48,906 bases of DNA. It comes from a virus. A program made the translations under genes and the position numbers. How positions within the stretch are numbered: position 1 is the stretch's first letter; every line of letters begins with the position of its first letter. Below the pieces are notes generated by a model. It did no database searches. It had not been told where the DNA came from and worked only from the letters and a program-made list of their open reading frames with translations. The stretch covers positions 1-48,906 of the IMG/VR virus record IMGVR_UViG_3300037200_000144. One strand, 5' to 3'. Positions 1 through 48,906 of this stretch are shown here, piece after piece.

Positions 1-490
1 GGTGAGACCAAGGTCTGCGGTGAGGCCAAGGTCTGCGATAAGGCTGTGGTCTACGGTGAGGCCAAGGTCTGCGATAAGGCCCAGGTCCGCGGTGAGGCCA
101 AGGTCTGCGGTAAGGCCAATGTCTGCGGTGAGGCCAAGGTCTGCGGTGAGGCTGTGGTCTACGGTGAGGCCCAGGTCTGCGATAAGGCTGTGGTCTACGG
201 TGAGGCCCAGGTCTGCGATAAGGCCCAGGTCTGCGGTGAGGCTGTGGTCTGCGGTGAGGCCAAGGTCTGCGGTGAGGCCAAGGTCTGCGGTGAGGCCAAG
301 GTCTACGGTGAGGCCCAGGTCTGCGATAAGGCTGTGGTCTACAGTAAGGCCCAGGTCTGCGGTAAGGCTGTGGTCTGCGGTGAGGCCAAGGTCTGCGGTG
401 AGGCCAAGGTCTACGGTGAGGCCAAGGTCTGCGGTAAGGCCAAGGTCTGCGGTAAGGCCAAGGTCTGCGATAAGGCCCAGGTCTACGGTG
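1..490 (+). repeat. 18-bp tandem repeat array (hexapeptide units)
   Basis: Imperfect 18-bp units of the form GTC-TRC-RRT-RAG-GCY-NNG. Bases 1-119 are identical to 48297-48415, including two rare variants (GAGACC and GTCCGC), which links the two ends of the window. No unit contains a stop in any + frame, so false open frames run alongside. Confidence 0.95.
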
Positions 491-726
491 AGGCCGGACA
501 AACGCTCATCTACATTCAGGGCACCAAATATTTTATCTGCTGCTCGGGGCGTGGAATTGTAACGTCTGGCTGCATCACGAAACCGCTTGCGTGGTGGCTC
601 GAAAATATCGAGCGATGTGCGGAGGAGCATGGTTACACGCCGGACCAACAAAGGGAGTATCGATTGCACGTAGAGCATATCGCGGCCTGGATGCGGATTT
701 TTAATCTTGATAAACCACCTGAATAG
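1..726 (+). CDS. Hexapeptide-repeat protein, C-terminal part (5' end outside window)
   Basis: The frame is open from base 1, so the start lies outside the window. Bases 1-490 encode about 27 hexapeptide units of the form V-[C/Y]-[G/D/S]-[E/K]-A-[K/Q/V], one per 18 bases, the pattern of left-handed beta-helix proteins. The last ~75 residues form a separate C-terminal domain with a GC-x-WWLENIE-like core and a helical YRLHVEHIAAW segment. The same repeat-plus-cap layout occurs in prophage proteins built of xVYGxA units. The gene is most likely the missing 3' end of the truncated gene starting at 47997, if the genome is circular. Function is unknown; a self-assembling or virion-surface scaffold is possible. 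Confidence 0.75.
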   Translation, partial: GETKVCGEAKVCDKAVVYGEAKVCDKAQVRGEAKVCGKANVCGEAKVCGEAVVYGEAQVCDKAVVYGEAQVCDKAQVCGEAVVCGEAKVCGEAKVCGEAKVYGEAQVCDKAVVYSKAQVCGKAVVCGEAKVCGEAKVYGEAKVCGKAKVCGKAKVCDKAQVYGEAGQTLIYIQGTKYFICCSGRGIVTSGCITKPLAWWLENIERCAEEHGYTPDQQREYRLHVEHIAAWMRIFNLDKPPE

Positions 727-743
727 AAAAACCTGGACCCTAA

Positions 744-2024
744 ATGCTCTGCGCCGCCTGCAAAACCGAGTTTCTCTTCAAGACGCCGCCCAAGCGCCAA
801 AACCAACTACCCAAGGGCTGGAAGCGCCGCGGCGAAAACTGTCTTTGCGCCAAGTGCTGGAACGAGGCATACGTCCTGCGGGCGGTGACCTTTCCCGTCG
901 TGGGGCCCGTGGACGCGACCTGGCCGGAGTTCCGCGCGGCCCTGGCGGCCGGCTGGGCGGCATGCACGGCGGCCACGAACTGGATGCTCACGGAGCTGTA
1001 CGCCCGCGACGTCCGCCGGGGCCCGGCGGCGGAAAGCGGCGCGAAGCTGCCGCCCATGCCGAAAATCTATCTCTATCCGGAGGCCCGCAAGAAATTCCCC
1101 CAGCTTCCCTCGCAGACCGTTGCGAGCCTGGAGCACGCCGTTGCCGCCAAGTATCGCGCCAAGCGCTATGCAGTGCTCTGGACCTGCGGGGCGAGCCTGC
1201 CGAACTACCGCTACCCGGCCCCCTTCATCGTGCCCAGCCAGGGCTGGTCCGCCGCCTACGAGGAGAACTCCGCGGGCGAAGGCCAGCGGCCGGTGATTGC
1301 CTGCCGCATCGGCGACCGCCGTTTCACGCTCCGCCTGCGGGGCGGCAAGGAGTTCTATCGGCAACTGGCCGCCTTCCGGCAGATCGTCTCCGGCGCGGCC
1401 GCGGCGGGCGAGCTGGCCATTTATCGCCAGCGGGCCCATGCCGGCGACCACCGCAACGGCGCGGCGGACAAGGATGGCGGCGGCGTCAAACAGCCGTGGC
1501 GGATCGTCGCCAAGCTGGTGGCCTGGGTGCCGCGGGCGGCAAAGCAGGAGGGCACGGGCACGCTCTTCGTGCGGACGGACAAGGACGCGCTGTTGATTGC
1601 CCTGGACGCCAAGGAGCAGCGAATGTGGATCCATAACGCCGATCACATCCGTCGCTGGGTCGGCGAGTATTACCGCAAGCTGAACCGTTGGGCCGACGAC
1701 CAGAAGGCCGAGCAGCGGCCCGTGGCGAGCTTCACCAGCAGGCGCGAGGCGGCCGTTAAAAAGCAGCAGGACCGCATGGACTCGGCCACGCACGAGGCGG
1801 CCGCGCAACTGGTGAATTTCGCCCGGCGGCGGAAGTTCGCCGCGATCAAATACGACGACGCGGAGAAGGGTTTTGCCGGCAAGTTCCCCTGGGACCGACT
1901 GAAGCGGCTGATTGCCGAGAAGGCCGACGCCGCCGGGATTGTAGTAGAATTTGTGGCGAGCAGTGCGGCGGCGCAAGGGGCCCCGGGACCGCTCGCAGAA
2001 ACGCAAGATGAGAAACAGCAATGA
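744..2024 (+). CDS. Miniature TnpB/Cas12-like (type V-U-like) CRISPR effector, probably nuclease-dead
   Basis: A 426-residue protein directly upstream of a CRISPR array; no cas1, cas2 or other cas gene is present. Residues 3-38 hold two CxxC pairs (C3/C6 and C35/C38), probably a zinc knuckle. Residues ~271-290 align with the RuvC-I strand of TnpB/Cas12, but the catalytic Asp position reads Thr278 (Asp279 next to it). A helical arm follows (~300-355). Residues ~356-375 look like RuvC-II, with Asp371 where Glu is expected. A helix and strand at 381-404 match the segment before the zinc ribbon, but the protein stops at 426 without zinc ribbon or RuvC-III Asp. It probably binds crRNA and DNA without cutting, as known for Cas12m. 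Assignment to a V-U subtype is inference. The start follows the upstream stop by 17 bases with a weak ribosome site. Confidence 0.72.
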   Translation: MLCAACKTEFLFKTPPKRQNQLPKGWKRRGENCLCAKCWNEAYVLRAVTFPVVGPVDATWPEFRAALAAGWAACTAATNWMLTELYARDVRRGPAAESGAKLPPMPKIYLYPEARKKFPQLPSQTVASLEHAVAAKYRAKRYAVLWTCGASLPNYRYPAPFIVPSQGWSAAYEENSAGEGQRPVIACRIGDRRFTLRLRGGKEFYRQLAAFRQIVSGAAAAGELAIYRQRAHAGDHRNGAADKDGGGVKQPWRIVAKLVAWVPRAAKQEGTGTLFVRTDKDALLIALDAKEQRMWIHNADHIRRWVGEYYRKLNRWADDQKAEQRPVASFTSRREAAVKKQQDRMDSATHEAAAQLVNFARRRKFAAIKYDDAEKGFAGKFPWDRLKRLIAEKADAAGIVVEFVASSAAAQGAPGPLAETQDEKQQ

Positions 2025-2144
2025 GTTGTGATCAATTGGTCACCGCAAGACCAAGTCGGGCAAGGCCGAACCCTTTACGGGACCGGGGACCGCTCGAAAA
2101 CGCCGTACCAAAAGATGCAGGGATAAAGCCTTACGGCCTCGGCC

Positions 2145-2544
2145 CCTGCGATGCCTGAACTTTGAATCAAGCATCGCGGCTTCACCAGGCTCGACGCCGC
2201 CGCCCAAAGCGCAATCCCTGCGATGCCTGAACTTTGAATCAAGCATCGCGGCGAGCCGATTGACCCGGTTGCCCAACTGCTCTCATTCCTGCGATGCCTG
2301 AACTTTGAATCAAGCATCGCGGCACGGAACGTCAGCAACTTGAGGGCTAAGATCGTTCCCGCCTGCGATGCCTGAACTTTGAATCAAGCATCGCGGGCGA
2401 TTTTACATATTTGCTATTGACAAGGCTGCCACCGCCCTGCGATGCCTGAACTTTGAATCAAGCATCGCGGCTTGTAAACAGTCCGCACATGCCAACCTGA
2501 TATTTCCATCCTGCGATGCCTGAACTTTGAATCAAGCATCGCGG
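2145..2544. CRISPR. CRISPR array: 6 repeats, 5 spacers
   Basis: The repeat is 35 bp (36 if the following base is counted; it is C in five of six copies). It starts CCTGCGATGCC and ends AAGCATCGCGG, with perfect 7-bp terminal inverted arms GCGATGC/GCATCGC. Copies start at 2145, 2217, 2288, 2362, 2436 and 2510 and are identical. Spacers are 2180-2216, 2252-2287, 2323-2361, 2397-2435 and 2471-2509 (36-39 bp). Spacer 5 is the exact reverse complement of 5245-5283 in this genome. Transcription direction is not established; with the effector upstream on +, rightward transcription is the simplest guess. Confidence 0.97.
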
Positions 2545-2643
2545 CGTCAAGTAATGTTTCGGCGGCTTTGTCCGTCAAACTGTACCACTACCGAATCGCA
2601 GACTGCTCTTGATGACCTCGCCCCGGCGCGGTAGGATGAGGGC

Positions 2644-2656
2644 TGATTCAAAATTC
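2644..2656 (+). other. Candidate anti-repeat (possible tracrRNA segment)
   Basis: TGATTCAAAATTC matches the reverse complement of the CRISPR repeat core (GAACTTTGAATCA) at 12 of 13 bases, 100 bp past the last repeat. GATG also occurs just upstream at a similar offset. It lies in the non-coding stretch 2545-2775. No promoter or terminator for a tracrRNA is obvious. Confidence 0.35.
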
Positions 2657-2775
2657 CGTGGAAGGAAGCAAATCACTTGAACCGCCGCCGCTCCCCCTTT
2701 AGCCTCTGATCTCCTTCCACGGGTCTTCGTTGCGCTATCGGGGTGAGCGGAGCGCGGAGCGCGCACGGAGGCCGC

Positions 2776-3582
2776 ATGGCTTGGATAAAAATCGACCACT
2801 GCACCCCCGACAAACCTGAGGTCATCGGAATCGCGGAAGCCCTCGGAATCGACCAAGATGCCGCGTTCGGAAAATTGTGCCGGCTATGGATTTGGGCCGA
2901 CCAACAGACACGAGATGGTAACGCTGGAGGTAACGGTGTCAGCGTTACAAGATCGTTCATTGATCGTTGCACTTGCGCTCCAGGATTCGCGTCCGCGATG
3001 GAGCGCGTAGGATGGTTGGGGGTGTCAGAGGGAAAAATGAGTTTTCCAAATTTCGAGCGACACAATGGCGAAACCGCTAAGCAGAGGGCACTTACGTCAA
3101 AAAGGGTTGAAAAACATCGTGGAAAAAGTAACGCTGTAGGTAACGATCCTGTCGTTACATCAGCGTTACCAGACGGAGACGGAGAACGGAGATTACTACG
3201 TAATCTCCCCGTAGACGGGACGGGGGATTCCGTTGACGTTGACGGGACGGGACGGGACGGTTTTTTGGATGTTGATTGGGAGGAGGTCCGGCGCGAGGCT
3301 CGCAACAAATTCGCCGGCATCCCCATGAAGGCCGCCCAGGACAAAAGCCTAGGTATGAAAACCGTTGCCCTTGTCCACTCAGGGCGCATACCGCGCGCCT
3401 GGTTCGAGTCCGCCATCGAGTCCACAAAGAACCCGAAGCAGCCTCTGAAGAAGCCTCCAGCCGCCTACTTCACGGCCGCCATGAAAAACACCTGCAAAAA
3501 CGGCGGTTTGGATTTCCTGCAGTTGCTGGCGACGCAAAAGATCCCTGCAGAGGTGCTTGACAGAAACGGCGATGGGCGCTAA
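2776..3582 (+). CDS. Replication initiation / replisome organizer-like protein
   Basis: A 268-residue protein. The N-terminal ~110 residues (WIKIDH..., GKLCRLWIWADQQ) resemble the winged-helix N-terminal domain of phage replisome organizers, followed by a KQRALTSKRVEKHR basic segment typical of that family. The middle is low-complexity and charged. The C-terminal part (~170-268) could recruit a helicase loader. Start chosen at 2776 because GGAGG lies 5 bp upstream. No helicase or polymerase follows, so host replication proteins would be used. Origin position is not evident. Confidence 0.6.
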   Translation: MAWIKIDHCTPDKPEVIGIAEALGIDQDAAFGKLCRLWIWADQQTRDGNAGGNGVSVTRSFIDRCTCAPGFASAMERVGWLGVSEGKMSFPNFERHNGETAKQRALTSKRVEKHRGKSNAVGNDPVVTSALPDGDGERRLLRNLPVDGTGDSVDVDGTGRDGFLDVDWEEVRREARNKFAGIPMKAAQDKSLGMKTVALVHSGRIPRAWFESAIESTKNPKQPLKKPPAAYFTAAMKNTCKNGGLDFLQLLATQKIPAEVLDRNGDGR

Positions 3583-3727
3583 AATGACTTCGTTGACCTC
3601 AGCGAGTTTTCCCATGACGACCCAACTTCAAATTCCGAAGCCCGTTGCTTTTGCGGCCCGTTCTCTACATGGGAATCTGGGGTCAACCCGCAGAGGCAGC
3701 GGGCTTCGTCGCTTCAAGGAGGGTAAA

Positions 3728-4291
3728 ATGTCTGGCGTTTCTAAACGCACTCGTTTTGAAGTCTTCAAGCGCGACAAGTTCACCTGCCAGTACTGCTGGC
3801 GAAAACCGCCCGAGGTAATCCTTGAACCCGATCACGTAATCCCGAGTTGCGACGGCGGTTCGGATCACATGGACAATCTCGTCACAGCCTGCTTTGATTG
3901 TAATCGGGGAAAAGCAGGCGTATCTCTGGATTCTTTGCCGCAAACCATTTCCGACAAGATTGCGCAGAAGCTGGAGCTTACTTTGCAGGTGAAAGCTCTC
4001 GACCGACTTCTTAAGCGCGAACGGAAGCAAGAGGACTGTGATATTCACGAAGTCGGAGTCTTTTGGTACAACCTTTTCATGCAGAAAAAGAATGGCTTTG
4101 TTTTCGGGCCTTCCAGGATTCCATCCATCCGACGTTTCTTGCAATCGCTCCACGTCACCGACTTGACTAGATTCGCGGAAAAAGCGATCCAAAAGAGACC
4201 GCCGCGCAACGACGATGATGAGCAGGCGTTTAGATATTTTTGTGGAATTTGTTGGAATAGAATCAAAGGGAAAAACACTCCGACAACTTAG
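3728..4291 (+). CDS. HNH endonuclease
   Basis: 187 residues. The first 70 residues carry a zinc-binding HNH module: CQYCWRKPP, then EPDHVIPSCDGGSDHMDNLVTAC and DCNRGKAG, giving CxxC...DH...N...CxxC. The remaining helical 110 residues are of unknown role. The ATG at 3728 is preceded by AAGGAGGG at good spacing; a longer in-frame reading from 3557 lacks such a site. Bases 3583-3727 between this gene and the previous one show nothing recognizable. It may be a homing endonuclease or a host/phage DNA nuclease. Confidence 0.8.
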   Translation: MSGVSKRTRFEVFKRDKFTCQYCWRKPPEVILEPDHVIPSCDGGSDHMDNLVTACFDCNRGKAGVSLDSLPQTISDKIAQKLELTLQVKALDRLLKRERKQEDCDIHEVGVFWYNLFMQKKNGFVFGPSRIPSIRRFLQSLHVTDLTRFAEKAIQKRPPRNDDDEQAFRYFCGICWNRIKGKNTPTT

Positions 4292-4388
4292 TCGGGTGAC
4301 CCGTGCCGCATGCGCGATTACGCTAAGCAACGAAAGTTGAGGCGTGCTCCGGGGAAAACTTGCGGCGCGGGGATTTTGAAAGCAAAGA

Positions 4389-4625
4389 ATGACCAACGCC
4401 CGAAAACTTCTGCTGCATCTGTTTCGCGCCCACGGCCCGCAAACCGAGCCGGAGGCGAAATGGTGGTTGACCAAATTCAATCTCACGCGCGGACAAGTGG
4501 CATATGCCCTGCGCTCGTTGCGCCGGGAACGTGTCTTGCTTATGGACGGCGCGAAGGTCGGCCCCCGAGGTCGCCTTGTGAAGCGGTGGGCTTTGGCCCC
4601 GTGCCGTCGCAGCGTCGCCAAGTGA
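4389..4625 (+). CDS. Small winged-helix-like protein
   Basis: 78 basic residues. The pattern WWLTKFNLTRGQVAYALRSLRRERVLLMD is that of a winged helix: a recognition helix followed by a wing with a GPRGRLVKRW strand. A DNA-binding regulator is likely but not proven. It is followed 54 bp later by the Holliday junction resolvase gene. No strong ribosome binding site is seen. Confidence 0.5.
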   Translation: MTNARKLLLHLFRAHGPQTEPEAKWWLTKFNLTRGQVAYALRSLRRERVLLMDGAKVGPRGRLVKRWALAPCRRSVAK

Positions 4626-4679
4626 CCCAGCAATTTGGAATCGAGATGAGAGGAAAACTAAAGAGGCGAGGGCCGCAAA

Positions 4680-5201
4680 ATGAAAATTCTCGGAATTGAT
4701 CCTGGCAAAGACGGCTTTCTCTGTCTGCTGAGCAACGGCGATGCGCCTCAGTTTTGGCCTACGCCCACCGTCCGTATAGGCAAGGGGGCAAGCCAAAAAC
4801 GCGACTATAACGTAGCCGCTATGCGGCGGATCATTATCAATTGCTCGCCCGATTGCGTTGTTTTGGAAAAGCAGCAGGCCATGCAGGGTCCCCATGGCCG
4901 AAAGCAAGGCGTGGCTACGACCGGACAAATTATGTATGGATATGGATTGTGGCTGGGGCTCGTCGCCGGGATCGGGTTGCCGTTGCAGACGTGCCACCCC
5001 CGCACGTGGCAGGCGCTAATTCTGAAGGATGTCCAGGGTGTAGACACCAAGGCCCGGTCGATAATCGCCGCCGGCCGATTGTTCCCGACCGTTGACCTGC
5101 GCGCAACCGATCGTTGCCGCACGCCGCACAACGGAAAAGCCGATGCCTTGCTGCTGGCGTATTGGGGCAAGATTGCCGGAATGTTTTGCGAGGCGCGGTA
5201 G
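4680..5201 (+). CDS. RuvC-like Holliday junction resolvase
   Basis: 173 residues with the RNase H-fold resolvase signature: GIDPGKDG with Asp7, VVLEKQQ with Glu63, and TPHNGKADALLLAYWG with His150 and Asp155, the expected acidic residues plus a catalytic His. Length matches bacterial RuvC and phage relatives. It would resolve branched DNA from recombination or replication before packaging. It sits just upstream (3 bp) of a DNA methyltransferase gene and is probably co-transcribed with it. Confidence 0.85.
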   Translation: MKILGIDPGKDGFLCLLSNGDAPQFWPTPTVRIGKGASQKRDYNVAAMRRIIINCSPDCVVLEKQQAMQGPHGRKQGVATTGQIMYGYGLWLGLVAGIGLPLQTCHPRTWQALILKDVQGVDTKARSIIAAGRLFPTVDLRATDRCRTPHNGKADALLLAYWGKIAGMFCEAR

Positions 5202-5204
5202 GCC

Positions 5205-5945
5205 ATGAATCTCGACAGCTACAAATGGGACTGGGTTTCTCCCGATGGAAATATCAGGTTGGCATGTGCGGACTGTTTACAAGTCTTGCCGACGTTAGAG
5301 GCAGAGAGCGTTCATGCCGTGATAACCGATCCTCCGTATGCCATTCCGACGATTGTTGCCTCTGGCAGAAGCAACACGTCGAACCTTGGCGACCTCAGTT
5401 TGATCGAATCGGCTTTCCGGGGTCTGTTCAACGAATGGCGACGGGTTATCGGAGACGCCGGAAGGACTTTTGTGTTTTGCGATGGGGTTTCATATCCGGT
5501 TCTGTTTCGCGCTGTCTATGGAAAACTAGCAACTGCTCTGCTCGTTTGGGCAAAACTTGGAATCGGCATGGGTCGCGAGTTTCGCAAGTCTCACGAATTG
5601 ATCCTACATGCGTGGGCAGCCAAGACACCCATCTTCTCTGACGGGATTGGACGGGCGGACGTGCTAACTTATCCCATGGTGCCAACAGATGAACGGCAGC
5701 ATCCAGCAGAGAAGCCCGCCGACTTGATTGAAGAATTATTGACGGTTTGTGGGCCTATCGTTTGTGATCCGTTCATGGGATCGGGAACCAGCGGAGTTGC
5801 CTGCGTCCGAACTGGTCGGAAATTCATCGGAATCGAAATCAGCGAGGAGTACTTCGATATCGCCGTCAAGCGAATCGAGGCCGAGTTGAACCGACACCCG
5901 CTCTTGGAGCCGAAGCAACCCACCCAGGGGAGCTTGCTGCCGTGA
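5205..5945 (+). CDS. DNA methyltransferase 1 (amino-methyltransferase, DPPY type); self-target of CRISPR spacer 5
   Basis: 246 residues with motif IV DPPY (residues ~43-46) preceding the SAM-binding motif I DPFMGSGTSG near residue 190, the order of class beta N4-cytosine/N6-adenine methyltransferases. The target-recognition region lies between. It ends FDIAVKRIEAELNRHPLL, an end shared with the next methyltransferase and a remnant at 7188-7292. No restriction enzyme is adjacent, so it is an orphan, probably protecting phage DNA or altering expression. Bases 5245-5283 match CRISPR spacer 5 perfectly, so the gene may be repressed by the phage's own effector. Confidence 0.88.
   Translation: MNLDSYKWDWVSPDGNIRLACADCLQVLPTLEAESVHAVITDPPYAIPTIVASGRSNTSNLGDLSLIESAFRGLFNEWRRVIGDAGRTFVFCDGVSYPVLFRAVYGKLATALLVWAKLGIGMGREFRKSHELILHAWAAKTPIFSDGIGRADVLTYPMVPTDERQHPAEKPADLIEELLTVCGPIVCDPFMGSGTSGVACVRTGRKFIGIEISEEYFDIAVKRIEAELNRHPLLEPKQPTQGSLLP
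5245..5283 (-). promoter_or_regulatory. Self-protospacer of CRISPR spacer 5
   Basis: All 39 bases are the reverse complement of spacer 2471-2509. It begins 40 bp after the methyltransferase start codon. Flanks on the - strand, in spacer orientation, are GGCAAGA on the 5' side and CGGG on the 3' side. If the array is read rightward, the crRNA is antisense to the methyltransferase mRNA. Confidence 0.9.
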
Positions 5946-6003
5946 CCCTCGCCACCCTCCTGCGCGACGCCCGCCATGCCTGCCTGCCCTTGGAACCGAT
6001 ACC

Positions 6004-6714
6004 ATGAAACCCACTTGGGAAACAAACGACGGCGCGATTCGCTTGTACTGCGCTGATTGTCTCGACGTACTGCCGACGCTGGGGCCGGTCGATGCGGTGG
6101 TGACTGACCCGCCTTATGGGATGTCGTTTCAGTCAAATTACCGGAAGGTGGCGCACAGCAAGATTGCCAATGATGACACCGACGAGGCGCTGCTTTGGAC
6201 GTGCGCCCTGCAGCCGAGGCACTCGGCCTATGTGTTCTGCAGGTGGGACAACATTGTTGCCGTTCCAAAGCCTAAATCATTGGTCACATGGGTAAAAAAT
6301 AACTGGTCAATGGGCGATTTAGAACACGAGCACGCGCGCCAGACCGAGGTTGCGTTGTTCTATCCGGGGCCGGAGCATGACTTTCCGAAAGGTCGCCCGA
6401 CCGATGTCATCCGCGCGCCTCGGACTAACAACGAGTTCCACCCAACCGAAAAGCCGGTGCAGCTTATGCGCGTCTTTGTCGATTGGACGCGGGGCACCAT
6501 CCTCGACCCCTTCATGGGCAGCGGCACTACGATTGTCGCGTGCATCAGGACCGGACGCCGGGCGATTGGAATTGAGAGAGAGAAAAAGTATTTCGATATT
6601 GCGGTCGAAAGGTGCAAGCGGGAACTGGAAAGATTCCCGTTGTTCACCGAGGAGAAGCCGCTGAAGCAAGGTGTTTTGCTGCCTGATGAATTTTCAAGTG
6701 AGCAGATCGCGTGA
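6004..6714 (+). CDS. DNA methyltransferase 2 (DPPY type)
   Basis: 236 residues with DPPYGMSF near residue 37 and DPFMGSGTTIVAC near residue 166, the same beta-class order as the neighbour at 5205 but with a different central region, so a different target sequence is likely. The end (FDIAVERCKRELERFPLF...GVLLPDE) is homologous to the methyltransferase remnant at 7188. Its last ~24 codons overlap the 3' end of an opposite-strand HNH gene; the final residues SSEQIA are probably supplied by that inserted DNA. Confidence 0.87.
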   Translation: MKPTWETNDGAIRLYCADCLDVLPTLGPVDAVVTDPPYGMSFQSNYRKVAHSKIANDDTDEALLWTCALQPRHSAYVFCRWDNIVAVPKPKSLVTWVKNNWSMGDLEHEHARQTEVALFYPGPEHDFPKGRPTDVIRAPRTNNEFHPTEKPVQLMRVFVDWTRGTILDPFMGSGTTIVACIRTGRRAIGIEREKKYFDIAVERCKRELERFPLFTEEKPLKQGVLLPDEFSSEQIA

Positions 6715-7207
6715 GGCATTGAAGGTTATCACGGTCGTCGTTCAACGAATCAAAATCGCCGTGATGAATGACACATCCCCTAGGCACAGGTCCGAAATGA
6801 GATTCCCAGACAAACACAGAACGAGCCTTCCACGTTCGCGGTTCAGCCGTCTTGACGTAGGCTCGCATCGCGCCTTGTTTGTCTGGGCGAATCCGAACCG
6901 TGCCTACCGGAACCTTGCGATTCGATTCGCAGCCCTTCTTGAACTCGGAACCGGGCGAAAGGTGAATTCCCTTTTTGCCTCTATTCCATGCCTTACTGCC
7001 GGGCTTGAAAGCGTTGGAGGGCGGCAACCCCTCCCGTCGCTTATTGCCTTTCATGGCCGCGCTGACAACGGTAGGCAATCGTTTTTTGGCATGCCAAGAC
7101 CCGCCGCACTTGAACGAACAAAACCGGGCCGTCTTAGCCCGGTAGGCTTTCACCTGGAAAACGCCGCCGCAGACTTCGCATGTTTTTGACTTCGATATCG
7201 CCGTCAA
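6644..7207 (-). CDS. HNH homing endonuclease inserted in the methyltransferase region
   Basis: Read on the - strand. The N-terminal part has a CEVCGG...FCSFKCGG zinc module, then a basic NUMOD-like region. The HNH module at the C-terminal side includes VPRGCVIHHGDFDSLNDDRDNLQCLTR followed by HLKIHQ. No ATG precedes the zinc module near its expected start. TTG at 7207 is used here; the frame stays open to an ATG at 7369, but that part is antisense to the methyltransferase remnant. Its last residues are antisense to the end of methyltransferase 2. Single opposite-strand gene, typical of a selfish homing insertion. Confidence 0.75.
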   Translation of the reverse strand: MTAISKSKTCEVCGGVFQVKAYRAKTARFCSFKCGGSWHAKKRLPTVVSAAMKGNKRREGLPPSNAFKPGSKAWNRGKKGIHLSPGSEFKKGCESNRKVPVGTVRIRPDKQGAMRAYVKTAEPRTWKARSVFVWESHFGPVPRGCVIHHGDFDSLNDDRDNLQCLTRSAHLKIHQAAKHLASAASPR

Positions 7208-7292
7208 GCGTATCCAGGCCGAACTAAACAGATTTCCGCTTTTCGGTGAGGAGCGGAAGCAGAGGCAGGGCGTTTTGCTGCCCGATGAATAG
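7188..7292 (+). pseudogene. Remnant 3' end of a third DNA methyltransferase
   Basis: Encodes a fragment starting DFDIAVKRIQAELNRF and ending GVLLPDE-stop, closely similar to the ends of both upstream methyltransferases. The rest of the gene is missing; the HNH gene abuts it. This marks the other border of the homing insertion or deletion. Confidence 0.8.
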
Positions 7293-7332
7293 CTATGAGG
7301 GCAGCACGGTGAGACATTTACGAAAATTCCCA

Positions 7333-7361
7333 TTGACACAAAAGGATAGTTGTGATACGAT
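7333..7361 (+). promoter_or_regulatory. Sigma70-type promoter
   Basis: TTGACA at 7333-7338, 17-bp spacer, TACGAT at 7356-7361, with TG one base upstream of the -10 (extended -10). It points into the non-coding stretch before the gene at 7626. Confidence 0.75.
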
Positions 7362-7625
7362 TCTAGCATTCAGCTTTGCCGACACCACGAACATCCGCCG
7401 CGCCGCGGTTTCGCTTCAGCCGGCAAAGCTCGCGAGACTTGCGTGCGCGGCGGTAAAATCAAGGAGCTTTGCCAGCGTGGGAGCAAACAGCAAAATCGAA
7501 TTTGCCCTTGACGCACGTGGCTGTCATCCCGTAGAATCCAAAAATCACGTGCCCGGGACCTGCGATACGACCATCGCGCGGTGGTGCAGGTGCCCGGGAA
7601 AACCCTTGCGTATCGAGGAGATTCC
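7362..7625 (+). ncRNA. Structured leader or small RNA candidate
   Basis: About 260 bases between a strong promoter and the gene at 7626, without a convincing gene. A perfect 10-bp inverted repeat pairs AGCTTTGCCG (7372-7381) with CGGCAAAGCT (7421-7430) around a GC-rich loop. A second pair joins CCCGGGACCTGC near 7552 with GCAGGTGCCCGGG near 7585 with one bulge. It could be a long structured 5' leader or an independent RNA. Confidence 0.4.
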
Positions 7626-8159
7626 ATGAAAGAAAGAGTTGAGTTCGCCCTGAATTCCGCTGCGCTTTCCGCTGGCCGTTTTGCCCAAATCTGGCAAGCC
7701 GTCCTGGCCGCAATCAAGTCCGGTGCGATCACCGCCCTGTCCAACGAATCCGAGATTGTGACTGCCTTGGAGGCCATCGGTGTGCCGATTTCGCCGGCCG
7801 AACAAACCATGATTTCCGCGTTAGCCGCGTCCGGGCTGGCGTGGCTCAATCCGCCCATGAAGGCCGCGGCCGTTTCGGCCCGCGTTCAAATGCTGATGAA
7901 TCACCAGGAGGCTTACACGCTATCGGCCGTGCGATACACCAGCCGCGCCGCAACGGCCCTTGTCGGGCTGAGGCTGGGCCAATTGCTTTACGACAACAAC
8001 GTGGCATCTGGCGGTGATGGAGGCGTGAGCGTGCTCAAGTCGGCAACGCCCGAGGAGTTGGGCGCGGCGAGCATCAACCCAGCGAACCTCGCGGCACTTT
8101 TGCAGTTCATCGAGACGCTGATTTCCACTTTCGGCGGCATCAAGCCCGCGCCGGCCTAA
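7626..8159 (+). CDS. Unknown phage protein
   Basis: 177 residues, mostly Ala-rich predicted helix with no recognized motif and no clear membrane segment. ATG at 7626 follows GAGGAG with good spacing. Being first behind a strong promoter and a structured leader suggests high or early expression. Function unknown. Confidence 0.65.
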   Translation: MKERVEFALNSAALSAGRFAQIWQAVLAAIKSGAITALSNESEIVTALEAIGVPISPAEQTMISALAASGLAWLNPPMKAAAVSARVQMLMNHQEAYTLSAVRYTSRAATALVGLRLGQLLYDNNVASGGDGGVSVLKSATPEELGAASINPANLAALLQFIETLISTFGGIKPAPA

Positions 8160-8214
8160 GAATGTTCCCCTGTCCAGTCGGCCGCGGGTGGTAGACGGAG
8201 CAGGGAGGAATCCC

Positions 8215-8265
8215 GTGTCCATTCCACCTGGCCGCTCCGGCTCGTCGAAAGATGAGCCGGCGTAA
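8215..8265 (+). CDS. Possible 16-residue peptide
   Basis: GTG start preceded by GGGAGGAA at ideal spacing, 16 codons to TAA. It overlaps a stem CCGGCTC...GAGCCGG. Could be a leader peptide or chance. Confidence 0.25.
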   Translation: MSIPPGRSGSSKDEPA

Positions 8266-8293
8266 ATCAAGAGCAAGCACGGTTCCCGGCCTA

Positions 8294-8329
8294 GCCTGAC
8301 GGCGTTATTTCACACGAGCGCCGTCAGGC
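8294..8329. other. Perfect 11-bp hairpin without U-tract
   Basis: GCCTGACGGCG pairs with CGCCGTCAGGC across a 14-base loop. It lies in the 231-base gap after the gene ending at 8159. No T-run follows, so it is not a classic intrinsic terminator; an RNA-processing or protein-binding site is possible. Confidence 0.6.
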
Positions 8330-8390
8330 AGGATGGGAGAGAGAAGCGAATGGTTAGTTCAAACTTTGACATTATGAACTTTAGCAGACT

Positions 8391-8579
8391 ATGCACGTAG
8401 AGAGAGTTCTTGAGCCCGGAGAGAATCCGGCAATTGACCGCTTCCGAAATCGCCGCGATGTAGCCCAGCAAGACTTTGCTGACCGCTTGGAAAAATGCAA
8501 GCCGATCGAAGTGACGAGGGTGTCGCGCGCGGCTGACGGCGCGGTGACGCGGACCTGGATACCGGATAGGAAAGCATGA
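8391..8579 (+). CDS. Small unknown protein
   Basis: 62 residues, charged, no recognized domain. Its stop overlaps the next start (ATGA), which suggests translational coupling and supports reality. No strong ribosome binding site. Confidence 0.45.
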   Translation: MHVERVLEPGENPAIDRFRNRRDVAQQDFADRLEKCKPIEVTRVSRAADGAVTRTWIPDRKA

Positions 8580-9235
8580 GACCGATAGCGATTTTATGTG
8601 CCGCCCGCAAAACATCGTATCGCGACATCGAGGGTCTTGAGATTTTCGATGAAGTCCGCGATGCGCGGACTTTCGCCGGAGGCATGCCGGTGGTCGCCCA
8701 TCCGCCGTGCCGCTATTGGATTGGCGGCGGATTCGGATTTCTCGCCAGAAAGCACGCCAAGCCAGGTATCGCAGAGCGGGAGCGTGAACTCGGCCTGTTC
8801 TGCGCGCGGCAAGTGCAAGAGAACGGCGGTATCTTGGAGCAGCCTGCCAAGAGCGGATTGTTTGCCGCCGCCGGCTTGCCGCTCCCTGGTTCGCCGCAAT
8901 CTATCGATTCGTTTTCGCTGCACGTCTGGCAGCGCTGGTGGGGCTATCCAACCAAGAAAGGCACTTGGCTATATTTCCGGAATATAAGCCAGTTCTCGAT
9001 TGAAATCCCGTTTTGTCTGCACAATCGCGGATTCGATAGATGGGAAATGGATCATCAATTCAGCGCGAGGCGGAAAAGCGAAACCGTTCCAGCATTCGCC
9101 AATTGGCTCGTTGATCTTGCCCGCGGCGCACGCATGCATACTCCTGAGGCCGCCCATGGATTTTCACCGGCAGTGATGACGCCATCGAGGCGATACCGTC
9201 GCTGGACGCCGGAAAGTAAAGAGGTCGCCCCATGA
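8576..9235 (+). CDS. Conserved phage protein with VVAHPPCR motif
   Basis: 219 residues. Contains GGMPVVAHPPCRYW (~residues 35-48), an ELGLFCARQVQENGGILEQPAKSGL stretch and a QRWWGYPTKKGTWLYF stretch, the recurring layout of a phage family of unverified function. The PPC motif and ILEQP order recall C5-cytosine methyltransferase folds, but no SAM-binding loop is evident, so I do not assign that activity. Overlaps the next gene by 4 bp. Confidence 0.65.
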   Translation: MRPIAILCAARKTSYRDIEGLEIFDEVRDARTFAGGMPVVAHPPCRYWIGGGFGFLARKHAKPGIAERERELGLFCARQVQENGGILEQPAKSGLFAAAGLPLPGSPQSIDSFSLHVWQRWWGYPTKKGTWLYFRNISQFSIEIPFCLHNRGFDRWEMDHQFSARRKSETVPAFANWLVDLARGARMHTPEAAHGFSPAVMTPSRRYRRWTPESKEVAP

Positions 9236-10119
9236 ACCGCATCATCCTGCACTTGATCCGCTTGGCTGCCACCGCGGCCGTGGCCCTGGCCTGCATCCGC
9301 GCCGTCAGCGGCCAAGACCATTGGGGCCGCGTGGAAGGCCGCGACGATCCGTTCGCCGCAGCGGACCCCGTGCCGGTCGGGGGCAAGGCGCCAGGGGCGG
9401 ACATGCCGCCAACGATTCTTCCTGTCCAGCCGCCCAAGGAAGCGCCCGGTCCCAAGCGAGCCCCCGTCGATTGCAAGCCGGCCGAGTTCGCCATCAACAC
9501 GCTGCCTGCGATTCCTGCCCCGCCCGTCTGCACAGGTTCCGGCTGCCGCCTGGCGCTTACCGGGTCCGCCATGGGCCCCTCGAGTCCCATCGACCAGGCC
9601 GCCGCCAAGATCGTCGCGGACACGAGGGCCTGGGAGGCCACCGCGGGCAGTCTTTCGCTCGCGACTTCCGCACGGAGGCAGGCGGAGGCCACGGAGGGCC
9701 TGTTGATCAGTTCGACCACTGCCGCGCTGGCGCAGGTGGACGCGGACCGCGCCGCGTTCGACGCGCTCTTGCACCCGCCCGCCGTTCCGCCTTCGCCGGC
9801 TCCCGCGCCTGCATCAACATCAACGCTGGAAATCGTGGAAGTCGGGCACGTCGCCGGCTGCGTCTTCTGCGATCAGTTCAAGCCGATTTTCAATGCGCTG
9901 GTGGCCGAAGGAGTTCCCATCCGCCGCGTGGACGCCGATTCCAAAATCGAGGCCGAATCGACCGAGGCCATAACGTATGCCGTGGACGCGGTGCCGACAT
10001 TCGTGATGCTGCGGGACGGCAAAGAGGTGCAGAGGTTCAGCGGCACGACATCGCAGACCGCGATGGAGAAATGGTTCAGGTCCTGGCAGACACTCGTCAA
10101 GGATAAGGATCAAAAATGA
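9232..10119 (+). CDS. Secreted thioredoxin-like protein
   Basis: 295 residues. Residues 1-27 form a signal peptide ending near AVSG-Q. A Pro-rich and Ala-rich helical region follows to ~195. The last ~100 residues are a thioredoxin fold: GCVFCDQF redox CxxC near residue 212, then VRR-VDAD, then VDAVPTFVMLRDG with the conserved cis-Pro. It would act outside the cytoplasm on disulfides, perhaps in host envelope remodelling. Overlaps a small membrane protein gene (ATGA). Confidence 0.75.
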   Translation: MNRIILHLIRLAATAAVALACIRAVSGQDHWGRVEGRDDPFAAADPVPVGGKAPGADMPPTILPVQPPKEAPGPKRAPVDCKPAEFAINTLPAIPAPPVCTGSGCRLALTGSAMGPSSPIDQAAAKIVADTRAWEATAGSLSLATSARRQAEATEGLLISSTTAALAQVDADRAAFDALLHPPAVPPSPAPAPASTSTLEIVEVGHVAGCVFCDQFKPIFNALVAEGVPIRRVDADSKIEAESTEAITYAVDAVPTFVMLRDGKEVQRFSGTTSQTAMEKWFRSWQTLVKDKDQK

Positions 10120-10241
10120 AGTACCTAGCTGCCATCATCCGAAATGGCTCCATTCTCTTCGGAGTATTCATTATTTGTGTCGCAAGCGGAACCTCCGTGT
10201 GTTTATTGCTTGGATGGATCACTTTAAACAATGAGGAATGA
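10116..10241 (+). CDS. Small single-span membrane protein
   Basis: 41 residues. Start ATG overlaps the stop of the thioredoxin-like gene. Residues ~12-35 form one hydrophobic segment (SILFGVFIICVASG...CLLLGW). A further gene starts 3 bp downstream. Function unknown; coupled expression with the secreted neighbour is likely. Confidence 0.55.
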   Translation: MKYLAAIIRNGSILFGVFIICVASGTSVCLLLGWITLNNEE

Positions 10242-10244
10242 ATT

Positions 10245-11435
10245 ATGGCTCATCAGTTGAAACTTCCGAATGGCCGAGTGGTTGCCAAGGGCATGCTGGC
10301 GCATACCGATGCCTACCGCGCCCGATTGAGCAATCAGAAGCCGATTTTCAAGAATAGCCACAAGTTGCGGGCGCTTCCACCGCCGCCGCCGAACATCGTG
10401 AATTCGGTCGGCGTGGTGCTTGACGCCTACGGCAACGCGCCATCGTCGCCGCAAGACCCCAGCTACACGGGATCACCCGTGGGAGATTGCACATGCGCCA
10501 CGATTGCCACGATCCTGGTTCTGCTGTCCCAATGCACGCTCAGTCAGGCGCGGCGAGCGGTCAAACAGGCCGTCGAGGGGCACGCCAAGGGCGAGTATCC
10601 TTGGAATTTGCAGAACCCGATGAGTGAGACACGCGCCACTCAACTCGTCTTCCTCGCCAAGACCGTGGTGGCGTGGTACTTCGTCCAGACTGGCGGCGTT
10701 GATTCCGGCTGCAATATCCTGGACGTTCTGAACGCCGTGGAAAACACGCCCATGTTGGATGTCACCGGGACGCCTTGGACATTCGGTCCCTCGGGCGCGG
10801 TGGACTACACCAGCCAAGCTGAAGTCCAGCAAGCGATTTACCTTTTCAAGGCGTTGGACCTTGGCGTGGACGCGAGCCCGCTGGAAAGCGCCGTGGGAAG
10901 CTCTGATGGCTGGGTTGTATCCGGTCTCAAGCGGCAAATCACGAACTACGATCACTCGGTCCCCGTGTTCGATTTCGGGGAGGCAGGCGCGCTGTTCGAT
11001 GCATGGAAGATTCCGCTCCCGACGAACTCGATTTCCGCGACGGATTTGGGTGTGGGCGGATCGACCTGGGGATTCAAGGGGTTCTGGGAGCTCCAATCGT
11101 TCATCTACGCGACCGGCGAGGCCCACGCGATATTGACGAGCCCTGCCCGCTGCGATTCCGAGACGTGGGATGCTATCGCCAGCGCTGACTATGTGGACGT
11201 GACGAGCAGCCCTGTGCCGACACCGCTTCCGCCGCCTGCCCCGGGCCCCGCACCCGGCCCCACTCCCACGCCGACCCACCGAGGAAGCAAGGTGCAGGTC
11301 CGCTTGGCCGCCCTGCACGAAAAGGGAGGCGACCACGCTAAACAAGTCGAGCACCGCATCAAGATCGAGGAAGAATGGCTTGACCATTACGAGAAACTGC
11401 ACGGGATTCTAATTGAACCAGATTATTGGAAATGA
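10245..11435 (+). CDS. Papain-like cysteine peptidase-like protein (tentative)
   Basis: 396 residues. A GSPVGDCTCATIATIL stretch (~residues 76-91) resembles the Cys nucleophile segment of papain-like (C1/C39) folds, and GEAHAIL near residue 294 could supply the His. A Pro-rich hinge (PPPAPGPAPGP) precedes a charged helical tail. Possible roles are virion peptidase or cell-wall/host-protein cleavage. No endolysin is otherwise recognized in the window, so this is a candidate, weakly supported. Confidence 0.5.
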   Translation: MAHQLKLPNGRVVAKGMLAHTDAYRARLSNQKPIFKNSHKLRALPPPPPNIVNSVGVVLDAYGNAPSSPQDPSYTGSPVGDCTCATIATILVLLSQCTLSQARRAVKQAVEGHAKGEYPWNLQNPMSETRATQLVFLAKTVVAWYFVQTGGVDSGCNILDVLNAVENTPMLDVTGTPWTFGPSGAVDYTSQAEVQQAIYLFKALDLGVDASPLESAVGSSDGWVVSGLKRQITNYDHSVPVFDFGEAGALFDAWKIPLPTNSISATDLGVGGSTWGFKGFWELQSFIYATGEAHAILTSPARCDSETWDAIASADYVDVTSSPVPTPLPPPAPGPAPGPTPTPTHRGSKVQVRLAALHEKGGDHAKQVEHRIKIEEEWLDHYEKLHGILIEPDYWK

Positions 11436-11438
11436 AGC

Positions 11439-11603
11439 ATGCCAACATACCGCGTGCGCGTATTCACCGGCAGCCGATGCCGAGAACTCCACGTCTTCGC
11501 GGAGGACGCCGACGCGGCCCGCGCGCAGGTGGCAAAGCATGGCCAGCCGACCGCGAAGCGAATCCACATGCAAAAGATCAGGACGGGTTTGAAGAGGCGA
11601 TAA
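11439..11603 (+). CDS. Small basic unknown protein
   Basis: 54 residues starting MPTYRVRVFTG, an alternating strand pattern followed by helix EDADAARAQVAKHG and a basic tail. The frame fits the operon (3 bp after the previous stop, 1 bp before the next start). The competing frame from 11426 overlaps the upstream gene and is less protein-like. Confidence 0.55.
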   Translation: MPTYRVRVFTGSRCRELHVFAEDADAARAQVAKHGQPTAKRIHMQKIRTGLKRR

Positions 11604-11604
11604 A

Positions 11605-11838
11605 ATGACGATTCAGTGCGCTGTTGGTTTTCCAGAAAATCCCATGACCTTCGCCGATCTCGCCGTAAATGACCGCTTCACGTTCGTAGACCACGCGCCG
11701 GCGATGATCGTGTATACTAAGATCGACTCGAAGCACTGCGTCGCGTATTTGGGCGGAGAGGCGTGCGCCGTGAAAGCGGATAGGGAAGTATTTCAGCCCG
11801 AACTTGAGAGCGACCTCGCGGAAGCGGAGGGGCAATAG
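11605..11838 (+). CDS. Unknown small protein
   Basis: 77 residues, predicted beta-rich (MTFADLAVNDRFTFVDH...MIVYTKID...HCVAYLGG). An AGAGGCG ribosome site overlaps the upstream gene end. No family recognized. Its stop overlaps the GTG start of the next tiny gene. Confidence 0.6.
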   Translation: MTIQCAVGFPENPMTFADLAVNDRFTFVDHAPAMIVYTKIDSKHCVAYLGGEACAVKADREVFQPELESDLAEAEGQ

Positions 11839-11951
11839 TGCACTACCGCCGTCACTCCCGCCGCGCCGGCAAGAAGCGCAACTTGTCGCGCAAGGCCCTG
11901 AAGAAACGCCGCTGGAAGCAGACCCATTCCGGAAAGCGAACTTGGTTATGA
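11838..11951 (+). CDS. Tiny highly basic protein
   Basis: 37 residues, GTG start overlapping the upstream TAG and a TGA overlapping the next ATG. About half the residues are Arg, Lys or His (YRRHSRRAGKKRNLSRK...). Likely nucleic-acid binding. The double overlap supports translation. Confidence 0.5.
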   Translation: MHYRRHSRRAGKKRNLSRKALKKRRWKQTHSGKRTWL

Positions 11952-12262
11952 GTCAAAAATCACTTTGGGAAGGCCGAACAATTGCTTGGTTCTCTTGCGG
12001 GGCAGCGTCAGCAGTTGCCGCGAAGATGGCCGTTGATCAGCAGCGCGGAACGCTGGTGATCTATCACGACCTACACGAGAGCGAGCATCCAGACAATCAG
12101 CGATTCCTTGCAGACGTGGAGCGCTGGATTGGATGCACGGTTCTTCGCACTCGGCACCATAAATTCGGCGGCGACGTGAACAAGGTTTTTGAGCACGAGC
12201 GCTATCTTGTCGGCCGGCACGGAGCGCCTTGTACTCGGGCCTTGAAGCGCGACATGGACTGA
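11948..12262 (+). CDS. PAPS reductase/adenylyl-sulfate family protein, N-terminal fragment
   Basis: 104 residues: WFSCGAASAVAAKMAV is the PP-loop of the PAPS reductase-like ATP-pyrophosphatase family, followed by SEHPDNQRFLADVERWIGC and VFEHERYLVGRHGAPCTRALKR, all conserved in phage members. Those are normally >200 residues; here a stop comes just after CTRALKRD, and the next gene follows at once. Either a truncated relic or a minimal version. Phage members often sit near DNA-modification genes, as here. Confidence 0.65.
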   Translation: MSQKSLWEGRTIAWFSCGAASAVAAKMAVDQQRGTLVIYHDLHESEHPDNQRFLADVERWIGCTVLRTRHHKFGGDVNKVFEHERYLVGRHGAPCTRALKRDMD

Positions 12263-12272
12263 GAGGAATGGA

Positions 12273-12704
12273 ATGATTGCAAAATACTCATTGACCGCCT
12301 ACGCAAAATGCCCAGCCAATGGAGCCAAGGACATTTATCGCGTGACGTTCACTGTTAATCGCATGATTCAAGTGGAGGAACTTGTCGCGGCCTGCGCGGA
12401 GTACAAAGATATTGCGATCTTCCAAGAGGAATTGACTGAGAAACTGGCCGAAAAATTCTCTTGTTCCGTGCGGACGATCGGCCACCACGGCACCGTACAA
12501 ACTGAAGTTGGTTGCGGCAGCCGGAGTCTGATCTCGGAATTGCTCGCGATTTGCAAAGATTTGGTTGACAATATCGACCCAAACGGCGATGATCCGACAC
12601 GAGACACAATCCGCGCGCGCGAAATTATCGCGACAGCCGATGGCGTAGATGCCATTGTGGAGGCCTATCGGAAGTATCATAATATCGACGACGTGAACGC
12701 ATGA
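12273..12704 (+). CDS. Unknown protein
   Basis: 143 residues, no recognized family. Predicted alpha/beta with KDIYRVTFTVNR strand, a helical centre and a HHGTVQTEVGCGSRSLISELL segment. ATG preceded by GAGGAATGGA. It overlaps the DpdA-like gene by 4 bp and may act with it. Confidence 0.55.
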   Translation: MIAKYSLTAYAKCPANGAKDIYRVTFTVNRMIQVEELVAACAEYKDIAIFQEELTEKLAEKFSCSVRTIGHHGTVQTEVGCGSRSLISELLAICKDLVDNIDPNGDDPTRDTIRAREIIATADGVDAIVEAYRKYHNIDDVNA

Positions 12705-13327
12705 TTGTCATGCCGGCGAATAACAGCGGATCGGTTGTTCGGGAATGGGCGATTAAATTTCCGGGCCAGATAGGACACCTATACTCGCCACGCGGACAGC
12801 GTGGACCGTGGATCGAGTTCCCATACGCGCTTGATAATGGGCGCTACTGTCTAATGAACGGCAAACAATGGGACGAGAGCGAGTTTATTCGCCTTTTGGA
12901 TTGGGCGGTTACTAAAGATTTTCGACCACGCTGGGTGGTTGTTCCAGATGTGCCTTGCGACCGAGACGGAACGCTGCGCGACTTCGATAAATGGGCGCCG
13001 CGGATTGAGGGATACGGATTCCAGCCGGCAATGGCATGTCAAGACGGGATGCGCCCAGACGACGTTCCGCATGGTGTCGTGGCCTTCATTGGAGGATCGC
13101 CGGAATGGAAACCAAAAGCCATCGAATTGTTTTGTGGCGCGCGACGTGTTCATGTTGGCAGAGTCAACCGGGTACGCTGGCTATGGTTATGCCGGAACGC
13201 TGGTGTGGAAAGCTGTGATGGAACTGGCTGGCTGCGGCACCCGCGGCGGTCGCGGCAGTTAGAGGGATACCTAATGCGCGTCAAACACGGTCTGCCGGAC
13301 GCACAATATCAACTACCTGGAATGTGA
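12701..13327 (+). CDS. tRNA-guanine transglycosylase/DpdA-like protein
   Basis: 208 residues matching the layout of phage DpdA/TGT-family proteins: VVVPDVPCDRDGTL, ACQDGM, then FIGGSPEWK and VHVGRVNRVRWL, ending CDGTGWLRHPR near the catalytic Asp. Family members exchange guanine for 7-deazaguanine bases in tRNA or phage DNA. No queC, queD or queE partner is recognized here, so the base would have to come from the host. The neighbouring 12273 gene and PAPS-like fragment could be part of one DNA-modification module (inference). Confidence 0.65.
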   Translation: MIVMPANNSGSVVREWAIKFPGQIGHLYSPRGQRGPWIEFPYALDNGRYCLMNGKQWDESEFIRLLDWAVTKDFRPRWVVVPDVPCDRDGTLRDFDKWAPRIEGYGFQPAMACQDGMRPDDVPHGVVAFIGGSPEWKPKAIELFCGARRVHVGRVNRVRWLWLCRNAGVESCDGTGWLRHPRRSRQLEGYLMRVKHGLPDAQYQLPGM

Positions 13328-13328
13328 C

Positions 13329-13415
13329 ATGAAAACCATTTATCTCTGCGGCGCAATTAACGCCGACTCCGCGAACATCGACGAAATCGACGTTACGATT
13401 ACGGAGATGCGATAA
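13329..13415 (+). pseudogene. Fragment resembling nucleoside 2-deoxyribosyltransferase N-terminus
   Basis: 28 codons starting MKTIYLCGAINAD, the opening of phage nucleoside deoxyribosyltransferase-like proteins (~150 residues), then an early stop. Probably a remnant; a genuine small peptide cannot be excluded. Confidence 0.4.
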
Positions 13416-13473
13416 AGCGTGAACAAAATTTTCCAACCGAACTTGCCAAACCCGGTCGGATTCGGTAAGATGT

Positions 13474-13539
13474 CCAAGAGAAGGAGAAAAAATGGCAGCG
13501 ACACCTCCAAGAGAAGGAGAAAAAATGGCAGCGACACCC
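13474..13539 (+). repeat. 33-bp tandem duplication containing ribosome site and start codon
   Basis: Two adjacent 33-bp copies (13474-13506, 13507-13539) differing at the last base. Each carries AAGAGAAGGAG and an ATG, in the same frame, so the next gene has two equivalent starts (13492 and 13525). Confidence 0.95.
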
Positions 13540-13740
13540 CCGATTTTCCCCGCCCCCGGCTCAACCTGCATGATGAATTCGGGCAGCCGGAACATGACGG
13601 TTTACGAAACCGTGGCGCGCCGCGCCGGCCTCACGGTCAAGACGATTTTCATGGACCCCTACGGCGAAACTCGCCATGGAGAATTTGATCAGGTTTTGTT
13701 GACCGCGACCCAACCTGCGACGGTGCCGACAAGTCCATGA
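13492..13740 (+). CDS. Unknown small protein with duplicated start
   Basis: 82 residues from the first start, 71 from the second (13525). Each start has its own AAGGAG site from the 33-bp duplication. The body (YETVARRAGLTVKTIFMDPYGET) is of unknown function. Confidence 0.5.
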   Translation: MAATPPREGEKMAATPPIFPAPGSTCMMNSGSRNMTVYETVARRAGLTVKTIFMDPYGETRHGEFDQVLLTATQPATVPTSP

Positions 13741-13795
13741 CGCCGCCGGGGCCCGGCGGCGAAACCGGGCATTTTTAACCCCTTTTGAAAGGAAC

Positions 13796-14508
13796 GTGAT
13801 CTTTATGCCGATCAAGATTTTCAGTGCGTTTGCCCTATGCCTCGCGTTGTCCGCGATGGTCCATGCCGGAGCGTGCAATCCAGCCGCGCCTATGGCCGCC
13901 CCCAGTGTTTGCGGACCCGCCGCGACCTGCGAAACGGGAACTCACCGCGCTCACTGGACGCCCCTTAGAAACGAGTTCGACCGGATCAGGGAGCGACACG
14001 CTGCCCGCGTCGAATCCAGAGAGTCCCGACGATCGACCAGACTGACATCGACTTGCACGGCCTGCGCGCCTGTCACGGCCATGCCCGGTGCCTGCGGTCC
14101 AACGCTCAGTTGCCCCGGTTGTGCCCCCAGCGGTATTTCAGCGCCGACACCCATGCTCGTGCCGACGCCGCCCCCCATGCCCATGCCAGCGCCGCCCAGG
14201 GCCACCCAGCTTGTGCCAGCCGTCCCCGGCGCTTACGATGCCCTCGGTGAACTCAATGCCCAGCGGGCAAGGAGGGGTCTTTTATCCGTTTCAGCGGGAC
14301 GAACTGCTGACGCTGGCGGCGGAGCGCGTGGCAGCGGTACGGGCAGCGAACCGAATATCGGGGCACGCAGAGTAGCGCGGCCGGCGCGGGCGTTAGCAAT
14401 AGCGAGTTCCTTGCGTGCCTTGTGGATACGCGACAGCACGTCGTTGCCGGGGCAGCGTATGCCTACGGGCCTGACGGGAAGAGATATTGCACGCTCTTTG
14501 TTCGTTGA
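13796..14508 (+). pseudogene. CAP/SCP-domain secreted protein interrupted by two frameshifts
   Basis: Starts with a signal peptide (GTG 13796 or ATG 13805; IKIFSAFALCLALSAMVHA). A Cys/Pro-rich linker leads to ALGELNAQRARRG at ~14240-14275, the beginning of a CAP domain. The reading then continues in another frame (VFYPFQRDELLTLAAERVAA to ISGHAE near 14370) and finishes in the third frame (VAGAAYAYGPDGKRYCTLFVR, stop at 14508). All three pieces are parts of one CAP domain. Causes may be real decay or base-calling errors in GC-rich sequence. A terminator follows immediately. Confidence 0.7.
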
Positions 14509-14512
14509 TAAG

Positions 14513-14563
14513 GGCGACCACGGCCCCATTGAAGCAAGCTTGATTTTCCGTGGTCGCCTTTTT
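14513..14563 (+). terminator. Rho-independent terminator
   Basis: Perfect 11-bp stem GGCGACCACGG (14513-14523) / CCGTGGTCGCC (14548-14558) followed by TTTTT. Ends the transcript carrying the CAP gene. Confidence 0.9.
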
Positions 14564-14753
14564 GATATTCCGCCCCGCTCGCGAATGGCTTTCCGCTCAC
14601 TCGGCCATGAGCGGCGGGGCGGTTGTAGTTATTCGCCGCCCATGACATAATTCGAGCCGGGTCACTCGGCGCGTGGTCATCCCGTGGCGAGATACCGCAG
14701 GGCTTGATCATCGACTTGCCCTGGCCGCTCCCGTCGGTGAATCGGGGGCATAA

Positions 14754-14825
14754 CGCTTCGTAGGGAAGCAGCAACCCGCCTGGCTCATAACCAGGAGAAC
14801 GCAAGTGCAATTCTTGCCGGAGCCA
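14754..14825 (+). tRNA. tRNA with CAT anticodon (initiator-like Met)
   Basis: A full cloverleaf can be drawn: acceptor 14754-14760 with 14818-14824 (6 of 7 pairs, one G-U; first pair is a C-C mismatch), TA at positions 8-9, short D-stem GGG/CCC (14763-14765, 14775-14777), anticodon stem CCTGG/CCAGG around CTCATAA (CAT at 14786-14788), 5-base variable loop and T-stem GCAAG/CTTGC around TGCAATT. An unpaired first acceptor position is the hallmark of bacterial initiator tRNA. The D-arm and T-loop are atypical and CCA is not encoded. The rest of 14564-14895 holds GC-rich inverted repeats (CCGCCCCGC/GCGGGGCGG near 14570-14632) and no gene. Confidence 0.6.
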
Positions 14826-14895
14826 TTTTTTCGCCGCCGAGCATGATGCAAAGCGGCGCGGTCGCCGGCGCGCCGACTTTTACGAGGAGAGAACC

Positions 14896-15114
14896 ATGTT
14901 TCTGACAGCACAGGAGATCGTGAGGGCTGGAGGCGCGTGGGGCTTCGGACAAATCGCCGTAGCCATCATCATCGTCCTGGCCGTGATAGCCGTCGTATAC
15001 GTAATCACCAGGGCAATGGGCGTAACCATTCCTGCATGGCTCTTGCAGGTCATCGGCATCGTTATCATGGCTGCCGTTGGCATTCTGGCAATCCGATTCT
15101 TGCTTTCGCTCTAA
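14896..15114 (+). CDS. Small two-span membrane protein (holin candidate)
   Basis: 72 residues; two strongly hydrophobic segments (~20-40 and ~48-70) separated by a short turn ITRAMGVTIPAW. GAGGAGAG lies at proper spacing before ATG 14896. Size, topology and position next to a second membrane protein fit a holin, but no endolysin is adjacent. Confidence 0.6.
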   Translation: MFLTAQEIVRAGGAWGFGQIAVAIIIVLAVIAVVYVITRAMGVTIPAWLLQVIGIVIMAAVGILAIRFLLSL

Positions 15115-15129
15115 TTAAGGCGTGATGAT

Positions 15130-15236
15130 GGTGCGATGACGCTCAAAGAAAAAGTGACGTGGTTCGATGCTTCAAGGCGCTTACGCGATGGAGGCCGAGG
15201 GTGCGATGACGCTCAAAGAAAAGGTGACGTGGTTCT
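15130..15236 (+). repeat. Imperfect ~36-bp direct repeat around a start codon
   Basis: The segment beginning GGTGCGATGACGCTCAAAG at 15130 recurs 70 bp later (15200), one base different. Both carry an ATG (15136, 15206); the offset is not a multiple of three, so only the second leads into the gene. Confidence 0.9.
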
Positions 15237-15586
15237 CTCCATACATAGGGGCCGGCAGTCTCATCGGAATGCTACTGCTCGGCATCCTCTCCCATATCGA
15301 CGCTAGGGACCAGCGAGACGCTCAGGATAACGCAAACTTCAACGCCGTGGCATCCGCCAAGAGGGCGGCCGACGAAGCCGCCTTTAGAGCCAAGGCCGCT
15401 GCCGACGAAGCTGTTGGCAGGAACGCCTTGCGGCTTGACCAGATCGAAAAGCACGTTGAGCTGCATGATGGCGAGTTCGAAAATATCAAGCGAGGGCAAG
15501 CGGAAGTCGTTGGCAAATTGAATCGTATCGAGGGCTGGCAAGAAGCGTTTGGCATGAAGCTCGGCGTTGACAGGCCGAAACCATGA
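15206..15586 (+). CDS. Membrane-anchored coiled-coil protein
   Basis: 126 residues. One membrane span (~11-30, GAGSLIGMLLLGILSHI) followed by a long helical, Ala- and charge-rich coiled coil (DARDQRDAQ... to KLNRIEGWQ). Topology resembles phage lysis-cassette accessory proteins. ATG 15206 used; in-frame ATG 15188 is possible. Confidence 0.6.
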   Translation: MTLKEKVTWFSPYIGAGSLIGMLLLGILSHIDARDQRDAQDNANFNAVASAKRAADEAAFRAKAAADEAVGRNALRLDQIEKHVELHDGEFENIKRGQAEVVGKLNRIEGWQEAFGMKLGVDRPKP

Positions 15587-15657
15587 CCTACGACATCCGC
15601 GACCTGCTGTTTTGGCTCCGCGCCCTGGTCGAGGGTGAGTTGCCGGAGGAATCTTGA
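15583..15657 (+). CDS. Possible 24-residue peptide
   Basis: ATG overlaps the upstream stop (ATGA); encodes a hydrophobic-acidic peptide with LLFWLRALVEGELPEE. Its 3' end contains GGAGGAA, which serves as ribosome site for the next gene. Confidence 0.4.
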   Translation: MTYDIRDLLFWLRALVEGELPEES

Positions 15658-15661
15658 GCTG

Positions 15662-18157
15662 ATGATCACCTTCACCCGCATCGTTAATGAACTGCTCAGC
15701 CGCGGATGGCTCCCGCTGGACGCCATCCAGGCCGCGCTTCGGGCGGAGGAAGAAGGTCTTACGGCGGCGGCCGTTCAGGCTTGCGGCACTTATCCCATGG
15801 GCCCATGGGCCCATGGCGCGATGAAGCTTCTTACAGCCGTTCTGGTGACGCTGGCGGCGAGCGCCGCTTACGCTCAGCCTTCCGGCCCGAACACGCGAGT
15901 AGTGCCTCCCCTGTACTACACGAATTCCGGCAGCATCGCCCTAGGACTCGGTCCCGGACTTGCACTCAGCGGGACTAATCTCATAACAACAGGCGGGGGC
16001 GGCACGTCCTTCAGTGCCACTGGTGGCCTGACTCTCTCTGGCAGTGTTTTGACTACGATTGTCGGGCCGCAACTTCTAAACACCAACGGCATCCTGAATC
16101 TTGGATCGTCGGCGACTATTGCCAACTACCTTGGTTTGAGCAGCTATCAGCCAGTGGGAAACTACGTGCAATACAACGTCAGCGGCACGGGGTCGATTGC
16201 CACGTTGGGCAGCGGGTCGTTCGGGTCGCTCTTTGTAACCGGGTCTTCATCGCTAGATAACGGAGCGATGAAGACAGATGGGCAGGGTAACATCTCATCG
16301 CAATCAATTACGGTCGATCCTGGAATGATCTTCAAGGGGCCTGTTTCCGGGTTTTCGCAACTCAGCGAATCGGCGACCGGCAGCGTGCTCACCTATACCG
16401 GCAGCGGCGGGTTCGTGGTCAACAGCAGTCTCTCGGTCACTGGTGCTCTGACAATGAGCAACTCTTCATTGGTCACGAACCTCAACAGCCAGTATCTCAA
16501 CGGCCTCCCGTCATCGAGCTACCAGCCAGCGGGCAGCTACCTCATTTCCGTGTCCGCGAATGCTCCGATCACCGGCAATGGTACGGGCGGCAACCCGCTG
16601 TTGATGACTGTCGCAAACTCGGCAGCAAATGGCTACTTGACATCGGCGGATTGGACCACATTCAACGGCAAGCAGGGGGCCGGAAACTATATCACGGCCT
16701 TATCCGGCAACGTGGTGGCCAACGGACCCGGTTCCGTGTCGGCGACGATCCAGCCGGGCGTGGTAACGCTGGCCATGATGGCAAACGAATCGGCCACGAC
16801 GATCCTTGGCAATAGCACGACGGCCAGCGCAACTCCGCAGGCCCTTACAGCCGGAGAGGTGCAGACGTTTTTGGGGCTTCAATCAGCAGCTTATACCCCA
16901 TCTAGCAGCTACCCATCTGCGAGCGCATTCAATAATTTAGCCAACAACGTTATCCAGAGTTGCGTACTAAATCCGCCAATATACGGATTTTCTAGCGGCA
17001 CGCTTCAGAATTTCAATCTTAGCTACTCTCCGGCATTTCAAATCACAAACGGAAGCCTCGATATTGCTTCCGGCTACGCCCAGTACAACTTCGGCGCGAA
17101 CAGCTTCAGCGGCAGCGGGAACATCGTGCTTCTGGCTGGCGGCACCCTCGGGGTGTTTCAGGGAAATACGACTAGCAACGGCATTGTTTTCGCCGCGTAC
17201 GACAGTAATACGACCTTTCCAACCATCAGTGCGCACTACGGCGGCCAGAGCCAGTACCTGGTCATGATCGGTGGAATCTACGCCTTCGACGCGCCAGACG
17301 GAAATGTCACCGGCGCTCTGCTTATATCGAGTTCGGATGGCAGTAATACGTCATTTATTTCCGGAGGTATTGGTGGATGGGGAAACCCGACCGGCCCGGA
17401 CCTGTGGTTTCAGCCGCAAAGCGGGGCAAACTATTTTCAGACGCGCATAATCATCGGGGGATTTCCAGATGATGGCACAACGCCGCTTCAAGTCAATACC
17501 GGGTCGCCGTCGTCCGTTGGGTTTCGGATCACGGCACAGCCTGGGCAGACGGGGAATCTTGCCCAGTGGGAAGGAAGCGGTGGTTCCGCGAACATAGTCC
17601 TGGCCATCGGACCATCGGGCGTAGCGCCATCATCGCTGGTGATCACCAACAGCGCGAGCCAGTTTGCGCCGGCGACGATCGGCCCCGGCCTGGTTTTCAC
17701 CAACGGCACACTGCAAACGACAAGCACGGGGTCGATAGCCACCAGCGGCAGCGGGAGCTTCGGCTCACTTGCAGTCGGCGGTTCCGCGATTTACTCGCCC
17801 GTGTCATTCAATATCACTGGACAGACGGCGGCGGTATCTTCGATCGGCACGGCCACGGCACCCAATGACGGCAATAGCCACACATATTCCGTGGGCGGCT
17901 ACCTGACTGTGACTGCCGTCGCCACGAACACGATCACCCTGCAGACGACGTATACTGACGAGAACAACAACAGTCAGACGCTCAGCTTCTATGGGATGGG
18001 CACGACCGTAGCGGCACTGAGCGCGACGGGGGCCAGCAATTTTCCGCCCATGACGATCCGCGTCAAGGCCAACGCGACAATTACCGTGAAGACTACGACG
18101 ACCGGCATCGGCACACAGACGTATGATACAGGTTGCTACATCCAGAGAATTCAATAA
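15662..18157 (+). CDS. Tail fibre/receptor-binding-like protein
   Basis: 831 residues from ATG 15662 (GGAGGAA 10 bp upstream). Residues 1-53 form a small helical leader. A Sec-like signal follows from Met54 (15821; KLLTAVLVTLAASAAYA), so the gene may be a fusion or may really start at 15821. The body is Ser/Thr/Gly-rich with fibre-type repeats, e.g. NGYLTSADWTTFNGKQ, TILGNSTTASATPQALT, and two SIAT-GSGSFGSL modules near residues 180 and 695. The C-terminal ~110 residues form a beta-rich tip domain. Adsorption to the host is the likely role. Confidence 0.7.
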   Translation: MITFTRIVNELLSRGWLPLDAIQAALRAEEEGLTAAAVQACGTYPMGPWAHGAMKLLTAVLVTLAASAAYAQPSGPNTRVVPPLYYTNSGSIALGLGPGLALSGTNLITTGGGGTSFSATGGLTLSGSVLTTIVGPQLLNTNGILNLGSSATIANYLGLSSYQPVGNYVQYNVSGTGSIATLGSGSFGSLFVTGSSSLDNGAMKTDGQGNISSQSITVDPGMIFKGPVSGFSQLSESATGSVLTYTGSGGFVVNSSLSVTGALTMSNSSLVTNLNSQYLNGLPSSSYQPAGSYLISVSANAPITGNGTGGNPLLMTVANSAANGYLTSADWTTFNGKQGAGNYITALSGNVVANGPGSVSATIQPGVVTLAMMANESATTILGNSTTASATPQALTAGEVQTFLGLQSAAYTPSSSYPSASAFNNLANNVIQSCVLNPPIYGFSSGTLQNFNLSYSPAFQITNGSLDIASGYAQYNFGANSFSGSGNIVLLAGGTLGVFQGNTTSNGIVFAAYDSNTTFPTISAHYGGQSQYLVMIGGIYAFDAPDGNVTGALLISSSDGSNTSFISGGIGGWGNPTGPDLWFQPQSGANYFQTRIIIGGFPDDGTTPLQVNTGSPSSVGFRITAQPGQTGNLAQWEGSGGSANIVLAIGPSGVAPSSLVITNSASQFAPATIGPGLVFTNGTLQTTSTGSIATSGSGSFGSLAVGGSAIYSPVSFNITGQTAAVSSIGTATAPNDGNSHTYSVGGYLTVTAVATNTITLQTTYTDENNNSQTLSFYGMGTTVAALSATGASNFPPMTIRVKANATITVKTTTTGIGTQTYDTGCYIQRIQ

Positions 18158-18169
18158 CGAGGGGCATCC

Positions 18170-18742
18170 ATGATCACCTTTAGGCGGGAAGAAAATGGTG
18201 ACGTAACGGTCACGATTGAAGGCGAAGGAGAAGTCCGCCACCACGTCGAAACGATCCCAAGCTATGCCAGCAGCTTCAGCCTCGCGGAAAAAGGCGTCCG
18301 GGAAAAGAACCAGCCAATGGAGGATCTGGGCGTCAAGCAGCTAACTCGCGGCCGGGACCAAGCCAATGAGGATTTGCAGCGGGAACTCAGGGGCCTCATG
18401 AGTTGCCATTCGCAAGATGGCGCAGAGGCTTTGAAAGACGCCGCGCGCAGCAAGGCCCAATACTCGCGGGGGTTGGAGTATATCGACGTCCTCCGCGACC
18501 AACTCAAGGGGCAGGCATCAAGGCCGAACACCACCAAGAAACAGAAAATGAAAACCAAGAAAATGAAAACGCTAAAGATCAATCTAAATCCGCCCTCGCC
18601 AACGGTCTGCCCGAACTGCCGGGATGACAAGGAGTCTGCGTTGGTCGACTCAATTATCCTTATCGCGAAAACACTGGACACCACCTGCCCGCAACTTTGT
18701 TGGTGCGAGCATTGCAGGGTGTTTTTCTGTTATCAGCCTTGA
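18170..18742 (+). CDS. Chimeric protein containing a copied tape-measure segment and a zinc ribbon
   Basis: 190 residues. Residues ~1-30 are a beta strand peptide (MITFRREENGDVTVTIEGEGE). Residues ~31-115 are encoded by DNA (18259-18514) nearly identical to 31975-32230 inside the tape measure gene. A Lys-rich linker and C-terminal CPNC...CEHC putative zinc ribbon follow. The central copy is clearly a duplication. The mosaic may be functional or a by-product. Confidence 0.6.
   Translation: MITFRREENGDVTVTIEGEGEVRHHVETIPSYASSFSLAEKGVREKNQPMEDLGVKQLTRGRDQANEDLQRELRGLMSCHSQDGAEALKDAARSKAQYSRGLEYIDVLRDQLKGQASRPNTTKKQKMKTKKMKTLKINLNPPSPTVCPNCRDDKESALVDSIILIAKTLDTTCPQLCWCEHCRVFFCYQP
18259..18514 (+). 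repeat. 256-bp dispersed duplication (copy A)
   Basis: Co-linear, near-identical to 31975-32230 13.7 kb away, with a few substitutions and no length change; both copies are in frame in their genes. Confidence 0.95.
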
Positions 18743-18810
18743 CCACGATCGGGATCTGCTGGAGGAAGAATGGTCAACGACCGGGAAGTCAGAATCGAGA
18801 AAGCGAAATA

Positions 18811-19455
18811 ATGTCCGCTGAAGGCCGGCTCCAAAATCAGAACAACGTCAGCGGACCCGTCTACGCGCTCTTGATGCAGGTCAGCGCGGCGGGTGTGCCC
18901 GTGAATGCGTGGTGGAACGGAGGCACGGCGTTTGTGGCGGACGGAACGCTCGTGGTGGCCGGTGGAAACACGTTGACGGCCTATCAGGGATCGCTGCTTA
19001 CCGAGTGGCTGGCTGACCTTCCGGCGAATCTGCCGGTCGCCTACTACCGATTCCATTTCTGGCTGGGGACGCCTGGACTGAGCAACTACCAAGACTATCT
19101 CGGCTATGCGGACTGGCAGGGGAAGAATCCGACATTATTGGCCGGCACTCCCCAGGCCAGCCCAGGCACGATCGGCAGCGCCAATCTTTCGGCAACTACA
19201 TTTACGCTCAGCTCAGGATCGCTTAGAATCGGCCAGTGCGGCAGCTTCACAGGCAATGTGACCTCGGCGCTTGCCGGCATTGGCTGGGTCGTCACGGGCG
19301 TTGCCGCGGGCGTCTACACGATTGCGGCCATTCCCGGACAGGCGGCGCTTAGTGTTTCACCGGCCAGCGGTGACACGATTGTGGCGAGCAACGCGGGAAC
19401 GGCCATGCCTAGCGATGTGGATATTTCGCTGAATTTTACGGGAGTCGCAGGATAA
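18811..19455 (+). CDS. Virion-like protein of unknown function
   Basis: 214 residues, beta-rich and Gly/Ala/Thr-rich (TFTLSSGSLRIGQCGSF; ALSVSPASGDTIVAS). No signal peptide from ATG 18811. It overlaps the next gene by one base (TAATG) in the fibre-to-portal block. Probably a tail or fibre-associated structural protein. Confidence 0.6.
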   Translation: MSAEGRLQNQNNVSGPVYALLMQVSAAGVPVNAWWNGGTAFVADGTLVVAGGNTLTAYQGSLLTEWLADLPANLPVAYYRFHFWLGTPGLSNYQDYLGYADWQGKNPTLLAGTPQASPGTIGSANLSATTFTLSSGSLRIGQCGSFTGNVTSALAGIGWVVTGVAAGVYTIAAIPGQAALSVSPASGDTIVASNAGTAMPSDVDISLNFTGVAG

Positions 19456-20045
19456 TGGCCATTGTGACCTTCAACGCTCTGTGGAATCCCAACAACGTCC
19501 CTACGAACGTCGCCACGGCTACAATTGGAATCGTTGATCAGACCACGCAAATCACGGTCGTTTCCCCTGGCACGGCCATGACGAACGAATCCGCGGGCGT
19601 CTATTCCTACGAGTACTCGAGCGCCGTGGCAGGGCACCTATACCTTGGTACGATGGTCCTTACCGCGACGAACGGCGTGAAGGGAAATTTCCAGCAAGAG
19701 ATTTTCGTGCCTGCCTCCGCCCCCGGAAGCAACCCGCCCGTGACTTCCTCAGGTCAAATGGTGGGGCTATTGCAACAACAGCTTGCCGACATAACCGCCG
19801 CCAAGAACGCCGCGAGTCTGGCCATTACCACGGTTCTTTCGCTTGGAAGCCCGGGCGGAGTCAGCTACAATATCAGCGGACGGGCGGGGAGCGAATCGGT
19901 TGACCTCGCGGGTTTCCTGTCGATCATGCAAAATCAGGTCAAGGCGTTCACCGAATTGGAAATGACGCTCTTGGAAAATCTGCAAAACTTGCAGCCGTTC
20001 GATATTCGACAGCCTGTTGGAATTCGTAGACGCTGGGGCTGGTGA
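19455..20045 (+). CDS. Structural-like protein with Ig-like N-terminal domain
   Basis: 196 residues. The first ~95 residues are a predicted beta-sandwich (ATIGIVDQTTQITVVSP...YLGTMVLTATNGVKG). A helical part follows (MVGLLQQQLADITAAKNAA, LAGFLSIMQNQVKAFTELEMTLLENLQ), similar to coiled segments in phage decoration or joining proteins. Coupled to the upstream gene. Confidence 0.55.
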   Translation: MAIVTFNALWNPNNVPTNVATATIGIVDQTTQITVVSPGTAMTNESAGVYSYEYSSAVAGHLYLGTMVLTATNGVKGNFQQEIFVPASAPGSNPPVTSSGQMVGLLQQQLADITAAKNAASLAITTVLSLGSPGGVSYNISGRAGSESVDLAGFLSIMQNQVKAFTELEMTLLENLQNLQPFDIRQPVGIRRRWGW

Positions 20046-20090
20046 AGTGAAGTGATCAAAAACTCCCGTCGCATACAGAAGGAGAGACGA

Positions 20091-20393
20091 ATGAGAGAAG
20101 AACTTTCCCCTGACGACTTGCTGCGAGCGCAAGCAGCCGCCCGAATGAACGGCGAGCCCCAGGGACCGCAATTCATGCCGCAGCCCGTCGTTTGCCAAGG
20201 CGCGCTTATGGTGGCCCCGCACATCAAGATTTGCTGGGACTTGTATTTTGCCATTATCGCGCACAGCTTTCACAAGGGCATCATCGACATCACCGATAAG
20301 AAGAGATTCGCTGACGATGCTATGGCGATGTCGCTGGTGGCATGCGAGCGTATCGGCTTTAAGATCGTCGACAAACCCCCGACTGATTGGTGA
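20091..20393 (+). CDS. Unknown small protein
   Basis: 100 residues starting MREELSPDDLLRAQAAARMNG. ATG 20091 is preceded by AGAAGGAGAG. The rest is helical (ICWDLYFAIIAHSFHKG). Unknown function. Confidence 0.6.
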   Translation: MREELSPDDLLRAQAAARMNGEPQGPQFMPQPVVCQGALMVAPHIKICWDLYFAIIAHSFHKGIIDITDKKRFADDAMAMSLVACERIGFKIVDKPPTDW

Positions 20394-20396
20394 GTC

Positions 20397-20723
20397 ATGT
20401 CGCGTAATCGCAAGCCCAGGCCGCCGCTCCGACAACCCGACGAACCGGAAGTTTTTGAAGATCATTCCGGTGCGGAGATCGAAGACCGAGGCACCTTGGA
20501 TATGCCCGGCGTGCAGGCGCCCACTCACCGTCAGGCCGCCTTCCTTCAGGGCGTCCGCGACCGCACAGGCATCAACCGCATTTGTCCGCAGTGCCACAAG
20601 CCGACGTTCCTGGTGGCCGAGTCGAAGGAGCAAGAAGACGGATCGACGCGACGGGAGCGGAGATGCAAGTCGTGCGGCCACGTTGAGGAGCGGATCGCGC
20701 CGCCGGAAAAACCAGTTGGGTAG
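20397..20723 (+). CDS. Zinc-ribbon protein
   Basis: 108 residues; the C-terminal half holds CPQCHKPTF and CKSCGHVEE (CxxC...CxxC), a zinc ribbon. The N-terminal half is Pro- and charge-rich. Located directly before the late-gene terminator; may be a transcription-linked regulator. Confidence 0.6.
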   Translation: MSRNRKPRPPLRQPDEPEVFEDHSGAEIEDRGTLDMPGVQAPTHRQAAFLQGVRDRTGINRICPQCHKPTFLVAESKEQEDGSTRRERRCKSCGHVEERIAPPEKPVG

Positions 20724-20856
20724 AAATCGGGAATCCCAAAACTTATCTCTTGCATTCTACGGATAGATTCCGTTAGGATTGCATCATAGAACAAATCACT
20801 GACCGCGATCGGCCGCCGGGGGGCACCTTGGCGCAACCGTGAGCAAAACACAAAAT

Positions 20857-20893
20857 GCCATGTAGCGGCTACATCGTTACATGGCCTTTTTTT
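20857..20893 (+). terminator. Rho-independent terminator before the portal gene
   Basis: Stem GCCATGTA (20857-20864) / TACATGGC (20878-20885), 13-base loop, then TTTTTTT (20887-20893); an AAAA run precedes the left arm. It separates the fibre block from the head genes. The rest of 20724-20856 shows no gene. Confidence 0.85.
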
Positions 20894-20931
20894 CGTTCTT
20901 GCTCTGCGGTCTTTTCTCAATCGCGCCCATG

Positions 20932-23900
20932 ATTCCGGCTCTGCAATCCATAACGGCTTTCTTCTCCCGGCCCAAAGTTGCCTCGGTAGCCCCGATGCCC
21001 TCACCATCGGCTGACGAGGAAATCCGCGCACTGTCCAAGCAAGTCAAGGCGCACCGCAAGGATCGCAAGAAGCTCCAGCTTCGCAACCGTCTGGCCCGCG
21101 AGCGCAGTCTGTTGATCAAGCTGGAAAACTACGGCGTTCCGATCGAACGACAGTTTGACCGGCAGCAATCGCAAATCCAGCGGCACAGTCCGAAGTCCCT
21201 CACGGTCCACGAACCGGCCTATGCGACCGATCCGGCAACAGGCTATCCATTCCTGCAAACTACTGAGGCATGGGATGTAAAGCCGGGCAACAAGCACCGG
21301 ACGCGATTCGAGCAAGATCCTCTGTTCGGCTGGGGCGTGAATCAATTCGCCTTCGGATTCGATCGACTTGGCGACCTGTCAACGAATGTTCCCACCGGCA
21401 GCTTCCCAAGGGAACTGTTCCCTGAGCGGCCCACAACCCTTCGGACGCAGATTGCTCAGGACGCCATGCGTTTTCAATCTCGGGCGTGGTTTGAGACGCA
21501 TCCGCAGTACGCCGGCGCTTGCGGGCACCTGGTCAACTATACGATCGGCACCGGTCTGACTTTCGACGTTGTTAGCGACGTGGACAAGCAGCTTGCGCAG
21601 GATGTGATGGATTACCTCACGGAGTTCGCCAAGTACCGCTGGAACAACCTCGCGAAGCGCCCCAGGCAAACGGCCCTAAACATCCTCCGCGACGGCGAGG
21701 ATGCCTTGCGAATCGTGCCGAGTGACGGCGAGTACCCGGAGATTCGCGTCATTGATACCTCTTGGATTCGCGGCCCGCACAACGAAATCACGGGCCCATG
21801 GTCTATGGGCGTTCTGACCTCCTGGCCGAAGTGCTATGACGATGTGCGCGCCTACAACGTCTGGTATCCGGACAACACGCAAGAGAATATTTCCCCGTTC
21901 ACGATGAGTCTTGCCAAAGCGGCGACGATCGGCAGCAACGTCAAACGCGGCATCCCCCTGAGTTACAAGATTCGCAAGCAGTTGCCGCAAATCTCCAACC
22001 TGGTGGATTGCATGGCCATCGGGGAAGCGGCTCGGCAAAGCATCCCCTATATCCAGCAATACAATCTCGCGGACAAGTCAGCCGTGGGCGCCGCCCTGCG
22101 AGCGAATGAATCGAATGCTGCGCCCCCCGAACTATACGGCGATGGGTACGGGTATGGCATGGGCTACGGAGCATGGGATCGAGACGGCATCCGGCCCGGC
22201 GAAGTACGGCACATCAACAAGGGACAGATATTCGAGGGACCGCCGGACGCGCCAGGATTCGCGGTCTCAGGGCCCGCCGTCTATCGCACGCTCTGCGAAT
22301 CGTGCGCCTGCGCCACGAACACGCCTATCTGGTTTTGGACCGGCAGCGCCGACGCGGAGAACTATTCTTCCTCTCTGGTGAGCGAAAGCCCGGTCGTCAA
22401 GGAGATTCAAACGCTGCAAGATGAAGTCACGGTCCACTACAAATTCCTCCTTACGGCCGCCGTAATGATCGGCGCTTCGGAAGGACGCTTCCCCGCGAAC
22501 GTCCTGCAAATCGTGCAAGTTCACGTCACGCTGCCGACCCCGGTGGCCCGCAACCGCAAGGACGAAGTGGAGACGGACCTGAAGCTGCTCGACAAACGCC
22601 TGCTCGCCCCCCAACAGGTCTGCAAGCGCAACGACATTGATTTTCAGGAGGCCCAGGAGTTGATAGATCAGGCCGAAGCGGACGGCTGGACCAATCAAAT
22701 GGGAGTCACCCAGGGCGAGCGGCCGGCGGGTCAAGAGGGGCCGGAAGGAGAAGAGCCGGCGAAAACGGGCAACGAACCGAAGCGGCTTGAGCAGCTTTCC
22801 GATCGGCTGGACGCGGCTCTTGCACGATTCGAGACGTGGGAAGAATCGAAGCACCCACGAGGTCAGCCCGATAACCCCGGACAGTTTGGATCGAGCGGCG
22901 AAGGGGCTTCGGAATCCGAAAATGCCAAGACCAAAGAATCGGGATCCGAACCTATGAAACGTCCGGCACAAGCCAAGGGCGAATCGACGGCCGCGAAGCG
23001 AGAGGGAGCGGGCAAGAATGCCAAGGTGCTGCTTGCCGACGGCAGCGAAGCACCCGCCCACATTACGCCGGCCATGATTCCTCCGGCCTGGAAAGACGTG
23101 CAAGTGTTCACCGATCCTGATTCAGAAATCTACGTCAAAGCCAAGGACGCCAAGGGCCAGAGCAAGACGGTATACAAGCCGAGCTACGAGGCCAGTCAAC
23201 AGGCAGCGAAGTACGTGCGAATCAAGATGATGCTGGCAGAAGGAGCCGAGATAAGCGACCAGATTCAAAGCGCCCGCAAGCAAGAGAAGTTCCGTGATGT
23301 GGCCGATTGCGCGTGGCTCATCAACGAGCAGGCCACGCGCCCCGGCAGCGAAGCCGACACGAACGGCCTGGCCGAGCATTACGGAAAAGCGATGAGCGCG
23401 GAGAACGTGATCATTACGCCGGCCAAAGGCAAAGGCCCCGCAAAAGTCGCGTTGAAATTCGGTGACAAGATTATCCCGGTCAAGGACTCCGGCACGGCCG
23501 CGGAGATTCGGCGGCGCATGGACGCCGGCGAGTCTTTGGAGGATTCGACGTTCTGGCTGAAGTCCCATGGCGCAACAACACTTGAGGATCGGCACGTCGT
23601 CCAGACGGAGGAAGGCACGCGCCTGCAATTCGTCGGCAAGGAAGGCGTATGGCACGATCACCTTATTGGCGATCCGAAGCTGGCCGAGATGTTGACCGAG
23701 CGTGCAAAGAAGGGCGGCAAGTTGTTCGGCGTTTCCAATTCTCAGTTGTCGAGCTTCACAAAGTCGCTTGATCACGGGCGGTTTTCGCCGAAGGACTTTC
23801 GCACGAAGCGGGCCAACGAATTGGCCGTTGCGGAAATCAAGAAGATTGGCGAAGACGCGCCGACATCGGACGAAGAGCGCAAGTCGCGGATTCGCAAGGT

Positions 23901-23997
23901 GGCCGAAGTGGTCAGCGACAAACTCGGCAATCGCTGGCAACAGGCGGTCGAGTCCTATATCAATCCGGCCGTGTGGAGTGTGTGGGGCGGCGCATGA
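20932..23997 (+). CDS. Portal protein fused to type IB DNA topoisomerase
   Basis: 1021 residues. Residues ~90-620 have portal features: KLENYGVPIERQF, TQIAQDAMRFQSRAW, NILRDGEDALRIVP, WIRGPHNEITGPWSMGVL, GQIFEGPPDAPGF, and the helical barrel region KRLLAPQQVCKRNDIDFQEAQ. A linker with KHPRGQPDNPGQFG (~640) leads to a complete TopIB-like domain from ~695: PPAWKDVQVF, ATRPGSE (Arg803), GKEGVWHD (Lys903), SPKDFRT (Arg957) and LGNRWQQAVESYINP (Tyr1009); the usual catalytic His is Asn. The frame opens at 20881, but that ATG lies in the terminator hairpin, so 20932 is used. TopIB relaxes supercoils through a 3'-phosphotyrosine; at the portal it could relieve torsion during DNA entry or exit (inference). 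Confidence 0.8.
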   Translation: MPALQSITAFFSRPKVASVAPMPSPSADEEIRALSKQVKAHRKDRKKLQLRNRLARERSLLIKLENYGVPIERQFDRQQSQIQRHSPKSLTVHEPAYATDPATGYPFLQTTEAWDVKPGNKHRTRFEQDPLFGWGVNQFAFGFDRLGDLSTNVPTGSFPRELFPERPTTLRTQIAQDAMRFQSRAWFETHPQYAGACGHLVNYTIGTGLTFDVVSDVDKQLAQDVMDYLTEFAKYRWNNLAKRPRQTALNILRDGEDALRIVPSDGEYPEIRVIDTSWIRGPHNEITGPWSMGVLTSWPKCYDDVRAYNVWYPDNTQENISPFTMSLAKAATIGSNVKRGIPLSYKIRKQLPQISNLVDCMAIGEAARQSIPYIQQYNLADKSAVGAALRANESNAAPPELYGDGYGYGMGYGAWDRDGIRPGEVRHINKGQIFEGPPDAPGFAVSGPAVYRTLCESCACATNTPIWFWTGSADAENYSSSLVSESPVVKEIQTLQDEVTVHYKFLLTAAVMIGASEGRFPANVLQIVQVHVTLPTPVARNRKDEVETDLKLLDKRLLAPQQVCKRNDIDFQEAQELIDQAEADGWTNQMGVTQGERPAGQEGPEGEEPAKTGNEPKRLEQLSDRLDAALARFETWEESKHPRGQPDNPGQFGSSGEGASESENAKTKESGSEPMKRPAQAKGESTAAKREGAGKNAKVLLADGSEAPAHITPAMIPPAWKDVQVFTDPDSEIYVKAKDAKGQSKTVYKPSYEASQQAAKYVRIKMMLAEGAEISDQIQSARKQEKFRDVADCAWLINEQATRPGSEADTNGLAEHYGKAMSAENVIITPAKGKGPAKVALKFGDKIIPVKDSGTAAEIRRRMDAGESLEDSTFWLKSHGATTLEDRHVVQTEEGTRLQFVGKEGVWHDHLIGDPKLAEMLTERAKKGGKLFGVSNSQLSSFTKSLDHGRFSPKDFRTKRANELAVAEIKKIGEDAPTSDEERKSRIRKVAEVVSDKLGNRWQQAVESYINPAVWSVWGGA

Positions 23998-24170
23998 CCG
24001 TATTTGATCTGGACAGCGAAGTTTTCGTTGGCGACGAGCAAGAAACATCGATCGATGTCGCACAAGAGGAAGCCAATACCCAGGATCAGGATCAGGACGA
24101 TGATCCGGAAACCAGCGAAGCCGAGAAAGCCAGAATTTGGCGATTGCTGGGGATGAGCCCTCACGAATAA
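23994..24170 (+). CDS. Small acidic protein
   Basis: 58 residues, rich in Asp and Glu (NTQDQDQDDDPETSEAEK) with a C-terminal helix ARIWRLLGM. Start overlaps the portal stop (ATGA). Possible scaffold or head-assembly helper. Confidence 0.55.
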   Translation: MTVFDLDSEVFVGDEQETSIDVAQEEANTQDQDQDDDPETSEAEKARIWRLLGMSPHE

Positions 24171-24190
24171 GGGGATTTGTAGCAAATCGC

Positions 24191-25309
24191 GTGAACACAA
24201 ACCCATACAAGTCGACTTGTCCTATTTGCGGACAACCCGCGGTAAGACGATGCAGGTGTATGGGGCCGCACACGCAAGAGGATGTTGACAGAGGGCACGG
24301 AACGAGTTGCCCGAATGGGCATCGCTGGAGCGGCGACATTATTGCTTCTAAAGACAAATCACGAATGGAGCAGACCATGATCGATGACACCGAAATGAAC
24401 GCCGACGACTACACGGCGCAATCGCTTCACTCCGCGCTTGACGCCTGCCTGGCGGAAGACACCGAGGGCCATGAGAAGGCCAAGAAAATGGCCAAACTCA
24501 TCAAGGCCATGCACGAAGGAAAGGAACGTGCCGTCGATGGCGGCAATGCGGATGAAACGCCGGAGCAGAAGAAGGAGCGCGAAGATAAGGAGAAGGCCAC
24601 TCGCGAGGAGCAACTTCGCAACACCTTCACAGAGCGCATGGAGCAAACGGCCACACTCGCCGAGCCTCAGATTGATCGTGAGCGCGGCATCCTGAAGCAT
24701 GTCCACATCGCAGGCATGGTCAGCCGAACGGATGGGGCCCGCTATCGCATGGAAGGTCACCGCAAGGCTTCCCCGCGATTCGAGCAAATGCCCGTGGGCC
24801 TTGACCACGATTACTCCGGCGCGCCCATGAAAGTCGGCCAGGCGTGGGGCATTCTCTCCAACATCACGCTGGAGACCGATGGACCCTACGGCGATCTGGC
24901 CTATCTCAAGTCTCATGAGCGCACCGAGCAAGTGCTCGAAGACGCCGAGCGGAAGACGGGAATATTCTCGCTGTCGATGGTCGCCAAGACGCGCGGCCGC
25001 GATCCATTGGACATTGAGGAGTACATTCCGTCCCGCGTGGATTTGGTCGTCAGGGGCGCAACGACACGAACCCTGTTCAACCAGGAGCATCCTGCCGTGA
25101 GCAAGGAGCAGTACGACGCGCTGGCCGCCCGATTCGAGCAACTCGCCGCGAAGTGCGACGCCTTGGAAAAGCGCCTTGACATCAAGGAGAAGTTCGTCAC
25201 CCCGCAAGCGCGGCTTGAGCAGGAAATCGAGCGCGTCGAAAAGACCGTAGCGGCGACCATCGACCTCAGGAAGTTTTGGGACACGAGCATCCCAGCGGGA
25301 AAAAGCTGA
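24191..25309 (+). CDS. Prohead maturation protease with zinc ribbon and scaffold-like tail
   Basis: 372 residues from GTG 24191. Residues ~9-50 form a zinc module (CPICGQPAVRRCRCMG...CPNGHRW). A charged helical stretch follows. The protease part (~165-300) has the herpes assemblin-type layout: GLDHDYSGAPMKVGQAWGI with His206, then GIFSLSMV with Ser260/Ser262, and VDLVVRGATTRTLF. The C-terminal ~80 residues are coiled coil (YDALAARFEQLAAKCDALEKRL), as in protease-scaffold fusions. Position between portal and capsid genes fits. Confidence 0.75.
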   Translation: MNTNPYKSTCPICGQPAVRRCRCMGPHTQEDVDRGHGTSCPNGHRWSGDIIASKDKSRMEQTMIDDTEMNADDYTAQSLHSALDACLAEDTEGHEKAKKMAKLIKAMHEGKERAVDGGNADETPEQKKEREDKEKATREEQLRNTFTERMEQTATLAEPQIDRERGILKHVHIAGMVSRTDGARYRMEGHRKASPRFEQMPVGLDHDYSGAPMKVGQAWGILSNITLETDGPYGDLAYLKSHERTEQVLEDAERKTGIFSLSMVAKTRGRDPLDIEEYIPSRVDLVVRGATTRTLFNQEHPAVSKEQYDALAARFEQLAAKCDALEKRLDIKEKFVTPQARLEQEIERVEKTVAATIDLRKFWDTSIPAGKS

Positions 25310-25345
25310 CACCGGCCGCGAGGCCACAACCAAGGAGCCAACAAG

Positions 25346-26041
25346 ATGGCATCGAATTTCAAGCCGCCGGCAGGCAACGCCCGTGTGATCCGCGGCTACT
25401 CGGACATAAAGAAAATTAACGTGTCGCAGAATCCTCGCGCCTTCCAGTCCGGCTCATTCCTCTGGCTGAACAAAGTGTCGACCAGGTATCAGGCCGAGCC
25501 CGCCGTCACCAGCGCCACGAACCCCGGAACCGACTTCACTTCGTCGACCTCCAACGCCGGAGATGCAACCAGCATCGTCCATGCCGGCGGAGTGTTCGCG
25601 GCCCTCTTTCTCGGTATGTCCGCCGAGCAGCGCATTCCGCAGCAACTCAACAACTTCGGACTATTCAACGCGCCGCAAACTCCGGCCGCCGTGGCGATGG
25701 ATGCCAGTGCGCCGTTTCTTCCTTACTACGACGAGGGAATCGCGTCAGTGCTTATCGGCCCCACGCTTTCCTCGACGGGCTTGCTCACCGCTGCCATCGA
25801 CCCCGGCACGCTCGTAGCGCTGGACGGATTTCAGAACACCAACGCCGCGCTGAGCGGATTCTACGATGGGTCTGGGCAGTTGTTGAACGACCAGTTGTAC
25901 TACTTGTACAACAATTGCGTCAACACCACAGGCACCGCCGCGGATGCTATCGGAGTCGTTGTGGAGCGCGCTGAAATCGGGGCCAACTCGCTGATTATAA
26001 AATTCTCTTCGCAAGTCCTGAAAACCGGCAGCCTTTCGTAA
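25346..26041 (+). CDS. Head decoration/capsid-associated protein (probable)
   Basis: 231 residues, beta-rich, without signal peptide. GTLVALDGFQNTN and AIGVVVERAEIGANSLIIKF resemble segments of phage decoration proteins that lie between scaffold and capsid genes. AAGGAGCC precedes ATG 25346. Confidence 0.6.
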   Translation: MASNFKPPAGNARVIRGYSDIKKINVSQNPRAFQSGSFLWLNKVSTRYQAEPAVTSATNPGTDFTSSTSNAGDATSIVHAGGVFAALFLGMSAEQRIPQQLNNFGLFNAPQTPAAVAMDASAPFLPYYDEGIASVLIGPTLSSTGLLTAAIDPGTLVALDGFQNTNAALSGFYDGSGQLLNDQLYYLYNNCVNTTGTAADAIGVVVERAEIGANSLIIKFSSQVLKTGSLS

Positions 26042-26068
26042 GGAACGCCACTACACAAGGAGAAAAAT

Positions 26069-27634
26069 ATGGCTACCGCGCTTCAGCAACTCAAGCTCAA
26101 GCAGCTTTTCGATAAGACGATGCCCAGTGGCGGACCAAAAGCATTTCGCGCCGCTTTCGAGGAATCCGTTGGCCTGCGCTACCGCGAAACCCAGGCGATC
26201 AACGAGGAAGGCGACATCAGCGGCACGCGCCACGAGCAGTATTACGATGCCGAAACCGACCTCTTCCGCGACAATCATCGCGCGGACCGCGAGAAGGACG
26301 GGACCGGCCATTGGCATATCGGGGAAGTCTTCAGCGCGATTTGCGGCCCCCAATGGAAGAAGAAGTTCGAGCAATGCTGGAAATCGGCGGCCCAATCTCG
26401 CTTCGAGGCTTTCGGCGGCACGATGATGCCCGGCGACACGCCTTACGTTTCGGCGGCGCTGGACGTGGTGGCCGGCTTGCTCAACGCCCGCGCCCTGGCC
26501 CGCGCCAAGGATCCCGAATGGATTTGGGACAAGGTGACGAACGTACAAGAGGCGACGGGCGAAGGCGGATTCCATATCGGCTCGCGGCTCGATCCATCCA
26601 ACTTCGATGGCAGCGGCACAGACTTGGCGCGCGGACAGAGTTTGCCGACGACAAAGCTCCTTTCGACGCGCGTCCATCGCAATCGCACGCATGATCAAGG
26701 ACGGCGCGCGGAGGTCGATTATTGGACGATGCGCGATGATCTCACTGGGCAAGTCATGGAGTCGATCGACCAGGTGAGCTTGATCGTCTTGGCTGAGCGC
26801 GAAAGAAAAGTCGCGGATGGCACGATGGGCGTTGCCAGCGGCACGACGTTTCCCGGCGGAGCCAATATCGGAATCCCCGGCCAGTTGCTGCCACAGGTCC
26901 AGGACGGCATGGCCTGGTTCCCGTGGCAAAAGGGCACCTACGTCACCAACGGCAGCGCCGGAGGGAACGCCGGATCAACGACTGCCGCCCCGGAGAATCA
27001 AGCGTACATCGCCAATTACGCCAACTGTGGCGATGGTGACGGACTGGGCCTGACGAACTACATTTTCGTGCCGACCGCCCTGCAAATTCTTTCGTCGAAT
27101 CTGGACCCGTTCACCCAATTGCCGACGCAAGTTTCCATGCAGGGCATGCAATTCATCGTCGCCCCGGCCGTGGCCGTGCAATTGAAGGTGCTTCTGGAGC
27201 AGGAAGCCATCTGGCAAATCGCTTGGGGCACCGCGACGCCCGGATCGTTTTCTAATGTTACCCAGAGCCGCGCCAATGTGGTCAAGGAACTCGGCCTGGA
27301 CATCATTCCATCCATGTTCTGGGCGAATCGCGCGATCAATGTCGGCCTGGCAACTCAGTCGGCCGCCGGAAGCATCGGCAGCGTGACTGGGCAGACGAAG
27401 CTGACCAACAACGCGGGCGATTCCTTCAACACGGCCGGCAGCATCATGTCGGCCTACTGGATGGGCCATTTCAAGGACGCCACGATCTATTGGCAGCGCG
27501 ATCCGTATCACACGGAAGGCGTCCCTCTCGGATCGGTCGAGATGGGCGCTCGCATCGTCTTGATCCAGGACCATCGGGAGATGGGCCAATTATTCTGGCA
27601 TAATCCGCGCGTGTGCTGGCGTTCCTGGAGCTGA
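26069..27634 (+). CDS. Major capsid protein
   Basis: 521 residues following the protease/scaffold and decoration genes, with a strong site AAGGAGAAAAAT before ATG. N-terminal charged helices (LKLKQLFDKTMP...ESVGLRYRETQ) could be the scaffold-like or N-arm part. The central beta/alpha core includes YIFVPTALQILSSNLDP and GMQFIVAPAVAVQL; a loop DPYHTEGVPLGSVEMGARIVLIQDHREMG near the end is typical of capsid P-domain closure. Assigned mainly by position, size and expected expression. Confidence 0.75.
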   Translation: MATALQQLKLKQLFDKTMPSGGPKAFRAAFEESVGLRYRETQAINEEGDISGTRHEQYYDAETDLFRDNHRADREKDGTGHWHIGEVFSAICGPQWKKKFEQCWKSAAQSRFEAFGGTMMPGDTPYVSAALDVVAGLLNARALARAKDPEWIWDKVTNVQEATGEGGFHIGSRLDPSNFDGSGTDLARGQSLPTTKLLSTRVHRNRTHDQGRRAEVDYWTMRDDLTGQVMESIDQVSLIVLAERERKVADGTMGVASGTTFPGGANIGIPGQLLPQVQDGMAWFPWQKGTYVTNGSAGGNAGSTTAAPENQAYIANYANCGDGDGLGLTNYIFVPTALQILSSNLDPFTQLPTQVSMQGMQFIVAPAVAVQLKVLLEQEAIWQIAWGTATPGSFSNVTQSRANVVKELGLDIIPSMFWANRAINVGLATQSAAGSIGSVTGQTKLTNNAGDSFNTAGSIMSAYWMGHFKDATIYWQRDPYHTEGVPLGSVEMGARIVLIQDHREMGQLFWHNPRVCWRSWS

Positions 27635-27671
27635 CCCGCAAATCACTTTTCAATTTCAATCGGAGCAAATC

Positions 27672-28064
27672 ATGTCCATGAAAAAACTCACCGCTGCTTT
27701 CGCCATCGCCTTTGCGGCCATCCTCACGCTTTCCGCGTCGCTGGGCGGCTCGTTGGGCCCCTGGCCGCAGACCGGCAACTTGAACGTGCAACAGCAGTCG
27801 GGCGGCGTGCAGGGCAGCGGCACGTTTACCGTGTCCACCTCAGGCAGCGATTATCTTTCCAGCGGCGGGTCCGCGGCGACCTCGGTCCCCTGCAATTGGA
27901 TTGCGATCAGCGTCAGCACGACAACTGCCAAGCTGAGCACTACCGGCACGGGCGCCCTGACGATCCCCGCCGGCCTAGCGCCATTTACGATTTCGGCCAG
28001 CAACCTCAACACGATCCAAGTGAGCGGGAGCAACGCCATCATTGGATACCTTTACGGCAACTGA
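27672..28064 (+). CDS. Small secreted-type virion protein
   Basis: 130 residues: N-terminal signal-like segment (MKKLTAAFAIAFAAILTLSAS), then Ser/Thr/Gly-rich beta domain ending NAIIGYLYGN. TGATG overlap with the next gene. Signal peptides on head-tail genes are unusual for phages. Possibly a decoration protein. Confidence 0.55.
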   Translation: MSMKKLTAAFAIAFAAILTLSASLGGSLGPWPQTGNLNVQQQSGGVQGSGTFTVSTSGSDYLSSGGSAATSVPCNWIAISVSTTTAKLSTTGTGALTIPAGLAPFTISASNLNTIQVSGSNAIIGYLYGN

Positions 28065-28732
28065 TGTCCACGGGCTACCAGCTTAATGTTGCGAACAGCT
28101 ACAAATTCATGGCGAATTTGGAAACTGTCACAATTGCCGACAACCTCGGCAACCCTCAGGGCACGATCCAGGGAGCGAAACGACTAGGAGGATTCGACGC
28201 GGAACGGGCCCCGAGCCGGGGAAAGTACCTTGAATGGCAAGTGAGTTGGCGGCTCCCGCAGCCCAACGTCAGCGCGACGATTAAGCCCGGCTGGACGGTG
28301 ACGGACAGCAACGCAAAGACCTACACGGTTCTGGACGTGGCTTGGCCGCGAAATCAGAACCAGGCATGGCAGATTTACACGAACCGATTGGAGTACAATG
28401 GGCAGCTCGAGGATACGGTACAATACCTTCAGACCACCGCGGCAAGCAGCAGCACCGGGGCGCGAACGGTGACGATTACGGCCGTGGGCAGTCCAGTGGC
28501 GGCAGCGATCGAGCCCGAGCGGCAGAGCGTCGGCGACCTGTTCGGGACCAAGGACATGGAGGAATCGTTCTTGATTTACCTGTCGGTCGATCCGAGCGGG
28601 ACCGGGCCGTCAACGATCAACGCCGGCGATATGTTCCAAGATCAAAACAGCGTGCTCTACGAAATTCAGGATGTTTTCGAGCGGGACCGATTGGACGTGA
28701 AGCCGACGTTCAGAGTCCGAAAGAAGCTGTAA
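28064..28732 (+). CDS. Head-tail connector-like protein
   Basis: 222 residues; beta-rich central part (SWRLPQPNVSATIKPGWTVTD, YTVLDVAWPRNQNQAWQIYTNRLEYN) resembling head-closure/stopper folds, followed by an 80-residue extension. Position right after the capsid genes supports it. Confidence 0.55.
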   Translation: MSTGYQLNVANSYKFMANLETVTIADNLGNPQGTIQGAKRLGGFDAERAPSRGKYLEWQVSWRLPQPNVSATIKPGWTVTDSNAKTYTVLDVAWPRNQNQAWQIYTNRLEYNGQLEDTVQYLQTTAASSSTGARTVTITAVGSPVAAAIEPERQSVGDLFGTKDMEESFLIYLSVDPSGTGPSTINAGDMFQDQNSVLYEIQDVFERDRLDVKPTFRVRKKL

Positions 28733-28866
28733 TGAATTTCCTGCGAATAATTTGGTTTGTGATTTTCGGCAAGCGTGGTGCACGGCTTTACATCAATCGC
28801 CGGGCTGGAAAAACCCCAGATGGATGGAAAAAATTGAAGCCAGTATTGGTGATAAAGAAGGCGTGA
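28732..28866 (+). CDS. Small basic membrane-associated peptide
   Basis: 44 residues, start overlapping the upstream stop (TAATG); hydrophobic N-terminus FLRIIWFVIFGKRGARLYI then basic KKLKPVLVIKK. Unknown. Confidence 0.45.
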   Translation: MNFLRIIWFVIFGKRGARLYINRRAGKTPDGWKKLKPVLVIKKA

Positions 28867-28869
28867 CGT

Positions 28870-29343
28870 GTGGCTTCCTTCGACCTCATTTCATCGAGCT
28901 TCAAGGCGGCGTGGTCGGCGGGCGGATACACGGGGCTTTGCCCGGCGTCGGCACTTTACTATGGCCGTCCGCAGAAGCCGGCGCAGCTTGCCGGCTTCCC
29001 GTACATGGGCTACACAGTCACTACGATTTCAGAGGAGCAGAGAACGAAAGTCCAAAGCCTCGGCAGTCTCGTAAAGTACATGCTCACCGTGACGGCGTGG
29101 ACCGTACAGGGCATGACCGGCGGCACGACAAGCGGCGATCAGGTGACGGACCAGGGAAATTTGCAGAGGGGACTTGAGACGGTGCTGAACTTCATTCCTC
29201 CTAACCTGCCGTGGTATAACCTGATGAACTTTTTGCACTGTCTCAAGATCGGGCTTGGCGAGCCGACGAAGGACAAAGAATTGTATCTCGGCAAGGATGT
29301 GTTTTTCAGCGACAACTCTTGGGAAATCATGGTAGCGGAGTAA
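28870..29343 (+). CDS. Tail completion/terminator-like protein
   Basis: 157 residues, GTG start. Mixed alpha/beta with VTAWTVQGMTGG strand and QRGLETVLNFIPP helix. Position between connector and tail tube genes suggests the tail terminator slot. No decisive motif. Confidence 0.5.
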   Translation: MASFDLISSSFKAAWSAGGYTGLCPASALYYGRPQKPAQLAGFPYMGYTVTTISEEQRTKVQSLGSLVKYMLTVTAWTVQGMTGGTTSGDQVTDQGNLQRGLETVLNFIPPNLPWYNLMNFLHCLKIGLGEPTKDKELYLGKDVFFSDNSWEIMVAE

Positions 29344-29349
29344 AGAACT

Positions 29350-30255
29350 ATGCCTCTCGGATATTCGGCGGGAACGGTCAGCGTGGCCGGCGTGCAAGAC
29401 TCCTACGTCACGAAGCCCTGCGGCAATGTGCCTCTGGCGATTCAACCCACGGTCCCCGCCGCGATTGCACAAACTTCGGCTGACACCGGCTCCGAGGTGC
29501 CATACTACACGAAGTCAAGCAGTACCGTCCTGGTACTGAATCTCCCCTCGACACCGACATTCACCAGCAGCAGCCGCATGGGAGTTTTTTGGACGACCAG
29601 CGGCACGAACTATTACTGTTTGGATTGCACCATCTCGATTTCCACGGACGCCGTGACGATCACCGCTCCGACGGTCGTTCCCACGGGTCAAACGAACTTT
29701 ACGACGATCACGGCCGGAACTACGGTCGTGACTTTCTCCTTGGCGACGCTGACCAGCGTCGACACGCCGAATAACCCGGACAGCACGGATTTTATTATTC
29801 CGTCCGCGACAATGCAGCAACTCATTTTGTCTTGCCCTGGCGGCACAGGGGCTTTTGAACTCTTCGCTACGCCGATCGGCACATTGAGCGATAGCGCCGA
29901 CGGCGCATGGGTGGAATCGACCAAGACCCTTACGCCAAGCACGGCCCCCGGTTGGGTCGCGGGGGCGCTTGTGGGACTTGCCGTGAGCGTCAACGGCACG
30001 TCGGTGGGGACGATCGTCAGCAACACGACAACGGCCCTTGTGACAACGGCTAACGGCTCTGTGAGCAACGGCAACTATGCGTGGGCGATCACGTCGCCAA
30101 ACCTGGTGCTGAGCTTCAACTACACCGCCAAGGGCGATTTTTACAACTGGAACACGGGGGCCGCGGCCCCCTTCGCTGGCAACGCCACGTCGGCGAGGTT
30201 CTACAATTCCTCTCTCGCGCCGATTGTGATGAGCATCGGGGCGCTCAGCGCCTAA
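29350..30255 (+). CDS. Tail or head structural protein with Ig-like region
   Basis: 301 residues, almost entirely Ser/Thr/Val/Gly beta-strand segments (DAVTITAPTVVPTG; GLAVSVNGTSVGTIVSNTTTALV). Probably a beta-sandwich virion protein. Followed 11 bp later by the tail-tube candidate. Confidence 0.55.
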   Translation: MPLGYSAGTVSVAGVQDSYVTKPCGNVPLAIQPTVPAAIAQTSADTGSEVPYYTKSSSTVLVLNLPSTPTFTSSSRMGVFWTTSGTNYYCLDCTISISTDAVTITAPTVVPTGQTNFTTITAGTTVVTFSLATLTSVDTPNNPDSTDFIIPSATMQQLILSCPGGTGAFELFATPIGTLSDSADGAWVESTKTLTPSTAPGWVAGALVGLAVSVNGTSVGTIVSNTTTALVTTANGSVSNGNYAWAITSPNLVLSFNYTAKGDFYNWNTGAAAPFAGNATSARFYNSSLAPIVMSIGALSA

Positions 30256-30266
30256 AGGAGCATTCG

Positions 30267-30689
30267 ATGGGCAATGCGTATGGACAATCAGGACAGGGTG
30301 GCACGCTCACCATAGGCGAGATCGGTCCTCTTGGCTGCACCTCGATCAAGCTCCGCAAGCCTTACACGAATGCCGACACAACGGTAGGCGACAACGGATG
30401 GGCAAAACTGTGCCCGATCTATCGCGATTGGATGATCGACGTTGAAATCCCTTCCCGCAAAGCCGATTTCTCGGAGACGATCGTCGATGCTTTTGACGCC
30501 GACGCCTTTCCGCCTAACGTCGTTGACGTGGCCATTCCCCAATGCGTCTTCGTGCTCCCCAATGGGCGAACCTATACGGGCTATGGGATGCTCGATGGGG
30601 AGGTCGGCGTGGACTGCCCCGCGAAGGATGCCGTGCGACTAAAGTTTACCATCAAGGGGTCCGATGAATTGACGGTATCGGGCGACTAA
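30267..30689 (+). CDS. Major tail (tube) protein candidate
   Basis: 140 residues starting MGNAYGQSGQGGTLTIGEIGPLG; AAAGGAG 5 bp upstream. Compact beta protein with YTGYGMLDGEVGVDCPAKDAVRLKFTIKGS, a strand pattern typical of tail-tube subunits, directly before the chaperone pair as in siphophages. The last codons are altered by a 47-bp tandem duplication that introduces a new stop. Confidence 0.55.
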   Translation: MGNAYGQSGQGGTLTIGEIGPLGCTSIKLRKPYTNADTTVGDNGWAKLCPIYRDWMIDVEIPSRKADFSETIVDAFDADAFPPNVVDVAIPQCVFVLPNGRTYTGYGMLDGEVGVDCPAKDAVRLKFTIKGSDELTVSGD

Positions 30690-30728
30690 AGTTTACCATC
30701 AAGGGGTCCGATGAATTGACGGTATCGG
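30636..30728 (+). repeat. 47-bp tandem duplication
   Basis: Copies at 30636-30682 and 30683-30728 (period 47; second copy one base short). Without it the tail gene would end LTVSE-stop and overlap the next start (ATGA); with it the gene stops at 30689 and the overlap is lost. Confidence 0.95.
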
Positions 30729-30729
30729 A

Positions 30730-31200
30730 ATGAGCGAGAACAAAGACACAGAACTTGCCGGCGCTCCGGGTGCCGTGACGATCGGAGACAAGACCTATCT
30801 CTGCAATCAGCACACCAGGGCGACGGCATTCGCTTGCTACGAACGGTCGCTGAAGGAGGCAAAACGGCTCTACAATCCCTTTCGCGTTCTCCAGGAGCGC
30901 ACCAAGGATCTGGAAATCAGCGCGGCCGACAAGAGCGCTTTGCTATTGCAGGTCCAGGCAATTCCACCCCTCGACAGCTACGTGGAACTGGCGGGCGAGT
31001 GCATGCGATCATGCGAGGGAGTGGCCTTTGAATTCTGGCTGCTCGCCAAGCCCAATCATCCGGAACTTACCCTAGAGGAATCTCGGACCGCGATCACTGA
31101 ATCGAACCGCGTCGACGTGCTTTGCCAGTTGGATTCGGTGAGCGGCGCTAACCACGTTACAAGGACGCTTGAGAGTGCCGGTTTTTTTCTGCATCCGTAG
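30730..31200 (+). CDS. Tail assembly chaperone (G-like)
   Basis: 156 residues, helical, in the gpG position before the tape measure gene. Ends shortly after a T7 slippery run (31182-31188), codons GGT TTT TTT CTG CAT CCG stop. Works with the frameshifted G-T form to hold the tape measure for tube assembly. No homology motif beyond position and frameshift. Confidence 0.75.
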   Translation: MSENKDTELAGAPGAVTIGDKTYLCNQHTRATAFACYERSLKEAKRLYNPFRVLQERTKDLEISAADKSALLLQVQAIPPLDSYVELAGECMRSCEGVAFEFWLLAKPNHPELTLEESRTAITESNRVDVLCQLDSVSGANHVTRTLESAGFFLHP

Positions 31201-31508
31201 TCCCCGGCAAGCATTGGCTGATTTGGTACTGCGAGTCGCCGCTTGACGTCGCGCTGTACCGGGATTTGCTCGCGGAGCAAGGCCTGACGCCGTGGCAAGT
31301 CAACAACCTTTTTACGCTGTCGCAACTTTCGGCGCTCTTCAGCACAGGCTATACTTGGGAGGAATTCGGTTCGATGGCCGACGCCAATCAGGACGTGCTC
31401 AGCAGGGCCCGCAAGCAAATGGACGCGGCGCGAAAGGCCAGACGAGAGAATCGATCGCAATCCAAGAGGCAGCGCCCCTATCATCTGCCGGCGAGAGGTA
31501 AGCGTTGA
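30730..31508 (+). CDS. Tail assembly chaperone GT fusion by -1 frameshift
   Basis: A -1 slip on T TTT TTT (31182-31188) joins the G frame to the -1 frame, which is open from there to 31508 and encodes SASVVPGKHWLIWYCESPLD then WQVNNLFTLSQLSALF and a basic tail. The fused product is 259 residues. This is the classic G/GT arrangement of long-tailed phages. The -1 part has no good start codon of its own near the junction, supporting the frameshift. Confidence 0.8.
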
Positions 31509-32527
31509 TGCCCAAAACAATTGACGACTTGATCGATGCCGTCGACAGGGTTACGGCGGCAGTGCTGAACTCCTCCGGTACAGGCGGAGGAGGCGGCGGA
31601 GGAGGCGGCGGAAGAAAGCCGCCAAAAGCTGCGCCCGGCGGCTTTGCCGATCTTACTTCCAAACTCAAAGGATTCGCAATGGCGCTCTTTGGCGCGGGGG
31701 CCGTCTTGAAGGGATTGAGCGGCACGCGCGAAGGCTATCATTTGGACTATGCGATCAATCACATTTTCTTTGAGATGGCGGACGCCCTGCGCGGCCCCAT
31801 TCGGTTCATTACGAACGAGCTGGAGGGACTTGCTCGGGTCATTCGTGCCGTGAGCAGGTCGGGAGAAGGCGCTGAGACAAATATCGTCGGCACTCTGACT
31901 AGTCCGCGGCGGGCCGCGGATAAATCGATCGCGATAGACCAGGAGAACCTGCGGACGCGCGAGGCCGAACAGCAAAGCTATGCCAGCAGCTTCAGCCTCG
32001 CGGAAAAAGGCGTCCGGGAAAAGAACCAGCCAATGGAGGATCTGGGCGTCAAGCAGCTAACTCGCGGCCGGGACCAAGCCAATGCGGATTATCAGCGGGA
32101 ACTCAGGGGCCTCACGAGGGGCCGTTCGCCAGATGGCGAAGAGGCTTTGAAAGACGCCGCGCGCAGCAAGGACCAATACGCGCGGGGGTTGGAGCATATC
32201 GGCGTCCTCCGCGACCAACTCAAGGGGCAGCCGGCCCAGAAAATGCCCGGACCTTTGCAGCGGCCGGAAGCCGCTCCAGGCATGAAGCCATCAAAGGCCG
32301 ATGAACATCTCCAGCCAATCATGCACGTTTCTTTCGGCGACGTGGCCGGTCTCCAGGGTAAGCTGCAGGCGCTGGCCAGCGAGAACCCTGCACAGGAACG
32401 CGGCTTGAGCCTCGTTGAGAACTGCTATAATATGCTCGTGCGTATTTACAACAAGTTGTCGGTAGGGGACAGCATGACGGAGATTCCGGACCCGAGCGTA
32501 AAAAATGGAGTCAAGAACGATCGATAA
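31508..32527 (+). CDS. Short tape measure protein
   Basis: 339 residues, start overlapping the GT stop. Gly-run (10 Gly) near residue 30, a hydrophobic patch (FAMALFGAGAVLKGL), then long helices. Family members span the tail at roughly 0.15 nm per residue, so the tail would be about 50 nm (inference). Residues ~157-240 are encoded by the segment duplicated at 18259. Confidence 0.65.
   Translation: MPKTIDDLIDAVDRVTAAVLNSSGTGGGGGGGGGGRKPPKAAPGGFADLTSKLKGFAMALFGAGAVLKGLSGTREGYHLDYAINHIFFEMADALRGPIRFITNELEGLARVIRAVSRSGEGAETNIVGTLTSPRRAADKSIAIDQENLRTREAEQQSYASSFSLAEKGVREKNQPMEDLGVKQLTRGRDQANADYQRELRGLTRGRSPDGEEALKDAARSKDQYARGLEHIGVLRDQLKGQPAQKMPGPLQRPEAAPGMKPSKADEHLQPIMHVSFGDVAGLQGKLQALASENPAQERGLSLVENCYNMLVRIYNKLSVGDSMTEIPDPSVKNGVKNDR
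31975..32230 (+). repeat. 256-bp dispersed duplication (copy B)
   Basis: Near-identical partner of 18259-18514; this copy, inside the tape measure gene, is probably the source. Confidence 0.95.
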
Positions 32528-33429
32528 TGGGAGCGGGCATAGCAGCTTTTGGCGATCTTGGATTAAGCGGTACGTTCGGCTGGGAATCGAACGAACTGCA
32601 TCGAAAGGTCTATCTCCAGGACCCGGCCGGCCAGCTATTCGCGCTCTTGCAAGAGCTATTCGGGGAATCGCCCAATCCGCAAATCAGTCCTTTCCCGGCC
32701 CCCTTCAATTCATTCTACGCCTGCTCCGTAAATTTTGACACTGGCGACAAGACGGTCCAGGGCGACACGTTTACGCCCGGCGACTTCTCGATTCTCCAAT
32801 CGCTGCCGGCCGCATTTCGCAGCGGCATGTCGCTGGATGTGACGTATCGGCCGATGGACAACAGCGGCTATCAGCCCGTGACGGGTGAGGGATGGGACTT
32901 CTCCGCGCAGACGATGAGTCTTATTGGCAACAACTTCGGCCAGAACCCGAACAATCTGGCGTGGGGCAGCGATTCGACGCCGATCACGAATCTTTCGGCA
33001 ATCATTAAGATCGTTCCGAAGATCGAAGTCGTTCAGACGCGCGTGTGGTGTACTAATCTTCCCGCCGCGCCTCAATACTCATTGATGGGCGGCGTCAACG
33101 CCGGCCCGCTTCAATTCGGCGCTAGCGGACAGGGAAATTACAATTCATGGGCCCCGGAGACATGCCTGCTTGTCGGCTTGCCGAGCGTGCGGCGATGGCG
33201 TTTCGACGGAACTCCGATTTTTGAAATCGGAGTGAAGATTGCTATCAACATCTATCAAGACGTGCTTGCAGGCGCAGGAACGGGAGGCGCCGGCGGCACC
33301 AAAGACTACGTGACATGGAATCGTCTCTATCGCAGTGACAAAGGATTTTGGGATCGCGTGCAAGTGGGACCAAACAAGGTGCCAATATATCCCGGAGTCG
33401 ATCTTACGCAAGCCACAGGCAGCCTATGA
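32527..33429 (+). CDS. Tail-tip (distal tail-like) protein
   Basis: 300 residues, TAATG overlap with the tape measure gene. Beta-rich with CSVNFDTGDKTVQGDTFTPGDF and RRWRFDGTPIFEIGVKIAINIYQDV. Position right after the tape measure fits a baseplate or distal tail protein. Confidence 0.55.
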   Translation: MGAGIAAFGDLGLSGTFGWESNELHRKVYLQDPAGQLFALLQELFGESPNPQISPFPAPFNSFYACSVNFDTGDKTVQGDTFTPGDFSILQSLPAAFRSGMSLDVTYRPMDNSGYQPVTGEGWDFSAQTMSLIGNNFGQNPNNLAWGSDSTPITNLSAIIKIVPKIEVVQTRVWCTNLPAAPQYSLMGGVNAGPLQFGASGQGNYNSWAPETCLLVGLPSVRRWRFDGTPIFEIGVKIAINIYQDVLAGAGTGGAGGTKDYVTWNRLYRSDKGFWDRVQVGPNKVPIYPGVDLTQATGSL

Positions 33430-34412
33430 TTGACTTCTCAGGACCGTTGAGCCTCAGAGGACTGCAAAGGACCGCAGACCAGGCCGCTGCGCTGGGTCGC
33501 CTCTCCGGCACTGGCGTAGGGGTGGATCTGATTGGCGGCGCGCCGATCCTTACCGCGGTGCCTGGTGTGTCACGCTCTTGCACTGCGCGCATTACCGGCA
33601 TTGCCCTGGAGTCGGATGGCGTGACGCCGCTACTCGACGACAACGGCGCACAGCAATACACGTGGATCGAGGAGCAGAGGATCATCGACGGCAGCGGATT
33701 CCCGCAGTGGCAGGATGTTCCTGCCGCAAGCACCCCGCGACAAAGCGTTCTGATAAATCCGGGCCAATATCTGAATCTCGCCCATGAAGCCAATGGACAA
33801 CAGGCCGCCGCCGGGGATCACGTAATTGTGTGGGCCGGAGTGACGAATGCCGCGAACAGTGGTGACATTGAGCATGTGTTTTACGCTTCGCCTTTCCCGT
33901 TGAATTTCGCGGTTTTCAATCCATCTCCCGGCTCGTCTTCTGCGCCGATGACATTCACCAACTTCTCTTCGACGTGGCCGACTGGGGAGGGTGTTTACAT
34001 CGACGCCATGAACAGCGCGCAGATCGACGTTCAAAATCTGGGAATATATCTGATAATTCTGGAAATAAACGTGAATACGAGCGCACAATCGCCGCCATTC
34101 GCCTATCAATTCCAAGTCGAGGAAGTGCTTAATGATTCTGTGGGTGGCCTGAGTACGATCGGCGCAGCGATCGACCATTGCCACGCCAGCGGGGAAATCA
34201 GCCTGCCGGTGTTTGCCGGCGGAGGCGGAAACTGCATCCTGCCCGATCTCAATAGCCCAGGCTCCGGCGCGACTCATGTATCGATAAGCAGCATTGTAAA
34301 AATCAATCCCGCCAGTTCGCTTAGCATTTCGCTTCAGGGCGTTAACGGAATGTACGACTCGAGCCTTGGCACTGTCGCCAGCGCATTCCTGTTTGTTGCG
34401 CAGTTGGGTTGA
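33426..34412 (+). CDS. Tail-tip/fibre-like protein
   Basis: 328 residues, ATGA overlap. N-terminal LRGLQRTADQAAALGRLSGTG anchoring helix, then a beta-rich, Ser/Asn-rich C-terminal region with SISLQGVNGMYDSSLGTVASAFL, a jelly-roll-like pattern of fibre tips. Likely a minor tail protein. Confidence 0.55.
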   Translation: MIDFSGPLSLRGLQRTADQAAALGRLSGTGVGVDLIGGAPILTAVPGVSRSCTARITGIALESDGVTPLLDDNGAQQYTWIEEQRIIDGSGFPQWQDVPAASTPRQSVLINPGQYLNLAHEANGQQAAAGDHVIVWAGVTNAANSGDIEHVFYASPFPLNFAVFNPSPGSSSAPMTFTNFSSTWPTGEGVYIDAMNSAQIDVQNLGIYLIILEINVNTSAQSPPFAYQFQVEEVLNDSVGGLSTIGAAIDHCHASGEISLPVFAGGGGNCILPDLNSPGSGATHVSISSIVKINPASSLSISLQGVNGMYDSSLGTVASAFLFVAQLG

Positions 34413-34467
34413 ATCGCGATTTTGAATACTAGATTTTTGGGGCGTTATCCGTAGTGAAGGTGGGTTG

Positions 34468-35481
34468 ATGGCAAAGAAATCCGAAGCTGAACAGCTCTTC
34501 GAGCGGGCACTGAAACGCAAGTCCCCCACGGACCAAACCGACCATGTTCAAGTCGGCGACGCGCCGGGATTGCCTTCGATTCCTTCGGCTCGTGGCGAGA
34601 AACCGCGATCACCACAGGAGTCCGAAAAGCTCGCCAACCTCCAGGTCATGATCGACCGCGTTTTCGCCAAGCAGCCGGCCATCAAAGCCGCGATGACGGC
34701 GCAGCTTGCCGCCGGGCAGGCATCCGCCGCGGCGACCCGCAAGCAGGTCCAGGCCGCGATGGCTGCGGCAGCGGCTAGGGGCCCAGAGCCGTCACCCGCT
34801 GCTGCGCCGTTGGCTGGAGCGCCGTCACTGGCTCCCAAAGCATCTACCGCCGGTCAGCCGCCCGTCGCCACGCCCGTCGCCACGCTGGAGGATCGTCGCA
34901 AGGCCCTCGCGACGATAACCGACGTGCGACAGCGGGACGTTACGTCGCTGCAGGCCGCGATGGCTGCGGCAGCGGCTAGGGGCCCAGAGCCGTCACCCGC
35001 TGCTGCGCCGTTGGCTGGAGCGCCGTCACTGGCTCCCAAAGCATCTACCGCCGGTCAGCCGCCCGTCGCCACGCCCGTCGCCACGCTGGAGGATCGTCGC
35101 AAGGCCCTCGCGATGATAACCGACGTGCGACAGCGGGACGTTACGTCGCTGACGACGATCGAGCCGGAGCACCTGAATTTCGGCGGACCACGAGTCCTTT
35201 TGGATTACTCAATTCCTCCCCCGCACACGCTGACCGACGCGAAGGGCCGCTACGTCGAGACCTTCCGCTGGTTCGATCGCGCGTTCCTAGTCTACGATCC
35301 GTCGATTCCGGCCGGCGAAAAGGGCAGCGAGCATGATCCGTGGTTTGGGATTAGCGGCCCGAAATTCAGGTGCTATTATCCAAATTCGAGCGCTGCGGAT
35401 TTTCAGTCGATGATGACGTCGGGAAGTTCCGGCCGCTGGCTCCATGCGTGGTCGGAAAAATCCAACTATGTGGAGTTTTGA
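34468..35481 (+). CDS. Ala/Pro-rich protein with recent internal duplication
   Basis: 337 residues. N-terminal helix KKSEAEQLFERALKRK, then two 67-residue copies of an Ala/Pro-rich helix-linker module (QAAMAAAAARGPEPSP... to DVRQRDVTSL), followed by a folded C-terminal ~105 residues with PRVLLDYSIPPPHTL and HDPWFGISGPKFRCYYP. Function unknown; a virion or host-takeover protein with a stretchable spacer is possible. Confidence 0.6.
   Translation: MAKKSEAEQLFERALKRKSPTDQTDHVQVGDAPGLPSIPSARGEKPRSPQESEKLANLQVMIDRVFAKQPAIKAAMTAQLAAGQASAAATRKQVQAAMAAAAARGPEPSPAAAPLAGAPSLAPKASTAGQPPVATPVATLEDRRKALATITDVRQRDVTSLQAAMAAAAARGPEPSPAAAPLAGAPSLAPKASTAGQPPVATPVATLEDRRKALAMITDVRQRDVTSLTTIEPEHLNFGGPRVLLDYSIPPPHTLTDAKGRYVETFRWFDRAFLVYDPSIPAGEKGSEHDPWFGISGPKFRCYYPNSSAADFQSMMTSGSSGRWLHAWSEKSNYVEF
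34750..35151 (+). repeat. Two tandem 201-bp copies
   Basis: 34750-34950 and 34951-35151 differ at one base (Thr to Met), so the duplication is very recent and keeps the frame. Confidence 0.95.
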
Positions 35482-35493
35482 GAATTTGGTATA

Positions 35494-35580
35494 ATGGGCA
35501 ATATGTTCACAATCGAGCAATATTTGATCGGGATCATGACGTTGCTGGTGCTCCTGATCCTGAGGATCGCAAAGCGATGA
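35494..35580 (+). CDS. Possible 28-residue membrane peptide
   Basis: TIEQYLIGIMTLLVLLILRIAKR is a single membrane span with a basic end; its stop overlaps the next start (ATGA). No clear ribosome site. Confidence 0.4.
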   Translation: MGNMFTIEQYLIGIMTLLVLLILRIAKR

Positions 35581-35987
35581 GCGCCGTTTTTCCATGTTCT
35601 GCCGGCTTCGCCAGCGAGCAGGGCATGATCCGCCGTTTGATCGGTGTTTGCCGCTCTGCGCTACGCACGGAGGCCCCAGAGGCCGCACGGGAACGCCTGG
35701 CGGAGGCCGTGGCCGAGATTCAGCGGGTGAACGCCGAAATCCCCGGAAAGCTGGCTATACGCTATCGGGACAGCGGCCCGTGGCTCTATCCCGACAGTAC
35801 GCCGGCCGATTATGCCGCGCTGGTGGCCTGCGGGCGCGGCGCCAAGCGGACTTGGCACGACTTCGGCTTGAGCCCAGACCAACAGCCTCGGTACGAGCCG
35901 ATCCGCATTGAGCCCAGCGACGTGATCGACTCGGAATTATTGCTAAATCACTGGGTCGTCGCATATTACCTGATTTACCGGCCATGA
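35577..35987 (+). CDS. Unknown protein
   Basis: 136 residues; helical N-terminal half (SALRTEAPEAARERLAEAVAEIQRVNAEI), mixed C-terminal half. Overlaps the ParB-like gene by 4 bp. No known family. Confidence 0.55.
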   Translation: MSAVFPCSAGFASEQGMIRRLIGVCRSALRTEAPEAARERLAEAVAEIQRVNAEIPGKLAIRYRDSGPWLYPDSTPADYAALVACGRGAKRTWHDFGLSPDQQPRYEPIRIEPSDVIDSELLLNHWVVAYYLIYRP

Positions 35988-36586
35988 CGAAACCGAAAAG
36001 CAAGATTCCACGCTCCTTGCGCCTGGAATGGCGAACGCCGGCCGAGTTGACGGACAATCCCGAAAACTGGCGGACGCACCCCACCGCGCAAACCGAGGGC
36101 CTTGCCGCCGTGATTGGGCAAGTCGGATGGGCCGGGGCCGCGCTCTACAACGAGCGAACCAAGCGATTGATCGATGGCCACGCCCGAAAGCACCTTCCGG
36201 ATGAATTGCTTGTCGATGGAAAAATGCCCGTGCTGGTAGGCAATTGGACGGAAGAGCAAGAGCGGATGATCCTGCTGACACTCGACCCGCTGGCAGCATT
36301 AGCGGAGGCCGACAACGACATCCTGGGCAAGCTCCTGCTGGCGAGCCAAAGCGAAGATGCGGCCGTTCAGGCGCTCTTTGATGGGCTGGCGGAGGAGAAC
36401 GTGATTGACATCTTCGCGGATGGCGAGGAACTCCCCAACATCAACGAAACGACTCGCCACACCGTTGTCGTTCCGTACAATGATGGTGACATTCCGATTT
36501 TACAGAAATTTTTGGAAGTCGACGAACTGCCGGATCGACTTGGAAAGGCGATCATTGAGCGAATTAAAGCAATCGCTGCGGCTTGA
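35984..36586 (+). CDS. ParB-like nuclease-domain protein
   Basis: 200 residues. TPAELTDNPENWRTHP...GLAAVIGQVGWAGAALYNE, then LIDGHARKHL and MPVLVGNWTEEQERMILLTLDP, the ParB N-terminal (CTP-binding/Spo0J-like) fold as found in phage DNA-modification and packaging clusters. No HTH is obvious. Coupled to the Mom-like gene that overlaps its end. Confidence 0.8.
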   Translation: MTKPKSKIPRSLRLEWRTPAELTDNPENWRTHPTAQTEGLAAVIGQVGWAGAALYNERTKRLIDGHARKHLPDELLVDGKMPVLVGNWTEEQERMILLTLDPLAALAEADNDILGKLLLASQSEDAAVQALFDGLAEENVIDIFADGEELPNINETTRHTVVVPYNDGDIPILQKFLEVDELPDRLGKAIIERIKAIAAA

Positions 36587-37343
36587 GAAAATCGCCAATA
36601 TCGAGGCGGCCGCACTACTGAACGCAAAGCACCCCTTGGGCAGCGGCCACTCGTTCGCGTTCTCTCTAGGCGTGTTCTGGCGAGACCATTGCGAAGGCGT
36701 CTTGACCTTCGGCTGTCCAATCAGCAATAACGCCGTAAAACGCTATGGGCTAAGACAATGCGATTCCCTAGAGCTTCGAAAATTTTGGATAAGCGACGTG
36801 CCGCCGAAGAACTCGGAAAGTCGAATTCTCGCTATTGCGGCCAGGATCATTCGCAAGCGGTATCCGCAATTGTGGCTCCTGCTGACGTACTGCGCAGGCG
36901 ACGAAGCCGCATCAGCCTACAAGGCGGCGGGCTGGATTCCATGCGAGGCACACCAATACGTCCGCGAAGTAAAAATCAACGGTCGATGGCTGAGCGTGCG
37001 CAATGCAAATAGGCTGGGCGTGACGAAGCAGGCCGCGGAGAAGAAAAGCGAGAATCGGCGGAAATTCGTTCTTCCGCTGACGGCCGCCGCGGCTCAACTG
37101 ATTGCGGCGAAGAGCGAGCGTTCCGCCGGCATAGCGGCAAAGACAATTGGAACTTCGACAGCGAATAATCCCAGCCTGCCCAAGACGGGCACGGGCTCGA
37201 TCGACCTGACATTTGCCAGCACCCAAGCGAAGTCGCCCGGATCGCCCCCGCAACAGGCCGCGGATTCGTCGCCCGCCACGAAACGCCGGCAGTCCACCAA
37301 ATCCACCAAGGCCACGGCAACGCCCGTAGGATCGGAGTCATGA
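36555..37343 (+). CDS. Mom-like GNAT-fold DNA modification protein
   Basis: 262 residues from TTG 36555 (GAAAGG 6 bp upstream). Residues ~20-140 follow the Mu Mom layout: GSGHSFAFSLGVFWRDHCEGVLTFGCP, then CDSLELRKFWISDVPPKNSESRIL, then WLLLTYCAGDEAASAYKAAGWIP. Mom modifies adenine N6 in phage DNA to evade restriction. The last ~100 residues are low-complexity and run antisense over the ASCH gene. Pairing with a ParB-like gene is recurrent in phages. Confidence 0.7.
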   Translation: MSELKQSLRLEKIANIEAAALLNAKHPLGSGHSFAFSLGVFWRDHCEGVLTFGCPISNNAVKRYGLRQCDSLELRKFWISDVPPKNSESRILAIAARIIRKRYPQLWLLLTYCAGDEAASAYKAAGWIPCEAHQYVREVKINGRWLSVRNANRLGVTKQAAEKKSENRRKFVLPLTAAAAQLIAAKSERSAGIAAKTIGTSTANNPSLPKTGTGSIDLTFASTQAKSPGSPPQQAADSSPATKRRQSTKSTKATATPVGSES

Positions 37344-37474
37344 GCCTTTTTTCCGGCACAGATCAAGAGCGGCCCCCGGTACTTGGTGGGCCAGGACCTG
37401 ACCTCGATGGTTTTTTCGCCCCGGGCGATCATCGAGGCCCAGGGCTGCCGGATACTAAGACCGCGAAACTTCAT
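37094..37474 (-). CDS. ASCH-domain protein
   Basis: 126 residues on the - strand: GLSIRQPWASMIARGEKTIEVRSWP...RGPLLICAGKK, then FAWVLANVRSIEPVPVLGRLG, a complete ASCH (PUA-like RNA-binding) domain. Starts inside the 3' end of the LAGLIDADG gene (21-bp overlap), so probably co-transcribed. Antisense to the C-terminal tail of the Mom-like gene; the ASCH frame is the better-supported protein in that overlap. Confidence 0.75.
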   Translation of the reverse strand: MKFRGLSIRQPWASMIARGEKTIEVRSWPTKYRGPLLICAGKKAHDSDPTGVAVALVDLVDCRRFVAGDESAACCGGDPGDFAWVLANVRSIEPVPVLGRLGLFAVEVPIVFAAMPAERSLFAAIS

Positions 37475-38267
37475 TGGCTTTCTTCACGAGTTCGGACTGA
37501 GGAAAATAACGTTGGATCGAACTGAATCCAGGAATCGAGTAGCACGCCCGTTGGGTCGGCTTTACCCCCGATTCGATCAGCGCGCGGATCCCGCAGATAA
37601 CGCGGGGCAGTGTATCGCGAATCAACTTTCGATGTTTCGCGGCGGCCCCGAGTCGTTGCGATGCTCGTCGCGCGGCCGAAAGGTCGGGATGGTACGTCGC
37701 GACTATCGCCTGCAGCGCGTCCGTCTTGCGGCGAATCGAACTGCCCACCAAATCAGCAAACCGGGAGTAATTGGCTCGCGATGCCCGGACTACCAATTCG
37801 TGAACGACCTTCGTCCCCTTGTGGGTCGCGCTGTTTTTGGTGGCCCGCAAAATCGTCGGGATTCCGAGGTCGTCGAGATAACGGACGGCAATCTCCAAGG
37901 TTTCCCGGCGGGTGGAGTAGAACGCGACGCGCCGGGAGTAAGACGATTCTCCGCGACGAAGTTTGCAAAGTTGGGCGTTGCCCTCGCTATCAAACAGACC
38001 CCGCAGCCACGCCCCCGTAGTGAGGGCGCACGTCGCCTCAAAAGTCAGTACCGCATTAAATCTGCCGGTCTTGTTGCCGACCCGAGCGAGCCAGTATCCC
38101 CGTTCGTCGCGCGCGGACTTGACCGAGACGGAAAATGCGGCGCGAATCGTCCGCACGAACTGACGGGAGAAATCGCGGTCGTTGCACCGCAGTCCGAACG
38201 TTTTGGTACACCAAGCATCGCCGCGAGCGACACCTGCAAGGTAGGCGAAAGATTGAAGTTGTTCCAT
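37455..38267 (-). CDS. LAGLIDADG homing endonuclease-like protein
   Basis: 270 residues. Two LAGLIDADG-type helices: FAYLAGVARGDAW near residue 8 and WLRGLFDSEGNA near residue 88, each with the metal-binding acid. Helical C-terminal end. The ATG at 38267 lies about 7 bases downstream of a perfect -10, so the mRNA is probably leaderless. Free-standing, on the opposite strand between the Mom-like and terminase genes, as expected of a mobile gene. Confidence 0.75.
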   Translation of the reverse strand: MEQLQSFAYLAGVARGDAWCTKTFGLRCNDRDFSRQFVRTIRAAFSVSVKSARDERGYWLARVGNKTGRFNAVLTFEATCALTTGAWLRGLFDSEGNAQLCKLRRGESSYSRRVAFYSTRRETLEIAVRYLDDLGIPTILRATKNSATHKGTKVVHELVVRASRANYSRFADLVGSSIRRKTDALQAIVATYHPDLSAARRASQRLGAAAKHRKLIRDTLPRVICGIRALIESGVKPTQRACYSIPGFSSIQRYFPQSELVKKANEVSRS

Positions 38268-38273
38268 TGCCAA

Positions 38274-38302
38274 ATTATACGCTGTATTGTTACTGCCGTC
38301 AA
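38274..38302 (-). promoter_or_regulatory. Sigma70 promoter of the LAGLIDADG/ASCH pair
   Basis: On the - strand TTGACG (38302-38297), 17-bp spacer, TATAAT (38279-38274). Transcription would begin at or within a base or two of the ATG. Confidence 0.85.
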
Positions 38303-38436
38303 TGGGGCGGCTAAGCCGATACCTAGTACGGGCTTGCGAGCCCATTTTTTCGCGTCCGAAGTGACACCAGCGACACGCCGGGCTTTCCAGCCCGGAAAGG
38401 GCGGTTCGTGCCCGACCCGGACGCTTTGATCCAATC

Positions 38437-38997
38437 ATGTCCAAAAAATCAAAAAAACAGAGGCTGTTTACAACGCCCATCGTGGAGAAACCCCCTCATG
38501 TGGGGGAAGTTCCGGGAAGTGATTCGGCCAAGCAGGTTCAATTTCTGGCCGCATACGCGATCTTGGGGGCGGTCGGCAAAGCAGCAAAGGCGGCCGGCTG
38601 TGATCGCCGCAGCCATATCTATTGGCTCGCCAACGATGCCGACTACCCGGCCCGCTTTGCCGACGCCCAGGCCACGGCAAATGAGGCCCTGGAAATTGAA
38701 TGCCGTCGTCGGGCGGAGCGGGGTGTAGAGCGGATGAAATTTTACAAGGGCGAGCCGATCATGGATCCGCGAACCGGCAAGCCCTACATTGAGCATGAAT
38801 ACTCGGATACGCTTCTCGCCATGCTGCTCAAGGCCCACCTTCCGGACAAATATGTTGATCGGGTTGAGCAAAAGAACATCGACGGCGGACAGGATTTGCC
38901 CGAGGCCACGAAGGAAATTATGAGCAATGCGGAAGTCCGAAAAGCCCTCCTTGCGGCCGAGCGTGAGGCAGAAGACAAGCGCACGGCCGATCCATGA
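38437..38997 (+). CDS. Terminase small subunit
   Basis: 186 residues with an N-terminal HTH-like segment (FLAAYAILGAVGKAAKAAGCDRRSHIYWLAND...YPARFADA), then a helical region and GVERMKFYKGEPIMD. Precedes the large subunit with ATGA overlap. Recognizes the packaging site, which is not identified here. Confidence 0.75.
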   Translation: MSKKSKKQRLFTTPIVEKPPHVGEVPGSDSAKQVQFLAAYAILGAVGKAAKAAGCDRRSHIYWLANDADYPARFADAQATANEALEIECRRRAERGVERMKFYKGEPIMDPRTGKPYIEHEYSDTLLAMLLKAHLPDKYVDRVEQKNIDGGQDLPEATKEIMSNAEVRKALLAAEREAEDKRTADP

Positions 38998-40349
38998 GCA
39001 TCATCCATCATCCGTTTCTATTGCCCTCGACCCTGGCGCGGACCTACTATCCCGATTGGGTCTATCCACGGCATATCGAACGATTCCAGGAGGCCGCATT
39101 AGAACTCGTCTGGGGCCATCTCTATCGCTTGCTCGTATCTATCCCGGTACGTCACGGCAAGTCAGCGTTTTGGAGCGTGGTCTTACCGGCCTGGCACGTT
39201 CTGAACAAGCCGGACGATCTTGTGTTGATTGCTTCCTCGGGCAGCGATCTCGCCGAAGAATTCTCCAAGCAGGCGCTGGAGATTGTCCGCGAGGCCGCGC
39301 CGATCATCGGCCTGGAGATTGATCCGAATTGGCAGGCCCGAGGATCTTGGAGATTGCGCGGGCACCGTGGGGGCGTGGAAGCGGCCGGCGCCGGAACTCA
39401 GGTCAACGGCCGCGGATTCGGCTTGGCTATCGGGGACGATCTCACGAAAGACGAGGAAGCGGCAAGGTCTCCTTCAATGCGATCAAGCCTGATGAATTGG
39501 ATTCACGGCGACTTGATCCGTCGAATGGAGCCTGATGGACGAATCGCGTTCATTATGTCGAGGAAGCATTTGGAGGATCCGATCGGCCAAATGCTCAAAA
39601 TGAACGCCGAACTGCCGGCGCGTTTGAAGTGGCAGCAGATTCTTTTTAAGGCCATCGACGACGATGGCCGCGCCCTCTGGCCGGAGCGTTACCCGATTGA
39701 TGTTCTCCTGGGAGCCAAACGCGAATTGGAAGTTGCCCGCAAGTCTCATTTTTGGTCGAGCATGTACCAACAGAATCCGCGCAGCGATCCGGCCGCTTGC
39801 GAATGGCCCGACCCCTACTTCACCGATATTTTCTTCACTGCGATTCCGCCGAACATAACTCCCCGGCTGAAAATCGTTTGCTGCGATCCGAGCAAGAGCA
39901 GCAAGAGCAAGGCGGGTGACTACTCGGCCGTCTTAACTTTAATTCTCGACAACTCAGGCACGCTCTGGGTAGCTGATGCCTGGCTCTGGCAATGCCCGCT
40001 ATCGGAATGTGTCGAGCAGTTCGCGGCCACGATCATTCGAGAGAGGCCGCAAGCCGCGATCATTGAAACTATGCTTGGGGCCGAGCTTGCCATTATGGAC
40101 GCGCAGCGCTTGCTCGATGCCGCCGACAATCGCACTCCACTCTATCCATATAATTCCATGGAAAATAAGAACGTTAGAATCCGCGTGGCGCTGACGGGCT
40201 GGCTTGCAAAGGCACGCCTGAAAGTCTGCGATACCGTAGGCGGCCGGCTTGGCGTGGGGCAAATGATGGAGTTTCCCAGCGCCGAGCACGACGATTTTCC
40301 GGACGCACTGGCCCAGGGCATTAGCCTGATGGATGCGTTGCTGGGTTGA
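38994..40349 (+). CDS. Terminase large subunit
   Basis: 451 residues. Walker A variant PVRHGKSAFW at ~51-60, Walker B region GLAIGDDLTKDEEA near 145, coupling motif IMSRKH near 185, and RNase H-type nuclease: VCCDPSKSSKSKAGDYSAV (~300), AAIIETMLGAE (~360) and EHDDFPDALAQ (~435). It drives DNA packaging and cuts concatemers. Complete. Confidence 0.9.
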   Translation: MSIIHHPFLLPSTLARTYYPDWVYPRHIERFQEAALELVWGHLYRLLVSIPVRHGKSAFWSVVLPAWHVLNKPDDLVLIASSGSDLAEEFSKQALEIVREAAPIIGLEIDPNWQARGSWRLRGHRGGVEAAGAGTQVNGRGFGLAIGDDLTKDEEAARSPSMRSSLMNWIHGDLIRRMEPDGRIAFIMSRKHLEDPIGQMLKMNAELPARLKWQQILFKAIDDDGRALWPERYPIDVLLGAKRELEVARKSHFWSSMYQQNPRSDPAACEWPDPYFTDIFFTAIPPNITPRLKIVCCDPSKSSKSKAGDYSAVLTLILDNSGTLWVADAWLWQCPLSECVEQFAATIIRERPQAAIIETMLGAELAIMDAQRLLDAADNRTPLYPYNSMENKNVRIRVALTGWLAKARLKVCDTVGGRLGVGQMMEFPSAEHDDFPDALAQGISLMDALLG

Positions 40350-40389
40350 TGCGGAGGCTTCCGGCGCATATACTTTCTTGGCATTTCGC

Positions 40390-40418
40390 TTGACTTTCCC
40401 GGCGGAATTACCGATGAT
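40390..40418 (+). promoter_or_regulatory. Sigma70-like promoter of the Xre gene
   Basis: TTGACT (40390-40395), 17-bp spacer, GATGAT (40413-40418). Confidence 0.55.
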
Positions 40419-40443
40419 TAAAAATAGCAGGGAACACTAATTA

Positions 40444-40707
40444 ATGCAAGACAGCAAGAAAAAACGCCCCAAGCGCCGGACAGGTCGCACAGAACTGGGG
40501 CGACGACTTTTCGATGCCCGCCGCATCGCCGAGCTATCGCAGACCGAGGCCGCCAAACGGCTCGGAATGCTTCCGCAAACGCTCTGTTTTTTGGAGCACG
40601 GACGCAACGGCAACGGCGGAATCTACGATCCGTCGCTGGCAATTCTCAGGAAAATGGCGATAGTCTATTCGCGTCCCCTGGAATCTTTGATTAGCAGAAT
40701 ACGCTAA
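40444..40707 (+). CDS. Xre-family HTH regulator
   Basis: 87 residues: basic arm KKKRPKRRTGRTELGRRL, then the Xre HTH (SQTEAAKRLGMLPQTLCFLEHGRN) and a C-terminal helix. Sits between two promoters at the boundary of late (terminase) and early genes, a place fitting a transcription switch. Operators are not identified. Confidence 0.8.
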   Translation: MQDSKKKRPKRRTGRTELGRRLFDARRIAELSQTEAAKRLGMLPQTLCFLEHGRNGNGGIYDPSLAILRKMAIVYSRPLESLISRIR

Positions 40708-40759
40708 CTCTAATAATGGTAATGACTTACGACAATCCGAAAAAATATTGTTAGTACGC

Positions 40760-40788
40760 TTGACTAATTTTATGAAGTGACGTATGAT
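40760..40788 (+). promoter_or_regulatory. Strong sigma70 promoter of the early block
   Basis: TTGACT (40760-40765), 17-bp spacer, TATGAT (40783-40788), in AT-rich sequence unlike its surroundings. Confidence 0.8.
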
Positions 40789-40836
40789 ATAGATGTAGGA
40801 TGAATCACAAATGAAACTCGCCGACTGAGTGAGTCG

Positions 40837-40856
40837 GAGCGAAAGGAAAAATTATG
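40837..40856 (+). repeat. Leader repeat with ribosome site (copy 1)
   Basis: GAGCGAAAGGAAAAATTATG, repeated exactly at 41118-41137; upstream a small stem CCGACT/AGTCGG. The ATG is the start of the following gene in both places. Confidence 0.85.
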
Positions 40857-40994
40857 ACTCAAAAAGAAATCACCCTGGCCAACGAGATCACCCTGGCCGC
40901 CTGCAAGCTTTTCGGCTGGGATTTTTGCGAGATTGATGGCGTCATTTACCCCGGCACCGCGGGCGAGATGGCCGAGATTTTGGCGATCGACTGA
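40854..40994 (+). CDS. Small unknown protein
   Basis: 46 residues, first gene of the early block: MTQKEITLANEITLAACKLFGWDF... acidic end. Behind a strong promoter and a repeated leader element. Unknown function. Confidence 0.55.
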   Translation: MTQKEITLANEITLAACKLFGWDFCEIDGVIYPGTAGEMAEILAID

Positions 40995-41117
40995 CCTTCC
41001 TTGCTCCCGGCTAGCCTGAGATGCCGGGAGCCGCTGGGGCTCGACTCTGCCACCTGCCCGTGGTGAGCCCTGCACGCCGTTTTTGCCGACGCGAGTTGGC
41101 CGGCGACCGAGAGCAGA

Positions 41118-41137
41118 GAGCGAAAGGAAAAATTATG
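41118..41137 (+). repeat. Leader repeat with ribosome site (copy 2)
   Basis: Identical to 40837-40856; carries the start of the gene at 41135. Confidence 0.85.
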
Positions 41138-41635
41138 CGTGTTATTGTTTCGCGAATCACTAACGATCTGGAAGTCGAGCCAGCCGGGTACATGGGGCTT
41201 TGCCGCCCCTTGCTGCGACATAAAAACTTTGGCTATATCAGCCTAACCCCCCAGGGCGTCAGCGTCGGCAACGGCCGGCCCAACGCCGTGTTCGTCGCGT
41301 GGCAGGAACTGGTAGACGCGGCTATGCAGCCTGATGAGTCCCTCGCGGTGGTGTATCGCTCCATCCTGGCCGGTCTTTGCCGCCAGGATACCCAGCGCGC
41401 AATGAGGTACTCGCTGTTCCCGACGACGGTGGAATGTTGCGACGGTTACTCCGGTCACATGTCCCGGTGGCTGGAGTTGGTGCTCGTGTTCGATTCATCA
41501 GCTACGCATTACTGCGGTGCGGGTGATCGCGTAGCGACTATAGGTCGCTCGCGCGAGCTGCTTAACGCGATCCCTGGCGGTGACAGCCTCCGCCAGATGA
41601 ACGCCCTCTCCCAAAGAATTCTTGGAGTCAGCTAG
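41135..41635 (+). CDS. Unknown protein
   Basis: 166 residues starting MRVIVSRITNDLEVEPAGYMG. Mixed alpha/beta. The region between the previous gene and this start contains only the leader. No family recognized. Confidence 0.6.
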   Translation: MRVIVSRITNDLEVEPAGYMGLCRPLLRHKNFGYISLTPQGVSVGNGRPNAVFVAWQELVDAAMQPDESLAVVYRSILAGLCRQDTQRAMRYSLFPTTVECCDGYSGHMSRWLELVLVFDSSATHYCGAGDRVATIGRSRELLNAIPGGDSLRQMNALSQRILGVS

Positions 41636-41643
41636 AGAGAGAA

Positions 41644-41679
41644 ACTCGGCCGCAGAGTGGAGCGGCAGCGAAAGAGGAA
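41644..41679 (+). repeat. 36-bp leader repeat (copy 1 of 2)
   Basis: Exactly repeated at 41980-42015. Contains GCAGAGTGGAGCGGC then GCGAAAGAGGAA, a relative of the shorter leader at 40837. Places a ribosome site before the gene at 41684. Confidence 0.9.
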
Positions 41680-41683
41680 AAAT

Positions 41684-41872
41684 ATGGCGGAGACATTTAC
41701 CCTGGAGCTTTGTCGCTCCAATTCGATTGGCGGCTTTGGCGAGCCAACCGTGATCGAAACGTGGCAATTCCCCACCCAGGAGGCCCTTGATGCGGCGCTG
41801 GCAGTCGAGACGGAGCGGCCAAACGGCTACTTCGTCCGGCGCGCCGAAGACATGTTCGGCGATCCGTGCTGA
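41684..41872 (+). CDS. Small unknown protein
   Basis: 62 residues starting MAETFTLELCRSN. Ends EDMFGDPC. ATG just after the AAAGAGGAA leader. Unknown function. Confidence 0.55.
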   Translation: MAETFTLELCRSNSIGGFGEPTVIETWQFPTQEALDAALAVETERPNGYFVRRAEDMFGDPC

Positions 41873-41979
41873 CCCCTGAGCCGCTGCAATTCGCAGCGAC
41901 CTCGCCGGGGTGCAGACACAGGAGGGCGCTTTTCCGCCAGGCGAAACCGGCGGGCGTTGACGGCGCACGCAGCGCCGTG

Positions 41980-42015
41980 ACTCGGCCGCAGAGTGGAGCG
42001 GCAGCGAAAGAGGAA
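41980..42015 (+). repeat. 36-bp leader repeat (copy 2 of 2)
   Basis: Identical to 41644-41679; precedes the HTH gene at 42035. Confidence 0.9.
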
Positions 42016-42034
42016 TGAATCGCCTGGGGGAAGA

Positions 42035-42373
42035 ATGATCATGAGCTGGCCACGCCACACCCGCCGTCACACTATCGATTGCACGCGATTCATTCGTGCG
42101 CTGCTGACCGAGTTCAGCGCGCGCGAACTGGCTCGATGCTGCGGAGTCAGCGACCGCACGGTACGCCGTTGGGCAGCCGGCACAGACTGGCCGGCCCGCG
42201 TTTCTCTGGATCGTCTCGTTGAGTCGATCTGCCCGCGTGCTGGCGGCTCGCTACCGCTCTACTCGCCAGATATGGCGATCGACGGTGATACCCGAGTAGG
42301 CGGCGTCGGGGATTACACGCGCCGCGCCGCGCAGGGGCTGCCCTGCTATGAGGAGGATTACGCATGTTGCTAG
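42035..42373 (+). CDS. HTH protein
   Basis: 112 residues; FSARELARCCGVSDRTVRRWAAGTDWP is a helix-turn-helix of the phage regulator type. GGGGGAAGA precedes ATG 42035. Overlaps the TatA-like gene by 10 bp. Confidence 0.65.
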   Translation: MIMSWPRHTRRHTIDCTRFIRALLTEFSARELARCCGVSDRTVRRWAAGTDWPARVSLDRLVESICPRAGGSLPLYSPDMAIDGDTRVGGVGDYTRRAAQGLPCYEEDYACC

Positions 42374-42510
42374 CGTGGCTCTTCGCGCCGGAGCAACTCG
42401 TTGTTGCCCTGGTCGTAGTTTTGATTTTGTTTCCCGGCCGGCTGAGGACGATCAGCCGGAGTCTGGGAGAATCAGTAGGAATCGTCCGAAAAACCATAGA
42501 TGGAGAGTGA
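42364..42510 (+). CDS. TatA/TatE-like twin-arginine translocation protein
   Basis: 48 residues. N-terminal membrane span (PEQLVVALVVVLILFPGRL), then amphipathic helix RTISRSLGESVGIVRKTIDG. The order PE-[hydrophobic]-LF-x2-RL-x4-RSLG is that of TatA family proteins; the usual Gly after the Phe is Pro. TatA forms the export pore for folded proteins. The next gene, 2 bp on, begins with a twin-arginine signal, so both may act together. GAGGAGG precedes the ATG. Confidence 0.65.
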   Translation: MLLAWLFAPEQLVVALVVVLILFPGRLRTISRSLGESVGIVRKTIDGE

Positions 42511-42512
42511 TT

Positions 42513-43301
42513 ATGGATCGCAGATCATTCGTGGGCGGCATGTTGACCGCGTTGGCTGGTGGGCCGGTGGCAGTCGCCGCCGGACAGACAACCCTAGAGA
42601 GTGGCGCGCCGTTGACCGGCGACGCCGCGATCCTCGCGTGGGCAATTCGCACCCACGGGGAGGACGTGATTGCTGAGGAGATTGCCGCGCTGTTGCGCGA
42701 GCCGGAGGGATTCACCGTCCGCCGGCTGAAGACACGGCTAAATCGTATCAGCCGCAGGCGGCACATCGCCTGTCGGAAAGCCGCGAGGCGGGAGCGGCAC
42801 GGCGGGGACCAGGTGCTTTACCGGGGCCCCGTGCATATCGACGATTCGGCGTGGGGCCAGCTCGTATGCCGCGAGACGCGCGGCAAAACGAACAACAACC
42901 GCCGCGTCGAGGTGGGCCGCACCCAGGCCGACTGGGCTGTTTTCGGCATTCGCAATCCCATGCCCACCGAATACCGCCCTCTCCTGTACCGCGAGTCGCG
43001 GCTAGAATTGGGATTCATCGCCGTCGCGTGCGCGATCATCCCCGAGCCACTCGCAATCCCCCGAGGCAGCCGGGTCCTGGCCGACACTCGCAATGGCCGC
43101 CGGCGAGTCATGGCCGCAGAGGTCGTGCGCACGGCGGACGGCGCATGCCGGCTGCACTTATGGAGCCACTCGGCTCAGCGAGAGGAAGACGGCCAGCCGG
43201 TCCCCTCGCTGCAGCTCGCCGGGAGCAACGGCGGGCGCGTGTACGAGACCACGCCGGCCCCGCGAGCCGGCTTGCTGGCCGGGATGGAGGTCCAGCCATG
43301 A
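42513..43301 (+). CDS. Tat-signal protein of unknown function
   Basis: 262 residues beginning MDRRSFVGGMLTALAGG, a twin-arginine signal (RR-x-F-hydrophobic) with a short hydrophobic region. The rest has no recognized fold. A basic helical stretch (RRLKTRLNRISRRRHIACRKAARRE) precedes a mixed part with LYRGPVHIDDSAWGQ and RPLLYRESRLELGFIAVAC. TatA-like gene directly upstream. Confidence 0.6.
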   Translation: MDRRSFVGGMLTALAGGPVAVAAGQTTLESGAPLTGDAAILAWAIRTHGEDVIAEEIAALLREPEGFTVRRLKTRLNRISRRRHIACRKAARRERHGGDQVLYRGPVHIDDSAWGQLVCRETRGKTNNNRRVEVGRTQADWAVFGIRNPMPTEYRPLLYRESRLELGFIAVACAIIPEPLAIPRGSRVLADTRNGRRRVMAAEVVRTADGACRLHLWSHSAQREEDGQPVPSLQLAGSNGGRVYETTPAPRAGLLAGMEVQP

Positions 43302-43600
43302 GGTCCCCGCAATTTCCCACCCAGGCCGAGGAGCTTATGGCGCTCGCCAGCGAGGAGCTTGCCGCCACGGTTCGCGTTCTGCGGAGGAGCATCGCGACAG
43401 GCGCGGCAGGCGAAGTCGACAATGCCTGCTGCGATGTGCATTTCTGCCTCCGGCGCGCAGTGCGGGACATCCGCAATTACGAGCCCATAGCCGCTGCCGT
43501 GACGCTGATCTCCGAGCAGGCAACGGACGGCGCGCCGCGGGCCATCTTGATGTGCCTGGTGGGCGCTGTGGAAAATATGGTGGAGCAGTGTAATGGTTGA
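43298..43600 (+). CDS. Helical unknown protein
   Basis: 100 residues, ATGA overlap with the previous gene; helical (EELMALASEELAATVRVLRRSI) and Cys-containing. Overlaps the next gene. Unknown. Confidence 0.55.
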   Translation: MRSPQFPTQAEELMALASEELAATVRVLRRSIATGAAGEVDNACCDVHFCLRRAVRDIRNYEPIAAAVTLISEQATDGAPRAILMCLVGAVENMVEQCNG

Positions 43601-43787
43601 GAGGATGCCTGTCCTGAGTGACATTTGTCCGTTGTGCAATCGCCGAATTTTATTCAGCCGCATGGCCACTAATATCCACGATGAGCCAATTTTTGAATTT
43701 CACGTCGCACCCGGAGAAGCTCCACGGAAAGAATGTAAGGGAAGCTATCGAAGTCCGCGCAGCATTCGGGAGGTGCGAAAAAAATGA
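43593..43787 (+). CDS. Small zinc-binding-like protein
   Basis: 64 residues with DICPLCNRRILFS and a later ECKGSYRSP, a Cys pattern suggesting a metal site. Overlaps neighbours on both sides; a 14-codon reading (43784-43828) follows with ATGA overlap and may only couple translation to the exonuclease gene. Confidence 0.5.
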   Translation: MVERMPVLSDICPLCNRRILFSRMATNIHDEPIFEFHVAPGEAPRKECKGSYRSPRSIREVRKK

Positions 43788-43829
43788 ATAGATACCGCAT
43801 TACCGCCCGCCACACCGATCATCCCTAGA

Positions 43830-44789
43830 ATGTTCACCGAAGTAGTTCACCGAGACCAAAAAGACGACAGTTATCACGCTGACCAGGCGTGGAGTGTCAG
43901 CCAATGGAAGCTCTTGCCGGACCATCCGGAAGAATTTCATGGATATCACGTCGTCAAGCCGCCGCGATGGGAACGGGAAATCACGCCAGCCCTTGCATTC
44001 GGCACAATGGTTCACGCGCGGCTCCTGGAGCCCGACACGTTCAGCGAGAAATGCCCCGAAGCCGGCGCATGCGCCGGCGTGCTCAAGACCGGCAAGAATG
44101 CCGGCCAGTCTTGCGGGAACTGCGCGACCATGCGCGATACATCCGGAAACTGGTGGTGTGGTGTACACGGCAAGGGGACCGGCGCCCAGTCGATCGATTG
44201 CCTCTCATCCACAGATGCCTTGCGCCTGGACTCCATAGTTCGCGGGGTGCATGCGAACCCGAAAGTTTGCGGCTGTCTGTCCGCGCCTGGACAAACCGAG
44301 TACGCCCTGTTCGGCACTCATGCCGAGACAGGATTGAAGGTTCGCGGCCGGCTGGACCGATGGTACGAATTAGGCGGCGGGCGAATAATCGTTGATCTCA
44401 AAACCTGCGCGCACGATCCATGCAATGAGCGGCTTGTAGCGGCAACGTGTCTTCAGCGCGGCTATCATTGCCAGTGCGCGGCCTACCTCGACATGATGGA
44501 GGGCGCCGGACTTCGCTGCGATGGCTTTGTCTTTATTTTCATCCGCACGTCGCCGCCGTACAATTCATGCCTCTGGCTGCTGAACGAAAACGCTGTCGAC
44601 CTTGGCCAGCGGCGCAATCGCCTGTCTCTGCTAAATCTTGCTGACCGGCTGAAAACCGGCGACTGGATGGGACCTCGTAACGGACAGGAAAACTACCTCT
44701 CGTTCCCAGCGTGGGCACTAGAGGACAACACGCATATCGCGGAAGCCAACGCCGAAGCGTTTTCGGAATTCGCGGCTTTCGCGAACTAA
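43830..44789 (+). CDS. RecE-like PD-(D/E)XK exonuclease
   Basis: 319 residues. QWKLLPDHPEEFHGYHV and FGTMVHARLLEP open the fold; catalytic part is GLKVRGRLDRWYE (Asp) and RIIVDLKTCA (D-x-K), followed by YHCQCAAYLDMM. A Cys-rich insertion (CGNCATMRD...WWCGVH) resembles a zinc site between. Acts with RecT downstream to process double-strand ends. Confidence 0.8.
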   Translation: MFTEVVHRDQKDDSYHADQAWSVSQWKLLPDHPEEFHGYHVVKPPRWEREITPALAFGTMVHARLLEPDTFSEKCPEAGACAGVLKTGKNAGQSCGNCATMRDTSGNWWCGVHGKGTGAQSIDCLSSTDALRLDSIVRGVHANPKVCGCLSAPGQTEYALFGTHAETGLKVRGRLDRWYELGGGRIIVDLKTCAHDPCNERLVAATCLQRGYHCQCAAYLDMMEGAGLRCDGFVFIFIRTSPPYNSCLWLLNENAVDLGQRRNRLSLLNLADRLKTGDWMGPRNGQENYLSFPAWALEDNTHIAEANAEAFSEFAAFAN

Positions 44790-44801
44790 CCCCAAGGAAC
44801 C

Positions 44802-44830
44802 TTGACGAGGCAAATCGAGTCGAGTAAGAT
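44802..44830 (+). promoter_or_regulatory. Sigma70-like promoter before the switch leader
   Basis: TTGACG (44802-44807), 17-bp spacer, TAAGAT (44825-44830). Confidence 0.6.
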
Positions 44831-44841
44831 TATGGCAGTTC

Positions 44842-44940
44842 GAGTCCGACCAAATTCCCGAATCACCGCCGCCGCGTGGTTTCGTTCTTGTTCTTGGTCG
44901 GACTCCGGAGCCCCGGCGGCATAATTCAGGAGTCCGACCA
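44842..44940 (+). promoter_or_regulatory. Mutually exclusive hairpin switch over a ribosome site
   Basis: Three copies of a 12-base element. E1 GAGTCCGACCAA (44842-44853). E2, inverted, TTGGTCGGACTC (44894-44905, next base C). E3 GGAGTCCGACCA (44929-44940) contains the AGGAG ribosome site and touches ATG 44941. E2 can pair with E1 (12 bp, site free) or with E3 (12 bp, site blocked). Confidence 0.7.
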
Positions 44941-45441
44941 ATGACGATCCGTTTCCGAGACTTGACCGGCCAGAGGTTTGGCCGGCTGGTCGTTCAACAG
45001 CGAGCCTATCGACGGCCCGGCGTTTCCCCTGAGTGGCTTTGTCGCTGCGACTGCGGCGCGGAGAAGATCATCGCCGCAAGCAGTATGACGAGCGGCCGGA
45101 GCAAGAGTTGTGGTTGCCTTCGCAGCGACTTTGGCAAAGCTAAGCGGACTCATGGCGCCAAGCGGACGCCTGAGTATTACTCGTGGTCTCACATGATATA
45201 TCGCTGTGAAAATCCAAAGGCCAACCGATATGACCGCTACGGCGGCCGTGGAATTACCGTCTGCGAGCGCTGGCGACACTCGTTCGAGAACTTTCTAGCA
45301 GACATGGGCAATCGACCGAGCCCGCAACACACCCTCGACAGAATCAATTCTGACGGCAATTACGAGCCTGCAAACTGCCGTTGGGCCACCTGGAAACAGC
45401 AGGCCAACAATCGCAAGAAAAGAAAGAGAGTCCGATCATGA
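44941..45441 (+). CDS. HNH/AP2-type homing endonuclease-like protein
   Basis: 166 residues. An N-terminal zinc module (WLCRCDCGAEK...SCGCLR) precedes the HNH part YGGRGITVCERWRHSFENFLADMG and HTLDRINSDGNYEPANCRWAT, with QQANN end, as in free-standing phage homing endonucleases. Inserted between recombination genes recE-like and recT-like, with its own promoter and leader; probably a selfish gene held silent by the switch. Confidence 0.8.
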   Translation: MTIRFRDLTGQRFGRLVVQQRAYRRPGVSPEWLCRCDCGAEKIIAASSMTSGRSKSCGCLRSDFGKAKRTHGAKRTPEYYSWSHMIYRCENPKANRYDRYGGRGITVCERWRHSFENFLADMGNRPSPQHTLDRINSDGNYEPANCRWATWKQQANNRKKRKRVRS

Positions 45442-46580
45442 GCACAGACGCCCTTACCGTTGCCGGCAATCGCCTTCCGGCTGTCCGCAACGATCCAACA
45501 GATGACGCGCCGCCCGAGTGGAGGCAAGTCATTCGAGAAGCGGAAAAGTTGGCAGTTGCCACGCTGACGCCCGAGCATCTGAAAGTTCCCATGCCACCGT
45601 TCCGTGAAAACGATCCCCAGAACGACGCGAAGCGCCGGGCGGCATGGAACCAGACCGTTGCCAACTGCATTCTCGTTGCCAATCAGGCGTTCAAGTGGAA
45701 GGCGGATGTGTTCGCCGTAGCGGCCGAATCCTACGTCGTCCGCAACAAACTCGGCTATCAGGGAAAGCTCATAGCCGCCGTGGTCAACGCCCGAGGCGGT
45801 CTCCGGACTCCGCTCCGCGCAATTCATTCCAAGACGAAGGGGGATTCCTTCGCAGCCGTGATCTACGGCAGCAAGACGGTTGATCTGCAATCGTTGGCCA
45901 AGGAGGCCAAAAAATATATTTTCGCGTTGCTTGTCCGCTATGCTGACGACGACGACCAGGAGGCAAATCGAGATTTGGCGATGGAAGACATTTTGGCCGT
46001 GCGCGTCTCTGTCGGCCAGTGCAAGACGCTCGATAAAGAGGGGCATGTCAATCAGCAGTGGACAAAGGACCCGGAACAGAAATTGATTTACACGGGCACC
46101 ACGAAATGGGCACGCCGCTACACGCCGGAGTTGATGGTTGGCATTCTATCCGATGACGACCTGGACCGCATGAGGACAGCGCAGAAGATCGAACCGTCGG
46201 CGGAGCAAAGGCGGATTTCCACCTTGATCCCGGCAAGCCTCGACACAAGCAGGCTTGGCGTGCCGCAAGTCGCCGACGAAATCCCGCTGACCGAGGAAGA
46301 GCAGGCCGTCCCCTTCACCCCGCCCACCGCCGAAGAGCAGGCCGAGGCCCGCGAGCAGATCGACAAGCCCGCGGAACAGCCGGGGCCCATGCCGCCTGAC
46401 GACGGCTTCGACCCCGTGGCTTGGGCCGATGAATTCGTTGCTCGAATTCCCAATTGGACCCGCGCCAAGCAGCGCCGCGAGGCATCCGAGGCGCTCTACA
46501 AGAACATGGAGCGTCTAGGGTCCGCGCAGTACGAGCGATGCTTCAAGGCGGCGCAAGCCGCCGGCTGGATCATGGACTGA
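45438..46580 (+). CDS. recT: RecT-family single-strand annealing protein
   Basis: 380 residues, ATGA overlap with the HNH gene. Core ~60-200: NQAFKWKADVFAVAAESYVVRNKLGYQGKLIAAVVNARGGL is the RecT signature; AAVIYG and EAKKYIFALL follow. The C-terminal ~150 residues are an acidic linker and a small helical domain (RAKQRREASEALYKNMERLG). Pairs with the RecE-like exonuclease for homologous annealing. Confidence 0.85.
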   Translation: MSTDALTVAGNRLPAVRNDPTDDAPPEWRQVIREAEKLAVATLTPEHLKVPMPPFRENDPQNDAKRRAAWNQTVANCILVANQAFKWKADVFAVAAESYVVRNKLGYQGKLIAAVVNARGGLRTPLRAIHSKTKGDSFAAVIYGSKTVDLQSLAKEAKKYIFALLVRYADDDDQEANRDLAMEDILAVRVSVGQCKTLDKEGHVNQQWTKDPEQKLIYTGTTKWARRYTPELMVGILSDDDLDRMRTAQKIEPSAEQRRISTLIPASLDTSRLGVPQVADEIPLTEEEQAVPFTPPTAEEQAEAREQIDKPAEQPGPMPPDDGFDPVAWADEFVARIPNWTRAKQRREASEALYKNMERLGSAQYERCFKAAQAAGWIMD

Positions 46581-46601
46581 ACATAGAAAGGACGATCTCG
46601 A

Positions 46602-47198
46602 ATGACGGCTGCTGACGTCGCAAAATTGATAGAAGAAGTGAAGCGATTAGCTAGAATCGCCTTGATTGAAGATGTTGGTAGAGAAGAAGCTGACCGTCTT
46701 ATCTCTGCTGCGAGTTGTGATCGGACTAGTAGCGAATACCGTAAGGGATGGCATCGGCACGGCAACGGGGGCGGATGGGTGCAAGATACTGCCACAGTTC
46801 ATGCGACTGCCCAGGTCTGTGGTAATGCTCTGGTCTACGGTAAGGCCCAGGTCTACGGTGAGGCCAAGGTCTACGATAAGGCCCAGGTCTGCGGTGAGGC
46901 TGTGGTCTGCGGTAAGGCCCAGGTTTACGGTAATGCCAAGATCTACGGTGAGGCCCAGGTTTGCGGTAGGGCCCAGGTTTACGGTAAGGCCAAGGTTTAC
47001 GGCGAGGCCCAGGTCTGCGATAAGGCCCAGGTCTACGGTGAGGCCAAGGTCTGCGATAAGGCCCAGGTCTACGGTGAGGTCAAGGTCTGCGATAAGGCTG
47101 TGGTCTACGGTGAGGCCAAGGTCTGCGGTGAGGCCAAGGTCTGCGGTGAGGCTGTGGTCTACGGTGAGGCCGGTGGCAATGAATTTGAGGTAACCTAA
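46602..47198 (+). CDS. Hexapeptide-repeat protein 1
   Basis: 198 residues. N-terminal helical ~50 residues (VAKLIEEVKRLARIAL...), the module WHRHGNGGGWVQDTATVHATAQV shared with the next two genes, then ~20 hexapeptide units and a short end (GGNEFEVT). AAAGGA precedes ATG. Lacks the C-terminal domain seen at 490-726. Confidence 0.7.
   Translation: MTAADVAKLIEEVKRLARIALIEDVGREEADRLISAASCDRTSSEYRKGWHRHGNGGGWVQDTATVHATAQVCGNALVYGKAQVYGEAKVYDKAQVCGEAVVCGKAQVYGNAKIYGEAQVCGRAQVYGKAKVYGEAQVCDKAQVYGEAKVCDKAQVYGEVKVCDKAVVYGEAKVCGEAKVCGEAVVYGEAGGNEFEVT
46818..47170 (+). repeat. 18-bp hexapeptide repeat array (gene 1)
   Basis: About 20 units of the GTC-TRC-RRT-RAG-GCY-NNG pattern. Confidence 0.95.
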
Positions 47199-47322
47199 CC
47201 AAAAGTTTCCAGCGGGCTCCGCTGCAAGAAGAAAATCGCCAAACCCGGCCGACAATCCCCACTACAACGAGGTCGCGCTGCGCGAGGCCGTTCCCAACCC
47301 CAACCCCATAGAGAGCAACAAA

Positions 47323-48000
47323 ATGAGTAATGCAATTTCGACACCATCCGCAAGCGACGACGCGGCATGGGAAGCAATTCGTAAAATCCACCCGTGGTTG
47401 CCAAGCAGCCGCGAAGGATGGCATCAGCATGGCAACGGTGGCGGATGGGTGCAAGATACTGCCACGGTTCATGCGACTGCCCAGGTCTACGATAAGGCTG
47501 TGGTCTACGGTAAGGCCCAGGTCTACGGTGAGGCCAAGGTCTGCGATAAGGCCCAGGTCTACGGTGAGGCCAAGGTCTGCGATAAGGCTGTGGTCTACAG
47601 TAAGGCCCAGGTCTGCGATAAGGCTGTGGTCTACAGTAAGGCCCAGGTCTGCGATAAGGCCCAGGTCTGCGGTGAGGCTGTGGTCTACGGTGAGGCCCAG
47701 GTCTGCGATAAGGCTGTGGTCTACAGTAAGGCCCAGGTCTGCGGTAAGGCCAAGGTCTGCGGTGAGGCTGTGGTCTGCGGTGAGGCTGTGGTCTGCGGTG
47801 AGGCCAATGTCTGCGGTGAGGCCAAGGTCTGCGGTGAGGCTGTGGTCTGCGGTGAAGCTCTGGTCCGTGATAAGGCCCAGGTCTACGGTGAGGCCCAGGT
47901 CTGCGATAAGGCTGTGGTCTACAGTAAGGCCCAGGTCTGCGGTAAGGCCAAGGTCTGCGGTGAGGCTCTGGTCTGGGCTGTGGTGAAAGCAACAAAATGA
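47323..48000 (+). CDS. Hexapeptide-repeat protein 2
   Basis: 225 residues; N-terminal ~35 residues (SASDDAAWEAIRKIHPWLPSS), the GWHQHGNGGGWVQ module, ~28 hexapeptide units, then WAVVKATK and stop overlapping the next start (ATGA). Its first ~200 bp are nearly identical to the next gene, so the two arose by recent duplication. The 124-base gap before it holds only a small GC hairpin. Confidence 0.7.
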   Translation: MSNAISTPSASDDAAWEAIRKIHPWLPSSREGWHQHGNGGGWVQDTATVHATAQVYDKAVVYGKAQVYGEAKVCDKAQVYGEAKVCDKAVVYSKAQVCDKAVVYSKAQVCDKAQVCGEAVVYGEAQVCDKAVVYSKAQVCGKAKVCGEAVVCGEAVVCGEANVCGEAKVCGEAVVCGEALVRDKAQVYGEAQVCDKAVVYSKAQVCGKAKVCGEALVWAVVKATK

Positions 48001-48906
48001 GTAATGCAATTTCGACATCATCCGATTCCGCAAGCCACGACGCGGCATGGGAAGCAATTCGTAAAATCCACCCGTGGTTGCCAAGCAGCCGCGAAGGATG
48101 GCATCAGCATGGCAACGGTGGCGGATGGGTGCAAGATACTGCCACGGTTCATGCGACTGCCCAGGTCTACGATAAGGCTGTGGTCTACGGTAAGGCCCAG
48201 GTCTGCGGTGAGGCCAAGGTCTACGGTGAGGCCAAGGTCTACGATAAGGCCAAGGTCTACGATAAGGCCCAGGTCTGCGGTGAGGCTGTGGTCTGCGGTG
48301 AGACCAAGGTCTGCGGTGAGGCCAAGGTCTGCGATAAGGCTGTGGTCTACGGTGAGGCCAAGGTCTGCGATAAGGCCCAGGTCCGCGGTGAGGCCAAGGT
48401 CTGCGGTAAGGCCAAGGTCTGCGGTGAGGCTGTGGTCTGCGGTGAGGCTGTGGTCTGCGGTGAGGCCAATGTCTGCGGTGAGGCCCAGGTCTACGATAAG
48501 GCCCAGGTCTACGATAAGGCCAAGGTCTGCGGTGAAGCTCTGGTCCGTGATAAGGCCCAGGTCTGCGGTGAGGCCAAGGTCTGCGATAAGGCTGTGGTCT
48601 ACGGTGAGGCCCAGGTCTGCGGTAAGGCCAAGGTCTGCGGTGAGGCTGTGGTCTGCGGTGAGGCTGTGGTCTGCGGTGAGGCCAATGTCTGCGGTGAGGC
48701 CAAGGTCTGCGGTAAGGCCAAGGTCTGCGGTAAGGCCAAGGTCTGCGATAAGGCCCAGGTCTGCGGTGAGGCTCTGGTCTGCGGTGAAGCTCTGGTCCGT
48801 GATAAGGCCCAGGTCTACGGTGAGGCCCAGGTCTGCGATAAGGCTGTGGTCTACAGTAAGGCCCAGGTCTGCGGTAAGGCCAAGGTCTGCGATGAGGCTC
48901 TGGTCT
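47480..48906 (+). repeat. 18-bp hexapeptide repeat arrays (genes 2 and 3)
   Basis: Units as above in two blocks (47480-47980 and 48160-48906) separated by a duplicated ~170-bp gene start. Stretches of several units recur in the same order, e.g. 1-119 with 48297-48415. Confidence 0.95.
47997..48906 (+). CDS. Hexapeptide-repeat protein 3, N-terminal part (runs off the window)
   Basis: 303 codons in view plus one base. N-terminus as in protein 2 (SNAISTSSDSASHDAAWEAI), the GGGWVQ module, then over 40 hexapeptide units to the window end. It likely continues into the reading at 1-726, which has the C-terminal domain; joining the ends directly would break the frame, so at least 2 bases (2 plus a multiple of 18) are missing. 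Confidence 0.75.
   Translation, partial: MSNAISTSSDSASHDAAWEAIRKIHPWLPSSREGWHQHGNGGGWVQDTATVHATAQVYDKAVVYGKAQVCGEAKVYGEAKVYDKAKVYDKAQVCGEAVVCGETKVCGEAKVCDKAVVYGEAKVCDKAQVRGEAKVCGKAKVCGEAVVCGEAVVCGEANVCGEAQVYDKAQVYDKAKVCGEALVRDKAQVCGEAKVCDKAVVYGEAQVCGKAKVCGEAVVCGEAVVCGEANVCGEAKVCGKAKVCGKAKVCDKAQVCGEALVCGEALVRDKAQVYGEAQVCDKAVVYSKAQVCGKAKVCDEALV

Follow-up and report, generated by a model that had tools for sequence, protein, structure and literature searches.

A diverged lambda-type portal protein joined to a predicted topoisomerase IB, a probable virion cargo of environmental phages

Introduction

Why would a phage join a DNA topoisomerase, in one reading frame, to the portal protein of its head? 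The question is raised by an IMG/VR virus record of 48,906 bases, the whole of which was analyzed and is called the window here. The original prediction, made from the DNA letters of this window, was that one of its genes encodes a portal protein fused to a complete type IB topoisomerase (TopIB). The in-frame fusion of the two was borne out by the analysis reported here, the portal part via a distant profile match, the position of the gene and the relatives of the protein. We consider it probable that the protein is a diverged lambda-type portal that bears an active TopIB at its C-terminus as virion cargo, acting on the phage DNA at entry.

One gene, one reading frame

The gene is listed with its parts and neighbors in Table 1. 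A missed stop codon or a frameshift between the two halves, either of which would have spoken against a fusion, was looked for in 20881-23997 and none was found. Translation could start at ATG 20881, at the next in-frame ATG (20929) or at a later one; at neither of the first two is a clear ribosome site seen. Position 20932, where the gene had been thought to start, is the codon right after ATG 20929 and not a start, the frame being the same. In the present numbering all residues are shifted by 17, the former Arg803, Lys903, Arg957 and Tyr1009 being R820, K920, R974 and Y1026. An internal start yielding a free TopIB was considered and rejected: ATG 22954 lies ahead of the domain, but a good ribosome site was not seen upstream of it and the methionine is not conserved.

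Table 1. Features of the portal-TopIB gene and of nearby genes in the window
Feature	Position	Strand	Basis
Portal-TopIB fusion gene, 1038 aa	20881..23997	+	One uninterrupted frame, 1038 codons, no internal stops
Portal half (predicted), residues 1-656	20881..22848	+	Distant lambda-portal profile match, gene position, relatives
Conserved lambda-portal segment, residues 435-600	22183-22680	+	Profile match, C-terminal third of portal core only
Linker/tag HPRGQPDNPGQF, residues 658-669	22852..22887	+	Sole copy found in the window
Topoisomerase IB (predicted), residues 700-1038	22978..23994	+	Pfam PF01028, AF2 model, VIA-align
TopIB lobes: N-terminal DNA-binding lobe, about 700-770; catalytic domain, about 775-1038	within 22978..23994	+	
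Catalytic Arg820 (poxvirus Arg130 position)	23338..23340	+	Invariant 11/11; aligns with Arg of archaeal Top1 6z01
Catalytic Lys920 (poxvirus Lys167 position)	23638..23640	+	Invariant; aligns with GK of 2f4q
KDFR: Lys971 and Arg974 (poxvirus Lys220 and Arg223 positions)	23791..23802	+	Both invariant, aligned with known TopIBs
Asn1017 (poxvirus His265 position)	23929..23931	+	Invariant Asn; Asn in active bacterial TopIB (PMC2666729)
Nucleophile Tyr1026	23956..23958	+	Invariant within SYI/TYI; aligns with 2f4q and variola TopIB
Candidate head maturation protease/scaffold (start codon uncertain)	24137..25309	+	Position
Candidate major capsid protein	26069..27634	+	Size and position only
Terminase large subunit	38994..40349	+	phrog_38, E 9e-70; 15 kb downstream

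The topoisomerase domain

Pfam finds Topoisom_I (PF01028) at residues 894-1012 (E 1.3e-8, 34.9 bits versus a curated cut-off of 23.7), and the closest solved structure by sequence is the TopIB of D. radiodurans (2f4q; E 1.7e-9, by family profile E 4e-23). An AlphaFold2 (AF2) model built with 11 sequences has a pLDDT of about 80 over residues 700-1038 and was compared with known structures by VIA-align. It resembles most closely the variola topoisomerase 3igc (Z 17.8, 261 residues aligned, rmsd 3.9), followed by the D. radiodurans enzyme 3m4a (Z 17.6) and human Top1 (Z 16.1); for the N-terminal lobe (residues 700-770) the match to vaccinia 1vcc is a modest one that lies inside the full-length match (Z 6.1, rmsd 2.3, 63 residues). 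Structure prediction, which had been named as a check of the original prediction, has thus revealed the TopIB fold. Because the model aligns to known TopIBs including their N-terminal lobe, residues 700-1038 as modelled are a complete TopIB of the poxvirus/bacterial type.

The six residues R820, K920, K971, R974, N1017 and Y1026 are invariant among the 11 aligned proteins. The catalytic order Arg-Lys-Arg-Tyr that had been read from the window is intact, and the KDFRT and SYINP motifs and the HPRGQPDNPGQF linker are all present as stated. What did not hold is that an asparagine in place of the usual histidine is odd. It is ordinary in bacterial TopIBs: the P. aeruginosa enzyme, which relaxes supercoiled DNA, has Asn-283 and that of D. 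radiodurans has Asn-280, which rules out Asn1017 as a mark of inactivity (PMC2666729). Judged by its residues, the enzyme is apparently active.

The portal half

No family of Pfam, PHROG or NCBIfam matches the N-terminal half of the window protein. Searches with this half gave one chance-level match among phage records (E 5) and none among plasmid records, and searches of IMG/VR with the portal, capsid and terminase of the window found no close relatives; the AF2 model of the half has a pLDDT under 50. Its relationship became visible with a profile made from six lambda-type portals of isolated phages and six relatives of the window protein. In hmmsearch the half scored 24.7 bits against this lambda-portal profile (E 8e-8 in a set of 202 sequences), the best of 200 shuffles reaching 3.0, and in hhalign it matched the 12-portal profile with a probability of 92.6 and a score of 60, the best of 50 shuffles scoring 27.8. 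The hhalign probability is 5 with the six relatives alone and rises to 92.6 when the six isolated-phage portals are added. From the profile match and from the fused relatives described below we conclude that the N-terminal half is, by its sequence, a very diverged portal of the lambda family.

Recurrence of the fusion

Pattern scans of IMG/VR with TopIB alignments revealed at least six distinct single-frame portal-TopIB fusions besides that of the window: L008/L009, L011-L015/L017 (one protein on six contigs), L016, L018, L019 and L029/L033. Five of them (L008, L011, L016, L018 and L019) were scanned with Pfam. For L011, L016, L018 and L019 the matches to Phage_portal_2 (PF05136; E 2.5e-28 to 2.5e-32) and to Topoisom_I both exceed the cut-offs; L008 exceeds that of Topoisom_I, and its portal-family match (E 1.6e-6) is below the curated cut-off. 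The model of L019 matches in one chain a portal (lambda prohead portal 8xot, Z 14.9 for residues 55-429, the pLDDT being modest in that half) and a TopIB (2f4q, Z 14.9); over their alignment, L033 and L019 share 66% identity. The dN/dS of both halves is low (about 0.04 and about 0.05). Two pattern scans of prokaryote genomes by a method that detects near-exact peptides only found no relative of the phage TopIBs. Several environmental phages thus have the same join, which makes it probable that the enzyme is present within the virus particles.

Related TopIBs are also found off the portal. In L001/L010, L006/L021 and L020 the TopIB is a separate gene that opens with a tag-like linker (the start codon in L006 being uncertain), preceded by genes with MuF, portal, ADP-ribosyltransferase (ART), kinase or acetyltransferase matches, and in L002/L005 it lies inside a protein with a weak metallopeptidase match. 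The MuF-domain protein of L021 (7-4194) may hold an intein just past the MuF match (PF14890, E 6e-5, below the curated cut-off).

A tree was made of 19 TopIBs, in which the phage copies are set apart as a supported group of their own (99/99); plasmid-borne bacterial TopIBs are about 24% identical. The window TopIB groups with those of L001 and L006 (84/97), both unfused, and the remaining fused copies stand apart (96/100). A single clade of all fused copies is rejected (AU p 0.014), and therefore the fusion probably arose at least twice. Repeated fusion is the simplest reading of the sequences; one fusion followed by later losses is an alternative that the tree also allows.

The junction

Between the two halves of the window protein lies the HPRGQPDNPGQF linker, which corresponds in position and class to the HPR....GKF tags found in other fusions of a portal with a cargo domain. 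The junctions of its relatives read HPRGNKDNAGEF, HPRDKDGKF, HPRADDGKF, HKRADDGKF and similar. In Pseudomonas phage Orimi01 a portal (residues 70-526, E 1e-115) is followed by HPRSDDGKF and by a match to an Alt-like ADP-ribosyltransferase (residues 542-639, E 2.6e-5), and a portal fragment of a Helicobacter prophage has HPRAENGQF and then another C-terminal domain, which may be nuclease-like.

Tags that occur repeatedly within one phage were found in L020 (GNPYHDxEGHFT, six copies), L021 (GHPFRGNQW, six copies) and L004 (NPNHDEHGRF), the proteins concerned having ART, kinase, acetyltransferase or MuF matches as well. A blind scan of DNA for GHPFRGNQW, in which domains were disregarded, gave 92 stretches and 131 open frames, a single frame having up to seven tags (L068). 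The families among 57 GHPFRGNQW proteins include portal, MuF/minor head, head maturation protease, ART-PolyVal and ADPrib_exo_Tox as well as Zeta toxin, HipA-like kinase, RelA/SpoT, GNAT and Top1B_N. Xanthomonas phage Rb1 has GHPFRGNQH in a protein annotated as 'internal head protein'. The repeated tag (GHPFRGNQW, GNPYHDxEGHFT, NPNHDEHGRF and kin) sits between the domains of phage head-region proteins (L020, L021, L004, L034, L050-L140) and is near-identical inside one phage and different between phages. Its distribution is what one might expect of a signal that addresses head cargo or marks it for processing, and the single-copy tag of the window resembles the repeated tags in its letters and its position. 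No paper on the repeated tag was found with the motif strings.

The portal-TopIB genes of L029 and L033 (both 3889-7032) differ by 9.2% before and by 1.7% beyond a break that lies around the tag (5923), somewhere from 5870 to 5991; such a break was reached by none of 300 codon shuffles, and the identity drops again just beyond the end of the gene. Because the divergence falls around the tag, this single pair suggests that tag and TopIB are exchanged as a cassette by recombination.

A topoisomerase as virion cargo

Portals are dodecamers, and the P22 portal reaches with its C-terminus into the virion (PMC5290284). A TopIB at the C-terminus would therefore be located within the head, in up to twelve copies. 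Fusions that join portal or MuF proteins to effectors are known and presumed to be injected (PMC5512222; PMC9503650; PMC5576092), and vaccinia Top1 is present in virions (PMC6336343); because of these two precedents we favor a TopIB carried in the particle. Since the same TopIB exists off the portal and similar tags join head proteins to unrelated enzymes, cargo is the simplest reading.

We propose the following sequence of events. The portal C-terminus, pointing into the head as in known portals, would bear the TopIB, and assembly of the portal would place up to twelve copies inside each head, attached via the tag-like linker behind which similar phages put ADP-ribosyltransferases, kinases and acetyltransferases. 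The portal would be one of several carriers of this cargo. Because the portal remains in the particle, the fused enzyme would have to be cut loose in order to enter the cell. Most likely, the TopIB is delivered with the phage DNA, or acts on it, as infection starts; needing no ATP, it could relax the incoming or newly circularised genome and so favor early transcription and replication.

A second explanation, which we regard as possible but rather unlikely, is that the enzyme works in place: up to twelve TopIB domains around the inner mouth of the portal would serve as a torsion swivel during packaging or ejection. The portal C-terminus lies inside the head next to the DNA (PMC5290284), the active site is conserved, and the join to the portal is covalent and probably arose in at least two fusion events, all of which would suit a swivel. 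Against it speak the related phages that have the same TopIB unfused or within other proteins, and the similar linker that ties portals to ART and other domains without a torsional role. Moreover, packaged DNA, being linear, may be able to turn at its free end. If true, the swivel would be the first case of a topoisomerase that forms part of a viral channel for DNA packaging or ejection.

It is improbable, though conceivable, that the delivered TopIB acts mainly on the host chromosome or, via supercoiling, on a DNA-sensing defence rather than on the phage genome. What points to the host is the company the enzyme keeps, namely the predicted host-directed effectors (ART, kinase, GNAT and metallopeptidase) in related phages and the Zeta-toxin and RelA/SpoT domains behind a similar tag, but with about twelve enzyme molecules per infection, a whole chromosome would probably be little changed.

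TopIBs become linked to DNA covalently via a 3'-phosphotyrosine, and the predicted location of the domain beside the DNA path could also suit a clamp that binds DNA or a DNA end, covalently or not, and relaxes nothing. We think this very improbable, since both lysines, both arginines and all other catalytic residues are kept in 11 of 11 proteins, as full cleavage and religation need. An artefact of assembly or annotation, for which the absence of any database family match to the portal half of the window could be cited, is rejected almost with certainty, the frame being free of stops and the identical architecture recurring in independent contigs of about a dozen other samples with both halves matched.

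Relation to known systems

The nearest counterparts of a virion-borne TopIB are the portal/MuF-effector fusions and polyvalent proteins of phages, in which a head protein also carries a C-terminal enzyme predicted to be packaged and injected (Iyer et al., 2017, PMC5512222; PMC9503650). Known partners in portal/MuF fusions are PBECR (an RNase), 2H and InPase (PMC5512222), portals are also known with Nudix, and ARTs occur with head-associated or portal proteins (PMC5512222; PMC9503650). These modify proteins or nucleotides, whereas the enzyme here changes DNA topology; a TopIB fused to a portal was not found in what either paper says. By its Pfam match, its portal profile and the terminase gene the window represents a tailed phage in which an enzyme domain is joined to a structural protein of the head. 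A polyvalent protein combines at least two enzymatic domains of disparate activity in a single polypeptide; since Pfam finds a single cargo domain in the window protein, the strict label does not apply.

The TopIB of poxviruses (vaccinia/variola Top1) shares the two-lobe fold, the size and the active-site positions, and it is carried in the virus particle (PMC6336343), but it is free-standing, has His rather than Asn at one position and is not tied to a portal. The bacterial TopIBs of D. radiodurans (2f4q/3m4a) and P. aeruginosa share the fold and the active-site Asn, and the former is the closest solved relative by sequence; they are stand-alone enzymes of bacteria, whereas the phage copies form their own group. 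A phage-encoded enzyme of the same catalytic superfamily (PMC7824862) is listed among replication/topology genes, and a fusion to a head protein is not mentioned. The lambda-family portals (PF05136; 8xot) are matched strongly by the relatives of the window protein in sequence and fold; lambda's portal is without an enzyme domain, and that of the window is too diverged for Pfam.

Among open-licence papers no report of a portal-TopIB fusion was found. What is new is a DNA topology enzyme as cargo, by which DNA topology would be added to the functions that seem to be packed into phage heads; portal-effector fusions are already known. With a portal-attached topoisomerase, the importance of DNA torsion for packaging, for ejection or for the earliest stage of infection, its first minutes, could be tested directly by genetics. 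Of still wider interest may be the repeated tag: should it prove to be an address label, it could serve to predict unknown virion-delivered proteins and to load chosen proteins into phage heads.

Neighboring genes and other features of the window

In lambda-family phages the portal gene is followed by those for protease, decoration protein and capsid. Gene sizes and gene order near the window portal resemble those of L012, L019 and L033, the neighbors themselves matching weakly or not at all. The product of the gene next to the fusion, a candidate protease/scaffold, has a weak hhalign match to the gene at the same place in the relatives (E 0.011, probability 3.9), and that of the candidate capsid gene matches neither any family nor the gene at the same place in L012.

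Elsewhere in the window, two ORFs 13 kb apart (18170-18742 and 31505-32527) have a nearly identical stretch in common (YASSFSLAEKGVREKNQPMEDLGVKQLTRGRDQAN...) and so represent a partial duplication. The adjacent ORFs 5205-5945 and 6004-6714 match the same part of the DNA methyltransferase family phrog_67, which points to a tandem duplication or a rearranged gene. A Mom-like DNA modification protein is encoded at 36405-37343 (phrog_1384, E 1e-22), which suggests that the DNA of the window phage contains modified bases.

Follow-up and report, generated by a model that had tools for sequence, protein, structure and literature searches.

Among described systems, the closest to the arrays reported here is the YdcK family of beta-solenoids (PF18836, B_solenoid_ydck), in which YdcK is their best solved relative (PDB 2f9c/2pig, E=1e-11) and which shares with them the six-residue repeat V-[aromatic or small]-G-x-A-x. 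In the phage collection surveyed, the family occurs in 55-58 records, from streptococcal to Vibrio, Xanthomonas and Bacteroides phages, its members being often misnamed as glycerol kinase, acyltransferase or CRISPR spacers; our search of the literature on YdcK or phage solenoid repeats found nothing relevant and no known function. The genes may also occur as clustered paralogues, as observed in the Streptococcus salivarius plasmid NZ_CP054155, where four genes annotated as polymer-forming cytoskeletal (YdcK-like) proteins lie within 5 kb. In phage phiST1, positions 3806-4768 display a four-unit higher-order repeat, KVSGDAKVWGDAWVYGDAEVYGNA, in several almost perfect copies, and the annotated ORF starts in another frame of the same array.

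In this work, we characterized the arrays of one virus record from IMG/VR, listed as linear and analysed over its full length of 48,906 bases (hereafter, the window). The family is already known, and it is the mode of evolution of its members that constitutes the interesting part. As a whole, we consider it rather probable that the window genes are YdcK-family solenoids whose units are exchanged by homologous recombination, and that they encode an early accessory binding protein.

Solenoid genes of the window and their surroundings

All four arrays (A to D, Table 1) scored above the PF18836 cut-off of 30 bits (A 61.7, B 64.1, C 63.9 and D 37.5 bits), and the solenoid ORFs matched PHROGs 5070/7964; on these profile matches, we assign them as phage members of the YdcK beta-solenoid family. 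Scores for full-length YdcK (NF040481) were 39-65 bits and did not reach the equivalog cut-off of 350 bits. Bactofilin (PF04519), from which the name polymer-forming cytoskeletal protein derives, was rejected, as it matched A only, with 20.6 bits and thus below its cut-off of 27.9. PADLOC gave no defence-system match for the solenoids. The structure model of D, built on a shallow alignment, was all-beta over the array, with pLDDT of about 80-90 for residues 1-100 and 70 overall, and Foldseek with this model returned no PDB match at E<=0.001; the model of C, also from a shallow alignment, had a pLDDT of 49. The beta-helix proposed in an earlier, sequence-only reading of this DNA is backed by the YdcK solenoid family models together with one partly confident structure model. 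Compared to YdcK, phage units A-D are far more uniform, Cys-rich, and preceded by a different N-terminal cap, whose GGGWVQ module represents one version of the family-wide GG[WY] cap.

Table 1. Array genes of the window and genes upstream of gene A
Feature	Position	Strand	Description
Gene A	46602..47198	+	198-aa YdcK-type solenoid with N-terminal leader and GWHRHGNGGGWVQDTA entry motif; array of 20 hexapeptide units starting at 46818, then a short GGNEFEVT tail
Gene B	47323..48000	+	225-aa solenoid, 27 units
Gene C	47997..48906	+	41-unit solenoid, open at 3' contig end
Gene D	1..726	+	Array open at 5' contig start, 27 units (window 16-501), then C-terminal domain
RecT-like single-strand annealing protein	45438..46580	+	Directly upstream of gene A
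HNH endonuclease	44941..45441	+	Profile matches
Exonuclease VIII-like PD-(D/E)XK nuclease	43830..44789	+	Profile matches

The sequence-only reading had placed RecT directly upstream of the arrays, and this was confirmed by a match to PHROG 561 (E=3e-24), though the Pfam RecT score (21.8 bits) lies below the cut-off of 24; the exonuclease VIII-like nuclease is likely the partner of this RecT-like protein. Elsewhere in the window, we observed a Mom-like DNA modification protein (36405-37343; phrog_1384, 9.6e-23), a DNA methyltransferase (5205-5945), and several duplications: a 201-bp tandem repeat in two copies at 99% (34750-35151) inside ORF 34465-35481, a tandem duplication of 47 bp at 98-100% (30632-30728), and a perfect 33-bp duplication with a ribosome-binding-site-like AAGGAG and an ATG (13473-13538).

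Just downstream of gene D, ORF 744-2024 (426 aa) had PADLOC matches to Cas12f (1.8e-7) and Cas12u3 (2.5e-6), and no match in Pfam or PDB. It is followed at 2145-2544 by a CRISPR-like mini-array, with six copies of an invariant repeat of ~36 bp (CCTGCGATGCCTGAACTTTGAATCAAGCATCGCGG) spaced 71-74 bp apart and unique spacers. On sequence grounds, the Cas12f-like gene and the mini-array may together form a compact type V CRISPR system carried by the phage.

Units, codon linkage and array ends

The 18-bp periodic coding array described in the sequence-only reading was borne out by ORFs A, B and C and by their unit counts. Its estimate of over 100 units between 46602 and 48906 was too high, since 88 clean units lie there; the figure holds only with D included, for a total of 115 units representing 32 distinct DNA sequences. 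Similarly, genes A, B and C are indeed three tandem paralogues with a GNGGGWVQ entry module, within a common GWHxHGNGGGWVQDTATVHATAQV, and the fourth array at the opposite end of the record had been missed. The stop of gene B is overlapped by the ATG of gene C, and B aligns with the start of C over 174 nt at 99% identity with an offset of 680. Gene B has no C-terminal domain, its array continuing into WAVVKATK and then a stop; from these alignments, the likeness of B and C is attributed to a tandem gene duplication in which B would have lost this domain. Gene D ends in a C-terminal domain (GQTLIYIQGTKYF...GC...EYR...), a cap with weak alignments to its counterparts in other phage solenoids of the family.

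Both contig ends lie inside arrays, which indicates that the assembly broke there, and bases 1-119 (in D) are identical to 48297-48415 (in C), the longest exact repeats between arrays being of 117-119 bp. For C and D, both length and unit order are therefore provisional. With C open at its 3' end and D at its 5' end, the simplest explanation is a single gene split by the assembly; alternatively, D would be a fourth paralogue and not the 3' end of C.

Units vary at TGC/TAC, GGT/GAT/AGT and GAG/AAG sites, as had been claimed. GCT was followed by GTG or CTG in 34/34 units, and GCC by AAG, CAG or AAT in 77/79, so that a linkage described as invariable holds for GCT and not strictly for GCC, both exceptions being last units of arrays; one ACC and one GTC are also present at the Ala-codon position. 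The mutual information between the Ala codon and the next codon was 0.90 bits, versus 0.08 in permutations. The recurrence of multi-unit blocks in fixed order was also verified, as repeated words exceeded those obtained by shuffling unit order within arrays: 16 occurrences of repeated 4-unit words (shuffle mean 0.09), and 8 of repeated 5-unit words (0 in shuffles). Codon linkage and recurring blocks together indicate that the units are, as far as their sequences tell, copied as haplotypes; as units are not independent, these figures reflect whole-unit and block copying rather than many separate events. A conserved codon code was rejected, given that other phages link different Ala codons to the following residue (GCG-W/L in Vibrio phages, GCA-W in Curvibacter phages), and the linkage is thus regarded as hitchhiking within each array. 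A search for a diversity-generating retroelement found no reverse transcriptase (PF00078) match in this record, which may be incomplete.

Unit pN/pS was 1.89 in D, 1.31 in B, 1.26 in C and 0.92 in A, with intervals for B and C dipping just below 1 and with units that are not independent; it was 2.2-2.7 in Streptococcus phage arrays and 0.5-0.6 in degenerate arrays. The values above 1 in D and in the Streptococcus arrays, versus about 0.55 in degenerate ones, suggest that selection maintains amino-acid variety at the outward positions, a signal not displayed by A.

Array change in relatives and the assembly question

The clearest view of array change came from phages of Streptococcus thermophilus, namely Sfi19 (AF115102; orf229), SFi18 (AF158601) and CHPC919, the latter being a partner in two of the three comparisons. 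The gene is of equal length in all three, and the Sfi19 and SFi18 deposits are older records, which we take to be Sanger-era sequences. Identity is 99.8-99.9% in the 3' flanks. In the 5' flank, Sfi19 and CHPC919 are 100% identical, and the pairs with SFi18 reach 99.1% across the 862 aligned bp closest to the gene. Between Sfi19 and SFi18, 10 of the 21 differences fall inside the 318-bp array (10/318 positions, versus 11/2672 outside; Fisher p=2e-5), and between Sfi19 and CHPC919 the counts are 14/318 and 5/2672 (Fisher p=1e-10); across the three comparisons, the density of differences in the array is 7.6 to 23 times that outside. Codon changes were mainly non-synonymous (7:1 for Sfi19/SFi18 and 11:1 for Sfi19/CHPC919) and mostly located at non-core positions. 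Variant 17-mers were already present in the partner array in 19/20 and 14/28 cases, respectively, against 2.4% for random mutations. This excess of array differences, together with variants pre-existing in the partner array, is read as a signature of gene conversion, and the comparisons support that arrays of relatives may be reshuffled by recombination much faster than the surrounding DNA. Of the growth and shuffling by recombination that had been proposed for the window, shuffling is thus upheld, in these relatives, and length change is unproven.

Length differences were found among phages of Vibrio breoganii (1.034, 1.139 and 1.209), whose genes display the same architecture as those of the window and whose arrays differ between near-identical genomes. 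In the pairs 1.139.A/B and 1.034.O/X, the flanks match at 100% identity across 8.6-8.9 kb and the arrays differ in length, with junctions that include frameshifts and shifts not multiples of 18. According to the original report, 1.034.X is a technical replicate of 1.034.O, 1.139.A and 1.139.B are sub-lineages of one plaque, reads were of 100-150 nt, and the largest indel between replicates was of 201 bp (PMC6029569), which is also how much the 1.139.A and 1.139.B genes differ in length. For these reasons, these phages were set aside as proof of copy-number change: their array differences may be assembly products, and short-read misassembly or a mixture in the stock would explain them equally well. 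Array pieces in five Vibrio phage records (MG592510, MG592418, MG592419, MG592511 and MG592579) are annotated as CRISPR spacers, and are actually coding repeats. As a long-read test of array length, we searched complete genomes of E. coli and found no match to the window or Curvibacter arrays; a homologue on an E. coli plasmid carries a degenerate array and is absent from the chromosomes found.

Since a replicate pair differs in its array, the same caution extends to C and D of the window. Unit order and number could be partly an assembly product, in that short reads cannot place such repeats, the block order of C and D would be an arbitrary path in the assembly graph, and length variation in relatives would be the same artefact. 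This is a plausible account, though one we lean against: the contig ends within arrays, the exact repeats of 117-119 bp, and the 1.034.O/1.034.X replicates (identical over 8.9 kb of flanks, with spacings not multiples of 18) speak for it, but the units, the codon linkage and the short repeated blocks are independent of long-range order, and Sfi19 and SFi18 are shuffled likewise at fixed length. In any case, short-read assemblies of such arrays are not to be taken at face value, as, in the region compared, the array is the one place where a published technical replicate differs.

Role of the protein and comparison with known systems

Relatives with informative annotation are usually located in early regions, often with recombination or replication genes. 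An exonuclease with a recombinase (Mannheimia phage), ERF (phiST1), RusA (contig L040), SbcC/SbcD-like genes (contig L041) or a Mu Gam-like gene (Sfi19 group) lie directly beside the solenoid gene; Gam/Rad52 (phiRM10), a Holliday junction resolvase (BF10P2) and SbcC-like/Sak4 (Javan68) are found a few genes off. Further relatives have RecT or Erf within a few genes, others lie near replication or unknown genes, and P26059A, XacJX1, LfeInf and Aer_P220 have no annotated recombination gene nearby. In addition, many S. thermophilus phages retain both flanks and lack the solenoid gene, which marks it, on genome comparison, as dispensable or accessory in these phages. Location and dispensability together point to an accessory protein that probably acts inside the cell, is presumably expressed early, and is not part of the virion.

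The directly adjacent recombination genes, together with RecT in the window, would also fit a direct part of the protein in phage recombination or replication, e.g., in holding the annealing protein and nuclease together as their scaffold, the array being variable merely because repeats are unstable. We deem this unlikely, given that the kind of neighbour changes each time, that most S. thermophilus phages with the neighbouring Gam gene lack the solenoid gene, and that the charge of the protein is near neutral (-2 to +1), which makes a DNA-like surface unlikely. The virion location hinted at in the sequence-only reading found no support: beta-helices are common in phage fibres, and recombination-driven length variation is known for fibre proteins, so that a fibre, spike or decoration protein with a variable surface diversifying receptor binding could be envisaged, but the early gene context (recombination, replication, regulation) of the window and of most informatively annotated relatives, and the match to YdcK, a bacterial protein for which we know of no export role, render it quite improbable; the sole tail-annotated PHROG match was marginal (5.7e-4). 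Most improbable of all is that the protein would be an enzyme of the left-handed beta-helix kind, e.g., an acyltransferase or a gamma-carbonic anhydrase, as some database names would have it, since the matches to LpxD, LpxA and gamma-carbonic anhydrase models are of about 15-21 bits against curated cut-offs of 207-250.

The reading we prefer, an exchanged solenoid acting as an accessory binding protein, would proceed as follows. The protein would consist of an N-terminal cap with the GGGWVQ motif, a rod of six-residue units with Val and Ala as an invariant core and variable remaining positions, and a C-terminal cap (on D). Homologous exchange, in the form of gene conversion and unequal recombination and possibly carried out by RecT or host recombinases, would copy units and blocks from place to place in one array or from array to array. 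Whole units would in this way spread as haplotypes, with linked codons such as GCT-GTG and GCC-AAG travelling along, while selection would maintain the core and the amino-acid variety at outward positions. Encoded next to phage recombination genes, the early, accessory and intracellular product would most likely, by analogy, be a scaffold with a variable surface for binding factors of the host or of rival phages. A further and less likely possibility is an early-region diversification device driven by recombination, in which gene conversion would keep re-editing a homogenised array located next to recombination genes. The surface of an intracellular binding protein would thereby come to differ among phages, which would be the arms-race equivalent of the diversification of receptor binding. 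As the arrays of relatives change by gene conversion far faster than their flanks, and mostly at amino-acid-changing sites, these solenoids are candidate intracellular phage proteins of rapid diversification, which can be tested in laboratory phages.

Regarding its nearest counterparts, searches in IMG/VR for close relatives of the window RecT and TerL found none, nor a second isolate of this phage. The GGGWVQ module marks a sub-group that includes five IMG/VR contigs (L037-L041), which share the WHxHxxGGGWVQDTA entry motif of the window genes and differ in their array sequences; contigs L040 and L041 carry the YIQGT C-terminal motif present in D, and L037 and L039 have other C-terminal parts. 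Sfi19 orf229 and its SFi18 and CHPC919 homologues resemble the window genes in lying in an early region and in having a GG[WY] entry motif, a hexapeptide array and a C-terminal cap that bears a GC motif, the unit shuffling being that of the streptococcal phages, and differ in their N-terminal domain, of the MIKKFELD...ELGGYV type in the Sfi19 group and of the WHxH...GGGWVQDTA type in the window.
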